From Pseudomonadota bacterium (lineage in GTDB: Bacteria; Pseudomonadota; Gammaproteobacteria; Acidiferrobacterales; UBA6901), in assembly GCA_021785515.1 (NCBI GenBank), contig JAJYEX010000004.1, forward strand, positions 143,074 through 207,073: a stretch of 64,000 bases of DNA, given 5' to 3'. The notes under the pieces were generated by a model. The model saw only the letters and a list, made by a program, of their open reading frames with translations, was not told the origin of the DNA and did no database searches. Each line of letters starts with the position of its first letter. The first letter of the stretch is position 1. Shown here in pieces: positions 1 through 64,000 of the stretch. A program made the translations under genes and the position numbers.

Positions 1-447
1 GTGGAGACGGCCGATGCGGTGCTGGTGGCGCACAAGGACCGGGCGCAGGACGTGAAGGAGATTGTCAACCGCTTGAAGGAACAGAATCGCGGGGAATACC
101 GGACCCACCGCAGGGTCTATCGTCCTTGGGGTTCATACGAAGGTGTCGACACCGGGCCGCGGTTTCAGGTCAAACGTATCGTCGTCAATCCCGGTGCAGC
201 TTTGTCCCTGCAGATGCATCATCACCGGGCCGAGCACTGGATCGTGGTGACCGGTACCGCCCGAGTTACGCGAGGTGATGAAGTGTTTCTCATTACCGAG
301 AATCAGTCGACGTACATTCCTATTGGTACCAGGCATCGTCTCGAAAATCCTGGAACCATTCCGCTCGAGATGGTCGAAGTGCAGTCCGGGGCCTATCTGG
401 GCGAGGACGACATCGTCCGGTTTGAAGATCTCTATAACCGGGACTGA
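1..447 (+). CDS. manC: Mannose-1-phosphate guanylyltransferase / mannose-6-phosphate isomerase, C-terminal part
   Basis: This is the 3' end of a bifunctional enzyme that isomerises fructose-6-P to mannose-6-P and makes GDP-mannose for polysaccharide synthesis. Only the type II isomerase cupin domain is inside the window. The family motifs are visible: [20 protein letters not shown] near residues 40-59, then [11 protein letters not shown] with metal-ligand histidines, then [12 protein letters not shown]. The nucleotidyltransferase half lies upstream of the window, so the GTG at position 1 is not a real start. It is followed after 5 bp by cysC, in the same direction. AlgA and CpsB are family synonyms and cannot be told apart from this fragment. 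Confidence 0.93.
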
Positions 448-452
448 ATCGC

Positions 453-1091
453 ATGCAGAAAAAAAATTACGTAGTGTGGCATCATGCCACGGTGACCCGT
501 AGCCGGCGCGAGGGCATCAATGGGCATCGCAGTGTTGTGCTCTGGTTTACCGGCTTGTCGGGTGCCGGGAAATCGACGCTCGCCCATGCGGTGGAAGAGC
601 ATCTTCATCAGGAAGGTTGCCGCACGTTTGTGTTCGACGGCGACAATGTGCGTCACGGTCTGTGCGCGGATCTGGGATTTTCCGCGGCCGACCGCAGCGA
701 GAACGTGCGCCGCATCGGACAGATGGCTAAGCTTTTTGTCGATGCCGGAGTGATTGCGCTTACCGCGTTCATTTCGCCTTTTCGGGCAGACCGACAGCGC
801 GTGCGCGAAATCGTGGGGGAGTCCGATTTTCTGGAAATCTACTGCCGGTGTTCCCTCCAGGAATGCGAACGGCGTGATGTGAAAGGGCTTTATGCCAAGG
901 CGCGTGCCGGAACGATCCGGGAATTTACCGGTGTCTCCTCGCCGTACGAAGAACCGCTCGTCCCGGATCTGGTGATCGATACTGAGCGGCAGAGTCTCGA
1001 GGAGTCAGTGGAGAGTGTGTGTGGGCTGTTGGTAGCTAGGGGTCTGGTCACTAGCAGAGCGGATCAAGGCGCCGGTTGTGCAGAACGTTGA
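453..1091 (+). CDS. cysC: Adenylylsulfate (APS) kinase
   Basis: The 212-residue protein phosphorylates APS to PAPS with ATP in the cytoplasm. The P-loop GLSGAGKST lies at residues 34-42, followed by the APS-binding DGDNVRHGL near residue 62 and the FISPFRADR segment typical of CysC. Length fits the family. It starts 5 bp after the manC-like gene and is probably co-transcribed. No cysD/cysN sulfurylase is next to it, which is unusual for sulfate assimilation; PAPS could serve a sulfotransferase acting on the polysaccharide, but that is inference and no sulfotransferase is recognised in the window. Confidence 0.93.
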
Positions 1092-1432
1092 GAGCGTGGC
1101 ATGCGGGCATCTCCGGGGAATGGCGCGCTGATCGGATGCGCGAGACGGATTCTGCCTGATGAAGTGAAGCGGATTTTCTAACAGAAGTTTTGAGTTTGGC
1201 GTGCTATGCGCCAGGAAATCCTGGGTAACATTGACGGGAACCACGGGATCCGTCGCATTAGCCGGCGGGCTGGGTGGCCGCAGAGCTGAGTCGAGGTACT
1301 ACCGCGTCAAGATCAAAGACGCGTCGGGCCACACGCGGGGCGTGCGATGATCCGGTGTGGTGAGGCGACTGGTCAGTAACCGGCGATGACGAATGAAACA
1401 AAGGTCCCCGAAATCTCTCGGAGGGCAGTACT
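1092..1432 (+). other. Non-coding gap between cysC and the toxin-antitoxin pair
   Basis: About 340 bp without a recognisable gene. The last part holds a strong Shine-Dalgarno sequence, GGAGGG at 1420-1425, serving the nucleotidyltransferase gene that follows. No hairpin-plus-T-run terminator was evident after cysC. Confidence 0.5.
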
Positions 1433-1867
1433 ATCGGTACCGCACGCATTCTCGATGATTCGCGTAGACGCCTGCTGGGACAGCTTGTTGCGCGCCTGCG
1501 TTCCGAGATCCCGGATGCCTTGGGCATCTATGTTTTCGGCAGTTGGGGTACGGCCTCAGAGCGCGGGGACAGCGACCTCGATCTGGCAGTTTTGTCGAGG
1601 CAGGTGCTGGCAGCGGCCAGAACCTGGAACATTGCTCAGGAACTTGCGGGACTGGCAGGGAGGAACGTGGATCTCGTCGATCTGCATGCGGCTTCGACCG
1701 TCATGCGTGTTCAAGTGATCGCTTACGGCGAGCGTCTGTTTTGTGGCGATGAAGGGCAATGCACCGAGTTCGAGGACATGACGTTTTCCGATTATGCCCG
1801 TCTGAACGAGGAACGCGCAGGAATACTGGAGGATATACAGCGGCGGGGAAGCATCTATGGTCGATGA
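1433..1867 (+). CDS. mntA: MntA-type nucleotidyltransferase antitoxin
   Basis: A minimal nucleotidyltransferase that neutralises its HepT partner by AMPylating it. The catalytic pattern GSx10DxD is complete: G36-S37 and D48-L-D50, in GSWGTASERGDSDLDLAVL. The frame is open from 1397, but no ATG, GTG or TTG lies far enough upstream of the motif; the TTG at 1520 would leave only five residues before GS. The ribosome site GGAGGG (1420-1425) points to 1433, where the codon is ATC rather than ATG, so I place the start there. This may be a rare start or a damaged one. The gene overlaps hepT by 11 bp, as in other MntA/HepT operons. Confidence 0.75.
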   Translation: MGTARILDDSRRRLLGQLVARLRSEIPDALGIYVFGSWGTASERGDSDLDLAVLSRQVLAAARTWNIAQELAGLAGRNVDLVDLHAASTVMRVQVIAYGERLFCGDEGQCTEFEDMTFSDYARLNEERAGILEDIQRRGSIYGR

Positions 1868-2300
1868 CGTAGTGCTCAACAAGGCGGCGATTATCGAGCA
1901 TTGCCTTGCACGTATCGCTGACGAGTATAACGGTCACGAACAGGAGTTATCGTCGAATCTGACGCGCCAGGACGCTGTCATATTGAACCTGCAGCGCGCC
2001 TGCGAAGCGGCGATCGATCTGGCGATGCATGTGGTCCGTGCACGCCAGCTTGGTCTGCCTCAGGAGAGCCGTGAAGCATTCACGCTGCTCGAGGCGGCAG
2101 GGATCCTGGACAGTGTTCTTGGTGCGCGCATGCGCGCCATGGTCGGGTTCCGCAACATTGCGGTCCATAATTATCAGAAGCTAAGTCTTGAGGTGGTGCG
2201 ATCCATTCTTGACGGCCATCTGGACGATTTCCGTGGTTTCATAGCTTTGACAGTCCAAGGGACTGGTGCTCCTGCATCCAGGACGGTTCCACAAAGATGA
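1857..2300 (+). CDS. hepT: HepT-like ribonuclease toxin (DUF86)
   Basis: A 147-residue all-helical HEPN toxin expected to cut RNA. The HEPN motif Rx4HxY is intact: R99, H104 and Y106 within FRNIAVHNYQK. In the known system MntA adds AMP groups to the tyrosine of this motif. The start ATG lies inside the end of the nucleotidyltransferase gene, which fits a coupled operon. The last ~12 residues are low in family likeness. The pair is inserted between cysC and the polysaccharide exporter and may help keep the locus in the genome; that role is inference. Confidence 0.88.
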   Translation: MVDDVVLNKAAIIEHCLARIADEYNGHEQELSSNLTRQDAVILNLQRACEAAIDLAMHVVRARQLGLPQESREAFTLLEAAGILDSVLGARMRAMVGFRNIAVHNYQKLSLEVVRSILDGHLDDFRGFIALTVQGTGAPASRTVPQR

Positions 2301-2848
2301 GTTGACTGGGCCGATATGTCTGTTGGTATGGCCAGCGGGCGTACAGGACCCTTTCCTCTCCGGGCTGCGCGCCGTGGTGGCGTCGGTAGTCGACAGAAAA
2401 TTCCCAAGAGGTGGCGCTTCGATCTGGCGCGCTTGATCGATCCCGCGTTCCGTTAGGACACGTCAACCGGGACATGATCTGTGACTGATCGCGGCTGCGG
2501 GCGGGATCGAGCACCACGGAGACCCGAAAAATTTATCCATACCAAGCTTGTACCGGAACGATGGGTCGCAACTGGGGTCAGAGATTGCATGGCATATTTT
2601 TTCTCGACAGCACGTGGGGCGGAAGACGTGCGGTGTGGAGATCCGGATCACGGTTTGAACGGCAGGGTCAGCAACCGAACAGACAGATCCGGAAAATGGG
2701 AACGACGTGCGTACGATTCAGAAAAGCCATCCGGACTGCGCATAAGAAGAAGATTTCATAGGCGCGTTCAACATGGTCGTTACAAGTGGCGCAGAGATAC
2801 CCGGCAGACTGCCGGGACGTTCGAATAATTTCGAGATGAGATTTTCCA
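2301..2848 (+). other. Non-coding gap upstream of the exporter
   Basis: About 550 bp between hepT and the ABC exporter. Short open frames here match nothing I recognise. The segment probably carries the exporter promoter, but I could not pick out a convincing one. Confidence 0.4.
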
Positions 2849-3676
2849 GTGACTTCAGAGATGACTGATATCGTCGAAAACAGCCCAAACAGCACGGGTG
2901 CCATCAGCAGCCCGTCAATGTTATGGCGTTATCGCGACCTGGTACGTAATCTGGTGGCGAAAGAAATCAAGGTCCGCTACATGGGGGCCGCGCTGGGCTT
3001 TATCTGGTCGCTGGTCAATCCGCTTGTTGTGACCTTGATGTATCTCGTCATTTTTACGTACGTATTTCCATCGACGCAGCCACATTATGCGCTATTTATG
3101 GTCACCGGTATTGTGCATTGGACGTTGTTCAATCAGGTTACCAACCAAAGTTGCGAGATTCTGGTCCAGAATGCGGGCCTGCTGAAGAAGATCTATTTCC
3201 CGCGGCTGCTGGTACCGCTATCGAGTGTACTCGTGAATCTGACCCTGTGGTCAGCCGCGCTTGCGGTGTACCTGGTTTTCTTTCCGATGCTCGGCGGGCA
3301 CTTCAGCTGGGTTTTGCTTACCTATCCTTTTTACTTGCTGCTTTTCTTTCTGTTTGTCTGGGGTGTGGGCATGATTCTGGCGACCCTGTATGTTGACTTT
3401 CGGGACATAAAACACCTGGTGGAAGTTTCCCTGCAGGTTCTGTTCTGGGCAACCCCGATCATTTATCAGCTGGACCGAGTTCCGGTACGGTTCCGGCATG
3501 TCCTCCTTTTAAGCCCGTTGGCTGAATTCACTGTCGTGTTTCAGTCCATTTTTTATGATAACCGTGCTCCGTCGCTGACAATCACCATTGCATTCATGAC
3601 GTGGACGATAACGGTAGTAAGCGTGGGGTTGTGGTTTTTCAACAAGCGTGTCCCAGAACTTGTGGAAAGGCTTTGA
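2849..3676 (+). CDS. wzm: Polysaccharide ABC exporter, permease (Wzm/KpsM type)
   Basis: A 275-residue inner-membrane protein of the ABC-2 family that, with the ATPase encoded next, moves undecaprenyl-linked O-antigen or capsule chains across the inner membrane. The N-terminal amphipathic segment RYRDLVRNLVAKEIKVRYMG (about 28-47) and about six hydrophobic segments match the family. The start is GTG at 2849, with GAGATGAG about 8 nt upstream; an in-frame ATG at 2861 is the alternative. It is followed after one base by the ATPase gene, so the two form an operon. Confidence 0.93.
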   Translation: MTSEMTDIVENSPNSTGAISSPSMLWRYRDLVRNLVAKEIKVRYMGAALGFIWSLVNPLVVTLMYLVIFTYVFPSTQPHYALFMVTGIVHWTLFNQVTNQSCEILVQNAGLLKKIYFPRLLVPLSSVLVNLTLWSAALAVYLVFFPMLGGHFSWVLLTYPFYLLLFFLFVWGVGMILATLYVDFRDIKHLVEVSLQVLFWATPIIYQLDRVPVRFRHVLLLSPLAEFTVVFQSIFYDNRAPSLTITIAFMTWTITVVSVGLWFFNKRVPELVERL

Positions 3677-3677
3677 A

Positions 3678-4436
3678 ATGAGGAGTATTTCTTATCATAA
3701 AGATGATGTCATCGTGGTGGACCGGGTGTCGAAATCCTTTAAGCTGCGCCACAATCGTGTGGAAAGTCTCAAGGGTCGTTTTGTCGGCGTCTTCAAACGC
3801 CGCTGGCGTCAGAAAACCGAGTCCTTTCATGCGTTGGAAGAAGTTTCTCTCCAGGTCCGGCGTGGCGATGCCTTGGCGCTCATGGGTTCGAATGGATCCG
3901 GTAAAAGCACGTTGTTGCAGATCATTGCCGGAATTCTGAGGCCGAACGCTGGGCGGGTGCTGGTGCAGGGAAGGGTAGCGCCTTTGATCGAGCTTGGTGT
4001 GGGTTTCCATCCCGAACTGACAGGTGAAGAGAATATTTACCTGAATGCCAGTCTTTACGGGTTTCGGAACCATGAAATACGCGCGAGGCTCGCGAAAATT
4101 GTAGAATTTTCGGAACTGGGGCATTTTATTGATACGCCAGTCAAGAACTACTCTTCAGGTATGTACATGCGTCTGGGTTTTTCTATTGCGGTTCATCTTG
4201 AGCCCGAGATCCTCCTTGCTGACGAGATCCTAGCAGTTGGCGATGCCGCATTTCAAGAAAAATGTCATGTGAGGGTGGCCGAGATGCAGAAGGACGGCAT
4301 GACATTGATTCTGGTGTCCCATAATCTAGATCAGGTATCTAAGTACTGCACCAAGTTTGTGCGCTTAGATAAGGGTCAAGTGGCGGAGACCGGCACATTG
4401 GAAAACATAGTCAAGGCCGGACGGCAAAAAAACTGA
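3678..4436 (+). CDS. wzt: Polysaccharide ABC exporter, ATP-binding subunit (Wzt type)
   Basis: The 252-residue ATPase of the exporter. Walker A GSNGSGKST is near residue 70, the signature NYSSGMYMRL near residue 155 and Walker B EILLADEILAVGD follows. The ATG at 3678 is preferred over an upstream GTG at 3648 because it directly follows the permease stop and has GGAAAGG upstream. The protein ends after the nucleotide-binding domain and lacks the long C-terminal carbohydrate-binding domain seen in Wzt proteins that recognise a capped O-antigen. It therefore resembles TagH/KpsT-like short forms, and chain-end recognition is probably absent or done elsewhere. Confidence 0.93.
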   Translation: MRSISYHKDDVIVVDRVSKSFKLRHNRVESLKGRFVGVFKRRWRQKTESFHALEEVSLQVRRGDALALMGSNGSGKSTLLQIIAGILRPNAGRVLVQGRVAPLIELGVGFHPELTGEENIYLNASLYGFRNHEIRARLAKIVEFSELGHFIDTPVKNYSSGMYMRLGFSIAVHLEPEILLADEILAVGDAAFQEKCHVRVAEMQKDGMTLILVSHNLDQVSKYCTKFVRLDKGQVAETGTLENIVKAGRQKN

Positions 4437-5670
4437 GTTGTATGCCGGGTAGACTGGAAAAGTCTGCGGGCTAAGCAAGGTGCTTCGCAGGAAGCAGGCT
4501 GCGCAGGTCCACTACAATGAAGAAGTGGTGGACGACATCGTCCCAGAATCGCAGTAGGCATCGGCGAGGCTTAAGTGGTGTTGATCTTGGAAGTATATTT
4601 TTTCGCATTACCCGCCCGTTTCCGGCGTTTCCCAACATTGCTTTGTAGCTGAACATCGCTGAGTCTCTTGTGCGTACATCTCTCGGGGTATTGCATTTGT
4701 CATCAGAAGCCTGATTCAGGCTCTATTTTTTCTGGAATAGTGACCTTTCGTCCCAACTCATTTTGAAAATTTCTGACGCAGCCTTAGCATAACTCGCAGC
4801 TACCGAAAGCAAGTCATTGGCGGTCGCCTAATTATGCAATGATTCGGCACAATTTCAATAATGTCACATTGTTGCTGATGTATCGAACTGTCTTTCTCGT
4901 GAATGGTATTAACAATGACAGCTAGCGTCAGACCGATTTTTTGGGCTGAAAAGGTGCGAGTATGTAGAGGCGACTTCCTCTGCGTATGCGATAACTCATT
5001 TTCAGTGAAAGAACTTTCGTTGCATCAGGGGCCGTTACGGCGGCGGTTGCCACGCGCGTGCGGTGCGTAGCGATGTTTTGTCGTCCTTGTTTAGATCACA
5101 GATTGCAATAGACTAGGAGCGACGTCGATATGCGACCTTTTGCGCAGGTAGAGAGGTCGTGCCGCATTTGTATCCGCGAGTCGGTGCGATGTACGACGCC
5201 TGCGAATGCGAACATGTCGTGTAACCGGCGCCACTGTGCGGAGTTCGTTTTGGAGACCATCTCTCATGCGACGAGGTTTTATCCGGAGGAAAGTCAGGAT
5301 ATAGATCCCTCAAAGACGGTTCATGTGCTGGCCGCCGCAATTGTCGACGTTTTGCGCCCGACGTTCTGTTGTAGACGAAGCGATTTTATCAAGGTTGAGA
5401 TATAGCGGCACACGCCGCTCGCTCTATGTGGTGCCGTCCTGAATGTTCACCATGTGACTGATGTCAAGCCATGCGAGGTCAATACCTACAATATCGTTAT
5501 ATCATAGGCTCAGGTTTTTTGCGCTATGGAACGGTATTAAACGCATTTCTATCGTATCCATATTTTTTCCCAACGGGACTCATTCATAATTCGCACAATA
5601 CCGAATTGCGATGCCGAGTAGTTTTGTTCAGCGCCGACCAATCGAGAGAGTCAATTGTTTCAATGTACAA
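4437..5670 (+). other. Long A+T-richer stretch with no recognisable gene
   Basis: About 1.2 kb between the exporter and the first repeat copy. It is visibly richer in A+T than the housekeeping part of the window. Several short open frames exist (for example 5130-5405 and 5471-5767), but none resembles a known family and codon use looks random. It may be the remains of a deleted gene or a long leader. No RfaH-type ops element was found. Confidence 0.4.
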
Positions 5671-5958
5671 CCGCTGCGCGCCAGGGAGAGCGAAGCGCGG
5701 GCGTGTAGTCCCGGGAGGCGTTGGGTCACCTAAGCCGGTATCCGTAGACCGCCTTGGCCCAAGATGATCTGAAACGCCGTGAAGTCATTGCGCGGATAAA
5801 CGATTGGCAGGCCCCGTGCAAGTGCACGCCTCTTGATGGACAGGCACAGCCGTGCCGTGAGCGGATGCGCGGGCATATAGAGTGCGCCTAAATCCGAGTG
5901 CGCGAAGGTGACTGGGGTTCAGCCGCCCATCGCGAGGGCCGGCGCACATACGAAATTT
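5671..5958 (+). repeat. Direct repeat R, copy A (non-coding, ~288 bp)
   Basis: This stretch aligns along its whole length, by eye, with copy B at 6709-6987. Shared blocks in order include GCGAAGCGCGG, CATTGCGC, AACGATTGGC, TGATGGACAGG or CGATGGACAGG, GCCGTGCCGTGAGCGGATGC, GCGCC, CATCGCGA and GCACATACGA. It ends about 20 bp before the start of the heptose guanylyltransferase gene. Neither copy has a conserved reading frame, so this is non-coding DNA rather than a gene remnant. Confidence 0.8.
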
Positions 5959-5978
5959 AAAGGCCTGGGGGTTGTTGT

Positions 5979-6701
5979 ATGATTTCGCATCAGCCAAAAG
6001 AAGTGATTATTCTGGCTGGTGGTTTGGGAACCCGCTTACGTTCAGTTGTCCGTGACCGCCCCAAACCAATGGCCTTAGTGTCGGGGCGTCCATTTCTCGA
6101 ACATCTTATGGACTATTGGGCAAAACAAGGGATTTCTCGTTTTGTTTTGTCAGTTGGCTATCTCGCCGGAAGCATCAAGGCGCACTTTGGCCGCTGTTAT
6201 TGTGGCTGCAGTATTGAATATGTCGAGGAAGCAGCTCCTCTTGGTACAGGCGGCGGTTTTCGGCAAGCATTGCAATACACGCTTTGGCAGCAGCAATATG
6301 TAGTGCTAGTAAATGGCGATACCTGGTTCGAAGTGGATTTGGCACGGCTGACTCGGGATGCGCATCAATCCCGCCTGCCAGTTACTGTTGCCCTGAAGCC
6401 ATTGCGAAGTAATGACCGATACGGTGCGGTTCGCATTGACGAGAACAACCGGATCGTGGAATTTGGTATCAAGACCAGTGGTTCGTGCCTGATTAACGGC
6501 GGCTGTTATTTTATTGACGTTCAGGCGGTAGCCGAGGCGTTGTGTGAATACCCAGAGAAATTTTCTTTGGAAGGCGATTTGCTTGCGCAAATGGCAAGAA
6601 ACGGGAAAGTTGGGGCGAGCATTCAGGATGCTACTTTCCTTGATATCGGCATACCTGCCGATTATCACCGGTCCGCTAATGTAATTGGGCTAAAGAAATA
6701 A
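5979..6701 (+). CDS. hddC: Heptose-1-phosphate guanylyltransferase-like nucleotidyltransferase
   Basis: A 240-residue sugar-nucleotidyltransferase, most like HddC/WcbM, which makes GDP-D-glycero-alpha-D-manno-heptose from the 1-phosphate and GTP. The binding loop LAGGLGTRLR is at residues 12-21, followed by RPKPMALVSGRPFLE; the metal-binding NGDTWFE is near residue 112, and DIGIPADYHRS is close to the end. Length fits HddC. The matching kinase HddA is encoded at 15952, which supports heptose over mannose or glucose as substrate. The gene lies alone between two copies of a ~280-bp direct repeat, as if it were a movable unit. A related NDP-hexose specificity cannot be excluded. Confidence 0.8.
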   Translation: MISHQPKEVIILAGGLGTRLRSVVRDRPKPMALVSGRPFLEHLMDYWAKQGISRFVLSVGYLAGSIKAHFGRCYCGCSIEYVEEAAPLGTGGGFRQALQYTLWQQQYVVLVNGDTWFEVDLARLTRDAHQSRLPVTVALKPLRSNDRYGAVRIDENNRIVEFGIKTSGSCLINGGCYFIDVQAVAEALCEYPEKFSLEGDLLAQMARNGKVGASIQDATFLDIGIPADYHRSANVIGLKK

Positions 6702-6708
6702 CATCTGT

Positions 6709-6987
6709 CCGCTTGCTGCGCGCTAGGAACGGCGAAGCGCGGCCGCGTAGTCCGCGGGCGGCGGATCCCGGCAGGTGACCGAAGGCTAGTTGCAAGGACA
6801 CCCGAAATGCCGTCCAACCATTGCGCAGACGAACGATTGGCGGGCACCCAGCGAGCGCACGCCGCTCGATGGACAGGAGTGGCCGTGCCGTGAGCGGATG
6901 CGGAGGCACAAAAGTATGCGCCGAACTGGGAGCGCGATCTGGATGTCCGGTCGCGCATCGCGAAGGCCAGCACACATACGATTTTCT
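6709..6987 (+). repeat. Direct repeat R, copy B (non-coding, ~279 bp)
   Basis: Diverged second copy of the repeat at 5671-5958, in the same orientation, starting 8 bp after the stop of the heptose guanylyltransferase gene. The spacing from copy start to copy start is 1038 bp, so repeat plus gene form one unit. The block GCCGTGCCGTGAGCGGATGC is identical in both copies, and the flanking blocks keep their order with small insertions and deletions. Confidence 0.8.
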
Positions 6988-7073
6988 GAATCTTCACGGG
7001 GTTTCGGCGCAAGGTTTTTAAGATTCGGTCGATGTAACTCTTTTTCATTAGATTGCCCACAAGGAGTAATTGC

Positions 7074-8012
7074 ATGTCATATAAGATTTTGGTCACTGGT
7101 GGTGCTGGCTACCTCGGGTCCGTCATGGTGCCTGATCTGTTAGCTGCCGGTCATGAGGTCGTCGTGCTCGACAATTTCATGTTCAAGCAAACCAGCCTGA
7201 ATCATTGTTGTTACCACCCCAACTTTACGGTAGTCAAAGCCGATATTCGTGTTGAAGCGACCATGAAGGCGTTAATGAAGGATGTCGATGTGGTTATACC
7301 ATTAGCCGCCCTCGTTGGCGCTCCCCTGTGTAGCTTGGACCCAGTCGGCGCCACTACGACCAATCACGATGCCATCACGTTGATGCTCAAATTGTTATCC
7401 AACGAGCAGATTGTATTGATGCCTACCACGAACAGTGCCTATGGCACGGGAGATAGAAATAATTTTTGTACCGAAGAGTCAGCCCTGAAACCGATTTCCC
7501 AGTATGCGATCGAGAAGGTCGCCATTGAGAAAGAGCTTATGCAGCGTCAGAATTCCATTAGTTTCCGGCTAGCTACGGTGTTCGGCATGTCACCGAGGAT
7601 GCGCATCGACCTGCTGGTCAATGATTTCACCTACCGGGCCGTCTATGATCGCTTTGTTGTTCTATTCGAAAGCCATTTCAAACGTAATTACATTCATGTA
7701 CGTGATGTATCACGCGTTTTCCAGCATGCGCTTAACAACTTCGACAAAATGAAAGGGCAGATATACAACGTCGGCTTATCGGACGCCAATGTTTCCAAGA
7801 AGGAGCTATGCGAACATATTCATAGACAGTTACCCGATTTTGTTTTCGTAGAAGCACCGGTTGGTAAGGATCCAGATCAACGCAACTATATAGTGTCGAA
7901 TGAGAAAGTGGAGGCGACAGGATTTAAGCCTGAGTTTTCTCTAGATCGCGGTATTGCTGAATTACTAAAAGGCTACAAAATGATCCGCAATACTCGCTAC
8001 GGAAACGTTTGA
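7074..8012 (+). CDS. NAD-dependent sugar epimerase/dehydratase (SDR family)
   Basis: A 312-residue extended short-chain dehydrogenase acting on a nucleotide sugar. The NAD-binding motif GGAGYLGS is at the N-terminus, an SAYG segment follows, and the catalytic pair is in YAIEK. A strong ribosome site AAGGAG lies 7 nt before the ATG at 7074, so the upstream in-frame start at 7053 is rejected. The sugar cannot be read from sequence. Its position after hddC and before an FAD oxidoreductase suggests it modifies the same GDP-sugar. It ends 12 bp before the oxidoreductase gene. Confidence 0.87.
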   Translation: MSYKILVTGGAGYLGSVMVPDLLAAGHEVVVLDNFMFKQTSLNHCCYHPNFTVVKADIRVEATMKALMKDVDVVIPLAALVGAPLCSLDPVGATTTNHDAITLMLKLLSNEQIVLMPTTNSAYGTGDRNNFCTEESALKPISQYAIEKVAIEKELMQRQNSISFRLATVFGMSPRMRIDLLVNDFTYRAVYDRFVVLFESHFKRNYIHVRDVSRVFQHALNNFDKMKGQIYNVGLSDANVSKKELCEHIHRQLPDFVFVEAPVGKDPDQRNYIVSNEKVEATGFKPEFSLDRGIAELLKGYKMIRNTRYGNV

Positions 8013-8024
8013 CCAGGGCTGGCA

Positions 8025-9224
8025 ATGCCGAAGATCTTCGATATCATCGTTGTCGGCGCTGGAATTGTTGGTCTTACGGTTTCGGCAGAACTTCTCAAGC
8101 GGCAGCCCAGAGCACGTCTTGCGGTTTTGGAAAAGGAGCCAGAAGCAGGACTGCATGCAAGCGGACGCAATAGCGGCGTCATGCATTCGGGGATTTATTA
8201 CGGCAGTGACACTTTTAAAGCGAAATTCTGCGCCTCTGGGGCTCGACGCATGATCGAATTTGCCAGGGCTGAAGACATTGCTGTAAAGCAGTGTGGGAAG
8301 GTGATTCTGGCTACAGCAGAAGAGCAATTGCCGACCGTGGACAAGCTGATGCGTAACGCGCACGAAAATGGCATCCGTGCCGAGCGCATCGACAGTCAGC
8401 AACTTGCGGAACTTGAGCCCCATGCCGCTAAATGTGTGACTGCGATTTACTGTCCCGATACGGCGGTAATCGACAGCTCTGCCGTCGTGAACCGCTTGAA
8501 AGAAAAACTTGCACTGAGCGGTGTCGAGTTTATTTTCAACTGTCAAGTGAATGGTGCGCATGGTAAGGGATTTATTCAGACCAGTCATGGAGAAATCGGA
8601 TACGGGTATCTCATAAACTGTGCGGGCGCTTATGCTGATGTCCTCGCTAGGTATTTTGGACTTGGCGAAGATTACGCCTTAGTGCCGTTCAAAGGCATCT
8701 ACTGGAAATTGAGTGAGCCGTCTAATTACAAGGTAAGGGCGAACATCTATCCCGTCCCGGATGTATCTATGCCTTTCCTAGGCATACACTTTACACGTGT
8801 AATTAGCGGTGAAGTGTACGTTGGTCCGACAGCCATCCCCGCACTCGGCCGTGAAAACTACGGTATTTTTCAGGGCATCGGGCTAAGTGAATCGCTGAAT
8901 ATCGGTCTGCAGCTCGCGGGTATGTATTGGCGCAACGAAAACAACTTTCGCAAACTTGCCCATGGTGAGATGGGCAAATACCGCAAGAGCAACTTTCTGG
9001 TGGCAGCTCGGCGGCTGTTGCCTACGTTGGAAGTGACCGACATGGTACCTACCGATAAGGCAGGCATCCGTCCTCAACTTGTCAATGTGAAGACACGTAA
9101 GCTTGAAATGGATTATATCCTCGCATCCACGGACCACTCTATGCACGTACTTAATGCCATCTCTCCGGCATTTACCTGTGGCTTTTCATTCGCCGAACGC
9201 ATCGCAGATGAGGCCGGTTTATGA
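8025..9224 (+). CDS. lhgO: FAD-dependent oxidoreductase of the L-2-hydroxyglutarate oxidase (LhgO) family
   Basis: A 399-residue DAO-fold flavoprotein. The FAD-binding motif VVGAGIVGL is at residues 9-17, EKEP ends the second strand, and HASGRNSGVMHSGIYY is the family signature. LhgO oxidises L-2-hydroxyglutarate to 2-oxoglutarate and passes electrons to quinones. Homologues are often found inside polysaccharide clusters where that reaction makes little sense, so here it may oxidise a sugar or sugar acid; that is inference. It starts 12 bp after the epimerase gene and is followed by an A+T-rich gap and a decayed IS630 element. Confidence 0.82.
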   Translation: MPKIFDIIVVGAGIVGLTVSAELLKRQPRARLAVLEKEPEAGLHASGRNSGVMHSGIYYGSDTFKAKFCASGARRMIEFARAEDIAVKQCGKVILATAEEQLPTVDKLMRNAHENGIRAERIDSQQLAELEPHAAKCVTAIYCPDTAVIDSSAVVNRLKEKLALSGVEFIFNCQVNGAHGKGFIQTSHGEIGYGYLINCAGAYADVLARYFGLGEDYALVPFKGIYWKLSEPSNYKVRANIYPVPDVSMPFLGIHFTRVISGEVYVGPTAIPALGRENYGIFQGIGLSESLNIGLQLAGMYWRNENNFRKLAHGEMGKYRKSNFLVAARRLLPTLEVTDMVPTDKAGIRPQLVNVKTRKLEMDYILASTDHSMHVLNAISPAFTCGFSFAERIADEAGL

Positions 9225-9446
9225 TAGATAGTTGGCTCGATAAGTCTTGTACGCTCATAGTTATATGACGCGCAATCCGGATTTGCTTTTGGTATTGAGT
9301 TCTCTCTGGTAGATCACTAGTGTGATGTTTCATTCTGTTTGGAACTTAAGCGCTGATTGGCCTAGATCACCTTCTCAAGGATGCCTCAGGCCGTAGCCGT
9401 TCAGATGGAGGGTTTGGGGTGGTCATGATGCACGGCGATGTATTCC

Positions 9447-10399
9447 TTAGATTGCGGCGGTCAATTCTGGGACGCTCGTAAACACACCGCGACGCAAGCG
9501 TTCGGTGGTGGTATCGCGCAAGAGAGGCGCTCGACCATGTTTAGCCAGGATGCTGAGGCCGGCCGTGCAGTGCATAGGAAAGCGTGGATGTCTGGCAAGG
9601 GAGGCCCACATCTTCGGATGAGTATGCGCGGCATAGTTGTTGTTGCAGACGAGGAACCCCCTTGTCTTTTCGTGTTTCGCGGTTAATCTGACGCAGGAAC
9701 GTCAAACCACTGCGTATGGCGGTGGCGCTTCTGGAATTAGCCAGACGACCTAACTGTCCAGAATACTCAAGGCCGCAAATTGAGTTGTAGTGCCGTGACG
9801 CCATATAGTCATGGGTCATCGTGCCCGCCAGGCCATTTTTGATGGGGAGCCCAGGATCGGCTCCGGTCGAGCGCCTGTTGCTTGGCTCTTCTTGTCGCAG
9901 CACAGCACCAGCGCGTGGCCTAGGGGAGGGGTCCGATGCAGCCTGATGATGTCTTTAAGCGTCTCAACAAAAAATGGATCGCCCGAGACCTTGAAGGATT
10001 CGACCAGATGGGGTTTCAGTCTGTGGGCACGGTATACCCGCAGCACTGTGGTGTCACTTGCCCGCACCTTCGCGGCCAGCGTCCGTATGCTTCAGTGTGT
10101 CGCTCCTGCGGGCGTTGTTTGCGTGGTGGGGCGCATGGTCTCGGGGCATCGGCCTGGGACGAGAATCCGACCTTGTCGGCTATCTTGTTTGATTGCCGCG
10201 AGACCACCTTGGGCATAGCGTTGGCGCCAGCGCCCGACCCGGAGCACCTGGGTGATCATTTCGCTGGATTCCCCCATCGCTGCGCGCAATACCATCTGCG
10301 TCCGGCGCGCTAAGGACATGCTTGCCGCACTGGACTTCGTGAGTTGCATGAGCGTTTTGTGTCCTTCCTCAGTCAACGGATCAGAGGGGCTACACGCAT
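9447..10399 (-). pseudogene. Decayed IS630-family transposase
   Basis: Pieces of one IS630-type transposase lie in order on the minus strand in different frames. Reading from 10399 these are MRVAPLI, LTEEGHKTL, the helix-turn-helix segment VGRWRQRYAQGGLAAI, PAGATH, SDTTVLRVYRAHRLKPH, GHALVLCCDKKSQ, GTMTHDY, NNNYAAHTHPKMWASLARHPRF and ERLRRGVFTSVPELTAAI before a stop at 9447-9449. Catalytic segments are broken by several frameshifts and altered residues, so no active enzyme can be made. Terminal repeats could not be identified. The total length of about 950 bp is close to a full transposase gene. Confidence 0.88.
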
Positions 10400-10586
10400 C
10401 AATCGCATCCTGTCGTGTACCCTATCGCTCGGACGGGAGAGGACCATATTGGTTCCTATAATTAGAAAGCACTACACTAGTGTCTAGGCATTAGTAGAAC
10501 GAATTATAGATCGTTGCATTCATACGGATCGGCAACTGTGCCAACAGCTTTGCTCAGGAAAAATTGAAAAGAGATCATCGAACTAT

Positions 10587-13568
10587 ATGACGCCTAATAG
10601 TTACGTATTAAAAAACATGCCAGACAAAGGTGTTGAAACGAAAAGGGTCATCGTCGTGGATCCGTCGTTGACTGATTTCATTGGACATCACGCACAGTAC
10701 GACATATCGGTAGTCGAAAATTCCAAAAAGTACGAAATGGAAGGCATCGTTCTTTGCCATAGATCCGCGTCCAACCTGATAGACAAACACGTGCGAGTCA
10801 TCAGAACATTCTCGGAGGATATGTGGGGAATGTTCAGAATGCGAAGGCGAGTTGCGTTTGAGCTGAAGCTGCTTGTGCTCGCTAGTATATCAATGCTTTT
10901 CGTTCCCTCTACGATGTATGCGCATGCGTATAGAAATGCCGGTAGACTGAAACGTTGGCTCGCAAGAGTGTTCAGCCAGAAAGCACGATTGAAGGTTCGC
11001 CGTGAAAGATATACTAATAGTACTCTGTTGAGATTTTTTGCCTACGTACTGATTGGCTTAGTTCCGACCGGAATTTACAAGATAAGACGGGGCGGAAAGG
11101 CAATTCGGAAAATGCTGAAATGGGTAAAATCCCTTTTTCCGCCGACCGCATTTGAGAAAATCGATTTTGTGAGTGTGGTCACGTTTCCAGTCAAATTGCT
11201 GTTTGGGGTTGTAGTATTGTTGTTACCAAGACTCGTCACTCAGTTTTTTAAGGGAATTGTCGATACAGCTGGGATATCTAATTTCGTTGGTCGTCTGACT
11301 CCAACAGCACTTTTTGTCGTACTCGGTAATCACCGTTACTACCTGGAAGCGGAAGAGGCGCTTTCGGTAGCAAAATTAGAGGCAGGTGATCTTGTGTTTT
11401 TTCATATGATAATTGGTCGAAACGTTTTGGAGACGGCGGTGCTATGTGAAAATATCTATTCCAAAACACGTGTTGCGCCGGTAGTTTTATTTCGATACCC
11501 GGCAAGTTTTTTTTCTTCAGTTCGTCCGATGCTGAAAAAGTTGGCGTTTAAAAAATTTGAGTATCTATTTGAGTCTGGCAGGGTGCGTCTTGCGAGCGAC
11601 AGCAGCCGGCTTATTGAGGAATATTCAAATATTACATATGTCCCCATGGAGCTGTTTCCGATCCCTCATGGAGTTGAACAGCATTCAACAAGTGATCATG
11701 TATCTCACGCAAACGAGCAACTGATAATTGCAGTGCTGGGAAATGCGAGGGGTGAAAAGGGCTTTGTGGAAATTGTAAAAATGATGCGGCAATTAGCCGA
11801 GAGCTCCTTAAATTTGCCTGTGGAGTTCGTGATTCAAGCGAATGATCCTGATGATGACGCTGAACCGTATGTGAGGGAAATTAGAAATGCGCAGTTTCCT
11901 TTCCCGGTATCGGTTCTTACAAAGAGTTTGGATAAGCAGTCTTACGAGGCGCTAATTAATTCAACCGATGTTATTCTTGCGCCTTATTGGCAGGAGGTCT
12001 ATTCATCCAGAACATCCGGAGTGGCGTTGGAGGCCATCATCGGTGCAAAGATTTTGATAACAACTGAAAATACATGGATGTCAGATCAAGTAGAGCTATG
12101 GCAAACCGGCTTGACAGTCAAGAATCGTGATGTGAAATCGCTGACGGACGCGGTCATTAAGACGGTTGCGCAGAGGGACGTTCTAACATTGAGAGCAAAA
12201 ATAGGCAGCAAGGCTGCCGCGAGGTTTCATTCGGGAAAAAGCTTCGTAGAGCACCTTATGAGAAGAAGGCTTTCACGGTTGGAAGCTGGCAAGAATATTT
12301 GCTTTAGCTATCCGTGGGACAATTTGTTTGCGTGCAACTCGGGGGCATCGGTACGTTCATCGTTGGTAGTTAGGAGGATTATAGAGGCGGGCTGGCATGT
12401 GACTATTTTCGGTAATTTACCAACTTCAGCAGTAGTTCCGGCGGGCGTTACGGTAGTTGAATGGGAGGAACCAACAGCAAGCTTTTTAAACGCCGTTTAC
12501 CTGGTCGACTACATTCGTCGGCTACTTTTTTCGCCATGGATGATAGGTTTGGAGGACTTCCAGTGTAGATTTCGGTTCTGGTTTAGGTCGCGCAGAGCAA
12601 AATTAGCTATTAACTCAATCCTTCGTCATTCATCTGCGGTGGTCATTGAATACCCTTTTTTAGCATCACTTTTCGAGCCGTTTGCCAAAGCATACGGAAT
12701 TCCGATGATTGTCAATAGTCACGATGTATTGGGGATGCAGACCAAACGAAAATACCTAAGGCGTTGGATCATTGAACAGGAAGCACATGCGCTGAGTTCC
12801 GCTAATTTTTCTACCACGATCAGCGAAGATGACCTGAAAATTTTTGAAGGTTATGGGGTGCGAGCGCATGTCATCGCGAACTCAATTGATGTGATGAAGA
12901 TCATCGTTATTTCTTACTCCGAGGCGCAAAAGCGCGTTGCTGCGGCGGGTATTAAGTTGACGCAGCAGCGATTCGGACTGTTTGTGGGAAGCGCCCATCC
13001 GCCCAATTTGGAGGCAGCAAGGCTGGTTGCTGAGCTCAGTCAAGATAACCTCTTGGTTAGGGAAGGCATAGGTTTTGTGATCGCTGGAGACTGCATTTCC
13101 TCGCAATTTAACGCAAAATATCAGAATTGCCTGCAGCTAGGCCGTATATCCGATGAACTCCTGCAGGCACTGTATTCGTTGGCGTCTTTCGTGGTTATTC
13201 CCCTCCGAAGTGGCACTGGTTCGTCTGTGAAAACTATTGAAGCGTTTGCATATGGGAGGGCCGTGATCGGAACTGAGGTGGCATTTAGAGGTTTTGACGT
13301 TACCAATTTTCATAATTGTATAATTTCAAATCAAATAGGTGATTATCCGGGATTGATAATGGAAATGCTGCGCGATCCGGCAAGAATGAAGAGGATGGAA
13401 ACTGGCGCAAAGGATTACGCCAAAAAGAAAGATTATCGGTTTGCCTTTCAGCCTATCGTTGATGCAATTGAACAGTCGGAATTTGTTAAAATAAAATCAT
13501 GTCACTTTGGCCCGAGTCTTCCGGAGTTCAATTTGGAAGCAGGCAACAATTCATGGACAGTGGCTTAA
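10587..13568 (+). CDS. Large protein with two glycosyltransferase (GT-B) modules
   Basis: A 993-residue protein with two glycosyltransferase halves. The first (about 1-565) has a poorly recognised N-terminal part with hydrophobic stretches and a GT4-like C-lobe around 380-510, containing SRTSGVALEAIIGAKILITT. The second (about 569-970) is a more typical GT4: NSHDVLG, ISEDDLKIFEGYG, and the donor-site segment PLRSGTGSSVKTIEAFAYG. It probably adds two sugars in sequence to the growing lipid-linked chain at the cytoplasmic face. Start ATG at 10587; a second in-frame ATG lies at 10617. Base composition is notably A+T-rich, which suggests acquisition. Donor and acceptor are unknown. Confidence 0.85.
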   Translation: MTPNSYVLKNMPDKGVETKRVIVVDPSLTDFIGHHAQYDISVVENSKKYEMEGIVLCHRSASNLIDKHVRVIRTFSEDMWGMFRMRRRVAFELKLLVLASISMLFVPSTMYAHAYRNAGRLKRWLARVFSQKARLKVRRERYTNSTLLRFFAYVLIGLVPTGIYKIRRGGKAIRKMLKWVKSLFPPTAFEKIDFVSVVTFPVKLLFGVVVLLLPRLVTQFFKGIVDTAGISNFVGRLTPTALFVVLGNHRYYLEAEEALSVAKLEAGDLVFFHMIIGRNVLETAVLCENIYSKTRVAPVVLFRYPASFFSSVRPMLKKLAFKKFEYLFESGRVRLASDSSRLIEEYSNITYVPMELFPIPHGVEQHSTSDHVSHANEQLIIAVLGNARGEKGFVEIVKMMRQLAESSLNLPVEFVIQANDPDDDAEPYVREIRNAQFPFPVSVLTKSLDKQSYEALINSTDVILAPYWQEVYSSRTSGVALEAIIGAKILITTENTWMSDQVELWQTGLTVKNRDVKSLTDAVIKTVAQRDVLTLRAKIGSKAAARFHSGKSFVEHLMRRRLSRLEAGKNICFSYPWDNLFACNSGASVRSSLVVRRIIEAGWHVTIFGNLPTSAVVPAGVTVVEWEEPTASFLNAVYLVDYIRRLLFSPWMIGLEDFQCRFRFWFRSRRAKLAINSILRHSSAVVIEYPFLASLFEPFAKAYGIPMIVNSHDVLGMQTKRKYLRRWIIEQEAHALSSANFSTTISEDDLKIFEGYGVRAHVIANSIDVMKIIVISYSEAQKRVAAAGIKLTQQRFGLFVGSAHPPNLEAARLVAELSQDNLLVREGIGFVIAGDCISSQFNAKYQNCLQLGRISDELLQALYSLASFVVIPLRSGTGSSVKTIEAFAYGRAVIGTEVAFRGFDVTNFHNCIISNQIGDYPGLIMEMLRDPARMKRMETGAKDYAKKKDYRFAFQPIVDAIEQSEFVKIKSCHFGPSLPEFNLEAGNNSWTVA

Positions 13569-13664
13569 GCTCAATAGCTTAACTTTACGCATCGAATATA
13601 ACATAGCAACGAATCGCCTGGCGCGCTTCAGCCCAGACGCTTCGGTAAGTGTTGTGAGGGAAAC

Positions 13665-14870
13665 ATGATCTGCCGCGTATGTGATTCTGCTAATCTCGAA
13701 CCCGTAATTGATCTTGGCGAACAGCCATGGTGCAACAACTTCCTTAAAAAGGAGGATGTGGGTAAGGAACCATATTATCCATTGCGAGTTCTTTTTTGTC
13801 ATGACTGTCATACATCCCAACTCGACTTTACAGTAAAAAAGGAGGTCATGTTCGGCGACCATACCTATCTGTCTGGTGTCACTAAATCGCTTTCACAGCA
13901 TTTTCGCAATATCGCCCAGGAGGTAGATCGTCGCTTCTTTGCACAAAAGAGGAACAAGGCGGTTCTGGATATAGGATCTAATGACGGTACACAACTGAAG
14001 CACTTTCAGTCTCTGGGTTATGACGTGGTCGGAGTGGAATCATCAAAAACTACAGCACGCATTGCAAATGATGCAGGAGTGCCTACTGTAAATACTTTCT
14101 TCAACGAAGAAGCGATGAAAGAAATTGGTAGACAATTTGATGTTTTCAATGCGGCAGGCGTTTTTTTTCATTTGGAAGAACTGCACTCAGTATGCCGTGC
14201 CATTAAGCTTGGGTTAAAGCCGGAAGGGGTATTTGTGGTTCAGTTTTTGTACATGAGAAACATCATGTCGAATCTTGCATTTGATCAGATTTATCATGAA
14301 CATTTGCTCTATTACACCTTGGAAACAATTGAGGTTTTGCTAAATCGGCACGGACTTTCGATGTTTGATGCTTATTTGGCTCCAATTCACGGTGGATCAA
14401 TAATTGGATTCGTCGGCCATCAGGGCAGCTATCAACCTTCGGCGCGTCTTGTAGAATTGCGCGAGCAAGAAGATACTTCCGGCTGCAATACGATTGCAGC
14501 CTATAGGGAATTTGATCTTCGAATAAAACGTATGAAGCAGGAGAACTTGGATTATCTGCATAGTGCGCGGGCCACAGGGAAAAGAGTATACGGGTTCGGT
14601 GCGCCTGTTAAGGGCAACACCATGCTCAACTATTTTGGCGCAGGCCCGTCGCTGATCGAATATCTTGTTGAAAAGAATCAGCTTCGGCGTGGCCTTTACT
14701 CTCCAGGTATGCATATTCCTCTATTGATCGAAGATGAAGTGAATCATCCACCGGATATTTATTATGTGTTGGCTTGGAACTTTAAGGATGAGATTTTGAA
14801 AAATAACCAGGGCCTAATTGACCAAGGTGTTGAGTTCTATTTTCCGGTTAATCCAAAGTTTAGCACATGA
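13665..14870 (+). CDS. Zinc-binding class I SAM-dependent sugar C-methyltransferase
   Basis: A 401-residue enzyme of the TylC3/NovU type, which transfers a methyl group from SAM to a carbon of a keto-sugar nucleotide. The N-terminal zinc site uses CRVC at residues 3-6 and CHDC near residue 45. The SAM motif VLDIGSNDGTQL is near residue 100, and the C-terminal domain carries FGAPVKGNTMLNYF, typical of this family. Start ATG at 13665. It overlaps the next epimerase gene by 4 bp (ATGA), so the two are translationally coupled, which suggests they act on the same sugar. Confidence 0.88.
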   Translation: MICRVCDSANLEPVIDLGEQPWCNNFLKKEDVGKEPYYPLRVLFCHDCHTSQLDFTVKKEVMFGDHTYLSGVTKSLSQHFRNIAQEVDRRFFAQKRNKAVLDIGSNDGTQLKHFQSLGYDVVGVESSKTTARIANDAGVPTVNTFFNEEAMKEIGRQFDVFNAAGVFFHLEELHSVCRAIKLGLKPEGVFVVQFLYMRNIMSNLAFDQIYHEHLLYYTLETIEVLLNRHGLSMFDAYLAPIHGGSIIGFVGHQGSYQPSARLVELREQEDTSGCNTIAAYREFDLRIKRMKQENLDYLHSARATGKRVYGFGAPVKGNTMLNYFGAGPSLIEYLVEKNQLRRGLYSPGMHIPLLIEDEVNHPPDIYYVLAWNFKDEILKNNQGLIDQGVEFYFPVNPKFST

Positions 14871-15790
14871 ATATCGTCGTTACTGGTAGCTCAGGGTTTT
14901 TAGGTTCCGCTTTGTGCAGGCACCTAGAAGATGAAAGTCACGAACTTACTCGGCTCAACTCGCGCAACTGCGATTTGTGCAAAGCGGAAAGCCTGGAAAA
15001 ATATTCATCAGAAAAATATGATTTGGTCTTTCATTTAGCAGCATGGACACAGGCCGGCGATTTTTGCCTGAAGCATCAGGGAGAGCAGTGGATAATCAAC
15101 CAGCAAATCAACACTAATCTGCTGGCGTGGTGGGCCGACAAACAGCCTCAATCAAAGCTGGTAATCATGGGTACAAGCTGTGTGTATGCACCCGGTAGCG
15201 ATCTACGCGAATCAAATTATATGTTGGGCGAGCCCATCGATAGTCTGTACACCTATGCCATGACAAAGAAAATGCTTTATCAAGGGGCTCGCGCGTTGAG
15301 CCAGCAATTTGGTATGCGCTACTTATGTGCAGTGCCCTCGACGCTCTACGGTGCCGGTTACCATACCGACGGAAGGCAGATGCATTTTATTTTCGATTTG
15401 ATTCGAAAGATCATTCGCGGAAAAGAGTATGGTGAACCTGTCGTACTCTGGGGAGATGGCTACCAAAGACGGGAGCTAGTATTGGTCGAAGACTTTGTTC
15501 GCATCTTGTGGCATTTGGCGCAGAACTTTGACAATGAAATATTCAACATAGGAGCTGGGGAGGAGTATTCGATTAGAACCTTTGCGGAACGTATTTGTGA
15601 GATTGTGGGATACCCTAATGAAAAGATTCAATATGATTCCGGGCGCTACGTTGGCGCGAAATCAAAGTGTCTGAATATTGAGAAGCTAAAGTCAGTGATG
15701 CCTAGTTACGCCACTTTGCCATTGAGCGATGGACTGAGGGAAACGATTGAATGGTTCTATGAAACCAAAGCCTATGGGCAGCGGGTGTAA
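14867..15790 (+). CDS. NAD(P)-dependent nucleotide-sugar epimerase/reductase
   Basis: A 307-residue SDR protein with VTGSSGFLGSALCRHL at the N-terminus, MGTSCVYAPG around residue 100 and the catalytic YAMTK near residue 130. The arrangement is closest to GDP-fucose synthase-like 3,5-epimerase/4-reductases and to the heptose counterparts, though the product cannot be fixed from sequence. It overlaps the C-methyltransferase gene by 4 bp. The pair likely converts a keto-sugar nucleotide into a branched or deoxy sugar. Confidence 0.85.
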   Translation: MNIVVTGSSGFLGSALCRHLEDESHELTRLNSRNCDLCKAESLEKYSSEKYDLVFHLAAWTQAGDFCLKHQGEQWIINQQINTNLLAWWADKQPQSKLVIMGTSCVYAPGSDLRESNYMLGEPIDSLYTYAMTKKMLYQGARALSQQFGMRYLCAVPSTLYGAGYHTDGRQMHFIFDLIRKIIRGKEYGEPVVLWGDGYQRRELVLVEDFVRILWHLAQNFDNEIFNIGAGEEYSIRTFAERICEIVGYPNEKIQYDSGRYVGAKSKCLNIEKLKSVMPSYATLPLSDGLRETIEWFYETKAYGQRV

Positions 15791-15951
15791 GTTACTAGAC
15801 GAGATCTGATAGGGAAATTTATGATGAGCGTAACTCTGATAACGGTATCTCCATTATTGGAAATTGATATAGAAATAAAACAGAAGGGCATTATGAATGG
15901 AAGATTGTCAGTGAGTTGTTTTTGCTCCGTCATATAAGCGGATAATGTATA

Positions 15952-16935
15952 ATGATCATTTCCCGAACGCCATTTCGTATTTCGTTTTTCGGTGGCGGCA
16001 CAGACTATCCGTTATGGTTTAGACAATATGGCGGCGCAGTTCTGTCGACTTCATTTGATAAGTATTGTTACATCACTTGCCGGGAATTGCCGCCTTTTTT
16101 TGAACACAAATACCGGATTGCCTATTCGAAAGTAGAAAACGTGTCCGAAATTCGGGACATCGAACATCCGGCGGTGCGCGCTATTCTTAAGGAAATTGCA
16201 TTTTCCAAGGGCCTGGAGATTCACTGCGATGCGGATTTGCCAGCACGTTCCGGACTCGGATCAAGTTCTTCATTTGTGGTGGGGATGTTGCATTCACTTG
16301 TAGCCCTTAAGGGAAGTCGAGTGACAAAAGAGTGGCTTGCGCAGGAGGCTATACGGATTGAGCAGGAGGTGCTTAAAGAGCATGTAGGATCGCAGGATCA
16401 GGTGGCCGCTGCATTTGGAGGTTTCAATCTGATTCGCTTTCAAAAAAATGGTCAGATGAACATCGAACCAGTTATTCTTTCTCAGGACAGGAAAAATGAG
16501 TTCAATGATCATTTGATGCTTTTTTTCACAGGTTTTTCGCGTATCGCTTCTGAGATAGCAAAGTCGAAAATGGCAAATATGGGCAAAAAGACGGACGAGT
16601 TGCATTGCATGCGAAAAATGGTAGATGAAGCTTTGGATATACTTTCGTCTAACACGGATATACGCTCGATTGGAGAATTGCTTAACACAGCGTGGGAACG
16701 GAAACGCAGTTTATCTGACCAGGTTAGCAATTCTCAGATTGACAATCTCTACTCTCGGGCAATCAGCGCGGGTGCGATCGGTGGGAAATTGCTTGGCGCC
16801 GGTGGGGGTGGCTTCATGCTTTTGTTTGTTGAGCCACAAAATCAAGAAGGCGTTCGGCACGCTCTAAGTGAACTTATCCATGTGCCGTTTAGATTCGAGT
16901 CGTCTGGTAGTCAGGTAATTTACTACCAGCCATAA
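15952..16935 (+). CDS. hddA: D-glycero-alpha-D-manno-heptose 7-phosphate kinase (GHMP family)
   Basis: A 327-residue GHMP kinase that makes heptose 1,7-bisphosphate in the GDP-heptose route. It begins with RTPFRISFFGGGTDYP, the HddA-type signature; the phosphate loop PARSGLGSSSS is near residues 96-106, and the third GHMP motif LLGAGGGGFMLLF is near residue 280. Length fits. It pairs with the HddC-like gene at 5979. GmhA and GmhB, needed to make the substrate and remove the 7-phosphate, are not in the window and would have to come from elsewhere, for example the LPS-core pathway. Confidence 0.88.
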   Translation: MIISRTPFRISFFGGGTDYPLWFRQYGGAVLSTSFDKYCYITCRELPPFFEHKYRIAYSKVENVSEIRDIEHPAVRAILKEIAFSKGLEIHCDADLPARSGLGSSSSFVVGMLHSLVALKGSRVTKEWLAQEAIRIEQEVLKEHVGSQDQVAAAFGGFNLIRFQKNGQMNIEPVILSQDRKNEFNDHLMLFFTGFSRIASEIAKSKMANMGKKTDELHCMRKMVDEALDILSSNTDIRSIGELLNTAWERKRSLSDQVSNSQIDNLYSRAISAGAIGGKLLGAGGGGFMLLFVEPQNQEGVRHALSELIHVPFRFESSGSQVIYYQP

Positions 16936-17512
16936 TCAGAAGGGTGGCGCGGTGGTTGTCCATTGCTGGATAGTGATATTCCATGTGATGCAGTGAGAAA
17001 TGGGTCCCAATTCCTGGACACTGCCTTAAAAGCAAATGGCGCTTACTTGGCGCGGTGTTGATAAAACTTCTGAACATTTCTTTTTCCAATGTGATGAGCT
17101 GATGAGATGGACTCCTCCTTGCGGCTGATGGTTGAGATCGCTGGGCCGCGTGACGATGCGGCCGGCTCCTCTCAGTCTGACACTTTAGTTGCCGTCCTGG
17201 CAGGGAGGAGTCCATATACGCCCCGGGTTTTGAGGGGACTCCAACATCCGCTGCGCGCCATGCGAAGCGAAGGGGGCGCGTTGTCCGTATATGGACTGAT
17301 ATGGAAAAAAAAGGTACCAAGTTCTATTTCGACTTTGAGTGAAAGAGACGGACAAGTCGGCCAGTTTGAACGGCCAATAACCAAGCATGACAAACGGATA
17401 GGGGCTTTTAGTGAAGAACCAATACGATATAAAGAGCGGCCGTTGCTACCGGATTCAAAACTGAAGGAGGAATATACTAAACACCAAACACCAAACACCT
17501 GTTTACAGGGAT
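16936..17512 (+). other. Non-coding gap with inverted repeat
   Basis: About 580 bp between hddA and the next glycosyltransferase. Besides the inverted repeat described separately, the final part has AAGGAGGAATATACTAAAC, but this lies ~35 nt before the chosen start. Short open frames match no known family. Confidence 0.4.
17209..17297 (+). repeat. Inverted repeat enclosing a segment similar to the start of repeat R
   Basis: AGTCCATATACG at 17209-17220 is exactly complementary to CGTATATGGACT at 17286-17297. Inside, CCGCTGCGCGCCA (17248-17260) followed by AGCGAAG matches the beginning of repeat copy A at 5671. It may be a solitary miniature element or a truncated third copy of repeat R. Confidence 0.55.
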
Positions 17513-19792
17513 GTGTGGAGACTTATTGTGCCTCTGCGTGACGTGCATCTTTGGATTTCCTCTCCTATCCGGCAAACAAAACATTATGCAAAAGCCGGGT
17601 TGCGACTGTTGAAGCGGGCTTATCAATTGCTGCCTCTGAGCTATCAGACAAAGGCTAAGCATCGTCAACTTATCACTAAGTTATTTCCTCGTCTGATGTT
17701 AGCATCAGTGGGTCCTGCTGCCACACTCCAAGAATTCGCTCTACAGTACAATAAGAAATGGAAAGCAGAAATAGACAAATCTACCTTGCCAGAACCTGAA
17801 CAAGTTTTTCAAGGTGTTTCAGTTTTTAAAAATTTCAGTTTGCCAATATCCGATAAACCGTTGGTTTCAGTAATTGTTCCAATATACGGACAAATCAATT
17901 ATACCCTGCGCTGTTTGTATTCAATCGCAAAGCACGCGTCACAAGTTCCGTTTGAGGTCATTGTCGTTGATGATTGCTCGCCTGATCAATCAAGCGATGT
18001 TCTGTCGGAAATGAACGGCATCCGTCTTATTCGTAATAGCGAAAATTTAGGCGTTGTCCGATCTTGCAATGCCGGGGCTGCGTTGGGAAAAGGTGACTAT
18101 CTACTTTTTCTAAATAACAATACGGAAGTCATGCCTCACTGGATGGATGAGCTTGTGCGTACTTTTGTTGAATTTCCTGGGGCGGGTTTGGTTGGCTCGA
18201 AACTTGTCTATCCGGATGGGCATATACAAGAAGCTGGAGGGGCCATCTGGCAAGACGGTCGTGCCTGGAATTTCGGCCGTTATCAAGATTTGGAGTTGCC
18301 TATCTGTAACTATGCCAGAAATGTCGACTATTGTTCTGGTGCTTCCATTATGGTGCCTAAGGCGCTCTTTTGTGACCTAGGTGGGTTTGGTGAATACTAC
18401 GTTCCAGCTTACTGCGAGGACTCCGATCTTGCGCTAAAAATTCGAAATAAAGGTTATCGAGTTATATACCAGCCGCTGTCGCAAGTGATTCATTACGAGG
18501 GGATAGCTTGCGAAACTGACGTTACTCGCGGCACAAAGGCGTACCAGATTGAAAATACAAGAAAGCAATTCGAGTGCTGGCAAACACATTTTGCGGCTCA
18601 TCGGAATCTTGGGGGCGATGTAGATAAGGCGAAAGATAGAGCGGCGCACTATCGCGTCCTTGTGCTTGATCATTGTACCCCCGCGCCCAATCAAGACTCT
18701 GGCTCAATAGATGCCTATAACCACATGCTGTTGCTTAGGGAAATGGGGTTTCAGGTGACATTTATTCCTGAAGATAATTTTCTTTATATTTTTGAATACA
18801 CGAGCGCGTTACAGCGTATAGGAATTGAAGTTCTTTATGCGCCGTACGTAAGAAGTGTCAAACAGCATATTAAAAAATATGGAAAGCGTTATGATTTGGT
18901 TTTTATATACCGATCTACTGTTGCGGCTCGTCATTTAAAGGCAATAAGACGCTTTTGTACCAAAGCGAAAGTGCTATTTCATACGGTTGATTTGCATTTT
19001 CTGCGCCTAGCGCGAGAGGCATCGCTAACCTCGGATCGTGCCGCGGCTAGAAGGGCTAGGAAGATGAAAGATCTTGAACTTTCATTAATGGGTGATTCGG
19101 ATGTTACTACGGTTGTTAGCGTTAAAGAACTTGAAATGGTGAAGTCGATGCTTCCAGAAGCAAAAGTCAGACTCCTACCGTATGCTCGATACATTGGCGG
19201 TACGGAAGTGCCCTTTATGGAGCGTCGAGATATTGTTTTTGTTGGCGGCTATCAGCACGCACCGAATGTTGATGCTGTTAAGTTCATGGTGATGGAAATC
19301 ATGCCACTGCTTCGAGAGCGACTACCCGGGATTAAATTTTATATCGTGGGCAGCAATCCGCCAGAAGAAATAAAAGCACTCGCCGCTGATGATATTGTCA
19401 TCGTTGGATTTGTTGACCAGCTGAACTATTTTCTTGAACGAATGCGAGTGTCGGTTGCTCCGTTGCGTTATGGTGCGGGCATCAAAGGTAAGATTGGCAC
19501 GGCTATGGCGATCGGATTGCCGGTGGTTGCTACCCCTGTCGCAGCAGAAGGGATGTCTCTTATTCATGGTGAAAATATACTTGTGGCAGACGGAGCTAAG
19601 TCATTCGCTGACGCAGTGGCGCGGCTCTATTGCGATGAAGACCTATGGGTGCGGATTAGCAAAGGCGCAATCAATTTCGCCAAAGATAATTGGGGGGCGG
19701 AAGCCGCGTGGAATATATTGGCGAATATTATTTCAGATTTGAATATTAAGCCGATACGTCGAGAATTTCCCTTGAAGCTATATTCAGAATAA
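17513..19792 (+). CDS. GT2-GT4 fusion glycosyltransferase
   Basis: A 759-residue cytoplasmic protein. The N-terminal GT2 domain (about 115-360) has VSVIVPIYGQINYTLRCL, VIVVDDCSPDQS, the metal-site region LFLNNNTEVMP and CEDSDLALKIRNKGY. The C-terminal GT4-like domain (about 380-750) has APLRYGAGIKGKIGTAMAIG followed by PVVATPVAAEGM. Such double proteins extend O-antigen or capsule chains by two linkages. The start is taken as GTG at 17513; the frame has no better-supported start, and the first 60 residues are weakly conserved. It is A+T-rich like its neighbours. It is followed 46 bp later by the decayed ISL3 element. Confidence 0.87.
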   Translation: MWRLIVPLRDVHLWISSPIRQTKHYAKAGLRLLKRAYQLLPLSYQTKAKHRQLITKLFPRLMLASVGPAATLQEFALQYNKKWKAEIDKSTLPEPEQVFQGVSVFKNFSLPISDKPLVSVIVPIYGQINYTLRCLYSIAKHASQVPFEVIVVDDCSPDQSSDVLSEMNGIRLIRNSENLGVVRSCNAGAALGKGDYLLFLNNNTEVMPHWMDELVRTFVEFPGAGLVGSKLVYPDGHIQEAGGAIWQDGRAWNFGRYQDLELPICNYARNVDYCSGASIMVPKALFCDLGGFGEYYVPAYCEDSDLALKIRNKGYRVIYQPLSQVIHYEGIACETDVTRGTKAYQIENTRKQFECWQTHFAAHRNLGGDVDKAKDRAAHYRVLVLDHCTPAPNQDSGSIDAYNHMLLLREMGFQVTFIPEDNFLYIFEYTSALQRIGIEVLYAPYVRSVKQHIKKYGKRYDLVFIYRSTVAARHLKAIRRFCTKAKVLFHTVDLHFLRLAREASLTSDRAAARRARKMKDLELSLMGDSDVTTVVSVKELEMVKSMLPEAKVRLLPYARYIGGTEVPFMERRDIVFVGGYQHAPNVDAVKFMVMEIMPLLRERLPGIKFYIVGSNPPEEIKALAADDIVIVGFVDQLNYFLERMRVSVAPLRYGAGIKGKIGTAMAIGLPVVATPVAAEGMSLIHGENILVADGAKSFADAVARLYCDEDLWVRISKGAINFAKDNWGAEAAWNILANIISDLNIKPIRREFPLKLYSE

Positions 19793-19837
19793 AGGCCCAT
19801 CGTGAAAACGAGTGGGTAAAAGTTGCTCATTTTTCGA

Positions 19838-20988
19838 TCAAATCTGAGGCAGCATCGAGGCGAGGATCTTGAGCCTCAGGTATTCCTCATCGCGCAATCC
19901 GTAGGCGCGGCGCTGGAGGACGCGGATCTTATTGTTCAAGCCCTCGACGAAGCCAAGCGAGACTTTGTTCTCGGGGTGACAGTAAGCCGCGATGCCGTCC
20001 CAGTGCCGCTCGATCATCTCGGCGAACTTCTCGTAAGGCGAGAGGCGCTGCCACCTGAGGCTTGCCCGCCAGTTTTCGAAGAACTTGCGCGCCCATGCTT
20101 CGCGCTCGTAGTCCCAGAGTTGACCGAAGGACTCTTTGAGCAGGTAGGCGGTGTTCAGGCGCTTATTAGCGGCCAGCAGCCGCTTCAGGTTCTTGTGTGC
20201 CGTGCCGGTGAGGTTTTGCGGATGCGACAGCAATGTATATTTCTGTCCCTTGATGAAGTGGTGTTGCTTGCCTTGAAGGCGCGCGTACTCGGATTTTCTG
20301 ACCTTATCCAGCGCCTCGCCCAGGTGCTTCATGACGTGGAACTTGTCGAACAGGATGGCCGAGCGCGGGGCGTTCTTCTGCGTCGAATTGCGAAACGGTT
20401 TCCACATGTCCATGACGGTGAGCCGTATGCGCTGGGCCTTCTTTTCCCCGAGAAATCGATAGAACTCATCCATGCTCGCCTCGCTTCTGTCCTCACCGCC
20501 AAACCAGATCGGGCGACGGCGAATGAGGTCGCTCACCACGATCCGGTAGCTGTGCCCCTTTCGGATCGAGATCTCATCGATTCCCACGACCTGAGGTCCC
20601 GGGGTCCCGATGCGTTGCAGCTGTTCGCGCATGTAGTCCATTTCCAGCCGCTTGACCGTCTGCCAGTCCAAATGCAGCTCGGCGGCGACATCCTTAGATG
20701 GTGCCAGCGCGACAGCGCCGGCCCACGTAGCGCGCAAAGCGCTTCGTGTGCAGCGCGTTCTCGACCAGAAAGTCCAGCCGCTCCCGCTTCACCGTGCCGC
20801 ACTGGCGGCAGGCCACCCGCCGCACCTCCACATCGAGGTAGATGCGGTAGTCGGCGCAGGCGATATCCCGCACCCGCCGGCGCTTGCGGTCGTACCAGGT
20901 GTGATGGGTTGTACCACAGGCACCGCACACCGTTTTTTTCCCCGCCGAATGAGCGTGATGAGGCGAGCACCCGGGTCACCGAAAGAAG
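19838..20988 (-). pseudogene. Frameshifted ISL3-family transposase
   Basis: Minus-strand ISL3 transposase. The 299-residue C-terminal part is open (20737-19838) and shows VVGIDEISIRKGHSYRIVV and DMWKPFRNS, with AILFDKFHVMKHLGEALD following. The N-terminal zinc-finger part, CGACGTTHHTWYDRK to FARYVGRRCRAGTI, is in another frame. An extra T near 20695 (ATC-T-AAG where ATC-AAG is expected) separates them, and a run of seven A residues near 20935 shifts the frame once more. The 5' end meets the neighbouring IS3 element, so the element's own right end is missing or displaced. It is not expected to work. Confidence 0.87.
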
Positions 20989-21007
20989 TGGCCCCGCAAA
21001 TTCGAAC
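20984..21007 (+). repeat. IS3 left inverted repeat
   Basis: Starts AGAAGTGGCCCCG. It pairs with 22237-22260. Confidence 0.8.
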
Positions 21008-21073
21008 AGTGCGATAAGTGGAAACTCCGGGCATCATGCCGGGTCATGAATGGCTTGGCGAGAAGGAGTTTTG

Positions 21074-21384
21074 ATGACGAAGAAATCAGGACGCCGTACC
21101 CGCCGCACCCACAATGCGGAGTTCAAGGCCCGTGTCGCCTTGGCCGCCCTGCGCGAGGACAAAACGCTGGCGGAGCTCTCGGCGCAGTTCGAGGTGCATC
21201 CGAACCCGATCACGGAATGGCGCCGCCAGCTGCTGGAGAACGCGGCCAGCGTTTTCGCAGGTGCAGCCGGCCAGGGCCCCGTGGACTTGGCCCCGTTGCA
21301 TGCCAAGATCGGACAGCAGGCTCTGGAGTTGGATTTTTAGAACGCGCGCTCACCCAAGCGGGTTTGCTGAGCGCAAAGCGATGA
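21074..21384 (+). pseudogene. IS3-family OrfA (helix-turn-helix), frameshifted
   Basis: Begins [20 protein letters not shown] at ATG 21074, with GAGAAGGAG upstream as ribosome site, and carries the HTH segment [20 protein letters not shown]. The expected ending [17 protein letters not shown] is in the next frame because one T is missing near 21337, so the ORF stops early at 21340. Confidence 0.85.
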
Positions 21385-22109
21385 TCGACCGTGAACATGG
21401 GCTGCCCATCACCTGCCAGGCCCGGCAGCTCAACATCAGCCGGGGAACGGTGTACTACCTGCCGAGATCGGCAAGCGACGCCAGTTTCAGCGCGAAGGCA
21501 TCGAGGTCGGCCGGCGCCATGTGCGCACGCTCATGCGGCGCATGGGCATCGAGGCGCTGTGTCCCCAGCCGGGCACGAGCAAACGCAACCCGGGGCACCA
21601 GGTCTACCCCTATCTGCTGCGCAGCCTCACCCTCACCCGGGCCAACCAGGTCTGGGCGCTGGACACGACCTACATCCCCATGGCGCGAGGGTTTGTGTAT
21701 CTCACCGCCGTGGTGGACGTGGCCAGCCGCATGGTGCTCGCACACAAGGTCGCCATCACCTTGGAGTCTTGCCATGCCAGGGAGGTCATCGAGCAGGCCT
21801 TCGCCCGCCATGGTGTTCCCGAGATCGTCAACACCGATCAGGGCAGCCAGTTCACGGCCGAGGAGTTCACGGACGCCGTCCTCGATCGGGGCTGCCAACT
21901 GTCGATGGATGGACGTGGAGCGCCTGTGGCGCAGCGTGAAGTACGAATGCGTGTATCTCAAGGCCTATGACGGTGTCAGCGCCGCCCGGGCCGACATCGG
22001 CCGCCACATCGACTGGTTCAACGCGCATCGGGGGCATTCAAGCCTCCAGGACCTCACGCCGCTTGAAGCCTACCTGAACCTGTTGCCAACCCACCAGGAG
22101 GCTGCATAG
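21381..22109 (+). pseudogene. IS3-family OrfB (DDE integrase), deleted and frameshifted
   Basis: Starts MIDREHGLPITCQARQLNIS. About 30 residues are then missing before REGIEVGRRHVRTLMRRMGI. The catalytic core WALDTTYIPM and VNTDQGSQF is present, but the region around SMDGRG has lost the usual residues before ERLWRSVKYE, and the frame changes there. The ending HRGHSSLQDLTPLEAYLNLL is normal. Two of the three catalytic acidic residues remain in one frame and the third in another, so no active enzyme is made. Confidence 0.87.
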
Positions 22110-22236
22110 AATGGATTCGTGGTGCGCCCCGACTCGCCCACCGCATCGGTCGTTCGTCGCAGCCGACGCCCGTTGCCGCGGACAACTCTGCACCGTCCCA
22201 ACCCGCTCGGAATCCACTTATAGATCGGGGAATGCT

Positions 22237-22260
22237 GTTCAAACAACCGGGGCCACTTCT
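22237..22260 (+). repeat. IS3 right inverted repeat
   Basis: Ends GGGGCCACTTCT, complementary to the left end at 20984-21007. Confidence 0.8.
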
Positions 22261-22412
22261 CTCGGGCAGCTCACACCGGTGGAGTTCAAACGTCAACTAA
22301 CCACAACAGCGATCCCGGAAGGGGCCATTTCCTAGGCCTTTATTGGTCCGCAGAAATCAGGCAGGTCAGCCCCCGAAGTCGGATCTATTTTGGACAAGGG
22401 TGATCGGTAGCG

Positions 22413-23372
22413 ATGAATCGGTGTACGGTAATTGTTGTCAACTGGAATTCCTGGGAGATTTTAGCGGAATGTCTGGATAAACTTCAAAAGCAGGTGTTCC
22501 GCGACTTCCGGGTTACTGTCGTTGACAATTCGAGCATTCAGCCAGTGCCGGTAGAGTTTCTGAAACGCTACTCAGAGGTTCAGTTTATTGTCAATCGGGA
22601 GAATGTCGGTTTTGCGGCAGCAAATAACCAAAGGATTTTTGCGTCAAACGACAATGAGTTTGTGGCGTTGCTCAATCCCGACGCGTTTCCTGATGCTGAG
22701 TGGCTCCAGCGGCTGGTGGACGCCGCGGACCATTATCTGGAATATGCCGCATTTGGTAGCCGACAGCTCATGGACCGAGAGGTGGACGTTCTGGACGGCG
22801 AAGGAGATGTCGTGCATGTCAGTGGCTTAGTGTGGCGCAATGGTTTTGGGAGGAGGGCGAGCGATGATATAGCGCCGAGAGAAATCTTTACACCTTGTGC
22901 GGCGGCGGCATTATATAGAAAGGAAGCATTGCGCGCAGTGGGCGGATTTGACGAAGATTTTTTTTGCTATATTGAAGATGTTGATTTGGGATTTCGTTTG
23001 CAATTAAAAGGGTATCGATGCTTGCTGGTACCTGGCGCGGTAGTGCATCATGTTGGTTCAGCGACGACTGGTGGACGGCAGAGCGATTTCGCCATATACC
23101 ATGGACATCGCAACATGGTTTGGATGTATGTCAAAGATATGCCGGGATGGATATTTTGGGTATGTCTGCCCTTGCATATCGCAATGAACCTGAGCGCAAT
23201 TGTCTTGTTTACATTTCGCGGTAGATTCTCGACGATCATAAAGGCGAAACGGGATGCGATTTTTGGGTTACGCCGGATGTGGCGGAAACGGCGCGAGATA
23301 CAGAACGCCAGATCAGTGCCGATAAGTAGAATCTGGCGGATTATGGATAAGAGCCTTTTCCTCAGGCGATAG
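22413..23372 (+). CDS. GT2 glycosyltransferase, rhamnosyltransferase-like
   Basis: A 319-residue inverting glycosyltransferase. It begins TVIVVNWNSWEILAECLDKL; VVDNSS follows, and the donor/metal site is in LLNPDAFPD near residue 88. GGFDEDFFCYIEDVDLGFRL is the WbbL-like acceptor motif. A hydrophobic segment near 245-270 may anchor it to the inner membrane. WbbL-type enzymes add rhamnose to the lipid-linked first sugar; the exact donor here is not known. It lies directly right of the IS3 element and is followed by another GT2 gene. Confidence 0.87.
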   Translation: MNRCTVIVVNWNSWEILAECLDKLQKQVFRDFRVTVVDNSSIQPVPVEFLKRYSEVQFIVNRENVGFAAANNQRIFASNDNEFVALLNPDAFPDAEWLQRLVDAADHYLEYAAFGSRQLMDREVDVLDGEGDVVHVSGLVWRNGFGRRASDDIAPREIFTPCAAAALYRKEALRAVGGFDEDFFCYIEDVDLGFRLQLKGYRCLLVPGAVVHHVGSATTGGRQSDFAIYHGHRNMVWMYVKDMPGWIFWVCLPLHIAMNLSAIVLFTFRGRFSTIIKAKRDAIFGLRRMWRKRREIQNARSVPISRIWRIMDKSLFLRR

Positions 23373-23560
23373 GGACGCGCCGTGGGGTGTGCGTCGTGTA
23401 CTTTTGGTTGTGTCCGGCTTAATGATGGAGCCTTCACGTGCTACTCAGCATTATATATTGGCGAGATAGGGCAAGAAGCGCTGATCAAGCTATCGCGAGT
23501 TTTTCTGGATTTTAACGGATTGAACGCCGGAACACGCAGACCTGTTTCGAGTTTTGACGC

Positions 23561-24361
23561 ATGAGTAGTGTTTCGGCCACTGATATGCCGCGCCTGGTTA
23601 CGGTATCGGTGGTCAGTCACGACCAAGGCGCGCTTGTGAAACTGCTTTTGGAGGACCTTGATTGGCATTCAGCGGCGCGGATCGAAGTGATTCTGACGGT
23701 TAATGTGGAGGAGGTGCTGCCGTTCGATTGTGCGGAATATCAGTTTCCCGTGACGATCATAAGAAACGTAAGCCCACGCGGGTTCGGTGCCAATCACAAC
23801 GCCGCCTTTCGGGAGCGGCACTGCAGCTTCTTCTGTGTTATGAATCCGGACATACGTCTGAATTCCGATCCATTCACTTTACTTCTGCCTGCTTTGGCTG
23901 ATCCGAGTGTGGCGATCGTCGCGCCACTTGTGTGTAGCGTGAAGGGGAAGATCGAAGACAGCGCGCGCCGCATGCCAACGCCGCTCATCATCGCCAATAA
24001 GGCATTTGGGCGTGGGCGTGGTCCGGACTATCCCATCGGGCAGGAGCGGTTTTATCCGGACTGGGTTGCGGGAATGTTCATGCTGTTTCGTAGCGACGTG
24101 TATGCGCAAATGGGCGGATTCGATGAACGGTATTTCCTCTATTATGAGGATGTGGATCTGTGCGCGCGTCTTGCGCTGTCAGGATATCGGATCGTGCTTG
24201 ATCCCGCGGTGTCGGTGACCCATGATGCCCGCCGCGAAAGTCACCGCCGGTTCCGGTATTTTCTTCGCCATGCGGCAAGTATTTCACGGTTTTTTCTTTC
24301 TCCGGTCTATTTTCGCTATATGGTCCGCCGCATGCCGCAGCGGAATTCAAGACCCACGTGA
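23561..24361 (+). CDS. GT2 glycosyltransferase
   Basis: A 266-residue GT2 enzyme. Visible elements are VSVVSHDQGALVKLLLEDL, NVSPRGFGANHNAAF, the metal-site region CVMNPDIRLN near residue 90 and GGFDERYFLYYEDVDLCARL near residue 188. It resembles WbbL-like and O-antigen chain transferases and is close to the WbpL-like gene, as in Pseudomonas and related O-antigen clusters. The stop codon overlaps the start of the following epimerase gene. Confidence 0.87.
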   Translation: MSSVSATDMPRLVTVSVVSHDQGALVKLLLEDLDWHSAARIEVILTVNVEEVLPFDCAEYQFPVTIIRNVSPRGFGANHNAAFRERHCSFFCVMNPDIRLNSDPFTLLLPALADPSVAIVAPLVCSVKGKIEDSARRMPTPLIIANKAFGRGRGPDYPIGQERFYPDWVAGMFMLFRSDVYAQMGGFDERYFLYYEDVDLCARLALSGYRIVLDPAVSVTHDARRESHRRFRYFLRHAASISRFFLSPVYFRYMVRRMPQRNSRPT

Positions 24362-25371
24362 TGGATGTTCAGGAACGTGGTATTGCGCTGGTGACGGGCG
24401 GGACGGGCTTTATCGGAACCCATCTGGTTGCAGCACTCACGCAGCGAGGCAATAGAGTCCGTGTACTGACGCGGCAACACGAATCTGCAGTATCAGTTCA
24501 GGTTGCGACCGTATCTTTGTTCGCCGGCGATCTGGCTGAGCGGCCGAGCCTGCACGGCCTGTGCGACGGGGTGGATACGGTGTTTCACTGTGCCGGATTG
24601 GCGCATACTGAAGCGCAGGGAAATGAAGACTATTCCGGGGCGCAGTGGCGTGCGACTGTTGATGGAACCGAAAATCTTCTTGAGGAAGCCGCGGGCAAGG
24701 TCAGGAGCATCATCTACCTCAGCAGCGTCAAGGCGATGGGCGAGGGTGGTGAGCAAGAGCTGGATGAGTCCTCCGTCCCGCATCCAGAGGGGGCCTATGG
24801 TCAGGCCCGGCTCGCGGCCGAAGCGCGGGTTCTGGAATTCGGCCGGCGTCATGGAGTCCGCGTATGTATTCTGCGCTTGTCCATGGTGTATGGTGCAGGA
24901 TGCAAAGGTAATCTGCCGCGCATGATCGCGGCGGTGGATCGCAACCGGTTTCCGCCGCTGCCGGAAACCGGTAACCGGCGCTCCATGGTGTATGTGGAGG
25001 ACGTGGTGCAGGCGGCATTGCTGGCTGCGGACAATGACCGAGCAGCCGGCCAGGTCTACATCGTGACCGATGGTAAAGGTTATTCCACGCGGCAGATATA
25101 CGAGTGGATCTGTAGCGCCCTGGGCAAGCCGATTCCGCGCTGGACTGTACCGCCGGGCTTGCTGCGTAGTGCCGCCCTTGCCGGAGACCTGATCGGTACG
25201 GTTCGTGGCCGCTCATTTGCATTCAATTCCCGTGCGCTGGAGAAGCTTCTCGGTTCGGCCTGGTATAGTTCCCGCAAGATCACCGAGGAGCTCGGATATC
25301 ATCCATCGTGCGATGTTGAAAGGGCACTGCCTGAAATGATCGCCGCATACCGGCAATGTCACTCTTCCTAG
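24361..25371 (+). CDS. UDP-sugar epimerase-like SDR protein
   Basis: A 336-residue extended SDR with the NAD motif GGTGFIGTHLV and YLSSVKAMG near residue 122. The catalytic tyrosine is present, but the usual lysine of YxxxK is arginine: YGQAR near residue 145. The family is UDP-GlcNAc/UDP-glucose 4-epimerase-like proteins encoded beside WbpL/WecA (WbpV/Gne-like). If the arginine cannot replace lysine, the protein may have lost epimerase activity or changed role. ATG 24361 is chosen over the adjoining GTG at 24358. It overlaps the next gene by 16 bp. Confidence 0.82.
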   Translation: MDVQERGIALVTGGTGFIGTHLVAALTQRGNRVRVLTRQHESAVSVQVATVSLFAGDLAERPSLHGLCDGVDTVFHCAGLAHTEAQGNEDYSGAQWRATVDGTENLLEEAAGKVRSIIYLSSVKAMGEGGEQELDESSVPHPEGAYGQARLAAEARVLEFGRRHGVRVCILRLSMVYGAGCKGNLPRMIAAVDRNRFPPLPETGNRRSMVYVEDVVQAALLAADNDRAAGQVYIVTDGKGYSTRQIYEWICSALGKPIPRWTVPPGLLRSAALAGDLIGTVRGRSFAFNSRALEKLLGSAWYSSRKITEELGYHPSCDVERALPEMIAAYRQCHSS

Positions 25372-26381
25372 GCATTGTAGTCGTCGCCTGTCTCGCGATT
25401 TCTGCCGGGCTCACGTGGCGGTTCTGCGATCCGGCTTCGCGTTTTCACATTCTGGATCACCCCAACGAGCGTTCGCTGCATACGCGGCCAACCCCGCGCA
25501 GCGGCGGTGTTGCGATATTGGCTGCAATTGTCGCAGGCCTGCTTGCCCTCAGCTGGCAATTCAGGGATCTGCACCGCGTTGCCTGGATCGGGTCTGGAAT
25601 GCTGCTGGTTGCCGGTGTGTCCTTTATGGATGACCGCCGGGGCCTGCCGGTGGGAGCCCGCCTGGCTGCACATGTGGTTGCCGCCTCCCTGCTGCTGTGG
25701 GGCGGACTTTCGTTGCACCGGCTGTCATTCCCCGGCAGGACCTGGAGCCTGCCAGTCTGGCTGGGCGCAGGCCTGTCGCTGATCTGCACGGTGTGGATGG
25801 TGAATCTCTACAACTTCATGGACGGCATGGATGGTTTTGCGGGCGGGATGGCCGTGATCGGATTCGGTGGTTTTGCCGCGCTCGGGTGGTTGGCAGGAAA
25901 TGATCCATATTTCTGGACGAGCCTGATCGTCGCCGTCGCTGCGGCAGGTTTCCTGGCGTACAATTTTCCGCCAGCACGCATATTTATGGGAGACGTCGGA
26001 TCGTCGACGCTCGGTTTTCTGGCCGCCGCCTTGTCCCTGTGGGGTGTGCGGGACGGGGTATTTCCGATCTGGACCGCCTTGCTGGTGTTCTCTCCCTTTG
26101 TGGTCGACGCCACCGTGACGCTGGTGGCACGTCTGGTACGCGGCGAAAAGGTGTGGCAGGCCCATCGCAGTCACTACTACCAGAGACTGGTGCAGCTCGG
26201 ATGGGGGCATCGCCGGACCGTTCTTTGGGAATATGTCCTGATGCTGGCCTGTGTCGCGTCGGCGATGTGGCTGCGCGCACGCGCACCGTTAGCTCAGGGC
26301 GTGGTCTTGCTGGTGTGGGTAGCGGTATACGGAAGCCTGATGAGCTGGGTGCACCGGACACAGCGCCGACGCCCCGGGTGA
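25356..26381 (+). CDS. wbpL: Undecaprenyl-phosphate sugar-1-phosphate transferase (WecA/WbpL family)
   Basis: A 341-residue polytopic inner-membrane enzyme that starts O-antigen synthesis by moving a sugar-1-phosphate from a UDP-sugar to undecaprenyl phosphate. Family motifs are present: MDDRRGLPVGAR (about 90), NLYNFMDGMDGFAGG (about 150), FMGDVGSSTLGF (about 210) and HRSHYYQRL (about 270). About ten membrane segments are visible. In Pseudomonas WbpL works with FucNAc or QuiNAc supplied by WbpM/WbpV, and homologues of both are encoded beside it here. Confidence 0.88.
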   Translation: MSLFLGIVVVACLAISAGLTWRFCDPASRFHILDHPNERSLHTRPTPRSGGVAILAAIVAGLLALSWQFRDLHRVAWIGSGMLLVAGVSFMDDRRGLPVGARLAAHVVAASLLLWGGLSLHRLSFPGRTWSLPVWLGAGLSLICTVWMVNLYNFMDGMDGFAGGMAVIGFGGFAALGWLAGNDPYFWTSLIVAVAAAGFLAYNFPPARIFMGDVGSSTLGFLAAALSLWGVRDGVFPIWTALLVFSPFVVDATVTLVARLVRGEKVWQAHRSHYYQRLVQLGWGHRRTVLWEYVLMLACVASAMWLRARAPLAQGVVLLVWVAVYGSLMSWVHRTQRRRPG

Positions 26382-26710
26382 GCGCAACAGTGCTTTTGCG
26401 GAGGTCACAGGACTGTCGCATGGACTCTAACCTGCGGCTGGGCGGTTTTGCCGAGCCGCTTCGATGTGGCTATGATGGGCTGTTGGAACTTCATGCCCGT
26501 GTGCCAGGGTTGGCTATCGTGGCTGCCGGAGCCAGATGATGCTGGAGTGGATTGGGTGCAGGAGTCGATGACAGACGGGGACGGGATCCGGATTCCGGGA
26601 AGCCTCCCGGTGCCGGTATCAGGGCCGGTGCTGCCAGTCGTCTATTCCGCGCGGTCTTGCCACCCGCTTGCTGGCGGCAAGGGGTCCGGCCCGGCAGGGG
26701 GCGGTAGGAC
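26382..26710 (+). other. Non-coding gap before the 4,6-dehydratase gene
   Basis: About 330 bp, G+C-rich, with no recognisable gene. The last bases GGGGGCGGTAGG include the ribosome site of the dehydratase. Confidence 0.4.
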
Positions 26711-28624
26711 ATGATGCGGTTTTTCCCATTTCGGAGCCGCCTGCTGGTCACGTTCCATGACCTTGCTGTGATCCCCGTTGCATGGCTGGCCGCCTTCTGG
26801 TTGCGTTTCAATCTCGCAGGCATTCCTCCCGAATTTCTGCATCAGGCCCTGTTGATGCTGCCCGTGGTGTTCCTGGCCCAGGGCGGCATGTTCTGGTATT
26901 TCGGGCTGTACCGCGGTGTATGGCGGTTTGCCTCGCTTCCCGATCTCATCCGGATCTTCAAGGCCTCGGTCGCCGGCGTGTCGATTGCCGCCGTAGCGAT
27001 CTTTGTCCTGACCCGGCTGGTCCTGGTTCCGCGCTCGGTATTTGTGCTGGATGGCCTGCTGCTGGTGCTGCTGCTCGGGGGGCCGCGCTTCATCTATCGC
27101 TGGGTCAAGGATCGTCACCTCTACGGAAAGGCCGGCAGAAAAGTCCTGATCGTGGGCGCCGGCCGCGCGGGCGAGATGCTGGTGCGCGACCTGCTGCGCG
27201 ATCCCGACCGGGCGTATCAGCCGGTCGCGTTCGTGGACGATGACCCGGGAAAGCGCAACAAGGACATTCATGGGATCCCGGTGGCCGGAACAGTGGACCG
27301 GATGGCGGCGATCGCCTCCGAGCTCGGCATCGAACTGATCCTGATCGCGCTGCCCTCAGCCACCCCGGCGCAGATGCGCCGGATCGTGGGGGCCTGCGAG
27401 CTGACCGGCGTTCATTTCCGTACGCTGCCACGCATCGAGGACCTGGTGACTGGCCAGGTCGGTGTCCGGGAGCTGCGCGAAGTAAAGCTCGACGATCTTC
27501 TCGGGCGCGAGCCCGTGTTGCTCGACTGGCAGTCCATCACGAGCGGTACCCGCGGAAGGACGGTGCTGGTGAGTGGAGGTGGTGGATCCATCGGCTCCGA
27601 GCTATGCCGGCAGATCGCACGTCTGGGTCCCGGGCGGCTCATCGTTTTGGACCAGAGCGAATTCAATCTCTATGCCATAGAACTCGAACTGCGACGCGAC
27701 TTTCCGGCGCTGCCGCTGTCGGTGTTTCTGGGCAGTGTGGCCGATGAGGTAGCGGTAAAGCAGGTGCTTGAGACCCACCGGCCGAGCGTGGTGTTCCACG
27801 CAGCGGCCTACAAGCACGTTCCCATGCTGGAAGGGCAAGTACGTGCGGCGGTCACCAATAACATCCTGGGTACCCGCTGTCTGGCCGCGCTCGCGGATCA
27901 GTATGGCTGCGAGACGTTCGTCATGATCTCGACCGACAAGGCGGTGAATCCGACCAATGTGATGGGCGCCACCAAACGGGTGGCCGAGATCTACTGCCAG
28001 GGGCTCAACGCCCGCTCGAAAACGCGTTTCATCACGGTGCGCTTCGGCAATGTTCTGGGATCGGCCGGAAGCGTGATCCCGCTGTTCCAGAAGCAAATTG
28101 CCGCGGGTGGCCCGGTGACAGTCACTCATCCCCAGATCACGCGCTATTTCATGACGATTCCGGAAGCGGCCCAGCTCATACTGCAGGCAAGCGTGATCGG
28201 AGAAGGCGGGGAGATCTTTGTGCTGGACATGGGAGAGCCCGTCCGGATCGCGTACCTCGCAGAGCAGCTCATCCTGCTGTCCGGAAAGAAACCGGGCGAG
28301 GATATCGAGATCGCCTATACCGGATTACGTCCCGGAGAAAAGCTCTACGAGGAGCTGTTTCACGAGGCCGAGCAGCTGGTCGACACGGGGCATCCGAAGA
28401 TTCTGCTGGCCCGCAGCCGCCCGATTGATGTTGCCGGCATGGAGGCAGTTTTTGGTGAGCTGGCACAGGCCTGCGACAGCAATGCCGAGCCGCGCATGCG
28501 CGAGTTGTTGCGGGCGCTCGTGCCCGAGCATCATGACCAGAATGTTTCAGCACAGAGCGCGGAGTCGGAGGGTGCGGTCATCTATCCCTGGAAGAACTCC
28601 AGCTCGCGACCACGCGAAAGCTAG
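26711..28624 (+). CDS. wbpM: UDP-N-acetylglucosamine 4,6-dehydratase (WbpM/FlaA1-like, membrane-anchored)
   Basis: A 637-residue protein. Four hydrophobic segments lie in the first ~120 residues, then a CoA-binding-like Rossmann domain (VLIVGAGRAGEMLVRDL, about 144) and the catalytic SDR domain (VLVSGGGGSIGSELCRQI, about 284). The active site is STDKAVNPTNVMGATKR, with the methionine in place of tyrosine known from this family. It removes water from UDP-GlcNAc to give the 4-keto-6-deoxy sugar used for QuiNAc or FucNAc residues in O-antigen. Start ATG 26711 follows a good ribosome site. Confidence 0.92.
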   Translation: MMRFFPFRSRLLVTFHDLAVIPVAWLAAFWLRFNLAGIPPEFLHQALLMLPVVFLAQGGMFWYFGLYRGVWRFASLPDLIRIFKASVAGVSIAAVAIFVLTRLVLVPRSVFVLDGLLLVLLLGGPRFIYRWVKDRHLYGKAGRKVLIVGAGRAGEMLVRDLLRDPDRAYQPVAFVDDDPGKRNKDIHGIPVAGTVDRMAAIASELGIELILIALPSATPAQMRRIVGACELTGVHFRTLPRIEDLVTGQVGVRELREVKLDDLLGREPVLLDWQSITSGTRGRTVLVSGGGGSIGSELCRQIARLGPGRLIVLDQSEFNLYAIELELRRDFPALPLSVFLGSVADEVAVKQVLETHRPSVVFHAAAYKHVPMLEGQVRAAVTNNILGTRCLAALADQYGCETFVMISTDKAVNPTNVMGATKRVAEIYCQGLNARSKTRFITVRFGNVLGSAGSVIPLFQKQIAAGGPVTVTHPQITRYFMTIPEAAQLILQASVIGEGGEIFVLDMGEPVRIAYLAEQLILLSGKKPGEDIEIAYTGLRPGEKLYEELFHEAEQLVDTGHPKILLARSRPIDVAGMEAVFGELAQACDSNAEPRMRELLRALVPEHHDQNVSAQSAESEGAVIYPWKNSSSRPRES

Positions 28625-28716
28625 CCGGGTTCCGGGCGCTCGGGCGGGCCTCTTGATCTGTCCGGAGATTCAGATCCGTTGCGCAGTTGGTGATGGCCGC
28701 AGCCTGTGTCCGGCCG

Positions 28717-28746
28717 TTGGGACGGACGCCGAATTTAGCGTACAAT
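28717..28746 (+). promoter_or_regulatory. Candidate sigma-70 promoter for ugd-galU
   Basis: TTGGGA at 28717-28722 and TACAAT at 28741-28746 are separated by 18 bp and lie about 100 bp before the ugd start. Sequence match only. Confidence 0.4.
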
Positions 28747-28844
28747 ATCGGGTGCTGGCGGCGGCGCCTCACAGGTAACGCCCTAAATATCATAACCGTA
28801 CAAACTGAATCCATCAGTTTCCTATCCAGAAAGTCAGGGATTTC

Positions 28845-30176
28845 ATGAAACTTACCGTTATTGGCACCGGTTACGTGGGTCTCGTTACCGGAGCCTGTTT
28901 TGCTGAAATGGGCAATACTGTGACCTGCGTGGATATCGATGCCAACAAGATTGCCGGACTTAATAAAGGCATCCTGCCGATCTATGAGCCGGGGCTCGAT
29001 ACCGTGGTTGAGAGCAACCATCGTGGCGGTCGTCTGCACTTTACCACCTCGCTGCCCGACGCCATGTCCGATTCCAACGTCTATTTCATTGCGGTCGGCA
29101 CGCCACCGGGAGAGGACGGCTCGGCCGACCTCCAGTACGTGCTCGCGGTGGCGCGCGAGATCGGCAAGCACATGAGCCGCTACAGCGTGGTGGTCGACAA
29201 GTCGACCGTGCCGGTCGGCACCGCCGACCGGGTGCGGAAGGCGATCGCGGAGCAGCTCGGCGCGCGCAATGCGGATATCGAGTTCGATGTGGTAAGCAAC
29301 CCGGAATTCCTGAAGGAAGGCGCGGCGGTCGACGACTTCATGCGTCCAGACCGGATCGTGGTTGGCTGTGCGAACGACCGTGCCCGCGAAATCATGCGGG
29401 AGTTGTACGCGCCCTTCAACCGCAGCCACGAGCGCACCCTGTTCATGGGAGTGCGCGAGGCGGAAATGACGAAATATGCAGCCAACGCGATGCTCGCCAC
29501 GAAAATCTCGTTCATGAACGAGATTGCCAACCTGTGCGATTTGATGGGGGTCGATGTGGAGAACGTCCGTCACGGCATCGGGTCGGACGGCCGCATCGGA
29601 CATGCCTTCATCTATCCGGGTGTGGGCTACGGGGGGTCGTGCTTTCCGAAAGACGTCAAGGCGCTGGTGCATATGGCGGCCGAGCACGACTTCGAGCCGC
29701 TGGTGCTGAACGCGGTGGAGTCGCGCAACGAGCGCCAGAAACACTACATGGCCCGAAAGATCAAGGGACGCTACGGTGCGGACCTGAGCAGACTGACCTT
29801 CGGAATCTGGGGGCTGGCCTTCAAGCCCGGCACCGATGACATGCGCGAAGCGCCGTCACATGTGCTGCTCGAAGAACTGTTTGCCGCCGGTGCCCGGGTG
29901 CGAGCCTACGATCCCGTGGCCATGGATGCCGCCCAGCGGGATCTGCCGCAATCCTGGTTCGAACGCGGGCTGCTGCAGCTCGTGCCGGAGCAGTATGCCG
30001 CGCTGGAAGGAGCGGATGCCATGGTGCTCGTGACGGAGTGGAAGCCATTTCGTCATCCCGATTTCGAGCGCATCAGGAGAATCATGAAGACCCCGGTCAT
30101 TTTCGATGGCCGCAACCAGTACGATCCCGAGCAGCTGCGCGCCGGCGGATTCGAGTACACCGGCGTTGGCCGCTGA
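28845..30176 (+). CDS. ugd: UDP-glucose 6-dehydrogenase
   Basis: A 443-residue enzyme that oxidises UDP-glucose twice with NAD to UDP-glucuronate. It begins [20 protein letters not shown] (NAD site); [14 protein letters not shown] and NPEFLKEG follow, and the catalytic cysteine is in [10 protein letters not shown] near residue 265. The C-terminal UDP-binding domain includes [16 protein letters not shown]. It lies 15 bp upstream of galU, which makes its substrate, so both form an operon supplying acidic sugars for surface polysaccharide. Confidence 0.94.
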
Positions 30177-30191
30177 TCCGGGACGGATATC

Positions 30192-31061
30192 ATGATGCGG
30201 CTGACAAAAGCAGTATTTCCGGTGGCGGGCATGGGTACGCGGTTTTTGCCGGCGACCAAGGCGAGTCCCAAGGAAATGCTGCCGATCGTGGACAAGCCCT
30301 TGATCCAGTACGCGGTGGAAGAGGCGGTGGCGGCCGGGATTACGGAGCTGGTGTTCATCACCGGGCGCAACAAGCGTGCGATCGAGGATCATTTCGACAC
30401 CGCCTACGAGCTTGAAACCGAGCTTGAGCGCCGGGGCAAGGGTGAATTGCTCAGAATGGCGCGGTCTGTGCTGCCGGAACAGGTTTCCTGCGTCTATCTG
30501 CGGCAACCCCAGGCGCTGGGTCTGGGGCATGCGGTGCTGTGCGCCAAACAGGTGATCGGCAACGACCCGTTTGCCGTCATCCTCGCAGATGACCTGATCA
30601 GCGGTACCGTGCCGGCGCTGCGGCAGATGGCGGACGAATTTGCCGAGCGGCAGTGCTCAATCATCGCAGTGCAGCAGGTGGCACGCGAGGAGACACGCCA
30701 GTATGGCATCGTGAAAGCGGGCGCACGTAACGGCCTGGCCAGCAGGATCGAAGGGATTGTGGAAAAGCCGCGGCCCGAGAATGCACCATCGACCCTCGCG
30801 GTGGTAGGTCGTTACATCCTGACGCCGGGGATATTCGCCTGTCTGGACGCGGTGCAGCCCGGGGCCGGCGGCGAGATCCAGCTTACCGACGCGATCGCGC
30901 GTTTACTGGATAGCGAGCAGGTGCTAGCCTATCAATTCGCAGGCAAACGCTACGATTGCGGCAGTAAATTGGGCTATCTGCAGGCCACCGTAGAGTATAC
31001 GCTCAGGCATCCGGAGCTTGAGGGCGAATTCCGAGAGTATCTCCGGAACCTTGAGTTGTAG
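30192..31061 (+). CDS. galU: UTP-glucose-1-phosphate uridylyltransferase
   Basis: A 289-residue enzyme that makes UDP-glucose from glucose-1-P and [23 protein letters not shown] is at the N-terminus, ILADDLI carries the metal-binding residues and [11 protein letters not shown] is typical. It starts ATGATG at 30192, 15 bp after ugd. It ends the polysaccharide locus. Confidence 0.94.
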
Positions 31062-31174
31062 GCCATTGGTCCCAAGGCAGGAAATCGGCGCGGGACAGAT
31101 CCCCCGGGGGGCGGCAAACAGCCTGATATATCGGTATATAAGAAAATACTTTATTATCGTGCTGGGGTACTGAG

Positions 31175-31180
31175 TATAAT
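31175..31180 (+). promoter_or_regulatory. Candidate -10 element before the DsrE-like gene
   Basis: A perfect TATAAT lies 84 bp before the chosen start, in an A+T-rich stretch after galU. The -35 region is poor. Confidence 0.3.
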
Positions 31181-31263
31181 GTTGGCCTGATTTTCCTGAT
31201 GCGACCAACCCGATTCAGGCGGTGTCGCACTTTTTGCTGCGCGCGAATTACGGAGACCCAAAG

Positions 31264-31632
31264 ATGCCCCATAAACTGATGATTGTAATGGTGAATACCA
31301 ATCCCGCAAACGGAGCTGAACTGGGGGCGCCTTTTTTTCAGGCTACCGTGGCGGCCGCGATGGAGTACGAAGTGGAAGTCATCCTCACGGCGCTCGCCGG
31401 TGAGTTGGCGATAAAGGGCGTAGCGGAAAAGCTGCACGTCCAGGAAGGCAGCCCCAAGAGTGTGTACGATTTCATCAAGGAGGCGCACGAAGCGGGTGTG
31501 CACTTCAAGGTCTGCACCCCGACGCTGGAGCTCTGGGGACGGGATCTGATACCGGAAATTGAGGAGACGGTCGGCGGCGCCTACGTGATCAGCGAGGCGA
31601 TGGACGACGATACCGTCACCTTTACCTACTGA
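31264..31632 (+). CDS. DsrE/DsrF-like small protein
   Basis: A 122-residue cytoplasmic protein of the DsrE/YrkE-like fold. It begins MPHKLMIVMVNTNPANGAEL with alternating beta and alpha segments and ends GAYVISEAMDDDTVTFTY. One cysteine lies in HFKVCTPTLELWG, where some relatives carry a persulfide-transferring cysteine. GGAGACCC upstream supports the ATG at 31264 over an in-frame GTG at 31222. No sulfur-oxidation genes accompany it, so a role in sulfur transfer is only possible. Confidence 0.75.
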   Translation: MPHKLMIVMVNTNPANGAELGAPFFQATVAAAMEYEVEVILTALAGELAIKGVAEKLHVQEGSPKSVYDFIKEAHEAGVHFKVCTPTLELWGRDLIPEIEETVGGAYVISEAMDDDTVTFTY

Positions 31633-31663
31633 CCGGCCTGTCCGCCCGGTTGCGCGCCTTCCG

Positions 31664-32251
31664 TTGAGTTCGGAGCCGGTTACCGCCCGACAGGCCTGGT
31701 CCGTCCTGCAGCAGGCGGACTGTCTGTATACATCGGTGCAGGTGGAAACGGCGCTTGATGCCATGGCGGCCGGTATCACAGGCGTGCTCCGGGACCGCAA
31801 TCCGCTTCTGGTGTGTCTCATGAACGGCGGTGTGGTGTCGTTCGGCAAGCTGCTTCCCCGGCTGCAGTTCCCGCTTGAGATCGATTACGTCCACGCCACA
31901 CGCTACCGTCAACGTCTGACCGGCGGTGACCTGCACTGGCTCGCCGGACCGTTTGTCCCGGCGCGCGGACGCACCGTGCTGCTCATCGATGATATTCTCG
32001 ATGAAGGTGCAACACTCGATGCCATTGCGCGCCGCTATCAGGCAGACGGAGCCGAGGCCATCTACACGGCCGTGCTGGTACGCAAGGACCGGGCGCGCAG
32101 CGTGGCGATAGAAGTTGACTTTGTCGGTCTTGATATTCCGGACCGGTATGTCTTCGGTTATGGCATGGACTACCAGGGCTACCTGCGCAATGCTGCCGGC
32201 ATCTTTGCCGTTGCCGAAGCATCCGCCGGGGAAGCGGGCGACGGCCGATGA
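31664..32251 (+). CDS. hpt: Hypoxanthine-guanine phosphoribosyltransferase
   Basis: A 195-residue purine-salvage enzyme that joins hypoxanthine or guanine to PRPP. The PRPP loop VLLIDDILDEGATLDAI is near residue 105, LMNGGVVSFGKLL near 50, and FVGLDIPDRYVFGYGMDY near the end, as in Hpt. The start is TTG at 31664. It overlaps the methylthioinosine phosphorylase gene by 4 bp, which fits: the phosphorylase releases hypoxanthine, which this enzyme reuses. Confidence 0.88.
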   Translation: MSSEPVTARQAWSVLQQADCLYTSVQVETALDAMAAGITGVLRDRNPLLVCLMNGGVVSFGKLLPRLQFPLEIDYVHATRYRQRLTGGDLHWLAGPFVPARGRTVLLIDDILDEGATLDAIARRYQADGAEAIYTAVLVRKDRARSVAIEVDFVGLDIPDRYVFGYGMDYQGYLRNAAGIFAVAEASAGEAGDGR

Positions 32252-32991
32252 CGCTCGTCGGCATCATCGGCGGAAGCGGCCTTACTGCACTGAAGAATCT
32301 CGAGATCACGCGGCGGGAGGTGATGCGCACGCCCTATGGAGAGCCTTCGGCGCCGCTCATTCGGGGAAGGATAGGCGGCCAGGACGCCGTGTTCCTTCCG
32401 CGCCACGGTCACGGCCATACCATCCCTCCGCACGCGGTGAATTACCGCGCCAACATCTGGGCGCTCAAGGAGACCGGCGCAACGCACGTCATCGGGGTGA
32501 ACGCGGTCGGTGCCATCACCTCCACGCTTGCCGCCGGGTCGCTGGTGTTTCCCGACCAGATCATCGACTATACCTATGGGCGCGAGCATACCTTTTTTGG
32601 CAATGACCAGAAGCCGGTCACGCATACCGATTTCACCTACCCTTATTGCGACGCGCTGCGCCGGGTGTTGATCGAGACGGCGCGTGCGGCGGGTCTGGAG
32701 GCCGCGGAGCAGGCGACCTACGCGGCTACCCAGGGCCCGCGTTTCGAGACGATCGCAGAGATCAACCGTCTGGAGCGGGACGGGGCCCACATCGTCGGCA
32801 TGACTGGAATGCCGGAAGCGGGGCTCGCGCGCGAACTGGCGCTGTGTTACGCCTCCGTCGCGGTGATTGCCAACCCGGCTGCTGGACGGGCAGTCGGGAT
32901 CATCAGCCTGACGGAAATCGAGCGGACCCTCGATGCCGGCATGGAGAAGGTGCGGATGCTGCTCGAGCAGGCGATTCCGCGGCTGGGCTGA
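32248..32991 (+). CDS. mtnP: S-methyl-5'-thioinosine phosphorylase
   Basis: A 247-residue trimeric-type nucleoside phosphorylase. IIGGSGL is at the N-terminus, LPRHGHGHTIPPHAVNYRAN near residue 50, GPRFET near residue 165 and VGMTGMPEAGLARELALCYA near 185. It closely resembles the Pseudomonas methylthioinosine phosphorylase, which splits methylthioinosine to hypoxanthine and methylthioribose-1-P, rather than adenosine-preferring MTA phosphorylases. The coupled hpt gene supports this. Substrate choice between MTI and MTA is inferred from context. Confidence 0.86.
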   Translation: MTLVGIIGGSGLTALKNLEITRREVMRTPYGEPSAPLIRGRIGGQDAVFLPRHGHGHTIPPHAVNYRANIWALKETGATHVIGVNAVGAITSTLAAGSLVFPDQIIDYTYGREHTFFGNDQKPVTHTDFTYPYCDALRRVLIETARAAGLEAAEQATYAATQGPRFETIAEINRLERDGAHIVGMTGMPEAGLARELALCYASVAVIANPAAGRAVGIISLTEIERTLDAGMEKVRMLLEQAIPRLG

Positions 32992-33018
32992 GCGGCTTCG
33001 CCAGCCCCGGCGTGGACA

Positions 33019-33678
33019 TCAGCCAGCGCCGCCGCCGGCGGACTGTGCGGCGGGAGCGGATGGCGCAGCGGCGCCTGATGGTACCCGGGTTACCCGCAGC
33101 AACACGCCGAACATCGGATGATCGAAATAATTCACCTCGTTGAGACGGATGCGGCGTTCATCGTCCAGGCGGTACAGAACAGGGCTGGCCGGGGTGGAGT
33201 TGAACAGTGGACTGCCGGCATTCGGCGCCGGCTCCTTGAGCAGCAAGTGCAGCACGACGTGCATGTACTCATTGATGTAAAAGCGCACGGTGCCGTCAAG
33301 TTCATCCGGATCTCCCGGTTCTGACGCCGTGATCCGCATCGGGTGGCTCGCGAATCGTGTCCGCCCGGCCTCAATCCAGCTGTCGTGGAGCAGCAGCTGG
33401 TAGTGGGGGCTGCCGCTCAAAGCAATGGCCGCTTGCGACAGCACCGAGTCGGCCGGCGGCGCCGGCACCGGAACAATCGCCTGCTTGAGGCCCTTGATGA
33501 CCGGGTTCACCGTGTCCTGGTTCCACTGCTCGTTGCCGACGAGTCCAGGCAAGAAGTTGCGGAACACCAGCAATTCGACCTCGTAATTGTTGCTTTGAGT
33601 GCTGCTCTGATCGGTAGTTGCCGCCTGGGCGGTGGCGACGGCGAAAAACGCCAGCACGAGAACGATGATTCGGGACAC
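33019..33678 (-). CDS. csiV: CsiV-family peptidoglycan-binding/envelope protein
   Basis: A 219-residue exported protein. The signal peptide MSRIIVLVLAFFAVATAQA is followed by the domain start YEVELLVFRN, typical of CsiV (Pfam PF10972). GTVRFYINEYMHVVLHLLL and YFDHPMFGVLLRVTRV are further family segments, and the tail is rich in Ala, Gly and Ser. CsiV in other gammaproteobacteria is encoded beside mfd; here mfd is ~12 kb away, so something was inserted between. The start is GTG at 33678. It converges with mtnP. Confidence 0.82.
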   Translation of the reverse strand: MSRIIVLVLAFFAVATAQAATTDQSSTQSNNYEVELLVFRNFLPGLVGNEQWNQDTVNPVIKGLKQAIVPVPAPPADSVLSQAAIALSGSPHYQLLLHDSWIEAGRTRFASHPMRITASEPGDPDELDGTVRFYINEYMHVVLHLLLKEPAPNAGSPLFNSTPASPVLYRLDDERRIRLNEVNYFDHPMFGVLLRVTRVPSGAAAPSAPAAQSAGGGAG

Positions 33679-33870
33679 CTGGGTTTCCTTATGGTAGACA
33701 GAACAATACCGGAGCGTTGACGATGTCAGTGCAGATCCGATCTCCGGACCGGGGCTCCCGGGCAGGACGTTGGACCCTTTTGCCGCGACCGGCTGACGCG
33801 ATAGTATGTCTCAAAAACCGTGGTGTTGGCGAGAGTCGCCGGTCGGCATGACGACCGGTCGGAGGGCCTG

Positions 33871-34389
33871 ATGGCGGTCAGACGCGTATTGAAGATGGGT
33901 GATCCGCTGCTTTACCGGGTTGCAGATCCGGTGGGGGAATTCAGCACCCCGGAGCTGGATGGGCTGATCGGTGACATGTTCGACACCATGGCTGCGCTTA
34001 ACGGGGCCGGCCTGGCGGCGCCGCAAATCGGCGTATCCCGGCGTGTGGTGATTTTCGGGGTGGATGCCAACCCGCGCTATCCGGAAGTGGAACCGGTTCC
34101 GACCACCGTGCTGATCAATCCGGTCATCGAAATTCTGGCACCGGAAACCGAAGACGGCTGGGAAGGGTGCCTCAGTGTTCCCGGCATGCGCGGCCTTGTC
34201 CGGCGCGCCACGAAGCTGCGCTACTCCGGATTCGATCAATCCGGCAAGCCGATAGAGCGGATGGCCACGCAATTCCACGCGCGCGTTGTGCAGCACGAGT
34301 GTGATCATCTTGACGGCATTCTGTATCCGATGCGCCTGAAAGACATGCGTTTGTTCGGCTATGAGGACGCCCTGTTTCCGAAAATGTAA
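33871..34389 (+). CDS. def: Peptide deformylase
   Basis: A 172-residue metalloenzyme that removes formyl from nascent protein N-termini. All three motifs are intact: [16 protein letters not shown] (metal-ligand Cys) and HECDHLDG (two metal-ligand His and the catalytic Glu). ATG 33871 with GGAGGG upstream is preferred over a GTG at 33820. It is not next to fmt, so this may be a second, accessory copy; the core def-fmt pair would then be outside the window. Confidence 0.92.
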
Positions 34390-34433
34390 GGCGGCATCAC
34401 GGCATTTCGGCCGCATCTGCTTTGCCCGCAGGC

Positions 34434-34710
34434 TTACCATTTTCGGCCAGGCAGATCCTTCAGGACTGCCTTGTCGGGCTCTGCCGCGGCCAATCGTTTC
34501 GTAGGCGTCGGGTTCTCCTAACTCCCGCTCTTTAAGGGGCAATGCCTCCGACACCGTCATGCCGGCGAATGTGGCCTTCCAGTCATAAAACGTGTTTTCG
34601 AAAATGCCGTGCTTGCGGCACAGTTTGACTGGTTTCGCCCCGGTCTTTGCTTCCTCCAACACCGCAGATGGTCTGCTCCTCGCTGAAGCGCCTTTCCTTG
34701 GTTTGCCCCT
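34434..34710 (-). pseudogene. Relic of an IS3-family OrfA
   Basis: In three minus-strand frames, in order: RFSEEQTI, then PVKLCRKHGIFENTFYDWKA with GGMTVSEAL-like GMTVSEALPLKERE, then EPDKAVLKDLPGRKW and a stop at 34434-34436. This is the usual OrfA layout of the IS407-like group with two frameshifts. No OrfB is attached and no terminal repeats were found. Confidence 0.82.
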
Positions 34711-35296
34711 TCCTGCCTCTTTTTCCCGCTTTGAACTGACCCGAAACGGGATCCTCCGAGGGTCCTTTGTCCGCAATTTGGGGTCGGCGTGCCGTAAACT
34801 CCGGATTCCAATACGCGTAATGGGATAGCCGTTGACAGTCCGATGTCGGCTATGATTTGATTTCACTAAATTATGGTGGTTTTCGTCCGAATATTCCGCC
34901 GGCGTCAGTGCGAAATGCGGCGAAACAGCCGTAGTTGAGTCGTCATTATAATAATTTTAAAGAACGACGGCTGCGCTTCGATCAAACAGGGCTCGCTTGT
35001 TCCATTGCAAGGCCCGTGCTCGGGCGACGCCGTGGTTTCCCGCTTTGGCGTCCCGGGGGGGCGTATCGATGTGCTGCTGCCAGGGCGGATTGTCGACCAT
35101 GACTCGACGGCCAGACGTTCCCGCAAACGGGTTGTCGCAAGCCGGTGCTGCCGGAGCTGACGGCCCAGTGGGGCGGTCGGCCCGAAAGTTGGCCGCAGAT
35201 CTCTACGGCAATCGATCCGCTGCGCCCCTGTCGGCCGGTACGCGTTGCGTCCGCCGTCATTCCGGTCGCTTGTCGTGGTGGCCGCGGTAGTCGCCG
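34711..35296 (+). other. Non-coding gap before the large regulator gene
   Basis: About 590 bp. No family match in any frame. Composition shifts from A+T-rich near 34860-34970 to G+C-rich near the regulator start. Confidence 0.4.
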
Positions 35297-38200
35297 ATGT
35301 CGCGGGCTGCCAATCGATTATCGCCAGAATTACGCGGGGCGTATTGCCGGGAACGTCTGTTCAAGCGACTGGACAGTGCAGGGGCCGGCACGCCGGTGTG
35401 GATTGCCAGTCCGGCCGGGTCCGGCAAAACGACGCTCGTCGACAGCTATTTGGTGGATCGGCGGCTGTCGGGCCTGTGGTGCCTGCTGCACGCGGGCGAC
35501 TCGGACCCGTCTGAGTTTTTCGAACATTTGGCAGAAGTTGTCGCAGCGAGGTTCCGGCGGCGAGGATTTAAGCTTCCAGCGCTGACGCCGGAATATCTGC
35601 CTGGACTTTCCGCATTCGCCCGCCGCTATTTCGACCGGCTGTACGAGCGCCTTCCCCAGCCGCTTGCACTCGTGTTCGATGACTATCATCTGTTGTTGCC
35701 CCAGTCGCCGATCCACGCGGTTCTGGCAGACGGCTTGACCCGCTGCCCGCCCAAGATCCGGGTGTTCACAATAAGCCGTCATCTTCCGCCGCCCGAGTTC
35801 GCCCGGGCGCGCGTGAATCAAGGCATGGTGATGATCGACTGGCCGGATCTGCGGCTTACGGCAGCGGAGACCGCCGGCCTGACGCGGCACATCACCCGCA
35901 AGTCCGCCCCGGCCGGACGGATCAGCGATCTGCACGAGCATACCGATGGATGGATCGCCGGCGTGATCCTGCTGCTCCGTGACGCGGCGCACAGGCGTCC
36001 GGTCGCACCGCCATCGGACAGCAGCAGTCGCCGGGCGCTGTTCGATTTCTTTGCGGGCGAGATCCTTCGCCACCTGGACCCGGTGGAACAGTCGGTGTTG
36101 CAGCGTTGCGCGCTGCTGGAAGAAGTGACAGGGCGGCAGGCCGAGCAGTTAAGTGGCGAGAAGACCGCCGGCCGGATCCTGGAACAGTTGTATCTTCGGC
36201 ACTGTTTTGTCGACCGGCGCGAAAGTTCCAATCCAACATATCGACTTCACGCATTGTTCCGCCAGTTCCTGTGCGAACGTCACGCCCTGGTCTCGAGTCC
36301 GGAAGAACGTCTGGAGGCGCATCGTGCCGCGGCGAAGGTCTTGGAGGCGGATGGACTGACGGAGGCGGCGGTCGAACAGTATCAGTGCGCACAGGCCTGG
36401 ACGGATCTGGCCCGGATCATTCTGACGCAGGCCCGGGACTGGGTCGCGCGGGGGCGGTACCAGCCCCTGGCGCAGTCTCTGGATGCGCTCCCGGCGCCTT
36501 TCTTCGAGCAGTTTCCGTGGCTCTGCTACTGGCGCGCAGTCTGTCGTCTGCCATTCGATCTGCCGGAGAGCCGGTCGTGGTTTGAACGCAGCTTTGATCT
36601 GTTTGCTGCGGAGGGCTCGGCTGTCGGGCTGTTTCTGAGCTGGTCCGGCGTGGTAGAGAGCTATCTCCATCAGTGGGATGATTTTTCAGGGCTGGATCGC
36701 TGGATCGATTGGCTGGAAGCGCGGCTGGTCAACGACGCCAGCTTTCCGTCTCCGGAAGTCGAAATGCGGGTGACGCTGGCCATGTTCATGGCGCTGGTCT
36801 TTCGCAGGCCACATCATCGGCAGCTGCCGGTCTGGCTCGGCCACCTCCTGTTGTGCGTGGATTCCACGTCCGATCTGCAGCTGAAGGTGCTTGGTCTGTT
36901 TGGGGCGGCATTCTATGCGCAGTGGGTGGGTGATCTCGGCAAAGCCGCGGTGCTGGTCGAACGCATCAAGCAGGTAACGCGGCACAGTACGGTTGCGCCA
37001 GGCTTGACGCTGCAGCGCAAAGTCTCGGAGGCCTCTTATGCCTGGTTTACTGCCGCCTTCGACACCGCATACCGCGAGGTCGATGAGGGGCTATCCATGG
37101 CTGCAGAAACCGGTGCGCATCTGTGGGATCACCGGCTGCTTGCCCAGGGGGCGTACGCGGCGCTGTCCCAGGGCGACTTGGGTAAAGCCGGCAATTATCT
37201 GGCGAGCATGTCGGCAATCACTGACCCCGGCCGGCGCCTTGATGTTTCCCATCTGCACCTGCTGCGTGCCTGGGAAGCGCTGCAGCGCCAGGACCTGCCG
37301 GTTGCGTTAGAACACGCACGGACCGCGACCAGTCTTGCCGTGGCGATGGGGACGCCGTTTCCCGAGGCGCTGTGCCGGCAGGGAACCGCCCACATCCTGC
37401 ATGCCATGGGGCGACGGGAGGATGCGTGCGCAGAGGTCGCGCGGATGCGCGAGATCGGACAGCCCATGAACAGCGGCTATCTCGAATTTTTGACGAACCT
37501 CATTGATGCGGACGATTTGCTGCGGGCTGGCGCCGACCCAAGAAAGGTGCACGTGCGCCTGCAGCGCGCCATGACGCTCGGACGGGAGCGCGGTTTTGGC
37601 AATTTTCCGTTCTGGCAACCGGAGGTGATGGGTCGGTTGTGCGCGGCAGCGCTCGAGGCGCAAATCGAGACGGAATATGTACGCAGTCTGGCTAAAAACC
37701 GGTCGCTTGCCCCCGGTCCGCAGTCATCATCCGTGGAATCCTGGCCTTGGCGCTACCAGATCTTCGCCCTGGGCCGGTTCCGGCTGCTGCGTGACGGCGA
37801 GCCGGTTACCTTTGCCGGCAAGATTCCTCGCAAACCGCTTGATCTGCTCAAGATGCTTGGAGTGGAATTTGGCGGTATCGGCCGCCAGGCGCTGGAGGAC
37901 CTGCTCTGGCCCGAGGCGGAGGGTGACCGTGCCCGGCATGCACTGGAGACTGCACTCTACCGTTTGCGACGGCTGCTTGATGCTGAGGCGATCGAATGCA
38001 GCGACGGCAGGTTGCGGCTGAATCCGGCCCGGTGCTGGAGCGATGTGCGGGCATTCGAGTCGCTGCTCGGGCAGATCGGGGCGCAGCTCAGTGCGGATGG
38101 TGATCTGGACGGGATAACCGCACTGGTTCGCCGGACAGCACAACTTTACACCGGTCCCTATCTGGAGGGAGAGACCCTGCCGTGGGTGACTGTCCAGCGT

Positions 38201-38425
38201 GAACGCCTGCATGGGCAATGGTGCCGTCAACTCGACCGGCTCGGTCAGCATCTGGAACACCGCAATCGCTGGGCGGAAGCCGCCGATTGCTATCGCCTGG
38301 CCCTGGCGCATCCTCCTGTTCTTGCCGTCTTTTACCACCGCCTGATTGCCGCGTGTGAACTTCTGGGGCAGGCCGCCGAGGCGGAAATCGTGCGTCGGCG
38401 CTTGCGGCGCGAGGGTTCTTGTTAA
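35297..38425 (+). CDS. STAND-ATPase (MalT-like) transcriptional activator with C-terminal BTAD domain
   Basis: A 1042-residue regulator. The P-loop ASPAGSGKTTLVDSYLV is near residue 36, Walker B LALVFDDYHLL near residue 115, then a MalT/LAL-type NACHT and winged region (to about 350) and a long TPR-like helical section (about 350-790). The C-terminus begins RYQIFALGRFRLLRDGEPV, a winged helix-turn-helix (about 815-905) followed by a BTAD helical domain (about 910-1035). It has no LuxR-type HTH. In Streptomyces SARP proteins the HTH-BTAD part comes first; here the order is reversed. Its likely targets are the nearby surface-protein genes, by position only. Confidence 0.87.
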   Translation: MSRAANRLSPELRGAYCRERLFKRLDSAGAGTPVWIASPAGSGKTTLVDSYLVDRRLSGLWCLLHAGDSDPSEFFEHLAEVVAARFRRRGFKLPALTPEYLPGLSAFARRYFDRLYERLPQPLALVFDDYHLLLPQSPIHAVLADGLTRCPPKIRVFTISRHLPPPEFARARVNQGMVMIDWPDLRLTAAETAGLTRHITRKSAPAGRISDLHEHTDGWIAGVILLLRDAAHRRPVAPPSDSSSRRALFDFFAGEILRHLDPVEQSVLQRCALLEEVTGRQAEQLSGEKTAGRILEQLYLRHCFVDRRESSNPTYRLHALFRQFLCERHALVSSPEERLEAHRAAAKVLEADGLTEAAVEQYQCAQAWTDLARIILTQARDWVARGRYQPLAQSLDALPAPFFEQFPWLCYWRAVCRLPFDLPESRSWFERSFDLFAAEGSAVGLFLSWSGVVESYLHQWDDFSGLDRWIDWLEARLVNDASFPSPEVEMRVTLAMFMALVFRRPHHRQLPVWLGHLLLCVDSTSDLQLKVLGLFGAAFYAQWVGDLGKAAVLVERIKQVTRHSTVAPGLTLQRKVSEASYAWFTAAFDTAYREVDEGLSMAAETGAHLWDHRLLAQGAYAALSQGDLGKAGNYLASMSAITDPGRRLDVSHLHLLRAWEALQRQDLPVALEHARTATSLAVAMGTPFPEALCRQGTAHILHAMGRREDACAEVARMREIGQPMNSGYLEFLTNLIDADDLLRAGADPRKVHVRLQRAMTLGRERGFGNFPFWQPEVMGRLCAAALEAQIETEYVRSLAKNRSLAPGPQSSSVESWPWRYQIFALGRFRLLRDGEPVTFAGKIPRKPLDLLKMLGVEFGGIGRQALEDLLWPEAEGDRARHALETALYRLRRLLDAEAIECSDGRLRLNPARCWSDVRAFESLLGQIGAQLSADGDLDGITALVRRTAQLYTGPYLEGETLPWVTVQRERLHGQWCRQLDRLGQHLEHRNRWAEAADCYRLALAHPPVLAVFYHRLIAACELLGQAAEAEIVRRRLRREGSC

Positions 38426-38637
38426 CCGTAATATATCTTTAGGTTTGTGTGTTGGTGCCGGACGCGGCTGTCCGCAAATTTAGGACGAACACCAGCGAAA
38501 GGCCGGCATTTCACGTCCAGCTGCGGCTGGCCGGCCACCGATTGACTCTCCGCCATCCAAGGAAAGCCCAATGCCAGAATCGGGTACGCCGGGATCGGCG
38601 CAGGGGCGTGCAGCGATGTACACACCTACCGCAATTT

Positions 38638-38672
38638 GAGGCGTGCACGGCCGATATAGTCGTGCACGCCTC
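38638..38672. terminator. Perfect 12-bp-stem hairpin between convergent genes
   Basis: GAGGCGTGCACG (38638-38649) and CGTGCACGCCTC (38661-38672) pair perfectly around an 11-nt loop. It lies 8 bp beyond the stop of the minus-strand lipoprotein gene and ~210 bp beyond the stop of the regulator, so it probably ends or protects the lipoprotein transcript. It has no T-run, so it is not a textbook intrinsic terminator. Confidence 0.6.
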
Positions 38673-38680
38673 GAAACAAC

Positions 38681-39838
38681 TTACTCCTGGGCGAACGCAA
38701 TGGAGTTGGCAGTGGTACCGCCGGCCAGCGGAACCGAGCCAAGCGCGGTCAGAAGGCCAGTGGTCCCATTGATGCTGTACTCGCTGACGGCTGGGCCCCA
38801 ATTGTTCACTACGTAAGCGACGGTACCGGCGGCATTAATCGAAATGCTGTTGGAGTAGTCACCGACACCAGTGACTGTGCCGATCGATGTCAGTGCGCCA
38901 GTCGTGGTATTTACGCTGTATTCAGTGACTGTTCCGCTATTGTTGCTCCCATTTCCCCCGTTCACCGCATACGCAAACGTGCCTGTAGGGGTAAATTCAA
39001 TATCCCGGGTTGAGGTACCGCTGGCAAACGGACTATTTGTGATTGCCGCCCCAATCCCTCCGGTGCTGGCATTAATGCTGTATACGGAAACCGTGTTGCC
39101 GCCAAAAGTCGGCACATAGGCGAACGTTCCAGCTGGATTAATTGTGACCGAATAGGCGGATGATGCGCTGAACGGGCTGCCGGAAACCGCAGTGAGGGCG
39201 CCGGTTGTTGAGTTGATGCTGAACACTGCAATGGAGCCACTGCTCGTGTTAGCCACATAGGCGTACGTACCGGCAGGATTGATCGTTAGAAAAAGGGGCG
39301 CCGTGCCGCCCGTGGAAATCGAAGCAAACTGGCTCAAGAGGCCTGTATTCGGGTTAATGCTGTATTCATATACATCGCCGGACGTTCTGTTCACCACGTA
39401 GGCGTAAGTGTCTGTGGCATTCACCGTGATGGAGTTCGGGGCAGTACCGGCGGCAATCGTCGCAGCATGTGTCAGGGTTCCGGTCGTGTTGGCGATGTTG
39501 TATTCCGAAACGGAATTGGCGTTCGGTTCCGTTGCATAGAGGACATTTTCCTTTTGATTTACTGCAACGGTATTGGTGCTTCCCGCGTCGGACGTCGAAG
39601 AAACGGGTGTCGTGCCCAGCGCCCCGCTGGAGCCGTCGACACTGTATTGCATAATCAAACTGTCGTTGTAGTCTGCCGAATAGGCAAAGATTACGCTGGA
39701 TGAACTGTTGGTCGGGCCCGCGGGTACGCTGGATGAGCTGCTGGTCGATCCCGTGACCGGAACAGCATTCGAATCGCAGCCGGCAAGACTGGATATAGCT
39801 ACGGCGAGGGCAACGGCTTGGACAGTTAGCCTTTTCAC
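38681..39838 (-). CDS. Beta-propeller lipoprotein (YncE/lactonase-like repeats)
   Basis: A 385-residue exported protein. The lipobox LAGC is at residues 18-21 (cleavage before Cys21). A Ser/Thr-rich linker is followed by about seven blades, each near 45 residues with patterns like TINPAGTYAYVANTSSGSI and VFSINSTTGALT. The Asn/Ser/Thr-rich blades resemble YncE and 6-phosphogluconolactonase-like propellers, but no catalytic residues can be assigned, so a binding or scaffold role is as likely. The start is GTG at 39838, with AGGAG 9 nt upstream. It is encoded against a large regulator and near a PEP-CTERM protein. Confidence 0.82.
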   Translation of the reverse strand: MKRLTVQAVALAVAISSLAGCDSNAVPVTGSTSSSSSVPAGPTNSSSSVIFAYSADYNDSLIMQYSVDGSSGALGTTPVSSTSDAGSTNTVAVNQKENVLYATEPNANSVSEYNIANTTGTLTHAATIAAGTAPNSITVNATDTYAYVVNRTSGDVYEYSINPNTGLLSQFASISTGGTAPLFLTINPAGTYAYVANTSSGSIAVFSINSTTGALTAVSGSPFSASSAYSVTINPAGTFAYVPTFGGNTVSVYSINASTGGIGAAITNSPFASGTSTRDIEFTPTGTFAYAVNGGNGSNNSGTVTEYSVNTTTGALTSIGTVTGVGDYSNSISINAAGTVAYVVNNWGPAVSEYSINGTTGLLTALGSVPLAGGTTANSIAFAQE

Positions 39839-40193
39839 TTAGATGACTCCTCATGCGGTTGGTGTTAGAATACTTCCAATTTCTAAGCAAGAACTGTACC
39901 AACTACGCTGTCCAGAGATTTGGCTTGGCACTGGATGCATTGAGTTCGCCAACCGTCAAGACTTCAAGCTACCTGCTGGGCATCATTTTTTTGTATTAGT
40001 TACCTCACAAATGTTCGTGGTCAACATCGGCGGTCCGGCAACAGGGCGTTGCTGGGGGCGTTCGTCGCGCTTCCGATCAATCCGGACAAATGGCCGGTTT
40101 TGAAATGGGTAGATTTTAAGCCGCCAGTGCCTCCCGATGGCGCTGTTTGTTGATTGTCCGGCACAGCGTCTAGTCCGACTCCAGCTTCCTGCC
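39839..40193 (+). other. Upstream region of the lipoprotein gene
   Basis: About 350 bp with the promoter side of the minus-strand lipoprotein gene and no recognisable gene. Confidence 0.35.
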
Positions 40194-40640
40194 TCATTTC
40201 GCACGCCGTGCCTGCGGATTGCCGCGATGCCACACCGCCGACTCCATGTCACCGAATGCGGCGTGCAGCGGTGGTTTGTTGTGCTCGTCGCTCAGCTGAG
40301 CGATGAGATCTTCGGTCAGCGAATTGTTGTTGCCGTAGTCATCGCCCGTTGTTTCGTGCACGGTGCCGTTGAACCGCTCCGCGATCCAATTGGATCCGGG
40401 ATGCCATCGGTGGGTCTTGATTACAGTCGTGCGATCCCGATTGACGTATTCTGATACGTATATCGGGCACGATACGCGGCCTGGCATTCAAAGGTTTCAA
40501 GGCAGCCCTGAGCTCGTTGGCCATCGAGCGGTCGTGAGCCCGAGCATCCGCTTGTGGTGCACCAAGTAGCCGCTGTAGGCGTCGGGGATGACCACAAGCA
40601 AGGACCGGCACCCCCGCCACCCACACGCACATCACATCCG
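40194..40640 (-). pseudogene. Relic of a DDE transposase (IS3-like integrase core)
   Basis: Minus-strand pieces in shifting frames: TDVMCVWVAGVPV, then VVIPDAYSGYLVHHKRM, then DRSMANELRAALKPLNARP, NRDRTTVIKTH, and a 3' part WIAERFNGTVHETTGDDYGN continuing to LHAAFGDMESAVWHRGNPQ. This matches the order of an IS3-type OrfB with an ERFN-HS/LHAALG ending. Many frameshifts and lost residues show it is dead. Weak likeness may extend upstream to about 40900. Confidence 0.72.
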
Positions 40641-41347
40641 TGTGTCAGGCCCCGTGGGGCGGATGCGGTACGCGCTATCCGGCGCCTCGTTGCGCTTGTC
40701 GCGATAGAGCGGACCGCAACTCTGGCTGTGACCGCAGGACAAAACGCGTTGATGCTCAGGCAACCGGCCGCAGATCTCACCATCACCGGCGACCCGCCGG
40801 GCAGCGGGCTGGTGCCCGGGCCGGTAGCGATTGTAAGGTTCCGGTCATGATCACGACATAGCGGCTGTCGTACCAGGCCGTAGACCCGGGCAGGGTTGCT
40901 TGCGGACGATCGGAAATATTTGCGGCAATAAGGCTTGAAGCCCGATCGGTGAGTGATCTGTGAGCCGACAGTGGGTACGATGCGGTTCAAAAGATTCGCA
41001 ATGCGCAGAGCACGTTGGCCGACAATGCAACTTTAAATATATAAGGGGAGCGCGCTGCATTGAGCAGATCAGAGAATCTGCGATCGGCGCCATGAGATTC
41101 CCCAGTGCTTTGGGGTACCAGCGCGGATACCGCTGGTGGAAGCTTGGGGACTCTCAAACGACTTGGCGGATGTGGCCACAGGAAAATGGGGAGGGGTGCT
41201 CCACATTGAATTCCGATACGAATCGCTTCCGGATCTGCAAACTGCAAGCGCCAATCGCGGGGCGCTGCATCCGGTATTCCGGGGCGGACAGCCGCGGAGT
41301 TTGAGCGGCCGAACAATTATCTCGATAAGGGGAGAGAGGGGGTCAAC
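40641..41347 (+). other. Gap upstream of the PEP-CTERM protein gene
   Basis: About 700 bp. The left part may be the eroded 5' part of the transposase relic. The right part is the leader of the surface-protein gene, including an A+T-rich patch (TTTAAATATATAAGG, near 41030-41045) and three hairpins. Confidence 0.4.
41064..41137 (+). promoter_or_regulatory. Three consecutive hairpins in the leader of the PEP-CTERM gene
   Basis: GCAGAT-6 nt-ATCTGC at 41064-41081, CCCCA-6 nt-TGGGG at 41100-41115 and ACCAGCG-7 nt-CGCTGGT at 41117-41137 all pair perfectly. They lie 210-285 nt before the start codon, just after an A+T-rich patch that could hold a promoter. The block looks like a structured 5' leader, but matches no riboswitch I know. 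Confidence 0.45.
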
Positions 41348-44300
41348 ATGAAATTTCTTGCGCGTATCGTCGCATTGTCAGGTGTGGTGCTCGTGGCCGG
41401 AACTGTTCATGCGGCCACTGTGAGCTGGACCGGTTCGAACGGAACCTGGGATACGGCGTCGGACTGGAGCACAGGTACGATTCCGGTTGCGGGAGACGAC
41501 GTCGTGGTGGGTGTCTCGGGGGTCACCGTAACTTACGTCAACCCCGCAAATAATCCTATCCTGAATACCCTTACGATCGATGCCAGCGGGGCGGGCGCCA
41601 TTTTTGATCAGGCGCAGGATGGGCTGTCGGCAAACGCGGAGTCCATCGGCACCAGCAATGTCGGCACCTTTGTCCAATCCGGCGGCTCCAATACGGTCAT
41701 CAATGGCCTTGCGGTGGGCGGGTTTGGCGGCGGTACCGGTACCGGTATCTATACCCTCTCCGGCACCGGCGTCCTGTCGGCCGGCTGGGAATACGTCGGC
41801 GAAACTGGAACCGGCACCGTCAACCAGACTGGCGGCACGAATGCGACCGGCAATCTGTACCTTGGAACAGACTCCGGCGGCAGCGGCACCTACACGCTCT
41901 CCGGCGGCAATCTTACCGTAGGAGGGAATATCGTCGGAGGGTCGGGAACCAGCGACTTTACGATAGATGGTGGAACCTTGAGTGTTGGCGGCGGCAACGG
42001 CAGCATCGGTGTCACCAACTTCAACGTGGGCGATGCCGGAGGTACCGGCAATTTTTCCCTTTCCGGTACGGGCAGTTTGGCAGCCGTTACCGAGAACGTC
42101 GGCAATTCGGGTATCGGTACGATTAACCAGGATGGTGGCACGAATTCGGTGGGCACGCTCACGCTGGGGTTAAACGGCGGTACGGGCAGCTACGTCCAGA
42201 GTGGTGGCACGAATTCGGTAGGCTTCCTCCTTGACCTCGGCAACGGGGGTGGCAGCGGCAGTTATACGTTGTCTGGGAATGGGCTCCTTTCGGCCGATTA
42301 CGAAACCATCGGCGATTCGGGCACCGGCACCTTCACCCAGACCGGTGGCACGAATACGATAACCAATGCTCTCGATCTTGCATACAACAGCGGCAGCAGC
42401 GGCACCTACACGCTTTCCAGCGGCAGCCTCACCGTGGGCGGAAATATTGTGGGGGGGTCGGGAAACAGCGTGTTGACAATTGACGGCGGCAGCTTGAGCG
42501 TTGGCGGCGGCAACGGCAGCATCAGCGGTATCATCGACTTCAACGTGGGCGACGCCGGAGGTGCTGGCTCCTACACGCTCTCCGGCACCGGCAGCCTGTC
42601 TGCGGGCGTTGAGAACATCGGCTCTACCGGTACCGGTACCGATACCGGCACCTTCACCCAGACCGGAGGTACGAATACGCTCCCTGCCGATGCGGGTGGT
42701 GTCTTTCTTGGATCTTCCGCGGGCGTGAGCGGCACCTATACTCTCTCCGGCGGCAGCCTGTCCGCCGGCGCGGAATTCATCGGCGAAAACGGTACCGGCA
42801 CCTTCACCCAGACCGGCGGCACGAATACAATGCCCGTTTCGGGCGGTATCTTGGTTGGCGATCAAGCGGGCGCGAGCGGCGCCTACATCCTCTCCGGCGG
42901 CAGCCTGTCGGCCGGCGCGGAATTCATCGGCGAAAACGGTACCGGCACCTTCACCCAGACCGGCGGCACGAATACAACCACCGGTACGGGTAATCTGTAT
43001 CTCGGAACAAACTCCGGCAGCAACGGCACCTACACGCTCTCCGGCGGCAGCCTCACCGTGGGCGGAAATATTGTCGGGGGGTCGGGGACGAGTGCGCTCA
43101 CCATCGACGGCGGGACCTTAAATGTTGGCGGCGGCAACGGCAGCATCAGTGTCACCAACTTAACCGTGGGCAATGCTGTGAACAGCGCAGGCACGTACAC
43201 GCAGAGCGGTGGAACGGTTGCGGTGGGTTCCACTTTTTTTGAAGGCATTTTCGGTACTGGCTCCTACACCCTATCTGGCGGAACTTTGACGGTTGGCGCC
43301 GGCGGCGAAATTGTCGGTGGTCTTGATTCCGGTATCTTCGTTCAAAGTGGCGGCACAAATGCCGTGACCGGCAACAACGCTCTTATCGTTGGTGATGGCT
43401 CCGGGAGCAGCGGCAGCTACGCCCTTTCCGGAAGTGGCAGTCTGACAGCCACTGCAGAATGGATCGGCTTTTCCGGCACCGGCACCTTCACCCAGACCGG
43501 TGGCACAAATACGATTAGCACGAATGGGCCTGGCGGCACGGGTAATCTCACCATAGGGTTCGCTTCTGGTGGCAACGGCAGTTACACGCTCTCCGGCGGC
43601 AGCCTTACCGTGGGAGGCAACATTGTCGGGGGGGCGGGGGGAAGTGCGTTTACGATTGACGGCGGCAGCTTGAGTGTTGGTGGCGGCAACGGCAGCATCA
43701 GTGTCAACAACTTCACCATTGGCGATTCCAGAGGGGCTGGTTACTACGCGCTCTCCGGGACCGGCAGCCTGTCGGCCACGGCTGATATTATCAATAACAG
43801 CAACGGCACGTTTTCGCAGTATGGGGGTACCGAGAACGGCAATTTCATCAATTACGGCACGTTCTATTACAGCGGCGGCACGTTTAACGGAAACTTGAGC
43901 AACGAAGGCGTATTTTCCCCCTCGACGGGCTTTACTGCCGCCGGCGCGATTGTCAACGATTCCAGCATGACGCTCTATTCCGGAGACAATCTCACGTCCG
44001 AAGACCCCGGCAAGGTCGGCCTGATGAACAACGGCACGATCGGCGTCACGGGGAACGTCACGCTCTCGAGCACAGCGAGCGGGTTCACGAACAACGGGAC
44101 GATTACCGTAGGAAGCCTGGGCAGTGGCGTATACAGCAGCCCGCAGAGCGGGACGCTCACACTCAACGTAGCGCTTACGGTCCCGGGGGCGCAGGACGCG
44201 AATCTCGGAAACATCGATCTCATCGACAACAGCGAACTCCTGCTCTCAAGCGCAACGACGCTTTCCAACGGCGGTTCGCTTGCCCTCAATGGCGGCATCG

Positions 44301-45556
44301 TCGGTGGCGCGGGAACGCTGGACAACGTCGCTGGCGGCACGGTGTCGGGACCGGGTACGATCAATACCTCGTTTACCAACAGCGCGGGTGTGCTACTGGT
44401 TCAGAATGGGACGACCAACGTTGTCGGCGGTTTCCGCAATTCCGGCGTGGTGGAACTCTCCGGTCTGAGCGCTAATCTCTCCGGCGGGGTCATTGCCAAT
44501 GATGGCACGATTCAGGGCAACGGGAACATTGGCAGTTCGATCAGTAACAGTTTTGGCAGCACGCAGGGTGGCACGATCGAGGCAAGTGGTGGAACCCTGA
44601 CACTGGGCGGATCGGTGGAGAACCTCACTACCGGCCTGATGACCGCGTCATCCGGGAGTGATCTGCTGGTATCAGGCGGGCTCGCCACGAACGACGGCGT
44701 GATCAACCTCACCGGTGGCACCTTCGACAACAACAATCATGCCCTCAACAATGCCGGCCAGATTTCCGGTTATGGCACGATCCGCACCAGCGGACTCACC
44801 AACAACGGCTCGATGACCCTGAGCGGGGGCACCACGACCGTCAACGGCAATGTCACCAACGCCGCCGGCAAGACGCTCACCGTGGCCTACAATCCGGCGA
44901 TCTTTACCGGAAACGTCGTCAACAACGGTACCTTCAAGACCACGTCAACGACGGTGACCTTTGCCGGCAGCTACACGGAAAATGGGGTCTTCCACAGTGA
45001 CCCATCCAACAACTACTTCACCAACCTCACGATCAACTCCTCAGGCTATCTGCTGGGCGGGGTGGGGGATAACTGGTTCGTGAGCGGCAATTTCCTGAAC
45101 TACAGCCTGCAGAATACGCTCTGGAACACCGGTGCCTCGAGCCTGTCCCTGGATGGTACCGGGAGCCAGCAGCTGCTGCTCGCGGGGGCGAACCTGGGGA
45201 CCAGCCGTGCCGGCTATCTCAATAATTTTGCCTGGGGCAGCTTTTCACTCGCCTCCGGGGAGAGCCTCACCATCGGCGATGGCAACAGCACGCCGGGCGC
45301 GGCATTGTACGTGGGTCTTTTCGAGCTGGGTGGAGGCTTGCCGCAGCTGAGCGACATCGTCAGCAATTACAACATCTACTATGACCCGACCCTCGCCGGC
45401 AATGCCTACCTGGGTGGCAAGGACTACGCCCTCAATGGCACCGGACAGCTCATGGCCGTCTCGAGCGTGCCGTTGCCGCCAGCCGTGTGGCTGTTCGGGT
45501 CCGGACTGGTCGGGCTGTTTGCAATCGGCCGGCGCAGGCGGGGGTTGGGGCGCTGA
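41348..45556 (+). CDS. Giant repetitive surface protein with PEP-CTERM sorting signal
   Basis: A 1402-residue secreted protein. The signal peptide is residues 1-22 (ending VHA), followed by VSWTGSNGTWDTASDWSTG, an autotransporter-like adhesin start. Residues ~100-840 consist of Gly/Thr/Ser-rich repeats with recurring GTFTQTGGTNT, YTLSGGSLTVGG and GNGSIS; residues ~840-1250 are looser beta-helix-like repeats with NNGT and LSGGT patterns. The C-terminus VPLPPAVWLFGSGLVGLF plus RRRR is a PEP-CTERM signal, cut by an exosortase. It is probably an EPS-associated or surface-linked beta-solenoid. No exosortase gene is in the window. Ribosome site GGGGAGAGAGGGGG precedes ATG 41348. Confidence 0.9.
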   Translation: MKFLARIVALSGVVLVAGTVHAATVSWTGSNGTWDTASDWSTGTIPVAGDDVVVGVSGVTVTYVNPANNPILNTLTIDASGAGAIFDQAQDGLSANAESIGTSNVGTFVQSGGSNTVINGLAVGGFGGGTGTGIYTLSGTGVLSAGWEYVGETGTGTVNQTGGTNATGNLYLGTDSGGSGTYTLSGGNLTVGGNIVGGSGTSDFTIDGGTLSVGGGNGSIGVTNFNVGDAGGTGNFSLSGTGSLAAVTENVGNSGIGTINQDGGTNSVGTLTLGLNGGTGSYVQSGGTNSVGFLLDLGNGGGSGSYTLSGNGLLSADYETIGDSGTGTFTQTGGTNTITNALDLAYNSGSSGTYTLSSGSLTVGGNIVGGSGNSVLTIDGGSLSVGGGNGSISGIIDFNVGDAGGAGSYTLSGTGSLSAGVENIGSTGTGTDTGTFTQTGGTNTLPADAGGVFLGSSAGVSGTYTLSGGSLSAGAEFIGENGTGTFTQTGGTNTMPVSGGILVGDQAGASGAYILSGGSLSAGAEFIGENGTGTFTQTGGTNTTTGTGNLYLGTNSGSNGTYTLSGGSLTVGGNIVGGSGTSALTIDGGTLNVGGGNGSISVTNLTVGNAVNSAGTYTQSGGTVAVGSTFFEGIFGTGSYTLSGGTLTVGAGGEIVGGLDSGIFVQSGGTNAVTGNNALIVGDGSGSSGSYALSGSGSLTATAEWIGFSGTGTFTQTGGTNTISTNGPGGTGNLTIGFASGGNGSYTLSGGSLTVGGNIVGGAGGSAFTIDGGSLSVGGGNGSISVNNFTIGDSRGAGYYALSGTGSLSATADIINNSNGTFSQYGGTENGNFINYGTFYYSGGTFNGNLSNEGVFSPSTGFTAAGAIVNDSSMTLYSGDNLTSEDPGKVGLMNNGTIGVTGNVTLSSTASGFTNNGTITVGSLGSGVYSSPQSGTLTLNVALTVPGAQDANLGNIDLIDNSELLLSSATTLSNGGSLALNGGIVGGAGTLDNVAGGTVSGPGTINTSFTNSAGVLLVQNGTTNVVGGFRNSGVVELSGLSANLSGGVIANDGTIQGNGNIGSSISNSFGSTQGGTIEASGGTLTLGGSVENLTTGLMTASSGSDLLVSGGLATNDGVINLTGGTFDNNNHALNNAGQISGYGTIRTSGLTNNGSMTLSGGTTTVNGNVTNAAGKTLTVAYNPAIFTGNVVNNGTFKTTSTTVTFAGSYTENGVFHSDPSNNYFTNLTINSSGYLLGGVGDNWFVSGNFLNYSLQNTLWNTGASSLSLDGTGSQQLLLAGANLGTSRAGYLNNFAWGSFSLASGESLTIGDGNSTPGAALYVGLFELGGGLPQLSDIVSNYNIYYDPTLAGNAYLGGKDYALNGTGQLMAVSSVPLPPAVWLFGSGLVGLFAIGRRRRGLGR
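41640..43850 (+). repeat. Intragenic tandem-like repeats in the PEP-CTERM gene
   Basis: DNA copies of GGCACCTTCACCCAGACCGG recur near 42328, 42648, 42798, 42945 and 43482. Two stretches of ~85 nt starting near 42748 and 42895 are almost identical and 147 bp (49 codons) apart; longer blocks with TACACGCTCTCCGGCGGCAG recur several times. Near-identity at silent positions suggests recent copying. Confidence 0.8.
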
Positions 45557-45644
45557 CGGAACCGGGCATGCCGGGCGCTGAATATTCGATACCGGGGCGA
45601 AGAGGTCTGTGCCACGGTGCCATAGGGGAGCGGCGCGTCTCCGG

Positions 45645-48600
45645 TCAGCGGCCGGGCATTTTGGCTGCGGACGGCGCCGGGGCAAGCGTATCGAACAGCC
45701 GCTGCAGCGCCTCGATACGGTCCGAGGCCTGCGGGAGGTCACCTATGATGCGCAGGCGCGTGGGTCCGTCCAGCCGATAGGTCTTCGGGGCGGACTGCAG
45801 CAGGCTGATCAGCGCGCCCGGATCAATGTCCGGTGTGGCGGTGAATTCGACACGGGCGCCCTTCGGTCCGGTCTCGATCTTGCGGATGCCGACGGCATTG
45901 GCGCGCATCTTGAGCTCCATCACCTTGAACAGCACCTTGGCCGCGTCCGGCAGCAGGCCAAAGCGGTCTATCAGCTCCACCTGCAGTTCCGTGAGTTCCT
46001 GGTGTGTGGTGGTGCCGGCGATGCGCTTGTACAGAATCAGGCGCATGTGCACGTCGGGGATGTAGTCCTCGGGCAGCAGCGCCGGGACATGCAGATTGAT
46101 CTCGGCGCCGCTCTCCGGCGGTGTTTCGAGATCGACAGAACGGCCGGCCTTGAGCGAGGCCACGGCACGGCTGAGCAGTTCCGAATACAAGGTGAAGCCG
46201 ACCTCGTCGATCTGGCCGCTTTGCGCTTCGCCGAGCAGCTCCCCGGCACCGCGGATTTCCAGGTCATGGGACGCCAGCGCAAACCCGGCGCCCAGATCCT
46301 CGAGCGAGGCGATCGCCTCCAGCCGTTTCTGGGCGTCGCCCGTCATCGCGCTGCGGGGCGGGACCAGGAGGTAGGCGTAGGCGCGGTGGTGGGAGCGCCC
46401 GACACGGCCCCGCAGCTGGTGGAGCTGCGCCAGACCGAACTTGTCCGCGCGCTCGATGATGATGGTATTGGCGCTGGGAATGTCGATGCCGGTTTCAATG
46501 ATCGTGCTGCACAGCAGCACATTGAAGCGCTGGTGGTAGAAGTCGACCATGACGCGCTCCAGTTCGCGTTCGGGCATCTGCCCGTGGGCCATGCGGATTT
46601 CCGCTTCTGGCATCAGGGCCTGCAGCTGGTGCAACGCCCGGTCCATGGTCTTCACGTCGTTGTGCAGGTAATACACCTGGCCACCGCGGCGGATCTCGCG
46701 CAGGCAGGCTTCGCGTACGAGTGCGTCGTTGCGCTCCGACACAAAGGTCTTCACCGACAGGCGCGCCTCCGGCGCGGTGGCGATCATCGATACATCGCGC
46801 AAACCCGACAGCGCCATATTGAGCGTGCGGGGGACGGGGGTCGCGGTGAGGGTGAGGATGTCGACCTCGCTACGCAGTTTCTTAAGACGTTCCTTCTGGC
46901 GCACTCCGAAGCGGTGCTCTTCATCAATGATCAGAAGTCCGAGGCGCTTGAACCGGACGTCATCCTGCAGCAGCCGGTGCGTCCCGATCACGATGTCGAC
47001 CTCCCCGGAAGCGACCTGTGCAAGTGCGGTTTCCTGCTCGGTCTTGGTGCGGAAGCGCGAAAGCAGCTCAATCCGGATCGGTGCGCCGGTTCCGGACTGT
47101 AACCCTGAGCCCGTGGCCGGAACGGCCGGCAGCGGGTATTTCCGCACATCGGCGAAGCGGTCTGAAAAATTCTGGTAATGCTGCTGCGCGAGCAGCGTCG
47201 TCGGTACCAGCACGGACACTTGGCAACGATCCTGCACCGCCAGAAAAGCGGCCCGCATCGCGACTTCGGTCTTGCCGAAGCCCACGTCGCCGCAGACCAG
47301 GCGGTCCATCGGTCGGGCCGACTCCATGTCCACGAGGGTCTCTGTGATCGCGCGGGCCTGGTCAGGTGTTTCCTCAAACGGAAATGCGGCGGCGAACGCC
47401 GCATAGTGCTCGTCGCGTGCCCGGAAGGCGTGACCCGGCCGACCGAGGCGCAGCGCCTGGACTTCAAGCAGTTCCACGGCAGCGTCATGGGCCTTCTCCC
47501 GCGCCCGCTTCTTGGCCTTTTCCCAGGCATCGTTCCCCAGGCGATGCAGCGGTGCATGGTCGGGATCGGCGCCGGTATAGCGGCTGACGTGCTGCAGATC
47601 GGTCACGGGCGTGTAGAGCTTGTCGCCGCCGGCATACTCCAGCGCCAGAAATTCAGTCGGCCCGTCCCCGACATCGAGCGTCTGCAGTCCGAGGTAACGT
47701 CCCACGCCGTGGTCTTCGTGGACCACCGGATCTCCGGGGCGCAGTTCCGCGAGGTTACGGATCACCGATTCAGGATCCCGGGCAGCCTGGCTACGGCGGC
47801 GGCGCTGGGCGGTGCGTTCGCCGTAGAGCTGGGCTTCGGTGATCACGGCGAGGTGCGGTGCGTTCAGCAGCAGGCCCTTCTCAAGACCGGCGACCGTGAT
47901 GGTCAGGTCCTGGTTCGAGGCCAGAAATTCCCGCCAGCCGCCGCAGGCCTGCAGATGCAGCCCGTGGTCTTCGAGCAACGCGCGCAGCACCTCGCGCCGG
48001 CCGGCAGTTTCGGCCACGATCAGGAGGCGGCCGCCAAAGCCCCGGATCCAGTCGAACAACGCCGAATGCGGATTCTCGGACCGGTGATCTACCGGCAGGA
48101 GAGGCGGAACCTGGGTGGGCGCGGCGGCGCCGGACGTCGCGCCGGGAATGTCTCCCGCTGGAGGCTCGATGGCCTGCAGCGCAATGCGCTGATAGCGCGC
48201 CAGCGCCTCAGTCAGCTTGTCTGGAGCGAGAAACAGCTGATCCGGCGGCAGCACCGGACGCGCGGTGTCGTGGCGCAGCAGCGCGTAGCGTTCCTCGGCC
48301 TCCGTCCGGAACTTCAGCGCGGCTGTTTCGAATCCTGCTTCCAGCAGACACAGGGTGGACGGTGGAAGGTATTCGAACAGGGTCGCCGTCTGTTCGTAGA
48401 ACAAGGGCAGGTAGTACTCGATCCCGGCGGGACTGAGCCCCTTGCTGAGGTCACGGTAGACCGACATCTTTTGCGGGTCGCCTTCAAAGCGTGCACGGAA
48501 TTCCTGGCGGAAGTGCTGGATCGCCGCCGGCGTCATGGGGTATTCGCGTGCCGGCAGCAGTCTGACCGCGGTGAGCCGGTCCCCCGAGCGCTGCGACTCC

Positions 48601-49244
48601 GGATCGAAGCGGCGTATGGAATCGATCCGGTCGCCAAAGAGATCGATGCGGTACGGGCTGTCGCTTCCCATGGGAAAGACATCGATCAGTCCTCCGCGCA
48701 CCGCGTATTCGCCCGGTTCCATCACCTGGGTAACCGACTGGTAGGCGCTGTGCAGCAGGCGCGCGCGGAAGGTTTCCAGGTCCAGACGCTCGCCCACATC
48801 GAGCACCAGACTGTGCGACTGGACGTAGCCGCGCGGCGGCACACGGTGCATCAGGGTCGACGCCGACAGCAGCACCACGCCACGGCTGAGATCAGGCAGC
48901 AGGGACAGGGTGTGCAGGCGCCGGGAAATGATATCGGGGTGCGGCGAGAAGGCGTCATAAGGCAGGCTTTCCCAGTCCGGAAACGGCAGCACCAGAAGCG
49001 CATCCTGCGCGTAGAAGCGGATCTCCTCCTCGAGGCGCTGGGCCGTGCGCGCATCGTGCGTGACCACCACCAGCGGGCCGTGATGGCGCAGGGCGCTCTC
49101 GGCGATGGCCAGGCCGAGGCCGCTGCCCTGCAGCCGTGTCCACGCCAGACGTTCCCCGGGTTGCTGCGGCAGCGGAAGTCGCAGCATCTCGCCGGCGTTA
49201 TCACCTTGGGTGTTGGCCATCGTATCGGGAATCCGGGAGTGCAT
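45645..49244 (-). CDS. mfd: Transcription-repair coupling factor
   Basis: A 1199-residue protein that removes RNA polymerase stalled at DNA damage and recruits UvrA. Visible parts are the UvrB-like N-terminal region (HDARTAQRLEEEIRFY, FPDWESLPYDAFSPH), the polymerase-binding RID starting PGDPVVHEDHGVGRYLG near 500, helicase motif I CGDVGFGKTE near 650, DEEH near 771, and VQVELIDRFGLLP with the C-terminal TRCF domain. Length is normal. A second start (MANTQGD) lies 8 codons inside. Its 3' end converges with the PEP-CTERM gene, 88 bp apart. Confidence 0.96.
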   Translation of the reverse strand: MHSRIPDTMANTQGDNAGEMLRLPLPQQPGERLAWTRLQGSGLGLAIAESALRHHGPLVVVTHDARTAQRLEEEIRFYAQDALLVLPFPDWESLPYDAFSPHPDIISRRLHTLSLLPDLSRGVVLLSASTLMHRVPPRGYVQSHSLVLDVGERLDLETFRARLLHSAYQSVTQVMEPGEYAVRGGLIDVFPMGSDSPYRIDLFGDRIDSIRRFDPESQRSGDRLTAVRLLPAREYPMTPAAIQHFRQEFRARFEGDPQKMSVYRDLSKGLSPAGIEYYLPLFYEQTATLFEYLPPSTLCLLEAGFETAALKFRTEAEERYALLRHDTARPVLPPDQLFLAPDKLTEALARYQRIALQAIEPPAGDIPGATSGAAAPTQVPPLLPVDHRSENPHSALFDWIRGFGGRLLIVAETAGRREVLRALLEDHGLHLQACGGWREFLASNQDLTITVAGLEKGLLLNAPHLAVITEAQLYGERTAQRRRRSQAARDPESVIRNLAELRPGDPVVHEDHGVGRYLGLQTLDVGDGPTEFLALEYAGGDKLYTPVTDLQHVSRYTGADPDHAPLHRLGNDAWEKAKKRAREKAHDAAVELLEVQALRLGRPGHAFRARDEHYAAFAAAFPFEETPDQARAITETLVDMESARPMDRLVCGDVGFGKTEVAMRAAFLAVQDRCQVSVLVPTTLLAQQHYQNFSDRFADVRKYPLPAVPATGSGLQSGTGAPIRIELLSRFRTKTEQETALAQVASGEVDIVIGTHRLLQDDVRFKRLGLLIIDEEHRFGVRQKERLKKLRSEVDILTLTATPVPRTLNMALSGLRDVSMIATAPEARLSVKTFVSERNDALVREACLREIRRGGQVYYLHNDVKTMDRALHQLQALMPEAEIRMAHGQMPERELERVMVDFYHQRFNVLLCSTIIETGIDIPSANTIIIERADKFGLAQLHQLRGRVGRSHHRAYAYLLVPPRSAMTGDAQKRLEAIASLEDLGAGFALASHDLEIRGAGELLGEAQSGQIDEVGFTLYSELLSRAVASLKAGRSVDLETPPESGAEINLHVPALLPEDYIPDVHMRLILYKRIAGTTTHQELTELQVELIDRFGLLPDAAKVLFKVMELKMRANAVGIRKIETGPKGARVEFTATPDIDPGALISLLQSAPKTYRLDGPTRLRIIGDLPQASDRIEALQRLFDTLAPAPSAAKMPGR

Positions 49245-49788
49245 GGAGTGCGGCGCGCATTGTACCCCATAGGGGCATCTGAAAACGCCCGGATGGCGAC
49301 GGTGAGAAAAAGTTATCCGGGATATTTGACAAACAGAAAATAATATTGCTCAATACGTTACGTCGCCTTTCTACAGAAGAATACCGGGACGTTCCGGTGG
49401 CCGCCTGAGCCGCAGGTTTTTCAGGCAGGCTGATTATCCTGGGGTAATCCCAGGGCCGGCGCGGATCATCGGCAGAACGAGGCGGATGGCAGGGAAGTTC
49501 AAGTTGCGGGCCGGCATGGCGGTAGGTCCGGCAGTTTCGGCAGAAAATGGTTCGTTGCCCGATTCGGTTTGCTTGGGTTTTTGCGGTCCTTGATCAAAAC
49601 GAGGAAAGGATCTGCAGAGCGGTCTTGCAACGGCGGGGCGGATGCACAGCCGGATCAGTCGGCCCGTTGCAGGAGGCGCATCAGGGACGAAGGGCAGCGA
49701 AAGGCATCAACTTGATAGCGCAATGGAGGTGCGGGAAGAGGGATGCGCTAACCCTCCCCGGAACGAATGCCGGGCCCCGTGCAAACTG
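49245..49788 (+). other. Divergent intergenic region between mfd and carD
   Basis: About 545 bp containing promoters for both genes. One clear hairpin, CCTGGG-5 nt-CCCAGG, lies at 49438-49454. TTGACA at 49326-49331 is a possible -35, with no good -10. No gene was recognised. Confidence 0.45.
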
Positions 49789-50304
49789 ATGAGCCAGAAT
49801 CCCCGTTTCAAGGTTGGCGATACGGTGTTCTATCCCGCTGCCGGTGTCGGTGTTATTGAAGCCGTCGAGGACCTGTTTCTTACGGGGCGGCGGGAACACT
49901 GCTTTGTGATCCGTATCCGCGAAAGCAACGTGACGATCAAGGTTCCGCAGACAAACATGGCCCGCAATGGCATTCGGCCGCTGCTCGCCGGCCGGGAGCT
50001 CAAGGAGCTGTTCAAGATCCTGGCGGGGCGCTGCCAGCGTCGCGCCAGCGGCAATCTGCTCGAGCGCTGCCGGGAGCTGGGGCAGAAAGTGCAGGGGGGC
50101 GTGCCATTCGACCTGGGCGAAGTGGTGCGGGACCTTACCCACTGGAAGGCGCAGACCGGGCTGTCGTTTGATGAGCTGAGGCTGCTCGAGACGGCCTGCA
50201 AGTATCTGTCTCAGGAGGTCGCTGCCGTGGAGGGCATCTCGTCAGAGGATGCCTATGACCGGATCCAGCAGCAGATCGCATTGACGGCCGGAGCGGTCGC
50301 CTGA
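49789..50304 (+). CDS. carD: CarD/CdnL-family transcriptional regulator
   Basis: A 171-residue protein that binds the RNA polymerase beta subunit and stabilises open complexes. The N-terminal RID-like domain begins FKVGDTVFYPAAGVGVIEAV and includes CFVIRI and TIKVPQTNM; the rest is helical with SFDELRLLETACKYLSQEVA, as in gammaproteobacterial CarD. ATG 49789 gives the family length; an upstream TTG or GTG start would add an unrelated Gly/Arg-rich stretch. It sits before ispD-ispF as in many relatives. Confidence 0.88.
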   Translation: MSQNPRFKVGDTVFYPAAGVGVIEAVEDLFLTGRREHCFVIRIRESNVTIKVPQTNMARNGIRPLLAGRELKELFKILAGRCQRRASGNLLERCRELGQKVQGGVPFDLGEVVRDLTHWKAQTGLSFDELRLLETACKYLSQEVAAVEGISSEDAYDRIQQQIALTAGAVA

Positions 50305-50362
50305 TCGTGCACGAACCGACTGTACGGTACTGATCGAATCCAGGATCCGGAATGGGCGTCCG

Positions 50363-51073
50363 ATGCTGACCCGCCGCCTGTGGGCGCTCGTGCCTGCGGC
50401 GGGCCGCGGGACGCGCATGGGTGCCGAGCGCCCGAAGCAGTATCTTCCGCTGCGGGGGCGGACAGTCCTGCAGCATACGCTCGAGCGACTGGGCAGCTTC
50501 CCGCTACTTCAAGGCATGTTGGTCGGCATTGCGCCGGCCGATCCATATTGGCCGACGCTTGCGCTGCGGATACCCGGACTGCTCGGCAGTTTTGCCGGTG
50601 GTGCAGAGCGGGCGCAGACGGTGCTGAACGGTCTGCAGGCACTGGCCGGGCAGGCCCGTGATGAAGACTGGGTGCTGGTTCATGATGCGGTGCGCCCCTG
50701 CGTGCGTGTCGCGGATCTGCGCAGATTGATGGACGCCGTGGGAGACGATCCCGACGGAGGTCTGTTGGGTCTGCCGCTGGCCGATACGGTGAAACGGTCG
50801 GACGAGGCCGGTCGCATCGTAGCGACCATACCCCGTCAGGGGCTGTGGCGGGCACTGACGCCTCAACTCTTTCCCATTGGAGTGCTGCGGGCAGCGCTTC
50901 AGCGTGCACGGGATGAAGGTGTTGAAGTGACCGATGAAGCATCGGCGGTAGAGCGCGCCGGCGGCAGGCCGCGGATGGTCGCCGGAAGCGCCGACAACAT
51001 CAAGATCACGGTGCCGGGCGACCTGGCGCTGGCTGAACTCTACCTTGAGCGGCAGGCGGCGGAAGCGATCTGA
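50363..51073 (+). CDS. ispD: 2-C-methyl-D-erythritol 4-phosphate cytidylyltransferase
   Basis: A 236-residue enzyme of the MEP isoprenoid pathway, joining CTP and [22 protein letters not shown] is the CTP-binding loop, [11 protein letters not shown] the substrate motif near residue 105, and [10 protein letters not shown] and [18 protein letters not shown] are typical. It overlaps ispF by one base. Confidence 0.95.
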
Positions 51074-51570
51074 TGCGCATCGGGCATGGCTACGACGTCC
51101 ATCCGCTGAAAGCCGGACGAGACCTGGTTCTGGGCGGGGTCAGAATTTCGCACCCCGTCGGCTTGGACGGTCACTCGGACGCCGATGTGCTGATCCATGC
51201 GATCTGCGATGCCTGTCTGGGCGCCGCAGCATTGGGAGACATTGGCCATCATTTCCCGGATTCCGATCCCCGCTATCGCGGAATCGACAGCCGTCGGCTG
51301 CTGCGTAAGGTCTGTGCGGTGCTTAAGGAGCACGGGTGGCGGGTAGGAAACCTCGATAGCACCGTGGTAGCCCAGGCGCCGAGATTGGCGCCGCACATAT
51401 CGGCCATGCGCGAACATATCGCGATGGATCTGGAAGTGGGCCTGGATCAGGTGAATATCAAGGCGACCACGACCGAGAGACTGGGATTTGAAGGCCGCGA
51501 GGAGGGGATTGCCGCCCACGCGGTGGTCCTGATCGTGCAAGCCGGGTCCGGCCGCGATACCGGAGCTTGA
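51073..51570 (+). CDS. ispF: 2-C-methyl-D-erythritol 2,4-cyclodiphosphate synthase
   Basis: A 165-residue trimeric enzyme forming the cyclodiphosphate in the MEP pathway. [11 protein letters not shown] (metal-ligand Asp and His), [27 protein letters not shown] and [19 protein letters not shown] are all present. It is translationally coupled to ispD. Confidence 0.95.
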
Positions 51571-51756
51571 GGGGCAGCTGCTGCAAAATTGAAATGCAGC
51601 CTTTTCCCGGGACCGGTCTGCGGGTGCGCGCATGGTGGGTGCAAAAGCGGGCGACCGCCTACGCAATCCAGCGCGCCCGGCTCACGGACCATGCCGCCGG
51701 CAAGGCTGTGGCGGTTCCGCCGCCCAACAAGCGCCCAGCCACCGCAGCTTAGCCGG

Positions 51757-52308
51757 TCAGCCGCGCTTCAACAGCACGTACACGACCCCGGTGCCCCCGT
51801 CGCGCCGTGGTGCCGAACAGAACGCAAGAACTTCGTCCTTCTGCCGCAGCCAGGAATTGACCTTTCCCTTCAGCACCGGAAGTTTTCCGTCAGAGCTCAG
51901 GCCCTTTCCGTGGATGATCCGCACGCAGCGCCTGCTGTTGGCGCGCGCAGACTGCAGAAAGTCGCCGACCATCTCGCGGGCTTCCGGCACCGTGTATCCG
52001 TGCAGGTCCAGTTGCGCCTGGATGACGTATTGTCCGCGGCGCAGCTTGCGCCATACCCGCTGTGGTACGCCGGGGCGCACGAACGCCAGCTCCTCCCCCG
52101 TCTCGACCTCGGCCGGATCATAATCATCAGACAGCAGGCTGCCTATGACCTGCTGCTGGTCCTTTCGGGTCTGGCCGGCCAGCGGCGGCGGGGGCGGTGT
52201 CCGCCGGACGATGCGGTCCTGTTCGAGCGGCCGCGCTGAACCTGCTTCGCGGCGGAATAGGTCCCGGTCTTCCGCAGAGACGCCCGCTGGGCGTTTCCTG
52301 GCAGGCAC
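51757..52308 (-). CDS. Smr-domain protein
   Basis: A 183-residue protein. The first ~85 residues are charged and proline-rich (RRTPPPPPLAGQ); the Smr domain follows, with LDLHGYTVPEAREMVGDFL near residue 100, RCVRIIHGKGLSSDGKLPVL, and a FCSAPRRDGGTGVVYVLLKR ending. Smr domains cut or bind nucleic acids; proteobacterial stand-alone forms (SmrA/SmrB-like) include a ribosome-collision endonuclease. The start is GTG at 52308. Confidence 0.85.
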   Translation of the reverse strand: MPARKRPAGVSAEDRDLFRREAGSARPLEQDRIVRRTPPPPPLAGQTRKDQQQVIGSLLSDDYDPAEVETGEELAFVRPGVPQRVWRKLRRGQYVIQAQLDLHGYTVPEAREMVGDFLQSARANSRRCVRIIHGKGLSSDGKLPVLKGKVNSWLRQKDEVLAFCSAPRRDGGTGVVYVLLKRG

Positions 52309-52368
52309 TCCGACCCCCTAGCACCCAGTGTGGCCGCAAGGATTACGAGTCAAGTCCTGGCCGGGCGG

Positions 52369-52962
52369 TCAGTGGTCGCCGTGGTCGCCGTGGTCGCGAA
52401 AGTCACCGCCACGGAAATCGCCACCGCGGTCACCCCTGCCATAGCCGCCGCGGTCAGGCCCGCGTCCGCGGAATCTGTCCGGTCCGCGCCGGTCCTCCGG
52501 CCGTCCCTCGGGACCGCGGTAGCGGCCGTGGTCGCGGAAACGGGGGTAGAAGGGTGCCGGCCCGTCCGGCCCGCGGTCATCCCGGAACCGCTCATCCGCA
52601 TCATGCCGGTACCGCTGCCAGTCCGCATCCCGGAACCGGCGCAGCGGCATCGGCAGTGCACGGTAAGGCATCGCCGACCAGGGGCCGCCATAGTACGTGG
52701 ACGAATACCAGCGGTTGTCGTGACGCATGTAGTAGCGCCCTTCGCGGTAGAAGAAGGGCCGGCTAGAGTCGCGGGCGACATAGAAGTTGACGCCGGGCAG
52801 CCAGACCATGGCGGGAGGTGTTGGCATCGGCAGAAACAGGCCGGGCAGTGCCGCTTCGATCTGGATCGATACGCCTGCCTGTGCCGCCGCCGGGCTCAGC
52901 GCGATGGTGGCGCCCAGAACTGCCGAGGCCAGCAATCCGATTGGGGTACGCAGTCTTTTCAT
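52369..52962 (-). CDS. Exported hypothetical protein with Arg/Gly/Asp-rich tail
   Basis: A 197-residue protein with a clear signal peptide (cleavage near AAAQAG, residue 29). A conserved-looking core of about 90 residues contains FYVARDSSRPFFYREGRYYM and RWYSSTYYGGPW. The last ~70 residues are a low-complexity tail of RGP, DRG and GDFRDHG units. The core resembles small periplasmic aromatic-rich proteins of unknown function in proteobacteria. AGGAG 7 nt before the ATG supports the start. Function unknown. Confidence 0.8.
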   Translation of the reverse strand: MKRLRTPIGLLASAVLGATIALSPAAAQAGVSIQIEAALPGLFLPMPTPPAMVWLPGVNFYVARDSSRPFFYREGRYYMRHDNRWYSSTYYGGPWSAMPYRALPMPLRRFRDADWQRYRHDADERFRDDRGPDGPAPFYPRFRDHGRYRGPEGRPEDRRGPDRFRGRGPDRGGYGRGDRGGDFRGGDFRDHGDHGDH

Positions 52963-53009
52963 CTTGTCACTCCTGTCCGTTGGACACCAGCTTTAAGTTA
53001 AATAATCGT

Positions 53010-53969
<960 letters not shown>

Positions 53970-54240
53970 TCAGCACTCCAAAATAAAACTCCGGGTGATC
54001 CCGGGCAATGATCAGTGGGCGGTACTCTAACGAGAGTTCCGATCGAACTCAAACGTACAATATCGGCAGAATATGGGGGTGGTTGCCGCAAAAAAATAGT
54101 GGTGGCGCTGCCGAAGCCGCCCGCGTTCCGTCCGTCCGGGGTGATGCACCCCTGGTCGGCGGCCCCGAACAGAGATTCATCTTGGCTTGGGTCCGCCAAA
54201 AAGGGAAAATACCGCCCAGGTTTCAGCCTTGAGGACCACC

Positions 54241-56556
54241 GTGGCCCAAGCGACGTGGAAGAAAAGCGAACGGGCGCCCCTTTCCCCGAAAGCTGTCCGG
54301 ATGATCCGGGAGGCGCGACTGTACGCGCTGGTGGCCGTGGTCATATATCTTTTGATTGCCCTGTGGACCTACAGTCCCAACGATCCCGGCTGGTTCCACA
54401 GCGGGTTTGGCGACACCGTGGCGAATGCCGGTGGGCGGGTGGGGGCGTGGGTCTCGGATGTTTTTTTTAATCTGTTCGGTTTTGTCGCCTACCTGTTTCC
54501 GGTGCTGGGGATAGCGACTGCCTGGCGGCAGTTTCTAAACCTGCGAGAAGCTACCGTGGTGGACATTCGTCACCGGATGCTCATCTGGGGCGGCTTCGTT
54601 CTGACCATCCTCGGGGGCTGCGGGCTCGCGAGCCTGCATTTCGCGCACGCTGCGACCGGACTTCCGTTCAACAGCGGCGGCGCGCTCGGCCAGTCGTTCG
54701 GAGGGGGGCTGGTGGATCTGTTCAGCTATCTTGGCGCCACCATATTTCTGCTGGCCCTGTTCCTCTCCGGCGTCACGCTGTTCACGGGTGTTTCCTGGCT
54801 GCGCACCATGGATCTCGTTGGTCGGTGGACGCTTGTGCTGGCGGCGCGCGCCCGCTACCACCTTGGTGTGCTGGCGGACTACCTGATCGGCCTGCGCGCC
54901 CGGCGCGTGCGGCAGGAAACGGTGGCGGAGGAGAAAAAGACACTGGAGAAGCATCCGCCACCGCGCATCGAGCCGGTGATCAAGACGCCGCCGCCAAGCG
55001 TGCGCGTGGAGCGCGAGAAGCAGGTGCCGCTGTTCAGAGATCTGCCGGCAAGCGGTGAGCTTCCGCCGCTGTCCCTGCTTGATCCGCCGGAAGAGTCCAA
55101 GGTGTCGTTTTCCGAGCAGACGCTGGAGATGATGTCACAGCTGGTCGTGAAGAAGCTCAGCGATTTCAACATCGAGGTGCGGGTGGTGGCAGTACATCCC
55201 GGACCGGTAATCACCCGGTTCGAGATCGATCCGGCGCCGGGAATCAAAGCCAGCCAGATCACCAACCTCGCCAAGGATCTCGCGCGGTCGCTGTCGGTCA
55301 TCAGTCTGCGGGTGGTCGAGAACATACCGGGCAAATCGGTCATCGGCATCGAAGTGCCGAACGAAAACCGGGAGGTCGTGCGCTTGAGCGAGGTGCTGTC
55401 TTCGCAGGCCTATGAAGACGTCAATTCGCCACTGGCTCTGGCGCTCGGCAAGGATATCGGCGGCAATCCGGTGATTTCGGATCTCGGCAAGATGCCGCAC
55501 CTGCTCATTGCCGGAACCACCGGTTCCGGAAAGTCGGTGTGTATCAATGCGCTGATTCTCAGTCTGGTGTACAAGTCCGGTCCCGACCAGGTGCGCATGA
55601 TCATGGTTGACCCGAAGATGCTGGAGTTGGCCGTGTACGAGGGCATACCGCATCTGCTTGCACCGGTTGTGACGGACATGAAGGAGGCGGCCAACGTGCT
55701 GCGCTGGGCGCTGGCCGAGATGGAGCGCCGTTACCGCCTGATGGCGGCGCTCGGCGTACGGAACATCGCCGGTTACAACCACAAGATCAAGGAGGCCGCC
55801 CGTGCGGGCAAGCCGATTCTCGATCCGTTTGCGGAAGCCGCGGAGGGGGAGGAGCCAGCCGTGCTCGGCAGCATCCACTACATCGTGATCGTCATCGATG
55901 AACTGGCCGACCTGATGATGGTGGTCGGCAAGAAGGTCGAGGAGCTGATCGCACGCCTGGCGCAGAAGGCGCGGGCCGCCGGCATTCATCTGATTCTGGC
56001 AACCCAGCGGCCGTCCGTGGACGTGATCACCGGTCTGATCAAGGCGAACATTCCGGTTCGCATCGCGTTCCAGGTCTCGGCGCGGGTCGATTCGCGCACC
56101 ATCCTGGATCAGATGGGGGCCGAACAACTGCTGGGCCAGGGCGACATGCTGTTCCTGCAGCCCGGTACGGGCGTGCCGACGCGGGTGCATGGCGCGTTCG
56201 TTGCAGACAACGAGGTACACAAGGTCGTGAGCTTCCTGAAGAAGGGTGGGCGGCCCAATTACGATGAAACCATTCTGAACGGGGAGGTCCAAGGAATCGA
56301 CACCCCCGATGCGGCAGTCTTCGGGGGCGAACCGGGGATTGGTGCAGGCGAAGAAGACCCGTTGTACGACCAGGCGCTGAAGATTGTCACCGAGAGCAGA
56401 CGCGCGTCGATTTCCGGGGTGCAGCGGCGGCTGCGCATCGGCTACAACCGGGCCGCGCGCCTGATCGAGGAGATGGAAAAGTCCGGCGTGGTCGGACCGC
56501 TGCAGCCTAACGGGAGTCGCGAGGTGCTGGCGCCACCTCCGCCGCCCGCCGACTAG
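54241..56556 (+). CDS. ftsK: DNA translocase FtsK
   Basis: A 771-residue septal DNA pump acting in chromosome dimer resolution. Four or five N-terminal membrane segments (about 25-210) are followed by a short linker, then the RecA-like motor with [19 protein letters not shown] near residue 420 and [20 protein letters not shown] near 555. The C-terminal winged helix (gamma domain) begins near 700 and includes [22 protein letters not shown] 54241 with TTGAGGACC upstream is preferred over a TTG at 54187. The linker is short compared with E. coli FtsK. Confidence 0.95.
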
Positions 56557-56578
56557 CGCCACGCGTACGAGATAGTGA

Positions 56579-57226
56579 ATGAAATCTGATTTCCTGATGT
56601 ACTGTTTCCGCAGACTGCGACCGGCCGCGACCGTTGTCGGTGTGCTGTTTCTGGCAGCCACGGCCCATGCGTCCGCGGTCTCCAGCCTCAACCGTTTCTA
56701 CCGTGACGTTCATACCTACCGGGCCAAGTTTGACCAGGTGGTGCTGGATGAGGCGCTCAATCCGATCCAGGAATCGTCCGGGACACTGTGGATCGAGCGT
56801 CCCGGAAAATTCCGCTGGAACTACGTGCTGCCGTACCGCCAGCTGATTGTCGGCGACGGAAAAAAAATCTGGGTGTACGACAAGGGGCTGCAGCAGGTCA
56901 CGGTGCGGCGCATGGCCGGTGGCCTGGGCAACACACCGGCAATACTCCTGGCCGGCGACCGCAACCTTGCGGCCAATTTCAAAATCCAGGACATGGGCCG
57001 CCAGGGCAGGCTCGACTGGGTCAGCATGCGTCCGAAGGTGCACGACGGGGGTTTCCGTGATATCCGTATCGGATTCAGAGGAAACCAGGTGCGCTCGCTG
57101 GTGATGGTCGACAGTTTCGGCCAGACAACCCGTATCACGCTGACCGATATCCGCGAGAACAGGCCGATCAATCCGGCCCGCTTCCGCTTTACGCCCCCCA
57201 AAGGCGTGGACGTGGTTGGCGAGTGA
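56579..57226 (+). CDS. lolA: Outer-membrane lipoprotein carrier LolA
   Basis: A 215-residue periplasmic chaperone that carries lipoproteins from LolCDE to LolB. The signal peptide (about 1-32) is followed by LNRFYRDVHTYRAKFDQVV, then SGTLWIERPGKFRWNY, and GDGKKIWVYDKGLQQVTV, all family segments. It lies 22 bp after ftsK and overlaps rarA by 4 bp, the usual order. Confidence 0.95.
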   Translation: MKSDFLMYCFRRLRPAATVVGVLFLAATAHASAVSSLNRFYRDVHTYRAKFDQVVLDEALNPIQESSGTLWIERPGKFRWNYVLPYRQLIVGDGKKIWVYDKGLQQVTVRRMAGGLGNTPAILLAGDRNLAANFKIQDMGRQGRLDWVSMRPKVHDGGFRDIRIGFRGNQVRSLVMVDSFGQTTRITLTDIRENRPINPARFRFTPPKGVDVVGE

Positions 57227-58566
57227 CGGTTGCCACGAACGGCGCTGATCGCAGCCGGGGCGCTCCGGCGGACGCGCCGCTCGCGGACCGCATGCGTCCT
57301 GCGCGCCTCGAGGATTTCGCGGGTCAGTCCCATCTGCTGGATCCCGGCAAGCCCCTGCGGCGGGCGATCGAGTCACATAGTCCGCACTCCATGATCCTGT
57401 GGGGTCCTCCAGGCACGGGGAAGACCACACTGGCGCGCCTGATTGCTTCCTGCAGCGGATCACACTTCATCGGCCTGTCGGCCGTCTTCGCCGGAGTCAA
57501 GGACATTCGCGCCGCGGTCGACGAGGCCTCGCGCCTGCGACACGACGCCGGCCGGGGCACGGTGCTGTTCGTTGATGAGGTTCACCGGTTCAACAAGGCG
57601 CAGCAGGACGGGTTTCTGCCCTACGTGGAGAACGGCACGCTGACTTTCATTGGTGCCACGACGGAGAATCCTTCATTCGAACTCAACAAGGCGCTGCTGT
57701 CGCGCGCCCGGGTCTATGTACTCAGGGCGTTGCAGGCGGGAGACATCCGCCGGCTCATCGACCGCGCTCTGCAAGACTGCGAGCACGGGTTGGGGCGGCT
57801 CGAGATCGACCTGCCGGAGTCGCTGCGTGATCTGTTGAGTACCGCCGCCGATGGCGACGCACGCCGCGCCCTGAACCTGCTGGAGCTGGCTGCTGACCTG
57901 GCAGAGAACCGGGACGGCCGCCTGGTGGTGACAGAGGCGACCGTGCGCGATCTGATCAGTGGCGGCGTACGTCGTTTCGACAAAGGCGGGGAAGTCTTCT
58001 ACGACCAGATTTCGGCGCTGCACAAATCGGTGCGTGGCTCCTCGCCGGACGCGGCGTTGTACTGGCTGGCGCGCATGCTGGACGGCGGCTGCGATCCGCT
58101 GTATGTCGCGCGCCGGGTCGTGCGCATGGCCAGCGAGGACATCGGCAATGCCGATCCGCGCGGACTGCAGCTGGCGCTCAACGCGTGGGACGTGCAGGAG
58201 CGGCTGGGCAGTCCGGAAGGGGAGCTTGCCATCGCCCAGGCGGTTGTTTATCTCGCCTGTGCGCCCAAGAGCAACGCCGTGTACGCGGCGCTCAATGCAG
58301 CGCGCGAAGAGGTGCGTGCCACCGGTTCGCTGGAGGTGCCGCTGCACCTGCGCAATGCGCCGACCGGCCTGATGAAAGATCTCGGTTACGGGGAACGCTA
58401 CCGCTACGCGCACGATGAGCCGGAGGGTTATGCCGCAGGCGAGAACTACCTCCCGGATCAGCTCGCAGGCAGGCGCTATTATTTTCCGGTGGAGCGCGGT
58501 CTCGAACAAAAGATCGCCGAGAAGCTTGCGCGGTTGCGCGAGCTGGACGAACGCGAGGGGAAGTGA
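57223..58566 (+). CDS. rarA: Replication-associated recombination protein A (RarA/MgsA)
   Basis: A 447-residue AAA+ ATPase acting at stalled forks. RPARLEDFAGQSHLLDPGKP is near the N-terminus, Walker A GPPGTGKTTLARL near residue 60, Walker B LFVDEVHRFNK near residue 117, sensor GATTENPSFELN near 145. The C-terminal MgsA region includes SVRGSSPDAALYWLARML and YGERYRYAHDEPEGY. The start is GTG at 57223, overlapping lolA. Confidence 0.95.
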   Translation: MTVATNGADRSRGAPADAPLADRMRPARLEDFAGQSHLLDPGKPLRRAIESHSPHSMILWGPPGTGKTTLARLIASCSGSHFIGLSAVFAGVKDIRAAVDEASRLRHDAGRGTVLFVDEVHRFNKAQQDGFLPYVENGTLTFIGATTENPSFELNKALLSRARVYVLRALQAGDIRRLIDRALQDCEHGLGRLEIDLPESLRDLLSTAADGDARRALNLLELAADLAENRDGRLVVTEATVRDLISGGVRRFDKGGEVFYDQISALHKSVRGSSPDAALYWLARMLDGGCDPLYVARRVVRMASEDIGNADPRGLQLALNAWDVQERLGSPEGELAIAQAVVYLACAPKSNAVYAALNAAREEVRATGSLEVPLHLRNAPTGLMKDLGYGERYRYAHDEPEGYAAGENYLPDQLAGRRYYFPVERGLEQKIAEKLARLRELDEREGK

Positions 58567-58579
58567 CGCGGGTCCGGGG

Positions 58580-59383
58580 TCAGGCGGCAGTCTCGGCGCT
58601 GTAACGCGCCAGCAGACCGGTGCGGGATGCATAGCGGTAGACGCGCACGAAGAAGATGCCCGCAAGCATGATATACAGCAGCGCCAGCAGTCCGCCCCAC
58701 AGCAGCGTGATCCCCGAGAAACGTTCCCCGAGAACGATGGTCCGCATGCCCTCAAACACATAGGAAGGCGGCAGGGCACGGGCGATCATGCGCATCCATG
58801 TGGGCAGGGTCTTCAGGGGATAGAAGACTCCGACGAACGGAGACAGCAGCGCGGGTACCGGCCATACCAGCCACTCCGATGCCGGTCCCAGACGCAGCAC
58901 CACGGCGCAGGCAAAGATACCAAGCGCGATGCCGAACAGAAACAGCACCAGCAGAAAAGCCGTCAGCATCAGCCCATAGGTCAGGAAGGACAGCCGGAAT
59001 ACCAGCATCGCCAGAAACATCATCACTGCCAGGCCTACCAGGCTGGTCATCACGCTCGTCAGCACAAGACCGGCCACGTATTCCGAAATCCGCATCGGAG
59101 TTGCAAAGATGTTGATGAAATTCCGGGACCAGACATCTTCGAGGAACGCCGTGGTAATTCCGAGCATGACGCGGCCGAAAAAATCCCACAGCAGCACCGC
59201 GCCGAGCAGGGTATAGACAAAGTTGAATCCAGGTGCGGCGATGCCGTTGAGATATTTGGTTATGAAGCCCCACAGCACGATGTCGATGGCCACCCACACG
59301 AACAGCGGTAGCACGCGCGCCGGACTCCCGCGCATCAGGTAGAACTGGCGCAACATGATCGCGGCGGTGCGGTTGAAGCGCAT
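58580..59383 (-). CDS. ABC-2 type transporter permease
   Basis: A 267-residue inner-membrane protein with about six membrane segments. FWxEDVWSRN-like FLEDVWSRNFINIFATPMRI and the C-terminal LPPSYVFEGMR resemble NodJ/YadH-type permeases. It is encoded 5 bp after its ATPase on the same strand. Substrate unknown; possibilities include lipid-linked material or drugs. Confidence 0.88.
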   Translation of the reverse strand: MRFNRTAAIMLRQFYLMRGSPARVLPLFVWVAIDIVLWGFITKYLNGIAAPGFNFVYTLLGAVLLWDFFGRVMLGITTAFLEDVWSRNFINIFATPMRISEYVAGLVLTSVMTSLVGLAVMMFLAMLVFRLSFLTYGLMLTAFLLVLFLFGIALGIFACAVVLRLGPASEWLVWPVPALLSPFVGVFYPLKTLPTWMRMIARALPPSYVFEGMRTIVLGERFSGITLLWGGLLALLYIMLAGIFFVRVYRYASRTGLLARYSAETAA

Positions 59384-59388
59384 GGTGT

Positions 59389-60132
59389 CTACTCCAGGGA
59401 GAGCGTGAGCGGCTCGCGCGCGACAGCGATGAAGAGCTCTTCGAGCGTGGCCTTTCCGTGTTCACGCGGCAGCGTTTTCGGGTCGCCTTCCAGCAGGATA
59501 TGGCCGTGCGACAGGAACAGGGCCCGGTCACAGACATCCTGCACTTCATACATGTTGTGCGAGGTCCAGAGCACGCCCACGCCATCACGCGCCGTGAGTT
59601 CGCGGATGATGGCGCGAATCTCGCGTGCCGCGGACGGGTCGAGCGACGCCGTCGGTTCGTCCAGCAGCAGCAGGTGCGGGCGGTTGAGAAGGGCCTTCGC
59701 CAGCTGCACCCGTGTCTGCTCTCCGGAGGACAGCAGTCCGCATTTCACGTTGCGAAAGGTTTTCAGATCAAATTGCACCAGCAGCTCGGCGATGCGATCC
59801 GACAGCTGCCGGACGTCGTAGATCATGCCGAAGAACCGCAGGTTCTGCTCCACGGTGAGATTCCCTGGAAGGGTTGCATAGACCGCGGTGAAGTTGGTGC
59901 AGGCGAGTGCGCGCGAGCGGTCGGTGGTGACGTCGCGGCCTTCGATGCGGATCGAACCGCTGGTTGGCTCGAGTACGCCCAGGATCATGTTGATGGTCGT
60001 GGTCTTGCCGGCCCCATTCGGCCCCAATAGACCGACGATCTCATTACGCCCCACCCGAAAGGTGATGCCGGCCACGGCCAGTGCAGCGCCGTAGCGTTTG
60101 TATAGGGCCTCAACCGCCAGTACCGTGTCCAC
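59389..60132 (-). CDS. ABC transporter ATP-binding protein
   Basis: A 247-residue ABC-2 type ATPase. Walker A GPNGAGKTT near residue 36, signature LSSGEQTRVQLAKALLNRPH near residue 140, Walker B LLLLDEPTASLD and switch His in TSHNMYEV. It resembles NatA/NodI-type exporters. The start is GTG at 60132. It forms a two-gene operon with the permease. Confidence 0.9.
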   Translation of the reverse strand: MDTVLAVEALYKRYGAALAVAGITFRVGRNEIVGLLGPNGAGKTTTINMILGVLEPTSGSIRIEGRDVTTDRSRALACTNFTAVYATLPGNLTVEQNLRFFGMIYDVRQLSDRIAELLVQFDLKTFRNVKCGLLSSGEQTRVQLAKALLNRPHLLLLDEPTASLDPSAAREIRAIIRELTARDGVGVLWTSHNMYEVQDVCDRALFLSHGHILLEGDPKTLPREHGKATLEELFIAVAREPLTLSLE

Positions 60133-60206
60133 CTGTATCCCGTCGCCGCCCGATGTGCGGCTATCATAGCACTATCGGCGTGGCATACGGTTTGCCGGGT
60201 GTGCGG

Positions 60207-60533
60207 TCAGCGGTCGGCGCACTCGCACTGGGCATGCCAGTATACGATATGGCCAGGTGGTACGAGAGGCTGGATGGCAGAAACCGCCGCTTCCGCGATC
60301 GCCGGTTCATCGAAGAATTCGATCACCAGCGGCAGACGCGCCGTAAGCCGCAGGAGATCGGCGGAATGGACCTCGCCCTTGCTGCCGAAACCGGCGATGC
60401 CGCGGAACACCGTGACCCCGTGCACACGGTGCTGATCGTGGAGCAGTTTGAATATTTCCTCCAGCAGCGTCTTGTGGTGTCCGTGATCGGCTTCGCTGAT
60501 GTAGATGCGCACCATCAGTATGTCCTTCTGCAT
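60207..60533 (-). CDS. DUF190 family protein
   Basis: A 108-residue cytoplasmic protein with a PII-like fold: DILMVRIYISEADHGHHKTL at the start, then GVTVFRGIAGFG, and LPLVIEFFDEP. DUF190 genes are very often paired with crcB, as here, 18 bp downstream of it. Its role in fluoride resistance is unknown. Confidence 0.87.
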   Translation of the reverse strand: MQKDILMVRIYISEADHGHHKTLLEEIFKLLHDQHRVHGVTVFRGIAGFGSKGEVHSADLLRLTARLPLVIEFFDEPAIAEAAVSAIQPLVPPGHIVYWHAQCECADR

Positions 60534-60551
60534 AGGGCGTTCCCCCCTTAT

Positions 60552-60926
60552 TTAGTAGCTGCGGGCCAGGTAGGCACCGCCGAAAACCGCCGTGAGCCCG
60601 AGCGCGATCGACAACGTCACGTAGACCACGGCCTTGAGCGTCTCACCCTGCTCGGCGAGCAGCAGCGTTTCCATGGAGAAGGTGGAAAAGGTGGTAAAGC
60701 CACCCAGCCCCCCCGTGAGGATCCCGGCCCGCACCGCCGGCGAGATCGACACGCGGTCCAGGGTGGCGATGAACAGAAAGCCCATGAGAAATGATCCAAG
60801 GACATTGATGCACAGAGTTGCCGTCGGGAACGCACGTCCGAACAGGGCCTGTACGATGTCGGTCATCGCATAACGGGCCCAGCAACCCAGGGTGCCGCCT
60901 ATGGCGATCGCAAGATATGTCCACAT
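60552..60926 (-). CDS. crcB: Fluoride ion channel FluC/CrcB
   Basis: A 124-residue dual-topology membrane protein exporting fluoride. Four hydrophobic segments; GGTLGCWARYAMTD near residue 10, TLCINVLGSFLMGFL with the key Asn, and GGLGGFTTFSTFSMET with the phenylalanine and threonine motif. It is followed by the DUF190 gene. No fluoride riboswitch was found upstream. Confidence 0.92.
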   Translation of the reverse strand: MWTYLAIAIGGTLGCWARYAMTDIVQALFGRAFPTATLCINVLGSFLMGFLFIATLDRVSISPAVRAGILTGGLGGFTTFSTFSMETLLLAEQGETLKAVVYVTLSIALGLTAVFGGAYLARSY

Positions 60927-62785
<1,859 letters not shown>

Positions 62786-63369
62786 TGGATGGACGATCGA
62801 ATGTGACGGCGTAGTCGGTGTGAACGGCCCGCATCATGGGCGAATTGCGCTTCGAGCAGGATGGTTCTGCAGAAATGGCCACAGAGCCAATCCAGACTGT
62901 CCGGCATCAACATAACCCCTTGTTTTCACACGATTCTAATTCCGAGTCCGAAACAGCCGTTGAGCGGGCGACGAAAGGTATGCAATAATCTTTTCAAAAT
63001 TAACGAATTAAGTGGCGGGAAGCCAAGGCGCCGTGGGGACAGTCCAGCAACGGACTACCTGATGCCGTTCCGGGAGACGGTATAAATGGTCGGACAAACG
63101 GTCGACCCGTGCGGTGGCCGGAGAGGGTGCACAGAGCGGATAAGATTTGGTGCTGCGCGTCCGGCTGGCCACAGTGGCCGGGACAGGCGGTATCTGCGGG
63201 TTCTTCGCCCTGAATAGGGGCAAAGAGTTCTTCATCCGCACATCCCTTCTGGGACCGGAATTCGATCGGGCACCCGCGTCAATGATGGTGTGGAGCTTTT
63301 GGGGTGTCCCTCGGGGTGATCACCGATGGCACGTCACGGGCGGTGCCAAGCCGTTAGGAGATAACAACC
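62786..63369 (+). other. Leader region of the last gene, with hairpins
   Basis: About 580 bp after serS. Two hairpins, AGTCC-6 nt-GGACT at 63041-63056 and CCGT-8 nt-ACGG at 63065-63080, lie close together. The right end carries a candidate sigma-54 promoter and the ribosome site TAGGAGA. No gene was recognised. It does not match any riboswitch consensus I know. Confidence 0.45.
63327..63341 (+). promoter_or_regulatory. Candidate sigma-54 (RpoN) promoter
   Basis: TGGCACG (63327-63333) matches the -24 box exactly, and the GC of the -12 box is at the required spacing (GG, 10 nt, GC), though the two bases before it are GG rather than TT. It lies ~30 bp before the ATG. The overlapping palindrome TGGCAC...GTGCCA is an alternative reading as an operator. 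Confidence 0.35.
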
Positions 63370-64000
63370 ATGACTGTTCAGGATGAACTACGAAATATGT
63401 CGGGGTCGGCAACAATGAACAAAAACCTGTACCGGAACACAACACGATTCCGCTGGCCGTATCTGGCGCTGGCGGTTCTGGCAGCTGCGGGAGTGGCCGC
63501 GACACCGGTGGCCGAGGCGAGCTCGGTGCCGATTACCCTTACGCCCTTCGGGACGGTGGGTGCCGGCGCGGGCGTCAATGAATACTGGGCGCAGGTGAGC
63601 AGCACCTGGCAGGGTCCGAGCTATAACGCAAGCGAGAGCACCGACACCGAGCTCGACGGCATCTCGTCGATCGCGGACGCGAACGCGGCCCTGCAGCTTA
63701 CCCCAGGCCAGTCCGGTTATATCCAGAGCGTCTCAGGGGTGTATGCAGGTCCGATCAACTACGCGAACGAGATGTTTAATACGGACCCGAATTCCCAGCC
63801 GCAGTATGGTACCGGCACGCTGCCACCGCTGTTCAACGCCAGCACCGCTGCGGCCACCGAGATCGACTACGCGGGGCGCATGTGGGGTTACCTATACGTT
63901 CCCAGGGCCGGTCAGTACAATTTCGGCGTGCTTGCGGATGACGGATTCACCTTTACCCTGAGCGGGGCCAATGGGAACGGGGAGAGCATGAGCCTCGATG
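63370..64000 (+). CDS. Exported protein with PA14-like segment, N-terminal part (runs off the window)
   Basis: Open to the end of the window, 210 codons. TAGGAGA 8 nt before ATG 63370 fixes the start; a second in-frame ATG (63415) lies right before the signal peptide RFRWPYLALAVLAAAGVAAT, cleaved near VAEAS. The mature part begins VPITLTPFGTVGAGAGVNEY and reaches YAGRMWGYLYVPRAGQYNFG with VLADDGFTFTLSG, which resembles a PA14 carbohydrate-binding fold. A PEP-CTERM tail is likely by analogy with the gene at 41348, but lies outside the window. Confidence 0.78.
   Translation, partial: MTVQDELRNMSGSATMNKNLYRNTTRFRWPYLALAVLAAAGVAATPVAEASSVPITLTPFGTVGAGAGVNEYWAQVSSTWQGPSYNASESTDTELDGISSIADANAALQLTPGQSGYIQSVSGVYAGPINYANEMFNTDPNSQPQYGTGTLPPLFNASTAAATEIDYAGRMWGYLYVPRAGQYNFGVLADDGFTFTLSGANGNGESMSLD

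Follow-up and report, generated by a model that had tools for sequence, protein, structure and literature searches.

A dispersed family of structured, protein-less repeats of about 280 bp, represented by two copies around a nucleotidyltransferase gene in a gammaproteobacterium

The window analysed here, a stretch of 64,000 nucleotides, contains a PF00483 nucleotidyltransferase gene (hddC, 5979-6701) enclosed by two non-coding repeats, which raises the question of whether gene and repeats form a cassette or whether the repeats came to this locus on their own. The arrangement described in an earlier note, a direct repeat pair flanking a single nucleotidyltransferase gene, is confirmed: the two copies, c1 and c2, lie on the same strand and have diverged, with 71% of 284 aligned positions identical (E about 4e-29). 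The coordinates given there (5671-5958 and 6709-6987) located the repeats correctly but ran a few bases too long relative to the ends set by our covariance model R1 (5672-5952 and 6714-6980), which has both c1 and c2 among its sequences. We consider both repeats to be copies of a non-autonomous mobile element that inserted here long ago and independently of each other, with a probability of roughly 0.75. The features of the window that bear on this reading are the following.

5672..5952 (281 bp), plus strand: c1, a full-length but decayed copy of the element (CGCTG...CATACG); R1 168 bits, second model R2 E 1.3e-12; empty site in the congeneric genome G002
5673..5709, plus strand: P1 hairpin of c1, the 5' end of the fold, placed by the covariation of P1 in the family
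5880..5946, plus strand: 3' domain (P5) of c1, placed by the family alignment and fold
6714..6980 (267 bp), plus strand: c2, a full-length but decayed copy; R1 166 bits, R2 weaker at 17.4 bits (E 7.8e-4); alignment with G002 resumes immediately to the right of CATACG
6715..6751, plus strand: P1 hairpin of c2, placed by the covariation of P1 in the family
6915..6976, plus strand: 3' domain (P5) of c2, placed by the family alignment
17249..17290, plus strand: a third copy, approximately the 5' hairpin only, cut by an apparent IS junction; R2 E 4.2e-4, R1 17.1 bits; exact CGCTGCGCGCCA
5668 (c1), 6710 (c2) and 17245 (third copy), plus strand: the C at position -4 of the left flank, read in the sequence, the rule being drawn from 78 of 79 left flanks

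Judged from their mutual identity, c1 and c2 are old, worn copies of the element. No ORF belonging to the element was found, and the earlier statement that the copies hold no shared reading frame is consistent with the indels between c1 and c2, not all of which are multiples of three. The 20-base block noted previously is indeed identical in c1 and c2; as a functional core of the family it does not hold, because it lies mostly in a stretch before the 3' domain that differs in the copies of family f4. Across lineages, similarity is greatest in the 5' hairpin and in the 3' domain.

Spread and fold of the repeat family

The repeats belong to a dispersed family of elements of about 280 bp. Within this genome, c1 and c2 each retrieved 17 places when used as query (the query's own counted), on both strands and on several contigs, and R2 gave 18 matches in 15 of 16 loci. 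The search for copies in related genomes that the earlier note had suggested was also productive: c2 matched 14 of 60 genomes, its own included, and a better preserved copy from G039 matched 25 of the 57 genomes of the order, representing 7 of 27 genera. With R1, 47 of the 369 genomes in a class-wide sample (39 of 272 genera) proved to carry the family, at most five candidates being scored per genome, and the R2 scan of the phylum found it in 3 of 398 sampled genomes, one of which is the present genome and another of which has the 3' part only. On this sampling, the family is mainly gammaproteobacterial. R2, which uses 55 pairs, holds no sequence from the genomes of this order and includes a viral contig of unknown host (L343); that it nevertheless recognises the copies of the order indicates that the structure is common to several lineages.

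A pattern scan of named genome contigs yielded 37 stretches, all in MAG-titled records ("Proteobacteria bacterium" bins, one Acidiferrobacter sp. and two "Acidobacteria" bin contigs). The two last-named stretches (L125 and L127; JAJYFA, "Acidobacteria" bin DBS1-1.bin77) are copies of the element, and the bin shares its sample prefix with other host bins; the presence of the element there reflects either transfer or mis-binning. In IMG/VR, one pattern had no match, a second matched four stretches, two of which, L343 and the partial copy L342, have model support, and two further patterns matched L343 only. L343 (IMGVR_UViG_3300021511_000007) is a full copy scoring 109.9 bits, with C at -4, on a contig classed as viral. 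The plasmid and phage databases gave no match in searches from which records near this genome may be missing.

Some hosts carry copies that are nearly or fully identical. G004 has seven copies at different places that are identical over 288 bp, and G373 has five, identical over 286 bp; in G191, four copies are 98-99% identical and a fifth about 96%, and the six copies of G090 are 94-99% identical. Apart from the C, the flanks of identical copies are unrelated. Identical copies at different places show that the element has moved recently in some hosts.

In the lineages looked at, well-preserved copies start with CGCUG or a close variant, followed by the 10-bp hairpin P1 with a loop that is often AUGGAGAGCGAAGCGAA, by P2 closing the arms P3 and P4, by a linker, and by P5, the 3' domain, which contains an inner hairpin; the last six or so bases form a tail that mostly ends in G. 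The 10 pairs of P1 are formed in 93.1% of cells across 42 sequences, with 40 cells showing two-sided change against 11.4 +/- 2.2 in shuffled alignments, none of 500 being as high. For the whole element, the fold of one sequence (90 counted pairs out of 92 predicted, the conclusion on covariation resting on the 90) was projected onto 24 sequences, in which 86.7% of cells are paired. The earlier note had proposed a check for covariation. In our count, two-sided change affects 46 pairs and 238 cells, whereas the shuffles gave 32.3 and 72.4, none of 500 being as high, and controls in which the fold was slid along the alignment reached at most 64 cells; the shuffles ignore relatedness and some of the 24 sequences are near-identical, so that sequences rather than events are being counted. 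A subset of 55 pairs, chosen after weaker pairs were dropped on inspection, is paired in 93.1% of cells and shows two-sided change at 31 pairs and 185 cells, against 20.4 and 51.9. The whole element thus forms one conserved, covarying secondary structure, from one base inside the left end to about six bases before the right end. The earlier proposal of an unknown miniature element or a structured RNA fits on both counts at once.

Does this structure act as RNA or as single-stranded DNA? With RNA parameters, the plus strand folds more stably in 28 of 29 copies, the exception being c2, in which the minus strand does better; the same preference is seen in all 12 copies of a second set, two of which are common to the 29. 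Such an asymmetry could also arise from single-stranded DNA. Among 29 pairs set by Watson-Crick covariation, G-U and A-C cells stand at 14:7 (p 0.19). These comparisons lean towards action as RNA rather than as single-stranded DNA.

Insertion sites and the hddC locus

The left flanks of the copies share a single base. A C occupies position -4 at 78 of 79 distinct sites picked by the P1 pattern (background frequency of C, 0.24) and at 48 of 49 sites of an earlier, hand-collected set overlapping the 79; the right flank shows no base preference. The congeneric genome G002 supplies an empty site for c1: cutting out 5672-5952 produces a gap-free alignment across the junction with the orthologous stretch. 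When removals of 281 bp were scored against G002, those starting at 5669-5672 tied as best (150.9), followed by a start at 5693 (149.1), the uncut sequence scoring -12.5. For c2, the right junction agrees with G002 and the left side does not align.

Insertions into genes provide a second view of the junctions. Joining the flanks exactly leaves an uninterrupted reading frame of 60 codons on either side in 22 of 87 rows, whereas joins that are 1 or 2 nt short do so in 14 rows each; the rows include at least six copies entered twice, one in a vapC-type gene. At 50 codons the difference is weaker (29 exact, against 17 and 22). A Pfam domain crosses the junction in four of four joined proteins (DAO, IS5-type DDE, EthD and Tn3 DDE), these being the known-looking ones among 11 and the EthD match lying just over the cut-off. 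The element lies in sense orientation in the EthD gene and antisense in the other three. Neither the empty site in G002, nor the frame joins, nor the joined proteins revealed a target-site duplication. Insertion is precise, at C-N-N-N^CGCTG, without duplication or deletion of the target where this could be checked, and in either orientation relative to genes.

The same relative bears on the suggestion that the repeats allow sugar genes to be swapped. G002 has the same gene order as the window (transporter, hddC, epimerase), and no copy of the element is present in the 7.9 kb fetched from its locus (best score 7.0 bits, E 0.36). The empty site, together with the shared gene order, indicates that c1 inserted cleanly next to a gene pair that was already there. 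Between the window genome and G002, hddC is 80% identical, within the 75-87% range of the other longer aligned stretches of the locus, and thus bears no sign of exchange. Homologues of hddC at E 1e-20 are present in 7 of the 57 genomes of the order, the present one included, a close one (78%) being found in G002 only. Although one gene does sit between two direct copies, a cassette in which paired repeats promote gene exchange by homologous recombination is very improbable, given that G002, the one relative bearing on this, has the same hddC locus without repeats, that copies are scattered, and that the copies listed for this genome include no other pair less than 5 kb apart save two pieces of one interrupted copy. 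That c1 and c2 flank hddC looks like the outcome of two chance insertions.

Candidate routes of movement

The enzyme that moves the element is probably encoded elsewhere and would act in trans. In the leading candidate mechanism, the plus-strand transcript would be the mobile form; once folded, it would be bound by a trans-acting protein and, much as a SINE is, copied into the target. We regard such movement through an RNA copy as a tentative choice, placed ahead of an HUH transposase and then of a recombinase, with something else altogether given the same weight as the latter. Inspection by eye of 14 loci with a match to the right end showed at least eight without the left part in up to 230 bases upstream (L048, L357-L361, L363 and L365), L358 and L359 having common upstream DNA. 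Loss of the 5' part with an intact 3' end is the pattern expected from reverse transcription, but copies without a 3' end also occur (10a; L199). The RVT_1 reverse transcriptase profile had no match in G090 and G180, both hosts of copies; its absence from G090, with copies 94-99% identical, weakens the RNA-copy route unless a reverse transcriptase of another family is involved. In a set of 24 genomes whose copy status comes from searches scoring limited candidates per genome, RVT_1 was matched in 13 of 15 genomes with copies and in 4 of 9 in which no copy was found. More generally, the ORFs near copies, judged by eye, point to no single partner, although IS110-like and group II RT-like ORFs recur near a minority of them.

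The next candidate, somewhat less favoured, is an element that moves as single-stranded DNA, mobilised in trans by a transposase of the Y1 or another HUH type in the manner of IS200/IS605 or REP-RAYT, with P1 and P5 serving as single-stranded DNA hairpins near both ends and the flanking C as part of the target motif. The lack of a target duplication, the hairpins near both ends and the target preference on the left side only all agree with this, and Y1 was matched in 12 of the 15 tested genomes with copies, but also in 6 of the 9 in which no copy was found. However, Y1 had no match in the present genome (G000), G002 and G364, whose copies may be old, and G004, with its seven identical copies, has only a Y1 gene interrupted by a stop. 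Furthermore, a single conserved base lies 4 nt away from the junction, in contrast to the motif that abuts it in IS200/IS605, and the fold spans the whole element, beyond what end hairpins need.

A recombinase of the tyrosine, serine or IS110 type, acting in trans and leaving no duplication behind, is somewhat less probable again. It would account for the clean junctions, and both a cluster of ORFs near copies that includes IS110-type proteins (7 genomes, assigned by eye) and the IS110-type ORFs inside copies at L047 and L213 could be read in its favour. Against it, the IS110 genes occupy differing positions in the copies, like secondary insertions, the empty site of c1 leaves no shared core dinucleotide, and the flanks of identical copies have nothing in common beyond the C.

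Finally, an ordinary MITE, a terminal deletion derivative of a DDE insertion sequence, would be small, non-coding, dispersed and multi-copy as the element is, but is rendered highly improbable by the absence of a target duplication, the weak likeness of the two ends, the full-length covarying fold, and the failure to observe a parent IS with both ends, the IS91 candidate being an insertion inside a copy.

Several other elements were encountered in or beside copies. IS91 was rejected as a parent: at L101 (G023), a Y2 transposase of IS91 type, carrying a tyrosine-recombinase domain at its N-terminus (L101:466-2274), lies between the two halves of a copy, and other IS91 copies match L101 from inside the insertion only. 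The profile PF04986 was matched in none of five genomes of the genus; the control genomes gave no match either. IS110 was likewise set aside as a parent, the IS110-type ORFs of L047 and L213 lying at different places and being treated as secondary insertions. At L047:2290-3700 (G000:C9:217290-218700), an IS110-type transposase is inserted in a copy right after GTAGTCCG. The truncated third copy of the window, starting at 17249, is broken off at this very point, again with the GTATATGG letters, a coincidence which suggests that the IS may favour the P1/P2 junction. Upstream of c1, in antisense, lies a stretch that, by eye, looks like what is left of the start of an IS110 transposase (5440-5510, minus strand). 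A short insert with a sequence close to ACCAGCC-TTCGGC-AATG recurs at different places in the copies of L213, L230, L101 and L102; it is either a small REP-like hairpin or an IS end. Transposase-like ORFs, again recognised by eye, occupy 19823-22109, just after the surface-sugar cluster, where GC content rises from about 45-49% to more than 60%.

Comparison with known systems

No family of Rfam 15 matches the element over its cut-off. The titles listed in our literature search, with subscription papers outside its scope, contain no description of the element, which does not establish its absence from print. The closest Rfam signals were two weak matches of Transposase-2 RNA (RF03015) in L083 (25.8 and 20.9 bits, where the cut-off is 42.7), one within the 5' portion of a complete copy, the other overlapping the 5' part of a partial copy; the family had no match over the cut-off in the 57 genomes of the order and none up to E 5 in 18 class-wide loci.

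Several known systems share some of the properties of the element. The HEARO or omega RNA of IscB transposons (RF02033) is a structured RNA of about 200-300 nt, tied to a mobile element that makes no target-site duplication, and copies without the nuclease exist. The likeness lies in the similar size, the RNA-like structure, the tie to a mobile element and the lack of duplication; the difference lies in the identical copies of our element at unrelated targets. RF02033 had no match in the element loci up to E 5 or 10, and no IscB-type ORF was noticed, by eye, among the ORF clusters near copies. Group II introns, likewise structured mobile RNAs that insert precisely and without duplication, have GUGYG...AY ends; the element resembles their ORF-less forms in being mobile, with an RNA-like structure and precise, duplication-free insertion, but its ends differ. 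Models of group II introns had no match in the element, in a scan that does detect a group II intron nearby (L087, 3000-3116). Moreover, the element also inserts antisense in genes, where splicing could not spare the host gene, and a self-splicing, gene-sparing intron is therefore rejected as a general explanation.

The REP/BIME-RAYT systems are similar in consisting of dispersed, short structured repeats without a protein of their own. REP hairpins, however, are 20-40 nt long, whereas the element is a 280-nt multi-domain fold, and the present genome has no Y1 match. IS200/IS605 elements have a tetra- or pentanucleotide directly adjacent on the left. The element shares with them the lack of duplication, but no Y1 was matched in three of its hosts (G000, G002 and G364) and only the C at -4 is fixed in place of an adjacent motif. 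The combination of target-site duplication and terminal inverted repeats typical of DDE-type MITEs was not found.

These comparisons leave room for an undescribed class of protein-less, multi-domain RNAs of about 280 nt, widespread in Gammaproteobacteria and inserted in trans at C-N-N-N^ without duplication. As a reading we advance it tentatively and hold it to be rather less than an even bet; such a class would be either a bacterial counterpart of SINEs or a new form of RNA-directed integration. A complex fold conserved across the class, combined with recent movement in several hosts, should entail a protein partner and a biochemical activity. With clean insertion and so simple a target rule (a C three bases upstream), the mechanism lends itself to direct testing, and the element may point the way to an integrase or reverse-transcriptase system not yet described.
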